This document shows, one piece after another, positions 1-39,233 of a DNA stretch of 39,233 bases (positions within the stretch are counted from its first letter, which is position 1; every line of letters starts with the position of its first letter). The stretch is from NCBI GenBank assembly GCA_902582355.1, contig CACHRR010000007.1:1-39233 (forward strand), read 5' to 3'. Both the position numbers and the translations under genes were made by a program. The notes below the pieces were generated by a model. The model had not been told where the DNA came from. It saw only the letters and a list, made by a program, of their open reading frames with translations, and did not search any database. The DNA comes from an uncultured SAR86 cluster bacterium (GTDB lineage Bacteria > Pseudomonadota > Gammaproteobacteria > Magnimaribacterales > D2472).

Positions 1-383
1 CTGCAATTGACGAAAAGACCATGGAAGAACTTTTGTTCTATCAAAATGGAAATAGTGTTTTTAAGGAAGTTTGTCCTTTAGTAGCAAAATTTATATTATC
101 GCAACTAAAAAAACTTAACATTTCTCCTATAGAAATATCTAAATTTTGGCTACATCAAGCTAATGCAAGAATGGTGAACTTGATAGTTTCAAAAATAATT
201 AATTCAAATAACTTTGATACCAATTTAGCTCCACTTCCAATGGAAAAATTTGGTAATTTAGCCAGTGCTGGTTCACTATTTGCTTTTAATCTTCACAATA
301 AACTTAAAAAAGGTGAGAAAGGTATAATATGTTCTTTTGGTGCTGGTTATTCAGTATGTTCTTTAATTGTCGAAAAGGTATAA
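1..383 (+). CDS. Beta-ketoacyl-ACP synthase III (FabH-like), C-terminal part
   Basis: Partial gene whose 5' end lies before the window; the frame is open from base 3 and ends at the TAA at 381-383. The visible part is the C-terminal half-domain of a thiolase-fold ketoacyl-ACP synthase III. The catalytic His sits in LHQANAR, matching the HQAN motif of FabH, and the Asn in KFGNLASAGS matches the YGNTSAAS element; the closing CSFGAGYS is also family-like. The active-site Cys would be upstream and cannot be checked. Enzymes of this type condense acyl-CoA with malonyl-ACP to start fatty acid or related chains. The tail resembles, from memory, the longer Pseudomonas-type KAS III proteins more than E. 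coli FabH, so the exact substrate is uncertain. The next ORF starts 3 bases after the stop. Confidence 0.85.
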   Translation, partial: AIDEKTMEELLFYQNGNSVFKEVCPLVAKFILSQLKKLNISPIEISKFWLHQANARMVNLIVSKIINSNNFDTNLAPLPMEKFGNLASAGSLFAFNLHNKLKKGEKGIICSFGAGYSVCSLIVEKV

Positions 384-386
384 ATT

Positions 387-530
387 ATGGGTGAGTATGA
401 TGCGGTTTGGGTATTTCTAATATCATTATTGTTTGTATCTTTTTACATTTATATCGAAGCTAGGCCAAAAGGATCTCACTTGTTTAAAAGTATCTCCAAT
501 ACAATTGGAAGATTTTTTAGAAATAGATAA
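387..530 (+). CDS. Small membrane protein, 47 aa, function unknown
   Basis: ATG at 387 follows the FabH-like stop by 3 bases, with an AAGG-like ribosome site inside the end of the upstream gene. The product has one predicted membrane segment at about residues 7-24 (VWVFLISLLFVSFYIYI), followed by a basic tail ending FFRNR. The stop at 528-530 touches the TTG start of the TspO gene, in the same reading frame. I recognise no family. Its placement between two genes and the plausible ribosome site favour a real microprotein, but length alone makes this uncertain. Confidence 0.5.
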   Translation: MGEYDAVWVFLISLLFVSFYIYIEARPKGSHLFKSISNTIGRFFRNR

Positions 531-971
531 TTGCCAAAGATTAAGTTACTATTATTTTTTATTGTCTTTGCTGCTCTCATTATTGGTGCAACAGCTACTG
601 GAACTGCATCTGAAGACGATTGGTATAAATCATTAAATAAATCAAGCTTAAATCCACCTGGTTATATTTTTGGGATTGTATGGCCGTTTTTATATTTACT
701 AATGTCTATATCAGCTTATAGATCTTATGATCAAATTAAAACACTATTTTTTATTCAACTATTTTTTAATACTCTATGGTCTTGGTTGTTTTTTTCATTT
801 CATCTCACGCTAATTTCTTTAATAGATATTATTTTATTATTAATAATAAATATAAAGATTCTTTCAATATTATTTAAGGTTGATAGGCTGGGATTTATTA
901 TCTATACACCCTACTTTATTTGGTTATTTTTTGCGTTGTATTTAAATTTTTATATAGTTTTGTATAACTAG
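531..971 (+). CDS. tspO: TspO/MBR family membrane protein
   Basis: A 146-aa protein with about five membrane segments, matching the tryptophan-rich sensory protein/translocator family, which binds tetrapyrroles and steroids and acts in stress responses. Signature elements are WYKSLNKSSLNPPGYIFGIVW (about residues 31-51) and FFNTLWSWLFF (about 78-88), corresponding to the W-x-P-P-x-x-x-F-x-x-x-W and N-x-x-W-S-x-x-FF family patterns. No ATG lies early enough to keep the first membrane helix, so TTG at 531 is the likely start. It immediately follows the in-frame TAA of the 47-aa ORF, with no clear Shine-Dalgarno, suggesting translation by re-initiation. Its 3' end overlaps the convergent nucleoside transporter by 4 bases. 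Confidence 0.85.
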   Translation: MPKIKLLLFFIVFAALIIGATATGTASEDDWYKSLNKSSLNPPGYIFGIVWPFLYLLMSISAYRSYDQIKTLFFIQLFFNTLWSWLFFSFHLTLISLIDIILLLIINIKILSILFKVDRLGFIIYTPYFIWLFFALYLNFYIVLYN

Positions 972-2218
972 ATAAATATACCCACAACCAGGCCTGTCAT
1001 ACATGATGCCAAAGTTGCGCCAACTAAAGCTTTCAGTGATACTTTTATTAGATCATCTTTTCTTTCCGGAGCCATTGCAGTTATTCCAGAAATTAATATT
1101 CCTACAGATGACAGATTTGCAAATCCACACATACTATAAAAAGTAATTAATTTTGACTTTTCAGAAAGTATTCCATTTTCTAGTGCAGCCATTTTTGGAT
1201 ATGCAACAAATTCATTTAAAGTTGTTTTAATTCCAAGTAACTCACCTGCAACCAAAGCTTCATTCCAAGGTATGCCCATAAACCATGCGATGGGTGCAAA
1301 AATATATCCAAGCATTATTTCAATAGACATATTAAATCCAAATTGACCAAATACAGCGCCTAGTATTGCATTAACAATGAAAACTAATGCTATTACTGCA
1401 ATTAAAATAGTTCCAACATTTAGGGCAATGTTTGCTCCATCTGATGTACCTCTAGTAACAGCATCCATAGTACTGTTATAAACTTTTGGGACTTTATTTT
1501 CATTAAAATTTGTAATTGTATTTGATGGAATCATAATATTTGCATACATAATTGCTGCAGGAACAGATAATACTGAGGCAGTTATAAAATGTTGTATTAA
1601 ATTTTCATTGATAAATGTTGATTGAAGTATAGTTATCAAGGCTACCATTACTGATCCAGCAACAGTCGCCATTCCAGCAGTCATTAAAATTAATAATTCT
1701 TTGCTAGATAATTTTGAAACATATGGCCTTATTAATAAAGGTGCTTCTACTTGACCAACAAATATATTTGCTGCTGCACCAAGACCAACAGGTCCTCCAA
1801 TTTTAAATAACTTTTGACATGCCTTTGATATTAAGTTGACAATAAATGGAAGAATACCCCAATACCATAAAATTGCTGAAATACATGCCATTACAATAAT
1901 ATATGGAAGAACTCCAAAAGCAAAAGTTTCAAGCAAGGATCTATATGGATTTGAATCATCACTTGGAGGATATCCAAAAACAAAATTTGAACCTTCGATA
2001 GTTGCCTCTTGAAGAACAACAACTCCATAACCAAGAATCTCAAAAAAATTAATTATAAAAGGAACTTTTAAAAGAATTATTGCTAGGATTATTTGAGCAA
2101 GTATTCCAAAAACTATATATCTGTAATTTATTATTTTGAAGTTATCTGATAAAGGAACTGCTAAAGCAATGAGACCAACAAAGCCAACTATGATTTGTAT
2201 CACCTCAAATATAATCAT
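968..2218 (-). CDS. Concentrative nucleoside transporter (CNT/NupC family)
   Basis: A 416-aa polytopic inner-membrane protein of the CNT family, which couples Na+ or H+ entry to uptake of nucleosides. Landmarks are GQVEAPLLIRPY (residues 155-166), MTAGMATVAGSVM (179-191) and GFANLSSVGIL near the C-terminus, which correspond to the two substrate-binding hairpin regions of structurally known CNTs. The binding-site motif, usually GQTEAPL, has Val in place of Thr, which may change base preference. The start lies 3 bases after the stop of the upstream 2OG oxygenase, so the two are almost certainly one operon. The 3' end overlaps the convergent TspO gene by 4 bases, and no terminator is visible there. 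Confidence 0.92.
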   Translation of the reverse strand: MIIFEVIQIIVGFVGLIALAVPLSDNFKIINYRYIVFGILAQIILAIILLKVPFIINFFEILGYGVVVLQEATIEGSNFVFGYPPSDDSNPYRSLLETFAFGVLPYIIVMACISAILWYWGILPFIVNLISKACQKLFKIGGPVGLGAAANIFVGQVEAPLLIRPYVSKLSSKELLILMTAGMATVAGSVMVALITILQSTFINENLIQHFITASVLSVPAAIMYANIMIPSNTITNFNENKVPKVYNSTMDAVTRGTSDGANIALNVGTILIAVIALVFIVNAILGAVFGQFGFNMSIEIMLGYIFAPIAWFMGIPWNEALVAGELLGIKTTLNEFVAYPKMAALENGILSEKSKLITFYSMCGFANLSSVGILISGITAMAPERKDDLIKVSLKALVGATLASCMTGLVVGIFI

Positions 2219-2221
2219 GCC

Positions 2222-3124
2222 TTAGTATAGTTTAATTTCTTCCAATCTTTTATTTAAAAAATCATTAGCTAGTATTCCACTATCATTATCATCATAAATC
2301 GATTTTAACTTTACTGATGGCGATGGGTGAAGAAAAAATGGAATACTATATCTTGATTTTGAAATTTTTTTATCCTGATTAATTACTCTATGAGTTGTGC
2401 TTTTTAATTTTTTTTCTGTTACTAATTGAAGCATATCACCAATATTACATACTATCGCATTTGAACTTGGATTTACTTTTATCCAACTACCGTCATTGTT
2501 TAAAACTTCAAGTCCACCTTCTTCGGCACCAATTAATAAAGTAATTAAATTAATATCTTCATGCGCTCTAGCTCTATGAGGATTTTCTGACGCGTTAACT
2601 GGAGGATAATGAATTGATCTTAATAATGAGTTTCCTTTTTCAATCCATAAATCAAAATAATTACTATCAAGATCAAGTGATAAGGCAATTACCGATAAGA
2701 CCTTAGAGCCTATCTTATGAAGCTGAATGTAAAGTTCATCAAAATTTTTATTAAAATCTGGAACTTCTTTGATAATTAAATTTGCAGGTATTCTTTGATC
2801 AAAAGAGGGATCAATTTGTGGCCCGTGATGCCAAAATTCTTTTTGATCTGGAATTTTTTCACCAACAGCTGTTTCAATTCCTTTTGGCGTATAACCTCTT
2901 GCACCCTTTGACCCTATAGATGAATACAAAATCTTGGTTTTATAATCTAAGTCAAAAAAACTTTTACTGCTTTTGTAACATTTATTTATAAGACCTTCAT
3001 TAAGACCATGGTCAGTTATTGAAAAAAATCCATGATTTTTAAGTGCTGATTTTAATAAATTAATCGAACGTATGTCACCTTTTTGAATCTCTAAAAAAGA
3101 TAATTCAGGTATTAAGTTATTCAT
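2222..3124 (-). CDS. 2-oxoglutarate/Fe(II) oxygenase, isopenicillin N synthase-like family
   Basis: A 300-aa protein with the N-terminal DIOX_N region (GFFSITDHG, residues 32-40) and a C-terminal double-stranded beta-helix. The iron ligands are visible as H188 and D190 in AHEDIN and H245 in STTHRV. The 2-oxoglutarate-binding RxS is RYS (258-260). Family members hydroxylate or oxidise small molecules using 2OG and O2. The gene sits immediately upstream of a CNT nucleoside transporter, so a nucleobase or nucleoside substrate is a reasonable guess; thymine-7-hydroxylase of fungi belongs to the same superfamily. That assignment is inference from context only. The gene follows the strong terminator of the TonB receptor gene, so a promoter close to the start is expected. 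Confidence 0.88.
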   Translation of the reverse strand: MNNLIPELSFLEIQKGDIRSINLLKSALKNHGFFSITDHGLNEGLINKCYKSSKSFFDLDYKTKILYSSIGSKGARGYTPKGIETAVGEKIPDQKEFWHHGPQIDPSFDQRIPANLIIKEVPDFNKNFDELYIQLHKIGSKVLSVIALSLDLDSNYFDLWIEKGNSLLRSIHYPPVNASENPHRARAHEDINLITLLIGAEEGGLEVLNNDGSWIKVNPSSNAIVCNIGDMLQLVTEKKLKSTTHRVINQDKKISKSRYSIPFFLHPSPSVKLKSIYDDNDSGILANDFLNKRLEEIKLY

Positions 3125-3142
3125 ATAAATATTTTAACAAAA

Positions 3143-3169
3143 AAAAAGAGTGGATTACCCACTCTTTTT
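3143..3169 (-). terminator. Rho-independent terminator of the Oar-like TonB receptor gene
   Basis: An 11-bp perfect stem (AAAAAGAGTGG pairing with CCACTCTTTTT) with a 5-base loop, flanked by A-runs and T-runs on both strands. It lies 16 bases after the stop codon of the TonB receptor gene and should end its minus-strand transcript before the 2OG oxygenase gene. Confidence 0.85.
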
Positions 3170-3185
3170 ATCAAGAACATAAGTC

Positions 3186-6100
3186 TTAGAATTTATATTT
3201 AAATCCTAGATTCATTTGATAGTTTGATTTTGCATTTCTATACTGAATTTCTCTCCCAGACTTTGGTCTTACTCCCTCAATAATTGGTACATAACTCGAA
3301 CCTGATTCATCAATTGTATCAACAGAAAATACATCCGATCTATTACCAAATCCATATTCATAGGTAACACCTTTTTCATCATCAATGAAATTTAGCAAGT
3401 TAACAATATCAAAATAGACTACAAATTTACCAGGACCAAATGCAAAGTCTTGAGTAATTCTTAAATCCAGTCTTGTTTGATATGGTTGAGTACATGCATT
3501 TCTTGGCATAATTTCACCTTTGTATTTACCCATACATTTACTTGAATTCACATAACTCATTACATCATCTGCTACAGCATCGCTGCTAAAACCAACATTA
3601 GGATCAGATTTAGAAGTTGGTACATAGACAGAATCCCATGAACCCCAATGAACTGTGTAGTCGTTATCATAAGTTGATAAGCCATTCCACGCATTCCAAT
3701 CATAAACATATGAGTATGGTTCACCTGATTTTCGAACAAACACTAAAGAAAATCTTGTATCATTGGATCCAATAAATTGAGTCGTGTAATCTAATGCAGC
3801 CACTAATTTATGCTCAACCATATTATCCGATCTTGAAACTGAGAGATTTTCAGTATCGTCTGTCCAAATTTGATTTGCATAAGATGATTCAGCTTGAGCG
3901 CTTGTTAAAGACATTAAGTCCTCAGCATCCATATTTGTATAACCAATATGCGTGGATAAATTACCAAAATCTTTATCTACCATTAATGTGTATGCAGTTG
4001 CTTCTCCTTTACCATGATTGGAAAGATGAATATTTTCACTACTATATCTTTCATATGCTCTTCCAGATGCGAAGTTACCACCCTGAACATGACCCAGATC
4101 TGTGTATAAAACTGATTTATTTACTACATCTTTGTTTACCTCAAATGTTATTGCGTATCCATCTTGAGTGACAATATCAAGAGCTAAGTTACCTCTATAA
4201 CTTGATGGTGACTCAAAGTCTTCATCAATAGTTTTTACTCCAAATCTACTATCACCACCAAAATCTGGTTCATATTGACAATCAGCTCTTAGCCAAAAGT
4301 GATTTGATGGATTAACCATGGGACAAGGCACGCCTGATGCAAGTTCATTACCATAATGTCTCTCGTACGCCCATCCTGCTGCACCTGAGTTTCCATATGC
4401 ATTGTGATAGAAAACCAAAGGCACTCTTCCCATGAATAACCCATATCCACCTCTTAAAGTAGATGAAACAATATTTGAATTTTGGAACCAAATATCTGAT
4501 GAATCGAGTTCAAATGAAAATCTTGGTTGAATAACAGTATTATCAAAAGTGGTGTCATTTCTTATACCATATCTTTCAGAAAAAGTTGCATTATATCTTG
4601 GCTTATCAGGTGAACTCATTGAATCACTTCTAAGACCAAGAACAACCGTTAAAATGTCACTTACATAAATAGTATCTTGTATATAAAAACTTTCGCTTTC
4701 AACTTTCATAGTGTTACTAACACAAGAAATATCATTTACGCCACCTGGGCATAGTTTAGTTCTTAGGTAATCCCAGATTCCTGCCTCAAAGTCATCTATG
4801 CTATCAAATTGAACTTCTCCATTCCATCTTGAGCCAAAATCATTTCTTGTATCATCTGTTTTTATTTCAACGCCACCAGTAATGACATGTTTGCCCATGT
4901 CATAAGTTGCTTTGAATGAAATCGTTTCTCTAGCAGTTTCAATAAAATTTATTCCTCTATACCTGTCGCCGCCCAAATAAACTCTTCCCCTATTATGATC
5001 AATCCTTACGTCAGGAACAGCTATGCCGGATTTTATTGTTGAAATTGCAGTATCATCTTCAACAAAATCAAATGTTGAATATCTAAATTTTGTTGATAAA
5101 TTATCTGTAATATCTGAATAAAGAGTAAAAGACAATCTGTCTATCTTAGGATCTTTTTTATAGCCGTAATCACTGAAATATAATCTATTGCTTCTTCCAC
5201 CATATAAACTAACGTAATAATCCTCACTTTCAGAGTATGTAAGAACTGCTCTATTTTTATCATTGATAATACCAGATAATTTAACTGTCAAAGATTCTTG
5301 AGTTTCAGGATAACTATAAGCATTAATGACGCCAGGCTCAATTCCGTATCCTTGTGCAATTGATTTAATTCTATCAGCCTCAGCATTAGAGAGAAAACTA
5401 GCTTTTAAAGGAGCATCAGAATCAGAAGTTCCCCAAAAAGTCTGTTCAATAAGTTCATTTTCTTCATAACCCACAAAGAAAAATAATCTATCTTTTATAA
5501 TTGGTCCTGAAAAAGTGAATGAAGTAAACTCTTCTTCAAATTGAGGATAAGACGAACCATCTTGAAAATCTCCAACATCGCCCTGATCTCTACTGCTGTA
5601 GTAGACGCTTCCTTCAAATTCATTACCTCCTGATTTTGTAACGACAGCTATTGAACCTCCTGTAAAGCCACCTCTTGAAGCATCGTAAGGTGTAATCTCT
5701 ACTGAAATTTGATCAACAAACTCCATACTTATCGGATTTCTCATAGTTGCAAATCCATTGTCATTTAAACCAAATGGATCGTTATAACTAATACCATCAA
5801 CAGTAAAGTCATTAAATCTTCCATTTCTACCCATTACAATAATTTCTGCATTTCTAGACCCTTCATTGTTTACGACAACCCTGGGATCAAACTTTGCATA
5901 ATCTTGAATTGAATTTGTTGCGGTTGGAATTCCTTCAATTGCTTGTCTATCAAGAGCAGTACCTGATGAAAAATCTAAACCCTCAATAGCTTGAGCTGTA
6001 ACTGTAACTTCTTCGATCTCAGAAATTGATGCCAAAGAGAAATCTACCTTTGCTGGCTTACCAAGTATTAGAAAAAGATTATCAATTGACTGAGCTTGAA

Positions 6101-6344
6101 AACCACTCTTAGTTGCAACTATTTTATATGGTCCTCCAATTGGTAAGAATGACAAAGAGTAATTACCTGAGTCAGAAGATACTGTTCTTTTAACAGTTCC
6201 AGTAGGTGTATGAGTAGCAACAATGCTTACTCCTCCAGTATTTGTTGTTCCCCGAATATTAGCAGTAGTATCAACTTCAGAAATGATTAAGTTTGAAAAT
6301 ACTAACAATGCAGGCAGTAAAAATGATAGATAGATTTTTTTCAT
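3186..6344 (-). CDS. Oar-like TonB-dependent outer-membrane receptor with N-terminal carboxypeptidase-regulatory-like domain
   Basis: A 1052-aa outer-membrane protein. It begins with a Sec signal peptide (about residues 1-22), then a carboxypeptidase regulatory-like beta-sandwich (about 25-105, ending in KVDFSL). A plug domain (about 110-240) follows, with IVMGRNGRFNDFTVDG and GGFTGGSIAVVTKSGG, and then a long 22-strand-type beta-barrel ending in the aromatic sequence NLGFKYKF. This architecture is that of Oar-like/CarboxypepD_reg TonB receptors, which import large or complex ligands using TonB energy; the ligand cannot be read from sequence. Two Cys pairs (for example CPGGVNDISC) lie in predicted extracellular loops. 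The gene stands alone between serS and its own terminator. Repeated ATGTAA/TTACAT hexamers upstream may be regulatory. Confidence 0.92.
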   Translation of the reverse strand: MKKIYLSFLLPALLVFSNLIISEVDTTANIRGTTNTGGVSIVATHTPTGTVKRTVSSDSGNYSLSFLPIGGPYKIVATKSGFQAQSIDNLFLILGKPAKVDFSLASISEIEEVTVTAQAIEGLDFSSGTALDRQAIEGIPTATNSIQDYAKFDPRVVVNNEGSRNAEIIVMGRNGRFNDFTVDGISYNDPFGLNDNGFATMRNPISMEFVDQISVEITPYDASRGGFTGGSIAVVTKSGGNEFEGSVYYSSRDQGDVGDFQDGSSYPQFEEEFTSFTFSGPIIKDRLFFFVGYEENELIEQTFWGTSDSDAPLKASFLSNAEADRIKSIAQGYGIEPGVINAYSYPETQESLTVKLSGIINDKNRAVLTYSESEDYYVSLYGGRSNRLYFSDYGYKKDPKIDRLSFTLYSDITDNLSTKFRYSTFDFVEDDTAISTIKSGIAVPDVRIDHNRGRVYLGGDRYRGINFIETARETISFKATYDMGKHVITGGVEIKTDDTRNDFGSRWNGEVQFDSIDDFEAGIWDYLRTKLCPGGVNDISCVSNTMKVESESFYIQDTIYVSDILTVVLGLRSDSMSSPDKPRYNATFSERYGIRNDTTFDNTVIQPRFSFELDSSDIWFQNSNIVSSTLRGGYGLFMGRVPLVFYHNAYGNSGAAGWAYERHYGNELASGVPCPMVNPSNHFWLRADCQYEPDFGGDSRFGVKTIDEDFESPSSYRGNLALDIVTQDGYAITFEVNKDVVNKSVLYTDLGHVQGGNFASGRAYERYSSENIHLSNHGKGEATAYTLMVDKDFGNLSTHIGYTNMDAEDLMSLTSAQAESSYANQIWTDDTENLSVSRSDNMVEHKLVAALDYTTQFIGSNDTRFSLVFVRKSGEPYSYVYDWNAWNGLSTYDNDYTVHWGSWDSVYVPTSKSDPNVGFSSDAVADDVMSYVNSSKCMGKYKGEIMPRNACTQPYQTRLDLRITQDFAFGPGKFVVYFDIVNLLNFIDDEKGVTYEYGFGNRSDVFSVDTIDESGSSYVPIIEGVRPKSGREIQYRNAKSNYQMNLGFKYKF

Positions 6345-6419
6345 GAATTCCTCTCAAAAAATAAAAAAACTTCAAATTAGATTCTAATTCAGATTTATCA
6401 TTTTGTGAAATTAATTTAG

Positions 6420-6463
6420 TTACATTTATGTAAATATTTTTTGGTAATGTAACTTATATGTAA
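6420..6463 (-). promoter_or_regulatory. Cluster of TTACAT repeats upstream of the TonB receptor gene
   Basis: On the minus strand TTACAT occurs at 6463-6458 and 6452-6447, spaced exactly 11 bases, and again at 6433-6428. The last copy is part of a perfect TTACAT-TT-ATGTAA palindrome (6420-6433). The cluster lies about 75-120 bases before the receptor start and just after the serS stop. An 11-base direct-repeat spacing is the geometry of PhoB boxes, but the hexamer matches the PhoB consensus only partly. This is a candidate regulator-binding region, not an identified site. Confidence 0.35.
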
Positions 6464-6466
6464 TAT

Positions 6467-7711
6467 TTATAATGAAATTGTCAAAGAATCTAAATAAGGC
6501 TGAAGACATTTTGGTAACTCGATTTTTGAACTTCCGTTATATCTATTTTCAATTAACGCTACCAAAGTCCTTCCAACAGCTAATCCTGAACCATTTATTG
6601 TATGAACGTAGTGATTACCATCATTACTTTTAAATTTGATATTACCTCTTCTAGACTGAAAATCAGTAAAATTTGAGCACGAGGAAATCTCACGATATTT
6701 ATTTTGACTTGGAATCCAAACCTCTATATCAAATGTTTTTGCTGAAGAAAATCCAAGATCTCCAGAACAAAGCTCAATTATCTGATATGGCAATTCTAAT
6801 AATTCAAGAATTTCGCATGCATTTAGCAAAAGATCTTTTAAACAATTCATAGAATCAGAGGGATTAGTAATTTGAACAAGTTCTATTTTTTCAAATTGAT
6901 GTTGTCTAATTAAGCCACGCGTATCTTTTCCATAACTTCCTGCTTCTGATCTAAAACATGGAGTATGAGATGTTACTTTTAGTGGCAATTTTTTTTCTTC
7001 AAGAAACTGATCTCTAAATAAATTTGTTAGGGGAACTTCAGCAGTTGGAATTAAGTATAATTTTTCATTAACTTTAAATAAATCATCTTCAAATTTTGGA
7101 AGCTGTCCTGTGCTAGTTAAAGATTCTTTGTTGGCAATAAAAGGAAGATAATACTCTTCATATCCATTTTTAATAGCATTATCTATCATAAATGATATTA
7201 GTGCTCTTTGAAGTTTAGCAATATCTCCTTTGAGTACAGAAAATCTGGATCCTGCTATTTTTGATGCTAAATCAATATCAATATCTTTTGTTATCTCTAA
7301 GTGATCTAAAGTATTTTCAGACTTTATTGAACCATGTTTACTAACAACAACGTTATCAACTTCATTTTTTCCATCTGGCACTGATTCGTCAGGTATGTTT
7401 GGAAGCGAAAGAAGAAAATCATCTAGCTCTTGAAGTATATTTTGCAATTCAGAATCTTTTTTTTCTAACTCTTCATTTTTTTTATCAATAATATGCTTTA
7501 AAGGTTCTACATCTTCTCCACTAGATTTTAATTTTCCAAATTCTGCTGATAACTTCTTTTTTTCGGATTTAAGATACTCAACTTCAACCTGGAGATGCTT
7601 CCTTTTGTTATCATGAAGTTGAAATCTAGCTTTATCTAAAATGTAGCCTTTTCTTTTCAAAGCTATTTCAACTTCTTCAAAATTATCGCGTAATTTTTTT
7701 ATATCTATCAT
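6467..7711 (-). CDS. serS: Seryl-tRNA synthetase
   Basis: A 414-aa class II aminoacyl-tRNA synthetase that charges tRNA-Ser and tRNA-Sec. The N-terminal antiparallel coiled-coil arm that grips the long variable arm of tRNA-Ser spans about residues 30-105. The serine-specific TAEVPLTN lies at 223-230, motif 2 (FRSEAG...RQHQFEKIELV) at 253-279, and motif 3 (INGSGLAVGRTLVALIENR) at 372-390. Length is slightly below the E. coli enzyme (430 aa) but complete. The start overlaps the crcB stop by 4 bases (ATGA type), placing serS last in the ftsK-lolA-crcB-serS operon, an order typical of Gammaproteobacteria. Confidence 0.98.
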   Translation of the reverse strand: MIDIKKLRDNFEEVEIALKRKGYILDKARFQLHDNKRKHLQVEVEYLKSEKKKLSAEFGKLKSSGEDVEPLKHIIDKKNEELEKKDSELQNILQELDDFLLSLPNIPDESVPDGKNEVDNVVVSKHGSIKSENTLDHLEITKDIDIDLASKIAGSRFSVLKGDIAKLQRALISFMIDNAIKNGYEEYYLPFIANKESLTSTGQLPKFEDDLFKVNEKLYLIPTAEVPLTNLFRDQFLEEKKLPLKVTSHTPCFRSEAGSYGKDTRGLIRQHQFEKIELVQITNPSDSMNCLKDLLLNACEILELLELPYQIIELCSGDLGFSSAKTFDIEVWIPSQNKYREISSCSNFTDFQSRRGNIKFKSNDGNHYVHTINGSGLAVGRTLVALIENRYNGSSKIELPKCLQPYLDSLTISL

Positions 7712-8070
7712 TGTTTACTTAACACCGCTCCAAAATATGTTGCAAGAATAGTAAATAAAACTGTCAGCATTATATATGAAATAGCTCCTATTAAATTTGA
7801 ATTTATCATCAAATTTACCTGATGGCTAAAAGCTGACATAGTTGTAAATGATCCCAAAAAACCAATTATAAAGAAGTAAAAAGTAGTATTTTTATCCGGC
7901 AATGTCAGTCCAGCAATAAGCCCAATTAAAAAACAACCAGCAATGTTTATAAATAGAGTTCCAAATATTGAAGACAATAATAGTTGCTTTTCAAATATTT
8001 CATTAACTCCGTATCTTAAAATAGCGCCTAGTGCGCCACCAATTCCAATAAAAAATATATTTAATATCAT
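7708..8070 (-). CDS. crcB: Fluoride ion channel CrcB/FluC
   Basis: A 120-aa four-helix membrane protein of the Fluc/CrcB family, which works as a dual-topology dimer to expel cytoplasmic fluoride. Family motifs are GALGAILRY (12-20), GTLFINIAGCFLIG (37-50) with the conserved Asn, and GSFTTMSAFSHQ (73-84), which carries the phenylalanine/threonine pore track; Met replaces the more usual Phe in TTFS. It overlaps lolA upstream and serS downstream by 4 bases each. No fluoride riboswitch is possible directly upstream because the lolA coding region occupies that space, so expression is probably constitutive with the operon. Confidence 0.94.
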   Translation of the reverse strand: MILNIFFIGIGGALGAILRYGVNEIFEKQLLLSSIFGTLFINIAGCFLIGLIAGLTLPDKNTTFYFFIIGFLGSFTTMSAFSHQVNLMINSNLIGAISYIMLTVLFTILATYFGAVLSKQ

Positions 8071-8555
8071 TGATTTTTAGAAAAAGTAATTAGATTGTCA
8101 ATTCCCATATTATCTTTATATTTTATTTCTAGTGTTTTATTGTCTATAAAATTGAAAAAAATTGGAATTTTATTTTCATAAATCATAAATGAAGAATCAT
8201 CTATTAATTCAACGTTATCATAAGCACTTTTTTGAATAAAAAGATTAAAGATAAAATTATTTTTTAATTCGTCTTTGCTTATAAATTTAATTTGATTGAA
8301 TTCAAGATCATGTATTTCAATTCCGTTATTATTTATAAAATAAATTTCTTTAAATGGAGAGGTTATTTCAATTTCTGTACCATTAGAATTTACTTTATAA
8401 CTGCCGAGTGATTCGTCATAATTATTTGTAAATTCATTAAGACTAATTTGTTTAAAACTCAATTGATTCTCAAAAAAATCTAAAGCTTTTTCATAAGAGT
8501 TAGAAAAAAGACTCAAGTGGAAACATAGCAGCGGAAATAAAAAAAATAATTTCAA
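8067..8555 (-). CDS. lolA: Probable periplasmic lipoprotein carrier LolA (divergent, short)
   Basis: A 162-aa secreted protein with an N-terminal signal sequence (about residues 1-18, LFFLFPLLCFHLSLF). The central region KEIYFINNNGIEIHDLEFNQI resembles the LolA beta-sheet element that usually reads as glycine-x-x-x-W-x-Y-D-x-x-L-x-Q. LolA ferries lipoproteins from the LolCDE complex to LolB across the periplasm. Identity rests mainly on location: the gene starts 1 base after ftsK ends and lies upstream of serS, exactly where lolA sits in E. coli and Pseudomonas. Sequence conservation is weak and the length is below the usual 200 aa, so the family call is likely but not certain from sequence alone. 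Confidence 0.75.
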   Translation of the reverse strand: MKLFFLFPLLCFHLSLFSNSYEKALDFFENQLSFKQISLNEFTNNYDESLGSYKVNSNGTEIEITSPFKEIYFINNNGIEIHDLEFNQIKFISKDELKNNFIFNLFIQKSAYDNVELIDDSSFMIYENKIPIFFNFIDNKTLEIKYKDNMGIDNLITFSKNQ

Positions 8556-8556
8556 A

Positions 8557-10854
8557 CTAATCTCTTTTTGGAACTAGAACTTCTCTTGAGCCATTTGAGC
8601 TCATCTCAGATACAAGTCCAGCCTCTTCCATTGATTCGATGAGGCGTGCAGCCCTGTTGTATCCTATTCTTAATTTTCTTTGAACTGCAGAGATTGATGC
8701 CCTTCTTGATTCAATAACAAAGTTTACAGCCTCATCATATAATTCATCTTGCTCATCAGATGAATTTGATTCAATTCCTGACCAACCAGGTATTGGACCA
8801 GTATTTTGATTTGAGGAAATTATTTCCTCAACGTAATTTGGTTCCGCTCTGGATTTCCAATCATTTACAACTCTGTGAACTTCATCATCTCCGACAAATG
8901 CACCATGAACTCTAACAGGCACGCCAACCCCAGGGGGGAGATATAGCATATCTCCATATCCAAGCAACTGTTCTGCACCACCTTGATCAAGAATTGTGCG
9001 AGAGTCTATTTTGGTAGAAACTTGAAATCCAATCCTAGTTGGTATATTGGCCTTAATTAAGCCTGTAATTACATCTACAGAGGGTCTTTGAGTAGCTAAA
9101 ATTAAATGTATTCCTGCAGCCCTTGCCTTTTGAGCAATTCTTGCAATTAAGTGTTCAACTTTTTTGCCAACTAACATCATCATATCTGCAAACTCATCAA
9201 CAACCACAACAATTGATGGAAGAGCCTCAAGGTACTCATCTTCATTTTCATCAAGAGGATTTAAAATTTGTTTACCATTTTTTTCCGCATCTTTAATTTT
9301 TTTATTAAAACCAGCTAGATTTCTCACTCCCATCATCGACATTAATTTATATCTTCTATCCATTTCAGCAACACACCATCTCAAACCATTTGAAGCGTCA
9401 GTCATATCTGTAATAACAGGAGTAAGTAAATGTGGGATGCCATCATATACAGCAAGTTCGAGCATTTTTGGATCGACCAAAATTAGTCTTACTTCCTCAG
9501 GATCAGATTTGAATAACAAGCTAAGTAGCATTGCGTTCAATCCAACTGATTTTCCAGAACCAGTTGTTCCTGCAACTAATAGGTGTGGCATTTTTGCCAA
9601 GTCAACAACTATTGGGTTTCCAGAAATATCCTGCCCAAGTGCAACACTTAAGTTTGAAGGTGAAGATTTAAAAGCTTTTGATGAGAGTATTTCAGTTAAT
9701 CTAACCATTTTTCTATTATTATTGGGTATTTCAATTCCAACATATGATTTACCTTCAATAACCTCAACCACCCTTACACTACTTACTGAAAGAGATCTTG
9801 CTATATCTTGAGCAATATTTGTGATTTTACTGGCTTTTGTTCCAGGAGCTGGTTGAATTTCAAAACGAGTTACAACTGGTCCAGGTAAAACAGACTCAAC
9901 TGATGCTTCAATACCAAATTCTTCAAGTTTATCTTCTAATAATTCTGCGATTTGATTTAATTCTGATTCAGATAATGAGCTTCCATCATCAAGCGCTCGG
10001 TCAAGAAGTTCAGTACTTGGCATGATAACCTTATCTTTTATTTCATCTTCTTTTGAATCAACAATTACTCTGTCAACTTCTTTTAATTTAGTTTCACTAA
10101 TAGGGAGGTCTGCTTGTTTAAGATCACTCTTAAGTTCATTATGTTCTTTGTCTTTTATTTGAGCTTCATTTGTTATTTTAGGTTTAGATTGCGTTTTTAT
10201 TTTTTTTTCTGTTTTGGTTTGTAAAGTGGTAACAATTTGTTTTGATTTATCTAATATCAAACTGATTACATTAGTTAATTTTTTTATAAACTTTAAAAAA
10301 AATTTTGCCATGAATTTACTTAATAAAATTAAAAATTTCCCTACATGGTCAGCCGTATTTAACCAAGAAAAATTAAATGAAAGTGATGTTGCTGGAATTA
10401 AAAATATAATTAAAAATATTAATGATCCAATATTTCCAATTTTTGAAGATAAAAATTGTTGAGTTTGATTTCCAACAAAACCTCCAACACTATTTGCAAA
10501 ATAAAAATCAATTACAGAACAAAAACAAATTATAAGAAAAATTGAACTTATAAATCTAACAATTATTTTATTAAGGGAATTATAAGGATCTAGGAAAAAT
10601 AAAGTTTGTATTGCCCAAATACATCCAATAAGTAGCAATAAATATGCTCCATATCCAAAGAGTATTAGTAAAAAATCTGAAATTAATGCCCCCAAAGGTC
10701 CGCCTAAATTATTTATGATAGATGATGAGTTTTTATTAAAAAAACCTGAGTCTGATATGTCATATGAGACAAGTGATATAAAAATATAAAGTGAAACAGC
10801 AATTAAGAAAAAACTAAAAAAATTTAGTAATGTATTTTTAATATATGGTGGCAT
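8557..10854 (-). CDS. ftsK: DNA translocase FtsK
   Basis: A 765-aa septal DNA pump that coordinates chromosome segregation and dimer resolution with division. Four to five membrane helices occupy about residues 10-165, followed by a short, charged Lys/Glu-rich linker (about 205-275), much shorter than the E. coli linker. The motor has Walker A GTTGSGKS (429-436), Walker [10 protein letters not shown] (549-557) and the conserved [21 protein letters not shown]. The C-terminal winged-helix gamma domain (about 705-765, with [16 protein letters not shown]) reads KOPS sequences and activates XerD. The start at 10854 faces trxB across 78 bases. It is the first gene of the ftsK-lolA-crcB-serS operon. 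Confidence 0.97.
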
Positions 10855-10893
10855 TAAACTTATTATCTTGTTATTTTCTAATTATAGACATAA

Positions 10894-11871
<978 letters not shown>

Positions 11872-12855
11872 ATGAAATATAAAGCCTACTTGGTTGAAGA
11901 AATTGATGGAAATTTTATGGGTTCTATAAAGAATTTGGATAAACCTACTTTAGAAAATGGACGAATATTAATTAAAGTAAATAGTTCATCGTTGAATTAT
12001 AAAGATGCCTTAGCATGTTCTGGAGCAAAAGGAGTAGTTAGGTCATATCCTTTTACACCAGGAATTGACGTTGCAGGAACGATAATCGAATCCTCAGATA
12101 ATAAATTTTCTGAAGGTGATATGGTTATTGCAACAGGCTATAAGATTGGAATGTCTGAATTTGGTGGTTTTGGGGAAATAGTTCATCTGCCCAGTAATTG
12201 GGTTCTAAAAATGCCTAACAATCTAAATTGTGAAACTGCAATGTCCTACGGGACAGCAGGAATTACAGCTGCAGCATGTGTAAAAAAAATTGTTGATGCA
12301 GGGTGCACAAAAAGTCTTCCAGTTTTAGTCTCTGGCGCAACTGGTGGTGTTGGTTCGGTTGCTGTTGGTATTTTATCTAAAATTGGATATGAAGTTCATG
12401 CAATTACCGGAAAGCCACAAGAAAATGAAATATTAATGAAAATGGGTGCTAAAACTATTATCGATAGGAATGAGTTTTTACAAGATCCTATAAAACCAAT
12501 GGATAAAGCTTTATATTCTTCAGCAGTTGACACTGTTGGAGGAGATATTTTGGCTAAAACCTTAACAATGGTATCTAATCATGGAGTTGTGTCATGTTGC
12601 GGCAATGTAGCTGGTGCCTCCTTTACATCATCTGTCTTTCCATTCATTTTACGTGGTATTCAGTTATGTGGAATTGATTCTGCTGAATCTTCTATTGAGT
12701 TAAAAAAAGAGTTATGGGATTTGTTGTCAGATAGTTGGTCACTTGACCTAACCAATCAAACAAAAATCGTGGACCTTAATGAAATTGATAAAGAAATTGA
12801 AAAAATTTTACGAGGAAACCAAATAGGAAGAGTTGTTATTAAACATGGAGAATAA
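11872..12855 (+). CDS. acuI: Acrylyl-CoA reductase-like MDR oxidoreductase (YhdH/AcuI family)
   Basis: A 327-aa zinc-free medium-chain dehydrogenase/reductase. Family features are SSLNYKDALACSG (about 38-50), FTPGIDVAGTI, and the nucleotide-binding VSGATGGVGSVAVGIL (about 153-168). The YhdH/AcuI group reduces acrylyl-CoA to propionyl-CoA with NADPH and detoxifies acrylate, including that made from dimethylsulfoniopropionate. No DMSP lyase or CoA ligase is present in the window, so a DMSP link is not supported here and the true substrate is inference from family. The ATG abuts the trxB stop, which would tie its expression to thioredoxin reductase. Confidence 0.82.
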   Translation: MKYKAYLVEEIDGNFMGSIKNLDKPTLENGRILIKVNSSSLNYKDALACSGAKGVVRSYPFTPGIDVAGTIIESSDNKFSEGDMVIATGYKIGMSEFGGFGEIVHLPSNWVLKMPNNLNCETAMSYGTAGITAAACVKKIVDAGCTKSLPVLVSGATGGVGSVAVGILSKIGYEVHAITGKPQENEILMKMGAKTIIDRNEFLQDPIKPMDKALYSSAVDTVGGDILAKTLTMVSNHGVVSCCGNVAGASFTSSVFPFILRGIQLCGIDSAESSIELKKELWDLLSDSWSLDLTNQTKIVDLNEIDKEIEKILRGNQIGRVVIKHGE

Positions 12856-12857
12856 TT

Positions 12858-12989
12858 ATGAAAGATGACTATGATGAATATTATGAATCTAAAGAAGCAA
12901 ACCAAGATAGCAAAAGCGATGCAAAGGTAGTTTTATTTCTTATAATTGTTGCAGTTATTGCAGCAACCTATTGGGTAGCGGTTCAATAA
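12858..12989 (+). CDS. Small single-span membrane protein, 43 aa, function unknown
   Basis: ATG at 12858 lies 2 bases after the stop of the AcuI-like gene, with AGGA-like sequence in that gene's end (GGAGAATAATT). The first 22 residues are acidic and polar, rich in Asp, Glu and Tyr, and are followed by a clear membrane helix (VVLFLIIVAVIAATYWVAV, about 24-42). The stop lies one base before the end of the convergent dehydrogenase gene. I recognise no family. The close coupling and clean amphipathic layout make a real microprotein likely. Confidence 0.55.
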   Translation: MKDDYDEYYESKEANQDSKSDAKVVLFLIIVAVIAATYWVAVQ

Positions 12990-12990
12990 A

Positions 12991-13761
12991 CTATCTTGGT
13001 TTCATCCTCATTCCTGAATCTAACCTTATCGTTTCTCCATTCAGATAAGTATTTTCAACAATATGAGTTGCTAGCTCGGCAAATTCGTTAGGCTGTCCAA
13101 ATCTATGAGGAAATTGTGTCGAATCCAAAAGTGGATCTCTTACTTTATCAGGTGCTAGTTGCATCAAAGGTGTATCAAAAATACCTGGTGCAATAGTACA
13201 AACTCTAATGGAATGTCTTGCTAAATCTCGGGCAGCTGTCAAGGTTAAACCTATTACTCCTGCTTTTGATGCGCTATAGGCAGACTGACCAATTTGTCCT
13301 TCATAGCCTGCTACAGAAGCAGTGTTAATTATTACGCCCTTCTCACTTTCTGAAACTTCCTCATTTTTATCCATTAATTCGGCGGATATTCTCATCACGT
13401 TAAATGTTCCAACTAAATTAAGGTCTATTATAAATTTGAATGCATCAAGAGGATGTGGTCCATCTTTGCCTAATATTCTACCTGGATAACCAGTTCCAGC
13501 ACAGTTAACTGCAATATGTAAAGCACCAAACTTTTCATGGATTTTATTAATGGAACTTATTACAGGCTCCTCTTCCATTATATTTGTCGATAAAAATATA
13601 ATATTTTCAGCTCCAAGCTTTTCTATAATTTCGTTAGCCTTTTGCTCATTTATATCAAGAATGGCAACCTTTGCACCTTTTGAAACTAATTTTTCGACTG
13701 TCGCCTGACCTAGACCTGAGGCTCCTCCGGTAACAAGTGCAACTTTGTTATTGATATCCAT
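12991..13761 (-). CDS. Short-chain dehydrogenase, 3-hydroxyacyl-CoA dehydrogenase type II-like
   Basis: A 256-aa classical SDR. The NAD-binding motif is VTGGASGLGQ near the N-terminus, followed by VAILDIN, whose Asp suggests NAD(H) preference. NCAGTG and the catalytic Ser and YxxxK in NTASVAGYEGQ and SAYSASKAG are present. The insertion GKDGPHPLDAF and the PGIFDTPLM region resemble the HSD10/3-hydroxy-2-methylbutyryl-CoA dehydrogenase group, which acts in branched-chain amino acid or fatty acid oxidation. I prefer ATG at 13761, which has a GGA ribosome site 7 bases upstream, over the in-frame TTG at 13773. The gene is convergent with the upstream microprotein and divergent from the nitrogen operon. 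Confidence 0.88.
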   Translation of the reverse strand: MDINNKVALVTGGASGLGQATVEKLVSKGAKVAILDINEQKANEIIEKLGAENIIFLSTNIMEEEPVISSINKIHEKFGALHIAVNCAGTGYPGRILGKDGPHPLDAFKFIIDLNLVGTFNVMRISAELMDKNEEVSESEKGVIINTASVAGYEGQIGQSAYSASKAGVIGLTLTAARDLARHSIRVCTIAPGIFDTPLMQLAPDKVRDPLLDSTQFPHRFGQPNEFAELATHIVENTYLNGETIRLDSGMRMKPR

Positions 13762-13824
13762 ATTTTGTTCCAAAGCATAATTTAAAAACTCTAATTATAT
13801 CTTTTTTTGTTTCGGTATATATAT

Positions 13825-13841
13825 TTGGCACAGTAATTGCA
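13825..13841 (+). promoter_or_regulatory. Sigma-54 (RpoN) promoter of the torF-glnK-amtB operon
   Basis: TTGGCACAGTAATTGCA matches the -24/-12 consensus TTGGCACRNNNNTTGCW at every defined position. Transcription should start near 13852, giving a leader of about 26 bases with the ribosome site AAGGAG (13866-13871) before the ATG at 13878. I found no clear NtrC palindrome (GCAC-type dyad) in the short intergenic space; it may lie within the dehydrogenase gene or differ in sequence. Confidence 0.88.
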
Positions 13842-13877
13842 TATATATTTTTGAGTACTTTTTTTAAGGAGAAATTA

Positions 13878-14501
13878 ATGAAAAAATTATTACTTATGTT
13901 AACAATTGTTTCATTGCCTTCATTTGCAGGTGTTAGTGCCAACGTTGGTATTACATCTGATTACATTTGGAGAGGAATGACACAATCAGACGGAATTTCA
14001 GTTTCTGGTGGTTTTGACTACGAAGCTGATGGTGGTTTCTATGCCGGAGTATGGGGAGCTAACATTAACTGGGGTTATGCAACAGATGATGATGGAGTTC
14101 TTACAGAATATGGTTCAGGAAATGAATTTGATGTCTATTTTGGTTATGCAACTGAAGTAGGTGGAATTGGAGTTGATATTGGTTACGTATCATTTATGTA
14201 TCCAGGTATTAGCGAATACGACTTTGAAGAGATTGTTCTTGGTCTAAGTATGGGTGATCTTGGTTTTACATATGCAATGGGTCAAGATGATTTTCCAGAT
14301 TATACTGAAATTTCATATGGTATAGGTCCTGTTGGAGTCTCATATGGTCAATATGATGATATGGGTGATAACTTACTTATTTCTTATGGATTTGGTTGTG
14401 GGTCTTATGACTGCAGCTTAGCATATTCAGACTTTTCTGATGAAGGCTACAGCGGCGTAGATGAAGATGCACTAGTATTTTCCATCGGAGCTAGTTTCTA
14501 A
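13878..14501 (+). CDS. TorF-family putative porin
   Basis: A 207-aa outer-membrane beta-barrel of the TorF/TIGR02001 type. The signal peptide ends near LPSFAG. The mature N-terminus ANVGITSDYIWRGMTQSDG carries the family hallmark S-x-Y-x-x-R-G, and alternating aromatic strands run to a C-terminal Phe (FSIGASF). The protein is rich in Gly, Asp and Tyr. Homologues are often linked with glnK-amtB, so it probably serves uptake under nitrogen limitation, but the solute is unknown. ATG at 13878 is chosen over an upstream TTG at 13851 because AAGGAG lies 6 bases before it and the resulting N-terminus is a good signal peptide. It is the first gene of a sigma-54-driven operon. Confidence 0.88.
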   Translation: MKKLLLMLTIVSLPSFAGVSANVGITSDYIWRGMTQSDGISVSGGFDYEADGGFYAGVWGANINWGYATDDDGVLTEYGSGNEFDVYFGYATEVGGIGVDIGYVSFMYPGISEYDFEEIVLGLSMGDLGFTYAMGQDDFPDYTEISYGIGPVGVSYGQYDDMGDNLLISYGFGCGSYDCSLAYSDFSDEGYSGVDEDALVFSIGASF

Positions 14502-14852
<351 letters not shown>

Positions 14853-14873
14853 TTAAATTATAGGAGAAATTAT

Positions 14874-16121
14874 ATGGAAGAAATTAAATTTGCGTTAGAT
14901 ACATTCTACGCCATTATGGCAGGCGCATTGGTCATGTGGATGGCAGCTGGTTTTACCATGCTAGAAGCAGGACTTGTTCAAAAGAAGGATGTATCTGAAA
15001 TCGTTACTAAAAATCTAGGTCTATACTCAATTGCATGTATTATGTATTTAGCCTGTGGTTTTATGCTTATGTACCCTTCTGGTGGTGCATTTGGAGGTCT
15101 ATTAGAAGGTTATTTACCTGCTATTGGAACATCACTTGGTCTATCAACAGGATTGCCTAATGAAGAAATAGGTATGCCATATGGTATGGACTATTCGCAA
15201 CAAGCTGACTTCTTTTTCCAAGTAGTCTTTGTTGCAACAGCTATGTCAATTGTATCTGGTGCTGTAGCAGGAAGAATGAAACTATTACCGTTTTTCTTAT
15301 TTGCTATCGTTCTAACTGGTTTTATCTATCCAATTCAAGGATATTGGAATTGGGGTGGAGGCTTTTTAAGCTCAAATGGATACTCTGATTATGCTGGTTC
15401 AGGTACTGTTCACTTATGTGGTGCAGCAGCTGCTTTAGCAGTTGTAACTGCATTAGGACCAAGAAAAGGCAAATATAGTTTTGATGGTACTTCAATGCCA
15501 ATGCCGGGTTCAAATATCCCAATGGCTGCATTAGGTGCATGGATACTATGGTTAGGATGGTTCGGATTCAATGGTGGATCAGAATTAATTGTTAGTGATG
15601 AAGCAAGTGCTATTGCTGTCAGCCAGGTATTTTTAAATACTAATATGGCCGCTGCTGGTGGTGTTGTTGCTGCAATGTTAACAAGCTTATATATGACAGG
15701 AAAAATGGACGTTACTATGGCAATTAACGGCGCTATTGCTGGACTAGTTGCAATCACAGCCGGACCAAGCGCTCCTACAGGTGGTGCTGCAGTTCTGATA
15801 GGTGCTGCTGGTGGTGTATTAGTGTATTTTTCTATTTTGTTCTTAGACAAAAACTTAAAAATTGATGACCCAGTGGGTGCTATTTCAGCTCATGGTGTTG
15901 TAGGTATTTTAGGAATAATGGTTGTTCCGTTTACTTCTGATGCATCATTTGGAATGCAAGCATTAGGTGCTATTTGTATTGCAGGTTTCACTTACGTAAT
16001 GAGTTTACTTACTATTTATGTAATAAACATAGTAATGCCAATAAGAGCAACTGATGAAGAGCAAGATATGGGTCTTGACGTTTCTGAGGTAGGTGTCGAA
16101 GCTTATCCAGAATTTAAATAA
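14874..16121 (+). CDS. amtB: Ammonium transporter AmtB
   Basis: A 415-aa inner-membrane protein with about 11 membrane helices and no cleaved signal peptide. The twin pore histidines are H180 (AGSGTVH) and H340 (SAHGVVG). The conserved GAWILWLGWFGFNGGS (221-236) is present. AmtB conducts ammonium inward and is gated by GlnK docking. AGGAG (14862-14866) lies 7 bases before the start. It closes the torF-glnK-amtB operon, with a strong terminator about 58 bases after the stop. Confidence 0.97.
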   Translation: MEEIKFALDTFYAIMAGALVMWMAAGFTMLEAGLVQKKDVSEIVTKNLGLYSIACIMYLACGFMLMYPSGGAFGGLLEGYLPAIGTSLGLSTGLPNEEIGMPYGMDYSQQADFFFQVVFVATAMSIVSGAVAGRMKLLPFFLFAIVLTGFIYPIQGYWNWGGGFLSSNGYSDYAGSGTVHLCGAAAALAVVTALGPRKGKYSFDGTSMPMPGSNIPMAALGAWILWLGWFGFNGGSELIVSDEASAIAVSQVFLNTNMAAAGGVVAAMLTSLYMTGKMDVTMAINGAIAGLVAITAGPSAPTGGAAVLIGAAGGVLVYFSILFLDKNLKIDDPVGAISAHGVVGILGIMVVPFTSDASFGMQALGAICIAGFTYVMSLLTIYVINIVMPIRATDEEQDMGLDVSEVGVEAYPEFK

Positions 16122-16178
16122 TTTAATACTTATGACAGCATAAAGTGCTCCCCCAATAAGTCAGAATATTAAATTTTT

Positions 16179-16215
16179 AGAGGAGAGTTATTAATTTAAC
16201 TCTCCTCTTTTTTTT
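16179..16215 (+). terminator. Rho-independent terminator after amtB
   Basis: A 12-bp perfect stem (AGAGGAGAGTTA/TAACTCTCCTCT) with a 6-base loop, followed by seven further T residues. It ends the plus-strand nitrogen operon. The left side carries a run of five T, so it may also stop minus-strand transcription from the convergent acyltransferase gene. Confidence 0.92.
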
Positions 16216-16219
16216 GCTC

Positions 16220-17335
16220 TCATTTAACTGAAACAGGATTGCTGTATTGTTTAAGCAAATAAGGATGTATTTCTTCTTGAACAAGACTCATTCTTTTTTC
16301 TAAGTAATTCATACCATTCTCAATATCATCTACTTCACATTTAATATTAGTATTCTCTTTTCCTTGTATTATTGCTGCAGCATAATTTGTAGGATGAAGT
16401 TTATATAATCTTTTTATAGAATTTGTAATTTTTGTTGAGCATATTTCATATGAGTCGGAATCAAAATTTAAGATATTACCAATACTTAGATGCACGTTTC
16501 CTTTATGCCCCCTAATACCATGGACAATACTCTGAAGATCTTCTTTAGGTTGCTTAATGTACTTTTGATTCAAATCAGTTAAATATAATTCTCTAGCTTT
16601 TAAAATATCATTTGGATCTTTTTCATAGGATACTGAGACAGGAACAATGTTTAAATCATTTAAATATCTATCAATTGGTATCTTTTTTCTTCCGTTTAGA
16701 TGAATCATCTTTAAGACTGATGGATCAGTATAATCATCACCATCTTTTGATCTGCCTTGCTTTTGGGCAATCCATATGCAACCTTTTCTATGATAAATAG
16801 TGTTGAAAATATACTCGGATGCTAAATTTAAACTTTTGTATATTTCTTTTTTAGATTTATCACTTCTATCGATAATAAAACTTTTATTCAGTCTCATAAG
16901 ATCAGATGCCCACTTCTCACTCAATAAATTGTTGCCAACAGCACTATGTGTAGTTTTGAGGCTATTTTTGTGGAGGGTTAAATTTAATAATGCGGAATCT
17001 AAGGTTATATCTCGATGATTAGAAATAAATAGATATCCCTTATCTTTTGAAATATTTTCTATTCCTGAAATTGAAAAATTATTTATCGTTTTATTAACTA
17101 CTTCTGAAACAAAACTTTCAAAGAAGTTTTGATACATTTCTACATTATTAATATTTTTAATTTTATTCTTTAAAATTATGCTTAAAATATTTCGGGCAAA
17201 AGGAAGATATTTAATATTTTTAAATTCGCCAGTTTCAAACAGCATTTTTAAAAATCTTCTATTATTAGATAGATCTAAAAGTACTTCATTAACTTCACTA
17301 TCTTGATAAGGTCTTATAGAATCAAACTTATTCAC
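16220..17335 (-). CDS. 1-acylglycerol-3-phosphate acyltransferase-like protein
   Basis: A 371-aa protein with a PlsC-type acyltransferase domain. The catalytic region FISNHRDITLDSALLN lies at about 103-118, with the second Asp 6 rather than 5 residues after the His, a variant of the usual HX4D. The later block SFIIDRS and GCIWIAQKQGRSKDGDD match the phosphate-binding and glycine motifs. The family transfers acyl chains to glycerol phosphates in phospholipid synthesis. The open frame extends to 17482, but that would overlap the divergent phosphodiesterase by 100 bases. GTG at 17335 gives an N-terminus (NKFDSIRPYQDSEV) like the start I recall for this family, so I use it. A TATAAT lies 6 bases before it. 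Confidence 0.8.
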   Translation of the reverse strand: MNKFDSIRPYQDSEVNEVLLDLSNNRRFLKMLFETGEFKNIKYLPFARNILSIILKNKIKNINNVEMYQNFFESFVSEVVNKTINNFSISGIENISKDKGYLFISNHRDITLDSALLNLTLHKNSLKTTHSAVGNNLLSEKWASDLMRLNKSFIIDRSDKSKKEIYKSLNLASEYIFNTIYHRKGCIWIAQKQGRSKDGDDYTDPSVLKMIHLNGRKKIPIDRYLNDLNIVPVSVSYEKDPNDILKARELYLTDLNQKYIKQPKEDLQSIVHGIRGHKGNVHLSIGNILNFDSDSYEICSTKITNSIKRLYKLHPTNYAAAIIQGKENTNIKCEVDDIENGMNYLEKRMSLVQEEIHPYLLKQYSNPVSVK

Positions 17336-17341
17336 AGAAAA

Positions 17342-17347
17342 ATTATA
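17342..17347 (-). promoter_or_regulatory. Perfect -10 box abutting the acyltransferase start
   Basis: Minus-strand TATAAT whose expected transcription start coincides with the GTG at 17335. No Shine-Dalgarno is present, so a leaderless mRNA is suggested. No good -35 hexamer is visible at the proper spacing, which lowers confidence. Confidence 0.35.
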
Positions 17348-17382
17348 GCTTGTAATAACGATTAAAATAAAAAAAGTTAAAA

Positions 17383-18120
17383 ATGAAACCTTATCTTGAT
17401 TACGACGGACTGGCGGTACTTGCTCATAGGGGTGGAGTTGAAGAATCTTATGAAAATACTCTCGAATCATTTCAGTATTCACAATCTATAGGTTGTAAGT
17501 TTATAGAGACAGATGTTCAAGTATCTGCAGATGGAGTCCCCTATATTTTTCATGATAAAGATCTTAAGAGAATATTAGATCTCGATAAAAGATTTGATTC
17601 ACTTCTTTCAACAGAAATCGATAAGCTAAACATATTTGAAAATTATAAAATTCCAAAGTTGGAAGAAGCGCTTAATGAATTTCCTGATATAAAATTTCAA
17701 ATTGATTTTAAGTCTGATGAAGTCGTACAACCTGCCCTAAACATAATAGAAAAACTTAATGATTTAGATAGAGTTTGTATTGCAAGTTTCAATTCAAGCA
17801 GACTTAAGCGAGTTAGAGAGCAATATCCAAATTTGTGCGTCTCTAGAGGACCTATTGAGGTCTTTCAAACTCTTTTATCAAGTGTTCATTTATACAAAAA
17901 ATTTATACCAGGTGAATGCCTTCAGATCCCAATGAAATATTACGGCGTTAGAGTCGTGACTAAAAAATTTGTTAATTATTTAAAGACTAATAGTCTAAAA
18001 ATTATGGTTTGGACAATTAATGATGTAAAAACATTTAAATATCTTATGGAACTAAATGTAGACGGAATTATTACTGATAGGCCACAATTATTATTTGATA
18101 CGCTTAAAGAAAATTTATAA
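17383..18120 (+). CDS. Glycerophosphodiester phosphodiesterase
   Basis: A 245-aa TIM-barrel GDPD without signal peptide, so cytoplasmic (UgpQ type). It hydrolyses glycerophosphodiesters to glycerol-3-phosphate plus an alcohol. Catalytic and metal residues are visible: H15-R16 in LAHRGG, E21 and N25 (EESYENTLESF), E42 and D44 (ETDVQV), and H57 in FHDKD. The C-terminal VWTINDVKTFKYLMELNVDGIITDRP is the typical closing signature. It is divergent from the acyltransferase gene across 47 bases; together they could turn over and rebuild phospholipids. The 3' end overlaps the convergent 61-aa ORF by 6 bases. Confidence 0.93.
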   Translation: MKPYLDYDGLAVLAHRGGVEESYENTLESFQYSQSIGCKFIETDVQVSADGVPYIFHDKDLKRILDLDKRFDSLLSTEIDKLNIFENYKIPKLEEALNEFPDIKFQIDFKSDEVVQPALNIIEKLNDLDRVCIASFNSSRLKRVREQYPNLCVSRGPIEVFQTLLSSVHLYKKFIPGECLQIPMKYYGVRVVTKKFVNYLKTNSLKIMVWTINDVKTFKYLMELNVDGIITDRPQLLFDTLKENL

Positions 18121-18300
18121 GTATTTTTTAGCAAATCTTGTAATAACTGCATACATGGGAATAATAATTCCAGTTGTAATTAAGATTTCTACAGTAGTAG
18201 AAAATTCAATCAAGCTTCTTATCAGTGGGGCAATTATAAATCCAGTTATAGCCCCAAGAATGCTATAGAAAATAATTGATTTTTTACTAAAAATTTTCAT
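18115..18300 (-). CDS. Small two-span membrane protein, 61 aa, function unknown
   Basis: Two hydrophobic stretches (about residues 9-30 and 36-54) with a basic C-terminus (RFAKKYL). Its ATG shares one base with the stop of the upstream MFS gene (TAATG), a strong sign of translational coupling. It might be an accessory subunit of that transporter, but no family is recognised. Confidence 0.6.
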   Translation of the reverse strand: MKIFSKKSIIFYSILGAITGFIIAPLIRSLIEFSTTVEILITTGIIIPMYAVITRFAKKYL

Positions 18301-19538
18301 TATTCTTTAACAAATTTTAAAAATAATGCTCCTAGAATAAATAGAACTATCAAAGGTATTAAGGCAATCCTAATATTGTTAAAGACAACTAAAAATACAT
18401 TCACCAATAAAGGTCCTATGACTGAGCCAGCTCTTCCAAAGGTATTATAAAATCCAAAAAACTCACCTGATTTATCTTCCGGTATAATTTTGGCAAATAA
18501 GCTTCTTGATGAGGCTTGTATACCACCTTGTACTGATCCTATTAAGCCTGCCATAAAATAAAATTCATAAGCGTTATCTAATCCCATTGAATAAAATATA
18601 ACTCCGATATAAATTAAAATACTCATATAAATGACCATTTTATCTCCATACCTAGTTGAAACATAACTCCAGATAAATGTAGCTGGAGCTGCAACAAATT
18701 GAACAAGAATTAATGCTAGAATGATAGACTCTTGACCAATTCCAATACTATTTGCAAAAATTGCTGCTAGTGACATGACTGTGTGAACTCCATCAATATA
18801 TAAAAAGAAAGCTATCAAAAATAAAACTATATTTTTTTGATTAGTTATATCTATAAATGTCTTATAAATTTGTTTAAAAGCATCAATAATCTTTCCTTCT
18901 TGAATTTTTGGTTGCTCATAATTTATAAATAATGGCAAAGTAAAAATAATCCACCATATTCCGACTGTTACGAATGATAACTTTATTGCAGCAGCACTAT
19001 TTTCTAATCCAAAAAAACTTGGGTTCATTACCATAAATGCATTAATTACAAAAAGAGTGCCTCCGCCTAGATAACCAACAGAGTAACCAAATCCTGAAAC
19101 TTTACTAATGTTATGTGATGAACTTATATAAATTAAGATTTTGTCATATAAAACAATTGCAGCTGAAAAACAAAATAATGCTATTCCATATAATATTAAA
19201 GCAAATAGCCATTCATTTTCTGAAACAAAAGCAAAAGAAATAACTAAAAGTGCACCCAAAAATGAAAACACTGAAAAAAATGTTTTGGTCAAATTTTTTA
19301 CATCAGTAATAGCACCAATTATTGGCATTCCAATAAGAATAACTAAATTCATGATGGTAAGGCCTGCCGTAAAATATTTTGCTGAGGTTATCTCATCAAT
19401 ATTCCCAGCCCAATAACTTGAAAAAAATAGAGGGAAAAATGCAGCAATAACCGTTGTTGCAAATGCTGAATTGCCAGCATCATAAGCAATCCATGATTTT
19501 ATTTCTTTTGTAAATGTTAAGCTTTGATTATGATTCAT
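18300..19538 (-). CDS. MFS transporter, UMF1/Atg22-like family
   Basis: A 412-aa, 12-helix permease. The N-terminal WIAYDAGNSAFATTVIAAFFPLFF (about 12-35) is the hallmark of the UMF1 (Atg22-like) branch of the major facilitator superfamily. GSVQGGIQASSRSLFAKIIPEDKSGEFFGFYN near residues 337-368 is the conserved block in the second half. Homologues in yeast export amino acids from the vacuole, while bacterial substrates are mostly unknown. It is co-translated with the 61-aa membrane protein downstream and divergent from a 32-aa ORF. Confidence 0.9.
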   Translation of the reverse strand: MNHNQSLTFTKEIKSWIAYDAGNSAFATTVIAAFFPLFFSSYWAGNIDEITSAKYFTAGLTIMNLVILIGMPIIGAITDVKNLTKTFFSVFSFLGALLVISFAFVSENEWLFALILYGIALFCFSAAIVLYDKILIYISSSHNISKVSGFGYSVGYLGGGTLFVINAFMVMNPSFFGLENSAAAIKLSFVTVGIWWIIFTLPLFINYEQPKIQEGKIIDAFKQIYKTFIDITNQKNIVLFLIAFFLYIDGVHTVMSLAAIFANSIGIGQESIILALILVQFVAAPATFIWSYVSTRYGDKMVIYMSILIYIGVIFYSMGLDNAYEFYFMAGLIGSVQGGIQASSRSLFAKIIPEDKSGEFFGFYNTFGRAGSVIGPLLVNVFLVVFNNIRIALIPLIVLFILGALFLKFVKE

Positions 19539-19617
19539 GCGGATAAGAATTTAATCACATTCTAACTTATAAAAGTCTTTATTATCAGAATATTATGTTA
19601 TATTTTGTTTGATACTT

Positions 19618-19716
19618 ATGGATGATAAAAGCACGGTTACATATGGAATGTTTTTTGCAATTCTAATTGCAGTAATTGTTTTTTCACTTGGAATAGGAGC
19701 TTGGTTATTTTTTTAA
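19618..19716 (+). CDS. Possible membrane microprotein, 32 aa
   Basis: ATG at 19618 opens a 32-aa frame with a short polar N-terminus (MDDKSTVTYG) and one hydrophobic helix (MFFAILIAVIVFSLGIGAWLFF). The stop overlaps the stop of the convergent hinT gene by 2 bases. No Shine-Dalgarno is evident. It fills otherwise empty space between two divergent/convergent genes, and the single-span layout resembles oxidase or transporter microproteins, but I recognise no family. Confidence 0.4.
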   Translation: MDDKSTVTYGMFFAILIAVIVFSLGIGAWLFF

Positions 19717-20054
19717 CCTGGCGGCCAATTTAAACTTCTTCCAGATAAAAGGTGCAGATGAAGATGAAATACACTTTGTCCAGCTTTAGCCCCGTTATTT
19801 ACAACTAATCTAAAGGTATCATCTAGATCTAATTTTTCTGCCATTTTTCCAGCCACAAGCATTAAATGGCCCAGTAACTGTTTATCTTCTTCGATAGCAT
19901 CTGATAATTTAGGTATTACCTTTTTAGGAATGATTAGTAAGTGAGTAGGTGCTTGAGGATTAATGTCTTTAATTACTATAGATAGATCATCCTCATACAA
20001 AATGTCTGCAGGTATTTCTTTATTAATTATTTTCTCAAAAAGCGTTATTTGCAT
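19713..20054 (-). CDS. hinT: HIT family purine nucleoside phosphoramidase HinT
   Basis: A 113-aa HIT-fold hydrolase that cleaves AMP-lysine and related phosphoramidates. The histidine triad is HLHLHLLSG (about 97-105), preceded by NNGAKAGQSVFH. The N-terminal FEKIINKEIPADILYEDD is the standard HinT opening, and the WPPG C-terminus also fits. It starts 5 bases after a two-span ORF and is the last gene of a three-gene minus-strand operon with that ORF and a DedA protein. Confidence 0.95.
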   Translation of the reverse strand: MQITLFEKIINKEIPADILYEDDLSIVIKDINPQAPTHLLIIPKKVIPKLSDAIEEDKQLLGHLMLVAGKMAEKLDLDDTFRLVVNNGAKAGQSVFHLHLHLLSGRSLNWPPG

Positions 20055-20059
20055 TCTAT

Positions 20060-20248
20060 TTACATAAATGACCTAAAGAACCTAAATCCTATATAAAAAA
20101 TTGCTGCTGTCATTAGAATTGCTAGAAATACGATCAATAAATCTCTTAAGGTTTGAAGAAGACGTCCTTGTCTGCCAGCTCTAATTAATTGAAAAAGTAA
20201 ATAAAGAACCGCTATGGTGCTTACAACTAATATAAAAACATTCAACAT
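20060..20248 (-). CDS. Small two-span membrane protein, 62 aa, function unknown
   Basis: Two membrane helices (about 3-21 and 38-57) joined by a strongly basic loop (RAGRQGRLLQTLRD). The gene lies 6 bases after the DedA gene and 5 bases before hinT. It resembles the many short two-helix proteins of unknown function in Gammaproteobacteria; I cannot name the family. Confidence 0.65.
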   Translation of the reverse strand: MLNVFILVVSTIAVLYLLFQLIRAGRQGRLLQTLRDLLIVFLAILMTAAIFYIGFRFFRSFM

Positions 20249-20254
20249 ACTTTA

Positions 20255-20758
20255 TTATCCTATTAATGAACCTACGCCTGTTACTAAAAAACCAAGTGCA
20301 ATCCCCCAACAAGCGCAAGCAATAACATCTGCAATATAAAATCTTACAGCTTTTAAGTCAGAAATACCAAGTAAAAATGGAACAAGCGGCCTTATTGCAG
20401 GAACAAACCTTCCAAGAATTACTGTATATGATCCAGTTCTATCTAAGAATTTTTGTGCTCTAATAATAAGCTTTTCTCTTTTAACCATAAATTTTGATGA
20501 AAGCAAACTTGGTCCAAGACTTTTACCAAATACAAATCCCGTAACATCTCCAATATGCGCACCTAATGTTGCAACAATTACAATTAAATATAATGGCATA
20601 AGATCCAATCCATATACAAAGACGCATATAGAAAACAAAATTGCACTAGAAACTATTACCCCAGATAAAATAAATGACTCTAAAAATGCAAACATAAATA
20701 TTACCACCCAAGCTAGTTGATTATTGTTTGCAAGGAATTGTTCTATGTTTTCAAACAT
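20255..20758 (-). CDS. DedA family membrane protein (short)
   Basis: A 167-aa inner-membrane protein with the DedA/SNARE-associated core. FAFLESFILSG (about 23-33) matches the F-x-E-S re-entrant loop, GAHIGDVTGFVFGKSLG (about 66-82) the G-D-x-x-x-Y-x-x-G element, and GRFVPAIRPLVPFLLG (about 116-131) the R-x-x-P-x-x-R core. Family members flip lipid carriers such as undecaprenyl phosphate or phosphatidylethanolamine. It is shorter than the usual 200-220 aa because the C-terminal helix ends early, but the frame looks intact. First gene of the dedA-62aa-hinT operon, divergent from the epoxide hydrolase gene. Confidence 0.9.
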   Translation of the reverse strand: MFENIEQFLANNNQLAWVVIFMFAFLESFILSGVIVSSAILFSICVFVYGLDLMPLYLIVIVATLGAHIGDVTGFVFGKSLGPSLLSSKFMVKREKLIIRAQKFLDRTGSYTVILGRFVPAIRPLVPFLLGISDLKAVRFYIADVIACACWGIALGFLVTGVGSLIG

Positions 20759-20828
20759 GATAATTAAAATATTCTATTTTACTTCAATGTATTTAACTAA
20801 TGATATAAATTAAACTAATAAAAATATT

Positions 20829-21950
20829 ATGAAAAATATCGAAAAATTTATTATTGATATTCCTGATAAGGAAATAGATTTTTTAAACCAAAAAATTGAT
20901 TTGACTAGATGGCCTGATGAAATAAATCATAAATGGTCCCATGGAACAGATCTACATTTTTTAAAAGAACTAACAAACTTTTGGCGAAATGAATTTAATT
21001 GGCGCGATCATGAAAAAAAAATTAATGACATAGGTAGCTATAGATATACAACAAGGTCAGGACTTAAGTTACATTTTCTTCATTCTAAATCAGAAAAAGA
21101 TAACGCTATTCCACTAGTAATGACTCACGGGTGGCCAGGAAGCATTCAGGAATTTTTAAAAATAATACCAATCATTCAAAAAAACTCTGTTGTACCGATT
21201 GATATTATTTGCCCTGCTCTTCCAGGATTTGGATTTTCTGATAAACCAAAAGAAGTTGGTATGGATTCTAAACAAATTGCCATTTTGCAACATGAGCTAT
21301 TAATGGCTCTAGGATATAAAAAATATATTGTTCAAGGTGGTGATTGGGGAGCAACTGTAAGTAAATGGATGGCCGAACTTTATCCAGATCATTGTATTGG
21401 CATCCACCTTAATATGATTATTGCTTGGCCGCCTGCTGATGAAGATCCATTAGAGAACACTTCACAAGAAGAACAAAAATTAATGGCAAATTATGAAAAA
21501 TATAAAGAGCATGGAAATGGATACTATGAGATACAAAAAACAAAACCACAAACACTTGGTTATGGTTTAAATGACTCACCTGTTGGACTGGCTGCTTGGA
21601 TTGTAGAGAAATTTTATGGTTGGTTTGATGGTGAAGAGAATAAACTAGTTGTTTCTAATGATGAGGTTTTAGCAATAGTATCTTTGTATTGGTTTACTGA
21701 ATCAATAACTTCATCAACAAGGTTGTATAAAGAAAATGGAGACTTAGGATTTTCTTTTGAGAACATTAAGCAACCTATGGCAGGCGCAGTTTTTGAAAGA
21801 GACTTAATTGCACCTCCAAGAGCATGGGCTGAAGAAATCTATAATGTAGTTCAATGGAATACTCACAAAGGCGGACATTTTGCAGCCTTAGAGCAACCTG
21901 AGTCACTTTCTAAGGATATTATAGAATTTATAAAGAAACTAAAGATCTAA
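20829..21950 (+). CDS. Epoxide hydrolase (microsomal EH-like, with EHN domain)
   Basis: A 373-aa alpha/beta-hydrolase. The EHN lid-anchoring domain covers about 1-110 (LTRWPD, FWRNEFNWRDHEKKIN). The oxyanion element is HGWPGS (100-105). The nucleophile is D172 in QGGDWGA, the acid probably D325 in FERDLIAPPRAW, and the base H350 in KGGHFAALEQPE; their spacing matches fungal epoxide hydrolases. It opens epoxides to diols by a covalent ester intermediate, useful for detoxifying or using lipid and terpene epoxides. It lacks the membrane anchor of mammalian mEH. Its end overlaps the convergent phytase gene by 12 bases. Confidence 0.93.
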   Translation: MKNIEKFIIDIPDKEIDFLNQKIDLTRWPDEINHKWSHGTDLHFLKELTNFWRNEFNWRDHEKKINDIGSYRYTTRSGLKLHFLHSKSEKDNAIPLVMTHGWPGSIQEFLKIIPIIQKNSVVPIDIICPALPGFGFSDKPKEVGMDSKQIAILQHELLMALGYKKYIVQGGDWGATVSKWMAELYPDHCIGIHLNMIIAWPPADEDPLENTSQEEQKLMANYEKYKEHGNGYYEIQKTKPQTLGYGLNDSPVGLAAWIVEKFYGWFDGEENKLVVSNDEVLAIVSLYWFTESITSSTRLYKENGDLGFSFENIKQPMAGAVFERDLIAPPRAWAEEIYNVVQWNTHKGGHFAALEQPESLSKDIIEFIKKLKI

Positions 21951-23024
21951 TTTTTCTAGAACATCAGCAAAAGAAACATATTTAAAATTCTGTCTCTTAA
22001 CCTTATTTTTGCCATCATTTATTCCATCCTGCAGGACAAATAAACCCATAGGATATTTATTACCAAAATTAAAATTAATAACGTCTATTCCATCAGTATC
22101 ATTAACATTATCAATGTCCTTGTTACTACCAACTTTGAAACTGCCTAGGTAGTTATAAGGCTCTTGTCGGTTATAAATATTAAAAGAACTATCACCTTGA
22201 GATGAAACGATAACATATCCATCTTTTTCAGAAGATTTATAAACCGTTACTCCTTCAGGATCACCATCTATATTTCCAGATCTATTATCAATAATAATAG
22301 GATTTGAAAAATCTAATTCGTTATTTATCTTATAGGCTCTTAAAACACCCCTATCTTGTTCTTCAGATATAAAAAGAGTTCTGTTTTCATCGTCGTAAAC
22401 ACATCCCTCAGATTGAGTTGCATTTCCATTATTAAATGTTGTTAAAAGAGTCATTCCAAAAGGACCATAATTCCACATCTGTACCTTTGGTCCTTCATCT
22501 TCTGTTAAAAATGCTATTAATCCAAATCTCGAATCAATACCTGCACAAACTCCATAAACTACCATGTTTGCTTTAGCATTTATATAAGGCTCCTTTGAAA
22601 TTTCAAAATTATCATCCTTTACAGCTTTATCAATGTTGGTATCTTTGTATGTCCATATATCAAGAGTGTTTGTAGTTCTATTTGATGCAAAAATAAATGA
22701 ATAACTGCCTATATCTTTATTATCATCATCAGTAACATTCATTGTTCTAACATCAATATTATTGACATCTCCAATTTCTGTGTAGCCTATTTTTTTTGCT
22801 TTTAAGTTATATGTATATATACCGCTTTTCTTATCTGTTCCAAATACTAGTGATCTATTTGGATTTAATTTATTTAGCCAGATAGCAGGATCATCTGCAG
22901 CATCTCCTTTTGAGATTACTTGAGGAGTCTCGTCGATTGCAGGAACTATATGAATAATTTTATCTATAGGATCAGATATTGCAGATAGCGAATATATAAA
23001 TAATGTTGTTAATAAGTATTTCAT
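21939..23024 (-). CDS. Beta-propeller phytase (3-phytase family)
   Basis: A 361-aa exported protein with a signal peptide (about 1-17). The early ISKGDAADDPAIWLN (38-52) corresponds to the calcium- and phosphate-binding D-x-D-D-P-A-x-W motif of beta-propeller phytases. Later elements include VYGVCAGIDSRFG, QSEGCVYDDENRTLFISEEQ and GDPEGVTVY, typical propeller repeats of the family. Such enzymes release inorganic phosphate stepwise from phytate in neutral, calcium-rich water. It lies 56 bases downstream of a TonB receptor gene with a stem-loop between them. Being Sec-exported, it could act in the periplasm or be secreted. Context with Pit, PPK2 and Ppx supports phosphate scavenging. Confidence 0.9.
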   Translation of the reverse strand: MKYLLTTLFIYSLSAISDPIDKIIHIVPAIDETPQVISKGDAADDPAIWLNKLNPNRSLVFGTDKKSGIYTYNLKAKKIGYTEIGDVNNIDVRTMNVTDDDNKDIGSYSFIFASNRTTNTLDIWTYKDTNIDKAVKDDNFEISKEPYINAKANMVVYGVCAGIDSRFGLIAFLTEDEGPKVQMWNYGPFGMTLLTTFNNGNATQSEGCVYDDENRTLFISEEQDRGVLRAYKINNELDFSNPIIIDNRSGNIDGDPEGVTVYKSSEKDGYVIVSSQGDSSFNIYNRQEPYNYLGSFKVGSNKDIDNVNDTDGIDVINFNFGNKYPMGLFVLQDGINDGKNKVKRQNFKYVSFADVLEKLDL

Positions 23025-23034
23025 TTCTTATAAA

Positions 23035-23063
23035 AATAAGGCAAGTTAAAGACTTGCCTTATT
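23035..23063 (-). terminator. Stem-loop between TonB receptor and phytase genes
   Basis: A perfect 12-bp stem (AATAAGGCAAGT/ACTTGCCTTATT) with a 5-base loop, followed on the minus strand by a broken T-rich stretch (TTATTTTTAT counting the stem end). It may end receptor transcription, or allow partial read-through into the phytase gene 11 bases further on. No separate phytase promoter is obvious in the 56-base gap. Confidence 0.65.
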
Positions 23064-23080
23064 ATTTAAATTTATTTGAA

Positions 23081-25618
23081 TTATAAATTATATCTTATGC
23101 CAATTGAATAGGTTGTTCCATACTCGTCATATTGAGATAATCTGTTTGGAGTTCCCCAATAGTAAAACTCTGGTTCATCAGTTATGTTATTGATATCAAA
23201 TTTAAGACTTAGATTGTCATTAATTTTATATTTAAGATTAAAATCAATTTGAGTGTGATCATCTGTGTACCTAATATTATTATTATCTAAATCCTCTTGA
23301 ATGGTTTCGCTATCATCATCTGCAAGATAATCTAAATAAGGCGATCTTGAAACAGACGATAGCCTTATATCAAATTTATTTTTATCGTAACCTATAGAGA
23401 TATTAGAAACATCTTCTGATAATTTTCTGAATGGAAATGTTACAGTTCCATTATCTACATCTAATGATGAAGTTCCATCAGTAGTAGTAAAGTTCATTGA
23501 AACAAACAGGCCATCAAAGGGTTCTGGCAGCATATTTAGCTCTTGAAATATATTTAATTCAAAACCATCAACATCAGAGTCATCTGTATTTACAAATGTC
23601 AATAATTCGTCAAAAAGCAAACCATTTACTGTTGTATTAGCCACTGCAAGTGGATAAATTGCATTTTCGATATCTTTCTTAAAATATCCAAATGATGCGA
23701 AAGAGCCATCACCGTAATATTCAATTGATAAATCAAAATTAGTTGCTTCATACGGGTCAAGATCTGGGTTACCCATCTCACCTCGATAATTACCATCATC
23801 TCTTTCTCTTATATCTGCTATCAAGTTTGCTTGACCAAAACCCGGTCTAGATAATGCTCTCCATATTGCACCTCTAATGATAGTTTGATCATCTAAGAAA
23901 TATTTAACATTTAAACTTGGCGAGACAAACGTGTAACTCTTTGATGCTGTTAACACATCATCTACATCACCATCATTATATCCAAGAGTATCGAAATCAG
24001 TATCTTCAACCCTAATACCTGCTATAACAATTGCCTTATCAAAATCCATTGTACCCATAAAATATATCGCGGTAATATCTTCATTTGTTGTAAAGTCTTC
24101 TTCAAAGTTATCATAATCAGGACCACCAGTGTATTGACCCTTTCTTGCATATAAAAGATTTTCATCAGCATGAGGACCGTACTGTTGTCCGGCGAATGGC
24201 CAAGATCTTATGTATGGTCCAAATTCAGATTGAAGTAAAGCTTGCACATTATCATCATCAACTTCTATTTGATTGCTATCACCTTTTTTCTCTCTAGACT
24301 TATATTTAAAACCATATTTTACTGTTGTTGGAACATCCATAAACGTAAATCCATCTTTCGTCATATCTATACTAAACGCTGTTTCAGTATCTTTGATTAA
24401 ACTCCAATCTTCTTCCCATGCATCAACATTTAAATCAGCATAAAGCACACCTTGAGCATATGATGAGAGAGATAAACCGACTTTTTGAGGATCTTGATAA
24501 AAGAATGAGCCACAAGGACCTCCGCAATCATCAGTATCAATTCTATCGCTTCTAAATGTTACATCAACATTATCTGTATCATTTTCTTCAGCGTAAGAGT
24601 GACTAAACTGCACTTCTGCGAACCAGCCGTTTATCAATGTCTCACCGCCCAATATCACGGTTCTTATTTCACGTGTTTCTATTCTTTTTCTAACTTCAGC
24701 ATCTCTTCTAACTCTATTAATCTCGCTTGAGCCTGCATATACGTTACCGGTTCTAAGAGAGCCAAATTCTTCTTTATTCCTTAATTCATCATCATCATAT
24801 TTGTTATATAAAAGATTTGCATAAATTGATGTATCGTCATCTATCATCATATCGATATCATAAGTAACACCTGTTCTTTCTCTTGTTAAATCATAAAACC
24901 TCATCTCCCAATCATCATCAAGAAAGATATTTCCGTCGTCTGTATCCCAAGCTGGAAAACCGGTTTCGTTGTTGTAGGTAACAATCTGCTTAGATGCGTA
25001 TGTAACACCAAGAACATGTCCAATATTTTCATTAATCATTGAACCATAAGTAAACGCCATTTTTGGATTATCAGAATTTTTAGATTGCTCATTGTATGAA
25101 GTGTCTGCTTTAAATTTTAGAAGTGTTCCGTCAATTGAAGTAGCTCTTTTAGTATTAAACTCAATTCTTCCGCCAATTGAGTCAGCATCTTTATCTGCTG
25201 TTAGTGTCTTGTATACTTCTATTGAATCTAGCAATTCAGTTGGCAGACCATCAAGCATAACAGCCCTACCTCCCTCTGGAGCAGGAACAAGAGCACCGTT
25301 AACTGCAATTGAATTAAGATCACCAGATATACCTCTTATATTTACATATCTGCCTTCGCCTTGATCGTTTTCAACTGAAATACCTGATAGTCTTCTTATG
25401 GCTTCAGCTGCTGTTGTATCTGGAAAGTCACCTAAAGCATCAGAATCTACGACAGAAACAATTAAATTTGATTGTCTTTGTTTTTCAATAGCAGAAACAA
25501 TACTAGCTTTTGTACCAACTACTACAACTTCTTCAACTTGCTCATCGTTAGTATTATTTTCTGACTCTTGAGAAAATAAAGATAGTGATAGAAACAATGG
25601 GAATATATATTTTTTCAT
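23081..25618 (-). CDS. TonB-dependent receptor (TIGR01782/Xanthomonas-Caulobacter type)
   Basis: An 845-aa outer-membrane receptor. After a signal peptide (about 1-17) comes a TonB-box-like EEVVVVGTK. The plug domain (about 40-160) carries LGDFPDTTAAEAIRRLSGIS, RYVNIRGI and DKDADSIGGRIEFNTK, which are hallmarks of the TIGR01782 group known for carbohydrate and other non-siderophore ligands. The barrel ends in YSIGIRYNL. I use ATG at 25618, which has GGAG 6 bases upstream and a proper signal peptide, not the open frame to 25672. It is upstream of a phytase gene, so phytate or another organic phosphate is the best guess for ligand; this is inference. A divergent TetR gene lies 129 bases away. 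Confidence 0.92.
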   Translation of the reverse strand: MKKYIFPLFLSLSLFSQESENNTNDEQVEEVVVVGTKASIVSAIEKQRQSNLIVSVVDSDALGDFPDTTAAEAIRRLSGISVENDQGEGRYVNIRGISGDLNSIAVNGALVPAPEGGRAVMLDGLPTELLDSIEVYKTLTADKDADSIGGRIEFNTKRATSIDGTLLKFKADTSYNEQSKNSDNPKMAFTYGSMINENIGHVLGVTYASKQIVTYNNETGFPAWDTDDGNIFLDDDWEMRFYDLTRERTGVTYDIDMMIDDDTSIYANLLYNKYDDDELRNKEEFGSLRTGNVYAGSSEINRVRRDAEVRKRIETREIRTVILGGETLINGWFAEVQFSHSYAEENDTDNVDVTFRSDRIDTDDCGGPCGSFFYQDPQKVGLSLSSYAQGVLYADLNVDAWEEDWSLIKDTETAFSIDMTKDGFTFMDVPTTVKYGFKYKSREKKGDSNQIEVDDDNVQALLQSEFGPYIRSWPFAGQQYGPHADENLLYARKGQYTGGPDYDNFEEDFTTNEDITAIYFMGTMDFDKAIVIAGIRVEDTDFDTLGYNDGDVDDVLTASKSYTFVSPSLNVKYFLDDQTIIRGAIWRALSRPGFGQANLIADIRERDDGNYRGEMGNPDLDPYEATNFDLSIEYYGDGSFASFGYFKKDIENAIYPLAVANTTVNGLLFDELLTFVNTDDSDVDGFELNIFQELNMLPEPFDGLFVSMNFTTTDGTSSLDVDNGTVTFPFRKLSEDVSNISIGYDKNKFDIRLSSVSRSPYLDYLADDDSETIQEDLDNNNIRYTDDHTQIDFNLKYKINDNLSLKFDINNITDEPEFYYWGTPNRLSQYDEYGTTYSIGIRYNL

Positions 25619-25677
25619 GAAATCTCCAATATAATGAAAAATTTTAAATTTAGAGTGCAACAGAAATAACATTAATT

Positions 25678-25694
25678 TGTGAACATTATGTGAA
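25678..25694 (-). promoter_or_regulatory. PHO-box-like direct repeat upstream of the phytase-linked TonB receptor
   Basis: On the minus strand TTCACA occurs twice with exactly 11-base spacing (25694-25689 and 25683-25678). As 7-mers, ATTCACA and GTTCACA separated by TAAT match five of seven positions of a TGTCACA-like PhoB half-site, and the 7+4 arrangement is that of a PhoB box. It lies about 60-76 bases before the start codon. Phosphate regulation would suit the neighbouring genes, but no PhoB gene is in the window and chance is possible in AT-rich DNA. Confidence 0.42.
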
Positions 25695-25713
25695 TTTTTT
25701 AAGTTCTTTTATG

Positions 25714-25741
25714 TTTACATTTATAGACATTTGTCCATAAT
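25714..25741 (+). promoter_or_regulatory. Promoter of the TetR gene with an 18-bp operator-like palindrome
   Basis: TTTACA (25714-25719), a 16-base spacer and CATAAT (25736-25741) form a good sigma-70 promoter whose start should fall on the GTG at 25748. Between and overlapping these boxes is the imperfect inverted repeat TATAGACAT-TTGTCCATA (25722-25739), with perfect core GACA-TT-TGTC. Its place over the -10 box is where an autorepressing TetR dimer normally binds. A second small palindrome, ATGTTTACAT, lies at 25711-25720. Confidence 0.6.
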
Positions 25742-25747
25742 TAAATA

Positions 25748-26341
25748 GTGGAGACTTTAGCAAAACAAGACAGAAGCAAAGAAAGAATTAATAAAATAAT
25801 TGATGCTGCAATTAATATTGTTGAAGATGGTGAAATTGATGATCTTACTCTTGCAAAAGTAGCAGAAAAATCTGGTTTAAAAAGAACATCCACTTATAAA
25901 TTCATACCAACTGTAGATTTCTTAAAAAAACTAATAATCTCAAAATGTATTAATGAATGTTTAGAAAACTTTTCAAAAAACATCTTAAGTGATAGTGATA
26001 AAGGAGATCTTATAAAAGTTACAAATTATATTATTTATAATATTTATGAATATTTTTTTTATTCTTCAATAGCACAAAAATTAATTCTTAGTAATACCAT
26101 AAATCCGCCTTTAGACTCAGATTCAATTCATCAATTAGGTAAGGTCATTCAAGAAACTTACGAAGAATCCATAAGTCTCGATAACGTTTTTAATAAAGAA
26201 GGTGTTTGTAGAGTTGTTGCCCAGATTATTCTGTCAATATTTTCGTTGAATACAAAGGAAAGTGGTAAATTAAATGATATTGGTAAAATTGAAGCATCTA
26301 GAGCTGTAGTTGCATACATGACCAGCTGGATAAAGAGGTAA
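25748..26341 (+). CDS. TetR/AcrR family transcriptional regulator
   Basis: A 197-aa regulator with an N-terminal helix-turn-helix (LTLAKVAEKSGLKRTSTYKF, about residues 33-52) followed by the usual all-helical ligand-binding domain with no recognised subfamily. GTG at 25748 is the only start that keeps the full DNA-binding domain, because an in-frame TAA lies 6 bases upstream. There is no Shine-Dalgarno and the promoter -10 box ends 6 bases before it, so the mRNA is probably leaderless. It is divergent from the TonB receptor-phytase pair and convergent with the Pit gene, so it is the likely local regulator of the phosphate island. Its ligand cannot be deduced. Confidence 0.85.
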   Translation: METLAKQDRSKERINKIIDAAINIVEDGEIDDLTLAKVAEKSGLKRTSTYKFIPTVDFLKKLIISKCINECLENFSKNILSDSDKGDLIKVTNYIIYNIYEYFFYSSIAQKLILSNTINPPLDSDSIHQLGKVIQETYEESISLDNVFNKEGVCRVVAQIILSIFSLNTKESGKLNDIGKIEASRAVVAYMTSWIKR

Positions 26342-26343
26342 AA

Positions 26344-27591
26344 TCAAACTCCGAATATTAATCTTAGAAAAACCCAATACAAGATTGTTAAAAAAGCTCC
26401 AATTGGAATTGTAATTAACCATGAAGTAATAATTCTTGTTATTGACTTGGTATTTAAATGATTAGCCCCTTTTGCCAATCCAACCCCAATAACTCCTCCA
26501 ACTAGTGTATGAGTAGTTGAAATTGGAAATCCAACGTAAGAAGCAACAACAACTGTAGTTGCTGTAGCAAGTTCAGCTGAAAAACCAAGACTAGGCTTTA
26601 ATGCAGTAATTTTTTCTCCTACAGTTTTTATTACATTTTTTCCAAGCATGCTTAAACCAAAAACAATCCCTGTTGCACCTAAAAAAAGAATCCAAGCTTG
26701 AACTGGAGACGAAGTATCTATAATACCATTTGAATTTACAGTGGAAACGATTGCAGCAAGAGGTCCAATTGCATTAGCAACATCATTTGAGCCATGAGCA
26801 AAAGCCATTGCACATGCCGAGACAATCATTAAAATTGCAAATGCAGATTCAATTCCATTTTCTTTGATTTTTGAAAAATTCTGTCTTAAAAGAGTATAAG
26901 TAATTGCAGCTGCAATAATTCCAAAAATTGAACTAAACGTATATACATCTGACTCTGATAACTCAAGTCCTATATTTTTCAGTCCTTTTCTTGCTATAAC
27001 TAATGAAATAATAAAAGCAACATAAAAACTATATATAGGAATTATTTTAACGGCTCTTCCACCTGGATTAGCGCTATCAAGAATGGATTTTTTTGCACTT
27101 AAATAAATTAAAAATGCTAGGAATCCCGCAATTACTGGCGATGTTACCCAACTTGAAGCTATGCCACCTACTGTCCCCCAAGATACATAACTCATTCCTT
27201 TTGAAATTGAAACAAAACCAATTATTGCACCAACGATTGAATGAGTTGTGGAAACTGGCCAGCCTCTTCTTGAGGCAATAATTAACCATGTTCCTGCGGC
27301 TAATAATGACGATAACATTCCAATAATAAATTTATTTGCATCCTCATAAATTGTTGGATCAACAATTCCTTTTCTTATTGTTGAGGTAACTTCACCACCT
27401 CCAAAATATGCTCCAAGAAATTCAAATATTGCAGCAATAATGATAGCCTGTTTTAGAGTAATTGCCTTGCTTCCAACTGAAGTTCCCATAGCATTTGCAA
27501 CATCATTTGCACCTATTCCATATGCCATAAAGAACCCAACTATAGATGCTATAATTACTATTGCAAGAGGGCTTAAGAACAGAGTTTCCAT
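26344..27591 (-). CDS. Inorganic phosphate transporter, Pit/PHO4 family
   Basis: A 415-aa inner-membrane permease. The two PHO4 signature repeats are GANDVANAMG (27-36) and AHGSNDVANAIGPLAA in the second half, and each half ends with a V-S-T-T-H-like element (GWPVSTTHSIVGAI and GFPISTTHTLVGGV). The family imports metal-phosphate complexes or Na+/H+-coupled Pi. About ten membrane segments are visible. It is a plausible partner for the phytase, bringing released Pi into the cytoplasm. It lies 2 bases from the convergent TetR stop and is divergent from the PPK2 operon over 89 bases. No pst or phoU-like gene is seen here. Confidence 0.95.
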   Translation of the reverse strand: METLFLSPLAIVIIASIVGFFMAYGIGANDVANAMGTSVGSKAITLKQAIIIAAIFEFLGAYFGGGEVTSTIRKGIVDPTIYEDANKFIIGMLSSLLAAGTWLIIASRRGWPVSTTHSIVGAIIGFVSISKGMSYVSWGTVGGIASSWVTSPVIAGFLAFLIYLSAKKSILDSANPGGRAVKIIPIYSFYVAFIISLVIARKGLKNIGLELSESDVYTFSSIFGIIAAAITYTLLRQNFSKIKENGIESAFAILMIVSACAMAFAHGSNDVANAIGPLAAIVSTVNSNGIIDTSSPVQAWILFLGATGIVFGLSMLGKNVIKTVGEKITALKPSLGFSAELATATTVVVASYVGFPISTTHTLVGGVIGVGLAKGANHLNTKSITRIITSWLITIPIGAFLTILYWVFLRLIFGV

Positions 27592-27680
27592 ATTATTTAT
27601 GAGATAAAATTTTACGCTTAAATGTTATCATTTGTGTTAAGAATATAAAACTTTTAGGTGTCATCTAATTTAAATATAAA

Positions 27681-28520
27681 ATGAAAATTATAAATTTAGA
27701 TCAAACTGATTATAAAAAACTTGATGCAAAATCTTACGATTTAGAAAAAAGAAGACTAAGAATTGAATTTTTGAAACTTCAAGAAGATGTAATTAAAAAT
27801 AATAGAAGAATATGTATCGTATTTGAAGGTAGAGACACTGCTGGCAAAAGTACAGCAATTAGATTCTTTTCAGAATACTTAATGCCAAAACATTTTAATT
27901 ACATTCAGCTAGGAATTCCAACAAAATGGGAATCATCTCACTGGTTCCAGAGATGGAAAAAGGTAATTCCAAATAGCGGTCAAATTTCATTTCTTGACAG
28001 ATCTTGGTATACACGAGCAATAACTGAACCCATTATGGGTTATTGCACTGAAAATCAATACAGAGCGTTTATGAAAAAAGTTAATAATTGGGAAGAGCAA
28101 TTAATAAGTGATGGAGTTGAATTAACAAAATTTTATTTTTCACTATCAAAAGATCAACAAAAAATTAGAATGAAAGCAAGAAAAAATTCTGAACTTAAGT
28201 ATTGGAAGCTTACAAAAAATGATGAAAAAGTAATTACTAAATGGAACGCCTTCACATTATACAAAGAGCAGATGTTTGAAAAAACTGGAACTGAAGTTAG
28301 TCCATGGGTTTCAATTAATTCGAATAATAAAATGATTGCGCGGTTAACATCACTAAGATATCTATTGAATAAAACTGAATATCATGGGAAGAAGATTCTT
28401 AAGCCTGCAAAATGGTCAAAGTCTTTGAATAATTATTCAACAAGTCTAGAAGGAGTTAAATTTGATAACCTTTCATATGAGCAATTTATGATCATAAGCA
28501 AATATAGCGACGACATATAA
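27681..28520 (+). CDS. ppk2: Polyphosphate kinase 2 (PPK2 family)
   Basis: A 279-aa P-loop kinase that transfers phosphate between polyphosphate and nucleotides. Walker A is GRDTAGKS (50-57), in the context VFEGRDTAGKSTAIR; Walker B is FLDRSWY (104-110), followed by MGYCTE. The C-terminal part contains YWKLTKNDEKVI and MFEKTGTEVSPW, matching the family. The usual DAAGKGG is here DTAGKST. Whether it makes polyphosphate or makes nucleotides from it cannot be told from sequence with certainty. Its stop shares one base with the Ppx start (TAATG), so they are translationally coupled. First gene of a three-gene operon divergent from Pit. Confidence 0.93.
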   Translation: MKIINLDQTDYKKLDAKSYDLEKRRLRIEFLKLQEDVIKNNRRICIVFEGRDTAGKSTAIRFFSEYLMPKHFNYIQLGIPTKWESSHWFQRWKKVIPNSGQISFLDRSWYTRAITEPIMGYCTENQYRAFMKKVNNWEEQLISDGVELTKFYFSLSKDQQKIRMKARKNSELKYWKLTKNDEKVITKWNAFTLYKEQMFEKTGTEVSPWVSINSNNKMIARLTSLRYLLNKTEYHGKKILKPAKWSKSLNNYSTSLEGVKFDNLSYEQFMIISKYSDDI

Positions 28521-29383
28521 TGAAAATTGCTTCCGTAGATATTGGCACAAATGCAGTAAAATCTAAGATTTTTGAAACAACACCCACCTCAATTAAGTTT
28601 ATTGATGGAATACGTTCCCCAATTCGTCTTGGAGCAGAAGTTTTTGAAGGGGGAAAGATATCTGATAAAAAACTAAGAGAATTAGTAAGTACGCTAAAAA
28701 GATATCAGAAAAAATTTACTAAAGATAAAATTGATCAATACGAAATTATTGCTACTAGCGCATTAAGAAATACCACTAACTCGGAAGAAGCAAGAACATA
28801 TATAGAAAATAAAATTGAACATCCAATTCGAATAATTTCAGGTCTTGAAGAAGCTCAGTTAATAGGTTTTCATCCAAAGGCACAAAAAGAAAATAATAAA
28901 GCATATGTTGATGTTGGTGGGGGAAGTACTGAGATCTATATTTACAATAATCCAAAACATTCAATTCAATCTTTTCAATTAGGTGGTGTTAGATTAATGC
29001 TTAAAAAAGATAAGAGAAAAGAATGGGATAGATTGGATAAATGGTTAAAGCAATTCAATGATATAACAGAGATCATAGGACTTGGAGGTAACATTAGAGC
29101 CTTTTTAAATGCTCATAAATTAAAAAAAATGAAATCTGATGATTTTTTAAAAAAATATAAGAATCTAAGAAATCTTGAAATAGAAGAAAAAATTAACAAG
29201 TATGGATTTGCAAATGATAGAGCTGACGTCATTGATTTTGGATTAAAAATCTATGAGAGAATTATAAAAAAATTAGAGATTAAAACTATACAATCAACCA
29301 AATGGGGTGTCTCTGATTCAATTGCAGTTAAAATTTTCCATGAAATTTATTCAAAAAAAATATCAATATATAATGAAAAATGA
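28520..29383 (+). CDS. Ppx/GppA family phosphatase, short form
   Basis: A 287-aa member of the exopolyphosphatase/pppGpp phosphatase family in the actin-like ATPase fold. Motifs are ASVDIGTNAVK (about 3-13), the conserved ATSALRNTTN, the P-loop-like SGLEEAQLI and VDVGGGSTEI, and IIGLGGNIRAF. Only domains I and II are present; the C-terminal HD-like and helical regions of E. coli Ppx (513 aa) are absent, as in compact bacterial enzymes. It would hydrolyse polyphosphate ends or (p)ppGpp. It overlaps the PPK2 stop by 1 base and the aquaporin start by 4 bases, so polyphosphate handling and the channel are expressed together. Confidence 0.92.
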   Translation: MKIASVDIGTNAVKSKIFETTPTSIKFIDGIRSPIRLGAEVFEGGKISDKKLRELVSTLKRYQKKFTKDKIDQYEIIATSALRNTTNSEEARTYIENKIEHPIRIISGLEEAQLIGFHPKAQKENNKAYVDVGGGSTEIYIYNNPKHSIQSFQLGGVRLMLKKDKRKEWDRLDKWLKQFNDITEIIGLGGNIRAFLNAHKLKKMKSDDFLKKYKNLRNLEIEEKINKYGFANDRADVIDFGLKIYERIIKKLEIKTIQSTKWGVSDSIAVKIFHEIYSKKISIYNEK

Positions 29384-30021
29384 AATTAAATAAATATATT
29401 TCTGAGTTTTTAGGAACAGCTTTTCTATTCTGTGCAGTTGTGGGCTCCGGAATAATGGGTCAATCACTTACCAATGATGAATCAATTATTTTGTTTGTTA
29501 ATGCTGTTATAACTTTTTTCGCTCTTTATTTCTTAATTTCATCATTTGAGTCATACAGTAATCATTTTAATCCAGTTGTATCTCTAGCATTTTTTTTAAA
29601 CAAAGAAATTTCTTTTAAAACGTTTGTACTATTTACACTTTTGCAGATTTTAGGAGCAATCATTGGAGTTTTGACTGCAAATATTATGTTTGATGTTGAA
29701 TTATTTCAGCTCTCTAATAAAAACAGGTCTGGATTCAATATTTATCTTTCCGAAATTATTGCTACTTTTGGATTAGTATTTTTTATATTAATTTCAAATA
29801 AAGATAAAATTGCATTAATTGTTGCATCATATATTGGTGCAGCATATTGGTTTACATCATCTACATCATTTGCAAACCTAGCCGGCACGATTGGGCGTAT
29901 GTTCTCTGACAGCTTTGCTGGTATAAGCCCCGAAAATGTTTTCTCATTTGGTTTAGCACAGATTATCGGATCAATTATAGCGTTTATAGTTTATAAATAT
30001 TTCTTTAAGGATTCATTATAA
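29380..30021 (+). CDS. Aquaporin/MIP family channel with altered second NPA motif
   Basis: A 213-aa protein with six membrane helices. The first pore motif is NPV (64-66, in SNHFNPVVSLA). The second is NLA (166-168, in SFANLAGTIGRMFSDSFAGI), where most MIPs have NPA. The Arg that usually follows NPA in the selectivity filter is not there; an Arg occurs at 173. GSGIMG (22-27) and the ...RMFSDSFAGI block resemble the bacterial branch often found with arsenic or metalloid genes. The solute is unknown. ATG overlaps the Ppx stop (ATGA). The 3' end overlaps the convergent gspM by 17 bases. Confidence 0.88.
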   Translation: MKLNKYISEFLGTAFLFCAVVGSGIMGQSLTNDESIILFVNAVITFFALYFLISSFESYSNHFNPVVSLAFFLNKEISFKTFVLFTLLQILGAIIGVLTANIMFDVELFQLSNKNRSGFNIYLSEIIATFGLVFFILISNKDKIALIVASYIGAAYWFTSSTSFANLAGTIGRMFSDSFAGISPENVFSFGLAQIIGSIIAFIVYKYFFKDSL

Positions 30022-30454
30022 AAATCTCTGTAAAAGATCCATATTCGTTTTTTGAATAAGTAACTTTACTAAAATCTTTTTCTAACATAAACGCTATCTT
30101 GTCTGAAACAGAAAAAGATTCTTGTAAATTTTTAGTTTCAAAAGAAATTTTTAAATAATTATCAATATTATCTACTTCAAGATTTTTTATATCTAAATCT
30201 ATCGAGTTGTCTATAAATGATTTGATTTCAGCAGGATCATTTGACTGGTTAATAAATGAATTACTTAGCTGTTGAGCTTTTAGAACGACGTATTCATAAT
30301 CAGATTTAGCTTTTTCAAGTTTTTTTGATGAAAAATTCAAGGACTGAATTGTATTAGTAAAAATAAAAAATAATATTAATGTAACAACCATTAATAAAGT
30401 AGCCAATACTAAATTTCTTTCCCTATTATTTAAGCTACTCAAAAAGTTATTCAT
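30005..30454 (-). CDS. gspM: Type II secretion system protein GspM
   Basis: A 149-aa inner-membrane protein of the T2SS platform. A short cytoplasmic N-terminus with NNRERNLVL (about 8-16, the common R-E-R motif before the helix), one membrane span (about 15-34) and a periplasmic ferredoxin-like domain. It pairs with GspL. Identification rests on this layout and on the last position after gspL in a canonical gsp operon, since GspM sequences diverge quickly. Overlaps gspL by 4 bases. No gspN follows. Confidence 0.87.
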   Translation of the reverse strand: MNNFLSSLNNRERNLVLATLLMVVTLILFFIFTNTIQSLNFSSKKLEKAKSDYEYVVLKAQQLSNSFINQSNDPAEIKSFIDNSIDLDIKNLEVDNIDNYLKISFETKNLQESFSVSDKIAFMLEKDFSKVTYSKNEYGSFTEIFIMNP

Positions 30455-31605
30455 TGTAAAAATCCAATCTTAATCTCACCAGAAATCAAATTTTCATTTG
30501 AAGCTAAATTCTCATCTATAATTTCTACATTTAAGCTTCCAACAGTATTTTTAATCAATCGATATTGAATCTCTGGTAAACCCTCTAAAAATAGTACTGC
30601 CTCATTTGAATTAAAATCTATATCTACACTTTTAAGATAATTTTCACCAAGAGAAACCAAAAAGTTAAAATTACTAAAATTCGAACTAGAGTTTTCTATT
30701 TCTGCTAATGGAGTAATAGATATTTGATTAATTAGTTGATCTATTTGAATCTTTGGAGTCACTACTCTATTAGTATTTTTGTCTATTGCTTTAAAAATAT
30801 TAAATGTTTCTGATTCGTATATGCTTATTTGCTTATTATTTTGAGATAAAAATAAATAAGGAAGAAACAAAGAACAAAATATTAGAAATGTGCATAAATA
30901 TAACTCCATTCTTGTGAAATTAAGTTTATTAAAAATATTTTTAATAGAGACTTCAAACTTAAATAGATTTAGTTCTTTAGCATTTTTATTGCTAACAAAA
31001 TTAGATACATTAAATTCCTTTTTAGTCTTAAATATTTCCAAGGCCTTCACATCATTATCACAATAAATAATAGGATCAAAATCTGGATAGTTATTTTTCA
31101 CTGTTTCAATATATTGATTTAATGAATCTTGTTCAATTGAACTACCTGTGCCATTTTTGAAGGAAAATAAAAACTTATTATTAAATTCTGTAATGGTGTC
31201 TTTTCCGTATTGTCTATTTAAAAAATAATCTGGCAAAACTAGAACTTTACAATTCAATGAATTTAATATGGTATTTAATTCTTCATACAATGTTTTATTA
31301 ATTACAAAACCATTTTTATCAAAAATAAAAAATTCGTTCTTTGAAATATCGTCAACGATAAATGAATCAATATCTGACATGAAATTAGCTAGATTATTTT
31401 GTTTTGAAAGATTTTCATTATTCTCAAAAACATAGCTACTTATAATTGAAGATGGAACAAGATATATAAAAGTATCTTTTTGATTCAAAGAATCAAATTC
31501 ATTTAAATTTGAAAAAGTGTTTCTTTGTTTATAGTTATCTGAGCTATGGTAATATTTACCATTACTGAAACTTAAATTATCTGGATATGCAACAATCGTA
31601 CTCAT
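30451..31605 (-). CDS. gspL: Type II secretion system protein GspL
   Basis: A 384-aa bitopic protein. The first 230 residues should be the actin-like cytoplasmic domain that docks the ATPase GspE. A membrane span follows at about 236-255 (LYLCTFLIFCSLFLPYLFL), then a periplasmic ferredoxin-like domain with GLPEIQYRLIKNTV near the end. Sequence similarity to well-known GspL is low; order between gspK and gspM and domain layout carry the call. I choose ATG at 31605, sharing one base with the gspK stop (TGATG), over a TTG one codon earlier. Confidence 0.86.
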   Translation of the reverse strand: MSTIVAYPDNLSFSNGKYYHSSDNYKQRNTFSNLNEFDSLNQKDTFIYLVPSSIISSYVFENNENLSKQNNLANFMSDIDSFIVDDISKNEFFIFDKNGFVINKTLYEELNTILNSLNCKVLVLPDYFLNRQYGKDTITEFNNKFLFSFKNGTGSSIEQDSLNQYIETVKNNYPDFDPIIYCDNDVKALEIFKTKKEFNVSNFVSNKNAKELNLFKFEVSIKNIFNKLNFTRMELYLCTFLIFCSLFLPYLFLSQNNKQISIYESETFNIFKAIDKNTNRVVTPKIQIDQLINQISITPLAEIENSSSNFSNFNFLVSLGENYLKSVDIDFNSNEAVLFLEGLPEIQYRLIKNTVGSLNVEIIDENLASNENLISGEIKIGFLQ

Positions 31606-32573
31606 CAAATTCCATTATAAATTCTTGAGATAATAAAACCATTATTATTGCCCTCAAAAATTAGTTTACTTATAGAGGATGAAACAAAATCTTCAAAATT
31701 AATCTCTGTATTAATTTCATAAATATTTGAATTAAATTTAATTTCTCCATATGCGTCCTCAAAATTCATATCAGGAAAATTATTCTTGAAGTTAATTAAA
31801 TCGTCAAAACCTGAATCTGGTATATTATCCAAAATATACTTAGCCTCTTGTAAAGATATATTTGGAAATAAAGAGCTCAATAAATAATCGTCATTTATAT
31901 TGAGGGTGTTAATGTTAATTGATATTTGATTAGCTTCAGGAAGAGCGCAAAAATTTTTTTGCATTATTGACCAATCAATTTGTTTCACTGCTGGGATACT
32001 TTTTAACTCTTCTATAGAAACCATTAATCTCATTCCAGTGTATTCTTTTGGATTATGAAGTGGTCCAGAATAATAATAATCCTCAAGACCATAAGCCCTT
32101 GGATTTGAATCATAATCAATCCAGTCAATGACCTGATCTATAATCTCTTCAATAACATTATTATCTACTTCTTCTAGTGAGAGAATTTTTTTGATTGATG
32201 CCGTAGATTTTTTATTTTCAACGAATTCACCATTATCGATAAGAACAATAGAATTTATATTTAGGCAATTACTTGCATCTGAGATTCTTACAACAATATC
32301 TGCACCATTAAGATTATAATAAAAGCTTTCTTTAAGAAGAGGATTATTTTTTGATATTTTATTTTTATTAAATCTAAGTTCTTTTTTTATTTTTTCTTTT
32401 GATAATGCCTCAATGTTTCTAAAGGCATTTAATGATAGTGATTGAAATTCAATATATTGTGCTCTTTTTAAAGATAAGAGATATTTATTTCCAAATAATA
32501 TTGCTACTGATGATAGTAGCAAAACTATTAATAGTATTGAAATAAGAACAACTCCTTTAGTACTTGAAGACAT
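31605..32573 (-). CDS. gspK: Type II secretion minor pseudopilin GspK
   Basis: A 322-aa minor pseudopilin that caps the pseudopilus tip with GspI and GspJ. The N-terminal prepilin segment is TKGVVLISILLIVLLLSSVAILF, with Gly before the hydrophobic stretch; GspK characteristically lacks the Glu5 of other pseudopilins, and here too it is absent. DASNCLNINS, IDWIDYDSNPRAYG and YYYSGPLHNPKEYTG match the conserved calcium-binding and SAM-like regions. ATG at 32573 is preferred over a TTG two codons earlier. It overlaps gspJ by 17 bases. Confidence 0.92.
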   Translation of the reverse strand: MSSSTKGVVLISILLIVLLLSSVAILFGNKYLLSLKRAQYIEFQSLSLNAFRNIEALSKEKIKKELRFNKNKISKNNPLLKESFYYNLNGADIVVRISDASNCLNINSIVLIDNGEFVENKKSTASIKKILSLEEVDNNVIEEIIDQVIDWIDYDSNPRAYGLEDYYYSGPLHNPKEYTGMRLMVSIEELKSIPAVKQIDWSIMQKNFCALPEANQISININTLNINDDYLLSSLFPNISLQEAKYILDNIPDSGFDDLINFKNNFPDMNFEDAYGEIKFNSNIYEINTEINFEDFVSSSISKLIFEGNNNGFIISRIYNGI

Positions 32574-33150
32574 AATCAAAATTTGGTTCTATTATCCATG
32601 TGTATTCTTTATTATTTTTTGTAAACTCGATCTTTATTAATTCTGGAATTTTTCTTTGAGTGATTGGATCGACCGGCCATTCTTGATACCACATTTTCTC
32701 ATGCAAAAATCTTATATCTATTTCAGAAACTTCTTCAATTAAATTTGTTTTGAAGCTTTCATCAATATTTATTGGATTTGATGAAAAAAATTGTTTTCTA
32801 ATCAAATTGTTATTCTCAAGACCATACTCAACTCTTTTTACAGGCGATATCTTATTTGAAATTGATTTAATCTGAGTATTAAAAGATATTTTTTTATCAA
32901 GATTGCTTCCTAAAAATGTTAAATTCATAGGGTTTCCAAAATTATCTCTTAGTGGCACATTTATAATTTGTCTTATGTCTCTTTTTAAAATTATTGATGA
33001 TAAATTTAATGAGCGTGATACTTTAAGACGCTCTGAAGAAGTTCTTTCAATCTCAATAGAGGACTGAAGAATGTTTGATGAAATGACTGCAATCATAGAT
33101 AGTATTACAAGAGAAACTAAGATTTCAATTAAAGTAAATCCCTTCTTCAT
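32557..33150 (-). CDS. gspJ: Type II secretion minor pseudopilin GspJ
   Basis: A 197-aa pseudopilin. The prepilin peptidase site is MKKG/FTLIEILVSLVILSM, with Glu5 after cleavage. LKRDIRQIINVPLRDNFGNP and MWYQEWPVDP are typical GspJ elements. It forms the pseudopilus tip complex with GspI and GspK. Its ATG overlaps the gspI stop by 4 bases. Confidence 0.93.
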   Translation of the reverse strand: MKKGFTLIEILVSLVILSMIAVISSNILQSSIEIERTSSERLKVSRSLNLSSIILKRDIRQIINVPLRDNFGNPMNLTFLGSNLDKKISFNTQIKSISNKISPVKRVEYGLENNNLIRKQFFSSNPINIDESFKTNLIEEVSEIDIRFLHEKMWYQEWPVDPITQRKIPELIKIEFTKNNKEYTWIIEPNFDYVFKY

Positions 33151-33530
33151 TTAATTAAATAACCTTTTGTTGAATAAATATACTTATCTTGTCCTGCAAG
33201 CTTAATACGTAATTCATATTCAAAATAATCTTCATTTGAAGTATCGTATATTTCTTCATCCCAAACCCAATTTTGACCTCCCATAATCATTTCACCTTTT
33301 CTGTTTCCTGATCTTAGAGGTTTTTCAATTGTATTTAAAAGTGCAATGTGATTATTTGCTACCTCTTTAGCCAAATATCTCTGTTCAAGGTCATAGCTTG
33401 AAACTGAGGTAGAAATTATTAGATTGTAGATTGTTATAACCGAAATACTTAAAATAAATAAAGCAACAACTACTTCAATTAAACTAAAACCTTTTTTAAT
33501 AACTGATAATTTCATCCTTAGTTTTTCCAT
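33147..33530 (-). CDS. gspI: Type II secretion minor pseudopilin GspI
   Basis: A 127-aa pseudopilin with cleavage site KKG/FSLIEVVVALFILSI and the later ANNHIALLNT element, which fits GspI (A-x-N-x-x-A). Two ATG starts are possible, at 33530 (14-residue leader) and 33515 (9-residue leader). Neither has a clear ribosome site, so the start is uncertain. It overlaps gspH by 35 or 20 bases accordingly. Confidence 0.9.
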   Translation of the reverse strand: MEKLRMKLSVIKKGFSLIEVVVALFILSISVITIYNLIISTSVSSYDLEQRYLAKEVANNHIALLNTIEKPLRSGNRKGEMIMGGQNWVWDEEIYDTSNEDYFEYELRIKLAGQDKYIYSTKGYLIK

Positions 33531-34005
33531 TGCTAAAAATAATTATTCTTTGAATATATTGTGGGTTGTAAATATCTATTTGACCGCCAGAGTTTTCTCC
33601 AGATGGGTAAAAAATAATTACTGGTGTATCTAGCATTTGATTATCAAGTTCTATGATTGACCCATCTACAAATTTAAATGTTTTCCTAAGTGAAGTTGTA
33701 TCAGACCAAAAAGTATTTTTGTAACTTGAATCAATTTCGTTTTGATTTTCTTCTGTAAGATACTTTGCAAATTGATTATCAGAACTTAGGTATAAGCCAA
33801 TAATTTTTCCTGTAATAATACTTTCCTCCGTTAAATAGCTTACAGTTTTTTGAAATGAATTAGCTTTTTTCTCTATTAAATCAAACGTGCTAAAGTTTAA
33901 GGTAATTAATGTTGATGTTATTCCAATAATAATCAGTACGACAAGTATTTCAATAAGAGTAAAACCTGATCGATATCTTTTATTGTTGCATCCAATTTCC
34001 AACAT
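33496..34005 (-). CDS. gspH: Type II secretion minor pseudopilin GspH
   Basis: A 169-aa pseudopilin with the prepilin motif YRSG/FTLIEILVVLIIIGI and a C-terminal FYPSGENSGGQIDI that matches the GspH F-x-P-x-G ending. I choose ATG at 34005 because GAGG lies 6 bases upstream and the leader (MLEIGCNNKRYRSG) has a normal length; the open frame continues to 34044. The start lies within the end of gspG (26-base overlap). Confidence 0.9.
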   Translation of the reverse strand: MLEIGCNNKRYRSGFTLIEILVVLIIIGITSTLITLNFSTFDLIEKKANSFQKTVSYLTEESIITGKIIGLYLSSDNQFAKYLTEENQNEIDSSYKNTFWSDTTSLRKTFKFVDGSIIELDNQMLDTPVIIFYPSGENSGGQIDIYNPQYIQRIIIFSNGKTKDEIISY

Positions 34006-34417
34006 CAGCATCCTCACCAGATCCTCCTTCAATGCCATCAGCACCTAATGTATATAAATCATATTTTTGAGTGCGTCTTGAAGGATATTCATAGATATAT
34101 TCTCTTCCCCATGGATCTTTTGGAATTGCCGATATATAACCACCTTGAGGATACAAAAAAGGATTCTTTAATTCAGAATGGGGTTTTACTAGAGCATCTA
34201 AACCTTGTGAAGTAGAAGGATAAGACAATTCGTTAAATCTATATAACTCGAGTGCTTTATTAGTGTTTGCCATATCAGCCCTAATTTTTTCAAGATTCGC
34301 TCTTTGAAAAACTGGATCTACACTTACAACAACAACTGTCGCTAAAATACCTAAAATAACCAAAACAGCCATTAATTCTATAAGTGTAAAACCTTTTTCG
34401 TTATCTTTTAGTTTCAT
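33980..34417 (-). CDS. gspG: Type II secretion major pseudopilin GspG
   Basis: A 145-aa major pseudopilin that assembles into the piston-like fibre. Leader MKLKDNEKG and cleavage before FTLIELMAVLVILGILA. The family block PSTSQGLDALV, then YISAIPKDPWGREYIYEYP, and the calcium-binding C-terminus YTLGADGIEGGSGEDADVGNW (each quoted piece in order) are near-canonical. Best-conserved pseudopilin in the operon. Overlaps gspF by 4 bases. Confidence 0.97.
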   Translation of the reverse strand: MKLKDNEKGFTLIELMAVLVILGILATVVVVSVDPVFQRANLEKIRADMANTNKALELYRFNELSYPSTSQGLDALVKPHSELKNPFLYPQGGYISAIPKDPWGREYIYEYPSRRTQKYDLYTLGADGIEGGSGEDADVGNWMQQ

Positions 34418-35604
34418 ATTGCTAATGTATTCATTTGCATAATTGGTATTAGTATAGCTAGAACTATCATCATAATAAATCCACCCATAAAAATTATTAC
34501 TATTGGCTCTAAAAGTGATAAAAATACAGACCTTTTATTTTCAATTTCAGATTTCATAAAATTCGAAACCTTATTAAACATCTTCTCAAGATTACCAGAC
34601 CTGTAACCACTTGAAATCAATTGAATAAAAATATCTGGGAAAACTTGGCCATATTTCATAGAGGCTATAAAGTCTTTTCCTTCAATCACATCATTTTTGG
34701 CATTCATAACAATATTAGATAAATATTGATTGTTGAAAATCTTTGAACACTCCCCTAGAGCTATATCTAGATTAGTACCTGAAGCTAAAAGTAATTCCAT
34801 AGTACTGGAAAATCGTTCTAATTCTGAATTAAGAATAAAGTTACCTAAAAATGGAATGGCAAGAATCTTTTTATCAATAAATATCTTATTATCTTTATTA
34901 TTAGTATATTTCTTATAAAGGTAATATAGGCCTACAGCAAAAAAAAGTACTACTATTAATATTGGAATAATATTATTTGAGATTCCAATTAAAAACTTTG
35001 TTATAAATGGTAGCTCGGCTCCCGCCTTAATGAATTGATTGACGACTTGAGGTAGAACAAAAGCAAGCAAAGATATAATTACAATAAGGGAAAATCCAAT
35101 CAAAATTAATGGATAAGTTAAAGCTGATATTACTTTTTGTCTTATTGAAGCGCTTTCCTCAAGATAATCAGCAAGTTTGGAAAAAACAGTATCTAAGTTA
35201 CCTGAAGAATCCCCTGCTGAGACCATTGATATATAAGTATCTGAAAAAACGCCTGGAAATTTTTTCATTGAATTGCCTAATCTTTTTCCTTGTACCAAGT
35301 CTTCTTTGAGGTTAAATAAAACTTGTATTAAGTTTTTATTTCTAATTTGTTTTGCGGTGATATCGATTGAATCCACAATTGGTGTGCCAGCTTCGAGTAA
35401 TGTCGCAAGTTGTCTAGTCATCAGCACAATATCTTTATTTTTAATTCTTAAAGTCTTGCCTAAATTTTTAGATTCAGATATTTTTAACGGTGTTAAATTA
35501 AGATCTTTTACTAACTTCCTTGCTTCTCTCTCTGAAATAGCACTGATGATGCCTTTTTTCTTAGTACCAACTTTATTAATAGCTGTATAACTATATGCTG
35601 GCAT
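34414..35604 (-). CDS. gspF: Type II secretion inner-membrane platform protein GspF
   Basis: A 396-aa protein with two repeated cytoplasmic four-helix domains and about three membrane spans. Landmarks are the N-terminal YSYTAINKVGTKKKG, LATLLEAGTPIVDSIDI and its second-half counterpart MELLLASGTNLDIALGE, and the C-terminal LLEPIVIIFMGGFIMMIVLAI. It links the ATPase to pseudopilus assembly. ATG at 35604 overlaps the end of gspE by 14 bases. Confidence 0.96.
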   Translation of the reverse strand: MPAYSYTAINKVGTKKKGIISAISEREARKLVKDLNLTPLKISESKNLGKTLRIKNKDIVLMTRQLATLLEAGTPIVDSIDITAKQIRNKNLIQVLFNLKEDLVQGKRLGNSMKKFPGVFSDTYISMVSAGDSSGNLDTVFSKLADYLEESASIRQKVISALTYPLILIGFSLIVIISLLAFVLPQVVNQFIKAGAELPFITKFLIGISNNIIPILIVVLFFAVGLYYLYKKYTNNKDNKIFIDKKILAIPFLGNFILNSELERFSSTMELLLASGTNLDIALGECSKIFNNQYLSNIVMNAKNDVIEGKDFIASMKYGQVFPDIFIQLISSGYRSGNLEKMFNKVSNFMKSEIENKRSVFLSLLEPIVIIFMGGFIMMIVLAILIPIMQMNTLAI

Positions 35605-37090
35605 CTTCTTTTATATTATTTACTCTTATTATCTCTTCGCATGACGTTACTCCACTTACTATTAGGTCAATTGAAGCTTTATCTATAGATTGATTATCTT
35701 TAAAGACATAATCTGAAATTTCATTTTCAGAGGCGTTATTATGAATTAAATCTTTTAAAGTCTTGTCTATTTGAATGCATTCAGCAATAGCAATTCTTCC
35801 CTGATAACCAGTATGATTGCAATGATCACATCCTTTTGCAGAAAAAACAGATTTATTTTTATCCAGTCCAAATATATTTACAGATTCTGAAGTTGGCTTA
35901 TTTTCAGTTTTGCAATGTGAGCATAGCCTCCTCACAAGTCTCTGTGAGATTATTGTTCTTAAACTTGATGCAAGTAAAAAGGACTCGATTCCCATATCTC
36001 TGAGTCTAGTTATTGCAGCAACCGCACTATTAGTGTGAACGGTTGATAGAACAAGATGCCCAGTCAAACTAGATTGAATTCCTATCTGAGCGGTTTCAAT
36101 ATCTCTCATTTCTCCAACCATAACCACATCTGGATCTTGTCTCAAAATTGCTCGTAAACCTTTTGCAAATGTATAGCCTGTTTTTGTATTCACCTGAGTT
36201 TGACCTATACCATGAAGAGTATATTCAATTGGATCCTCAACTGTAAGAATGTTTTGAGATGAATCACTTAAATATCTTAAACCAGAGTAAAGTGTAGTTG
36301 TTTTTCCTGAACCTGTGGGTCCAGTGAAAAGTATAATTCCTTCAGGATTTTTAAGAGAGCTTTTATAGTTTGAAAGAATTTTCTCAGGTAATCCTAAGTC
36401 ATCTATATTTATTTGAGCAGCTTGTTTATCCAAAATCCTCAGTACAATTCTTTCACCGTATGATGACGGAAGCGTTGATACTCTTACATCAATATTTTTA
36501 TCTCCAAGAGACAAAGATACTCTTCCGTCTTGTGGCAATCTTCTCTCCGATATATCAAGACCAGAAATAATTTTAATTCTTGAAATGAGAATTGATGCAA
36601 TCTTACTATCTTGTCTAAGTATTTCTTTAAGAATGCCATCAATCCTGAAACGTATTATTAAAAAATCTTCATAGGGTTCAAAATGAATATCAGATGCCCT
36701 GCTTTTAATTGCTTGACTGATAACACCATTGATTAGCTTGATGATTGGCGCGTCATTATTTCCGCTTAAAAGATCTTCTGTAGCGTTGATACTTCCTGCA
36801 AAATCTTGCAGATTAAATTCATCAGTTAATTCCTCAGAAATATTTTTCTGATGATCGCTTGAGGTGAATGAATTAGTAAGAATTTCATTAAATTTATTTG
36901 AATCACATAACTCAAATCTAAAATCAGAATTTAAAAATCTTTGAATTTCTTGATAAAGATTAAGTGATATAGGTTTTGGCGATGAGACTACAATCCCTTC
37001 TCCATTTTGAAAAGCAATTACTTCATTTTCTTTTACAAAATCATATGGAAAAATATCTGTATTTATATTTTCTTTAATCGAGTTACTCAC
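35591..37090 (-). CDS. gspE: Type II secretion ATPase GspE
   Basis: A 499-aa AAA-like secretion ATPase that powers pseudopilus extension. The N-terminal GspL-binding region covers about 1-110. RASDIHFEP (131-139) and RLPQDGR follow. Walker A is GPTGSGKT (257-264), the Asp box ILTVEDPIEY (281-290), Walker B DVVMVGEMRD (321-330) and the His box HLVLSTVHTN (345-354). The four-cysteine metal-binding motif is complete (C390, C393, C421, C424). Starts 2 bases after the gspD stop. Confidence 0.97.
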   Translation of the reverse strand: MSNSIKENINTDIFPYDFVKENEVIAFQNGEGIVVSSPKPISLNLYQEIQRFLNSDFRFELCDSNKFNEILTNSFTSSDHQKNISEELTDEFNLQDFAGSINATEDLLSGNNDAPIIKLINGVISQAIKSRASDIHFEPYEDFLIIRFRIDGILKEILRQDSKIASILISRIKIISGLDISERRLPQDGRVSLSLGDKNIDVRVSTLPSSYGERIVLRILDKQAAQINIDDLGLPEKILSNYKSSLKNPEGIILFTGPTGSGKTTTLYSGLRYLSDSSQNILTVEDPIEYTLHGIGQTQVNTKTGYTFAKGLRAILRQDPDVVMVGEMRDIETAQIGIQSSLTGHLVLSTVHTNSAVAAITRLRDMGIESFLLASSLRTIISQRLVRRLCSHCKTENKPTSESVNIFGLDKNKSVFSAKGCDHCNHTGYQGRIAIAECIQIDKTLKDLIHNNASENEISDYVFKDNQSIDKASIDLIVSGVTSCEEIIRVNNIKEDASI

Positions 37091-37092
37091 TT

Positions 37093-38943
37093 TTAGTCTT
37101 TGGGATTAGTAAGATCTATAATAATATTATCTTTAAGTTCTTGTTCAGCCTTAAAATAATTATATTTTTCAAGTGAAATCTCATTTGCGGAATCTGAATC
37201 AGTAAGAATCGTTGGTTTTAAAAAAACCATTAGATTTTTTGTACTAGTACTTGTTGAAGATGATTGAAAAATCCTTCCTAAAAGAGGTATGGATCCTAAA
37301 ATTGGAACCTTGGAGACTACCTCTTGAACATCTTCATCTATTAGTCCACCTAAAACAATTATTTGATTGTTATCTACTAAAACTGTTGTTTCTATTTCTC
37401 TTTTATTTGTAATAATATCTAAACCACTTTGAGCAACTCCAGCAATACCTGAAACACCTTGCTTAATTGTTAAAATCACTGAGGCTCCCTCATTAATCTG
37501 AGGAGTTATTTCCAATTCAATTCCAACCTCTTGTCTTGATGTTGTTCTAAAAGGATTTGAATTATTTGTTCCTAGACTTTCTCCGGTTGTTATTGGTATT
37601 TCTTGACCAATAAACAATCTTGCTGGTTCATTATCCATAGCAAGAATTGAAGGAGTCGATAAGATATTTGAATCTGTATCATCTGCAATTGCATTTAAAA
37701 TTCCAACAAAATTATCATCTCCTTTTGTTAGATCTCCGAAACCAGCTACTAGGCCTTGAGTATTTAGAAGAGATGAAATTGCCGTTGTTGTCAAAGTGAC
37801 GTCTTGCTCATCGTCAGCTGCACCAGCAATTGCAAGCAAGTCTGCACCAGAACTAGAAAATCTTGTAATTCCAACTGGAATACTATCTTCGTCATTACCT
37901 GAATAAATTGCTTCTACTCCAAGTCTTCTGGCAGCAGTTTCAGAAAGATCAACTACAATTGCCTCAACCAATACTTGAGCTCTTCTTATATCCAATTTAG
38001 CGATAATATTTCGAATGGAGTTAAGATTTTCTTCTGCAGAAGAAATAATAAGGGCATTAGTTTTCTCATGATGAGTTATAACTGTTTTTTGTCCCTCAAT
38101 ATCACTTATAAAACTTCCAGATATTGAGTTTAGGATTCCAGCAATATCAGAGGCTTGAGCATATTTAAGGTATATAACATCCATAGAATCGTTTGACATA
38201 ATATCTTTATCTAATGAATCTAGAGTGGACATAATATTTCTGGTAATTAAATCATTAGCAGATAGTATTACTGAATTTGAAGGTGAAAAAGGAATTGCAA
38301 TAAATTTATTTATTGTTGGATTGTTTTGAGCTTTTAATCTGTCAAGAATTCTTACAGCCTCAATAGAAGATAAGTTTTCAAGCTTAATTATAGATATCTT
38401 AGCTGTATTATTTTTATCTAAGTCTGAGAGTAATTCTTTAATCCTTTCAATATTACTAGCTCGATCAACGATTAGTATTGAGTTTACTGAAGGAATACTG
38501 GATAAATGAGATTGTCTACCAGTAATGGGTTTTATCATTGGGAGAATTTCTTCGGTAGATCTATTTATTAAAGGTATTACTTCTGTTTCAAAGCCACCTC
38601 CATTTGAATAATCTCGAGTCTGATCACGTGTAGCTTCATTTTCAGGAACAACTCTAACAAAACTGTCTTCAGAAATCGCACTAAATCCATTCACTTGAAT
38701 AGTTCTTAGATAGACGTCCCAAATTTGATTGCTATCTAGATTAGCATTTGAATATATTGTTACCTTTCCTTTAACTCGCGGATCCAGAATAATAGTTTTT
38801 TTTGAAAATTGTGCAATATCTTGAGTTACTTTTCTAATATCTACATTTTCATAATTCAAAATATATGAATCTTGGGAATATAAATTTTGTGCAACAATAA
38901 ATAATGTTATTAATGTGTATTTAGTTACAAATTTATATTTCAT
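37093..38943 (-). CDS. gspD: Type II secretion secretin GspD
   Basis: A 616-aa outer-membrane channel. It has a signal peptide (about 1-23), an N0 domain starting YILNYENVDIRKVTQDIAQF, N1-N3 domains (for example VEVIPLINRSTEEI-like and VIYLKYAQASDIAGIL repeats) and the C-terminal secretin domain with VLVEAIVVDLSETAARRLGVE, IPITTGES and VLGGLIDEDVQEVVSKVPILG. Slightly shorter than the usual 650 aa. A small serine-rich stretch (SSSTSTSTKN) lies near the end. No pilotin gene is seen. ATG overlaps the gspC end by 4 bases. Confidence 0.96.
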   Translation of the reverse strand: MKYKFVTKYTLITLFIVAQNLYSQDSYILNYENVDIRKVTQDIAQFSKKTIILDPRVKGKVTIYSNANLDSNQIWDVYLRTIQVNGFSAISEDSFVRVVPENEATRDQTRDYSNGGGFETEVIPLINRSTEEILPMIKPITGRQSHLSSIPSVNSILIVDRASNIERIKELLSDLDKNNTAKISIIKLENLSSIEAVRILDRLKAQNNPTINKFIAIPFSPSNSVILSANDLITRNIMSTLDSLDKDIMSNDSMDVIYLKYAQASDIAGILNSISGSFISDIEGQKTVITHHEKTNALIISSAEENLNSIRNIIAKLDIRRAQVLVEAIVVDLSETAARRLGVEAIYSGNDEDSIPVGITRFSSSGADLLAIAGAADDEQDVTLTTTAISSLLNTQGLVAGFGDLTKGDDNFVGILNAIADDTDSNILSTPSILAMDNEPARLFIGQEIPITTGESLGTNNSNPFRTTSRQEVGIELEITPQINEGASVILTIKQGVSGIAGVAQSGLDIITNKREIETTVLVDNNQIIVLGGLIDEDVQEVVSKVPILGSIPLLGRIFQSSSTSTSTKNLMVFLKPTILTDSDSANEISLEKYNYFKAEQELKDNIIIDLTNPKD

Positions 38944-39233
38944 AAGCTAATCCCAACAAGATTTTCAATTTTATATAATTTTTTATCTTTGCGAAATACT
39001 ACTTCATCCTTTGAAACTTCAATTAACTCATATACTCCTTCAAGTTTTTCACCTTTTGAAACCACATACTCCTTGTTGCCTTTTTTTAAAATTACTGAAG
39101 AATTATTTGATCCTGCTCTATAACCAATTAATTTATAATCAAAATTTAAGGGACTTTCAATTTGATTATTGTTATCCCGAATGTCATTTTGATTACTTTG
39201 AAATTCAAAATTTGTCATATCTGGCACATTTAT
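38940..39233 (-). CDS. gspC: Type II secretion protein GspC, C-terminal part
   Basis: Partial gene; the frame stays open to the window edge, so the N-terminal cytoplasmic tail and membrane helix lie outside. The visible part is a polar Asn-rich linker followed by the HR (homology region) domain: YKLIGYRAGSNNSSVIL, EYVVSKGEKLEGVYELIEV and KDEVVFRKDKKLYKIENL. The HR domain contacts the N0 domain of GspD. There is no PDZ or coiled-coil domain after it; the protein ends right after the HR domain. A GTG at 39227 could be mistaken for the start but would give a protein without a membrane anchor. Confidence 0.87.
   Translation of the reverse strand: MNVPDMTNFEFQSNQNDIRDNNNQIESPLNFDYKLIGYRAGSNNSSVILKKGNKEYVVSKGEKLEGVYELIEVSKDEVVFRKDKKLYKIENLVGISL

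Follow-up and report, generated by a model that had tools for sequence, protein, structure and literature searches.

The putative operator and its promoter

SAR86 bacteria are abundant in the surface ocean and seemingly poorly tractable in culture. In one of them, a palindrome precedes a gene of the TetR family, in an intergenic region shared with the gene for a TonB-dependent receptor, and the question is whether it is the operator of that regulator and, if so, what the regulator governs. The window, by which we mean the whole stretch of 39,233 nucleotides analysed, belongs to an assembly of 0.97 Mb that is 80% complete and whose close relatives are titled SAR86 cluster. The elements around the palindrome are as follows:

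25714..25719, + strand: -35 box TTTACA of the tetR promoter, from a promoter scan; many relatives have a TTTAC-like sequence
25722..25739, + strand: putative TetR operator, the 18-bp imperfect palindrome TATAGACATTTGTCCATA; the family-wide core ACA-WW-TGTC lies at 25727-25735
25736..25741, + strand: -10 box CATAAT of the tetR promoter, into which the right operator arm extends; most relatives keep SATAAT at 6 nt from the start codon
25748..26341, + strand: tetR-family gene, 197 amino acids, GTG start, probably leaderless

The promoter scan returned TTTACA-16-CATAAT at 25714-25741 (10 of 12 matches, with a 16-nt spacer), and 6 nt separate the end of the -10 box from the GTG at 25748. The first-pass annotation had placed a palindrome between these two boxes and this was borne out: TATAGACATTTGTCCATA begins after the -35 box and its right arm runs into the -10 box. 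In the window the core GACA-TT-TGTC is a perfect palindrome and, over the 18 bp, seven of the nine pairs are complementary, the mismatches being pair 4 and the centre. Symmetry alone nevertheless makes a weak case, because similar palindromes are expected several times per window: 11 18-mers with the same positions paired were observed against 6 expected, the expectation for the 129-bp intergenic region being 0.02. The pattern suggested in the first-pass annotation, TATNGACANNTGTCNATA, matches exactly once across the 0.97-Mb assembly.

Conservation of the site across SAR86

The argument for an operator comes chiefly from comparison between genomes. ACA-NN-TGT is found upstream of the tetR start in all 38 SAR86 orthologues that are less than 90% identical, with TetR identity down to about 30%, and in 31 of the 38 it lies exactly 21 nt from the start codon. 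Among 73 loci whose start is readable, 71 have ACANNTGTC upstream of tetR and the remaining two ACATTTGTT; these loci form a second, named collection whose species overlap with those of the 71-genome set used below, so that the two sets are not independent. TetR orthologues occur in 59 of 71 sampled family genomes. The extended motif was found by genome scan in 49 of the same 71, usually as a single copy and at tetR, while about 6e-6 full-motif matches are expected by chance per upstream stretch of 62 nt. The motif is missing from all three genomes of genus g4 that were sampled, and tetR was not found there either; two order-level homologues (L082 and L083) are without it as well. Genome G104 has a tetR-matching stretch (C1:800390-800908, 31% identity) with four internal stop codons after an exact operator motif: its tetR copy looks broken, with the site still there.

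The family-wide form of the element is ACA-WW-TGTC-N-ATAAT. Flanking positions are far less conserved than the motif in a motif-anchored alignment, in which the anchored columns are invariant by construction, yet every sequence supplied the anchor. The left arm drifts across the family: ACA is preceded by A in most members and by G in some, the left half past ACA is poorly conserved, and pair 5 is G/C in only nine of the 38 orthologues. The right arm runs into the -10 box. Thus, the 18-bp palindrome of the first-pass annotation holds for the close relatives of the window, but across the family the symmetric part shrinks to the 8 bp ACA-NN-TGT. Beyond these 8 bp the site appears markedly asymmetric, and the conservation of its right half may in part reflect promoter constraint.

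This asymmetry is what would be expected if the conserved block were a mere promoter element, such as an unusual arrangement of -35 and -10 boxes or a signal for leaderless starts, rather than an operator: the better conserved half is the one that overlaps the -10 box, and the distance to the start codon is fixed. However, a general promoter element would be expected upstream of many genes, whereas this motif is usually single-copy per genome. Moreover, spacer bases are normally free, but ACA-NN-TGTC is nearly invariant within the spacer; and genus g6 retains the core ACATTTGTCT even though its -10 box is poor. The central two bases are TT in 25, AA in 10 and TA in three of the 38 orthologues, an exchange that fits a symmetric reading: TT and AA are one site read from opposite strands, with the direction of the promoter unchanged, as a dimer would read it. 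We regard a pure promoter element as very improbable.

The preferred reading takes the site as the operator for the TetR-family regulator encoded next to it, serving autorepression over a leaderless promoter; we put its probability at roughly 0.85. Genus g6, with its poor -10 box, fits this reading less well. The first-pass annotation had proposed the same arrangement, and the comparison it had called for, namely whether the site is kept where the tetR and TonB genes are conserved, was carried out: the site is kept, even where a porin replaces the TonB gene, and across all the gene orders found. Leaderless initiation appears likely because the interval from -10 box to start is a constant 6 nt in most loci, mostly without another in-frame start nearby.

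A regulator of the TetR family

The window protein scores 12 bits against Pfam TetR_N, below the cut-off of 24, and 12 of 22 members match this model (best 9.3e-5); NCBIfam has no equivalog above cut-off and thus no specific name for it. Membership of the TetR family is supported by other means: an alignment profile matches many solved TetR proteins (EthR at 3.8e-7), and an AlphaFold2 model (pLDDT 91.4) adopts the TetR fold, all-helical with two domains and nine helices. Foldseek relates the model to KstR (8.5e-6), and structural matches to KstR and EthR have a VIA Z of about 16. Residues L44-F52, the predicted recognition helix LKRTSTYKF, are invariant in 42 regulators, as are K6, Q7, R9, S10 and R13. 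These invariant residues are in keeping with the invariant core of the putative operator.

TetR-family proteins of the TetR, QacR, AcrR, KstR and EthR types repress their own genes through an operator, an inverted repeat, that covers the promoter. The SAR86 regulator resembles them in its fold, its N-terminal HTH, a small palindromic site between its own -35 and -10 boxes, to which we assign the operator role, and divergent or adjacent genes. It differs from solved members of the family in sequence, with an identity of about 10-19%, and its operator core is presumably unlike the operators of those five types.

The phosphate island and a second control site

The genes around tetR form a conserved island of phosphate functions. 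In the window, its members and a further candidate control site are:

21939..23024, - strand: beta-propeller phytase with a signal-peptide-like N-terminus
23081..25618, - strand: TonB-dependent receptor, whose start is probably MKKYIFPLF at 25618, the ORF as listed reaching 25672
25678..25694, - strand: direct repeat with an 11-bp period, TTCACAT-AATG-TTCACA, resembling a Pho box and lying towards TonB-phytase; relatives have a stronger form, TGTMACA
26344..27591, - strand: PiT phosphate transporter (PHO4)
27681..29383, + strand: genes for the PPK2 polyphosphate kinase and Ppx/GppA, likewise part of the conserved island

In the window the TonB-phytase genes are divergent from tetR, and most loci have such a shared divergent intergenic region. 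In several others, tetR lies immediately 5' of the phytase gene on the same strand, in the order PiT-porin-tetR-phytase. The outer-membrane partner encoded in the island varies: it is a TonB receptor in some loci and a PorB-like trimeric porin in others (L062, L064, L074). One locus (L064 8721-16000, of genome G011) has the phytase-EH-VTT-atg22 segment tandemly doubled, the second phytase match covering the C-terminal half only. A TonB-dependent receptor adjoining a phytase has a precedent in marine Citromicrobium, where phytic acid was proposed as the substrate; the main text of that paper names neither SAR86 nor TetR (PMC3400609). Our literature searches found no work combining SAR86, phytase and TonB-dependent, and nothing on-topic by title for SAR86 with phytase or for phytase with TetR.

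The Pho box of E. coli, bound in the PhoB/PhoR system, is a direct repeat of CTGTCAT-N4 with an 11-bp period. SAR86 has a comparable repeat, TGTMACA-N4-TGTMACA with the same period, before PiT, TonB-phytase and other phosphate genes. Compared with TGTCACA halves, the window repeat, as found in L125, reaches 10 of 14; relatives have better copies at the same place and about 57-73 nt before most PiT starts. Among the PiT upstream regions of relatives, 11 of 23 reach a score of 11 of 14 or more at period 11, against a mean of 0.08 after shuffling and no more than 2 at any other period, and GTMACA-N4-TGTMACA has 19 sites in 12 genomes and zero in a reversed control; since the half-site TGTMACA was picked after inspection of PiT and TonB upstream regions, these counts are not a blind test. 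The neighbours of the sites, named by eye from translations, are PiT and PPK2, TonB-phytase, a phoR-like gene with gspC/gspD-like genes after it, the neighbourhood of a PhoD-like phosphatase and, at a few sites, other genes. Two other patterns were tried and set aside: the strict E. coli-like TGTCAY-N5-TGTCAY gave scattered sites, one at PiT and one beside a phoR-like gene, and TTCACAT matches exactly at the window site alone. TGTMACA works better. The 11-bp direct repeat GTMACA-N4-TGTMACA is thus a probable SAR86 Pho box.

Relatives carry a PhoB-like/PhoR-like pair, and in one of them an OmpR-type response regulator and a sensor kinase lie beside ppx. Aside from the different half-site, this system departs from that of E. 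coli in two respects: the best response regulators reach about 235-256 bits against 296 bits for the curated PhoB cut-off (TIGR02154), hence the term PhoB-like, and no PstB scored above the TIGR00972 cut-off in 15 family or order genomes (G000, G007, G011 and others), with 13 of 14 controls passing. Most of these 15 genomes have the PhoB-like regulator, and the phosphate island carries PiT. No PhoB-like response regulator turned up in the incomplete assembly to which the window belongs; the genomes being incomplete, the absence of phytase, Pst or PhoB-like genes from any one of them is soft. The first-pass annotation had left it between a TetR signal in addition to Pi and one instead of Pi, and the separate Pho-box-like repeat on the TonB-phytase side favours the former: control by Pi is most likely separate from, and additional to, that by TetR.

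Targets and ligand of the regulator

Autorepression by TetR may be envisaged as follows. A TetR dimer would read the symmetric core ACA-NN-TGT, with the right half TGTC fixed, via its invariant recognition helix. The bound dimer would fill the spacer between the -35 and -10 boxes and overlap the latter; RNA polymerase would be barred from the leaderless tetR promoter because both spacer and -10 are occupied. A small molecule at the C-terminal domain would relieve the autorepression. Where the order is PiT-porin-tetR-phytase, the phytase gene would probably be under the same switch as tetR. In the window, the divergent TonB-phytase genes are more likely driven from their own Pho-box-like site by the PhoB/PhoR-like system, and any effect of TetR on them would be at most indirect.

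A broader role, compatible with autorepression, would be that of a bidirectional switch: TetR would in addition directly repress or antagonise the divergent TonB-phytase operon, or the PiT-porin-phytase operon, in competition with the PhoB-like activator. The divergent intergenic region shared in most loci would allow for this, and in many such loci the Pho-box-like repeat lies about 50-100 nt from the tetR start. Seen from the TonB gene, however, the window operator lies upstream of the repeat, about 27 bp from its edge, so that no simple blocking of RNA polymerase would be expected at the TonB promoter. Furthermore, neither the 420 nt upstream of tetR nor the surrounding loci yielded a consistent second operator. 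An exact internal match at 23592-23606 was considered as a second site; it falls within the TonB gene, is shared by near relatives only and was taken as chance. We consider such a switch possible but rather doubtful. In the absence of a consistent second operator, the only predicted targets of TetR are tetR itself and the genes co-transcribed with it, which sits oddly with its place among metabolic genes and speaks somewhat against the operator reading.

The first-pass annotation had gone further and suggested that the whole phytase system answers, through TetR, to an inositol phosphate; the same would apply to another phytate-derived ligand. Phytase is indeed near tetR in 54 of 60 full-length loci, in several directly downstream on the same strand, but PiT accompanies tetR more constantly still (59 of 60). 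Two genomes that are more than 90% complete, G037 and G056, keep tetR and its operator, and PiT alongside, with phytase not detected; in G056 (L062) a porin stands in the TonB-phytase place. In the window about 100 bp separate the operator from the TonB start, and the Pho-box-like repeat falls within this interval. The phytase looks exported, judging by eye from its signal-peptide-like N-terminus, so that phytate would be cut outside the cytoplasm. Beyond the DNA-binding domain, the only conserved basic residues of the regulator are K60, K150, K170 and R185, and the lack of a conserved basic cluster is only suggestive as evidence against an inositol-phosphate ligand. The suggestion thus found no support, and we judge governance of the phytase system by such a ligand to be unlikely.

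Implications for SAR86

For organisms that are hard to grow, the locus offers a regulator and a putative operator, a pairing that comparison supports strongly and that is amenable to testing in a laboratory host. It also allows two inputs to be told apart in a phosphate island without detected Pst: TetR on its own promoter, and the PhoB-like repeat on the uptake operons. Tentatively, and as a possibility that we do not favour over its negation, TetR may be a second, family-specific sensor of phosphorus status that reads a cytoplasmic metabolite and, together with the PhoB-like system acting on its own boxes, gates the phosphate/phytate island in these streamlined SAR86 bacteria.
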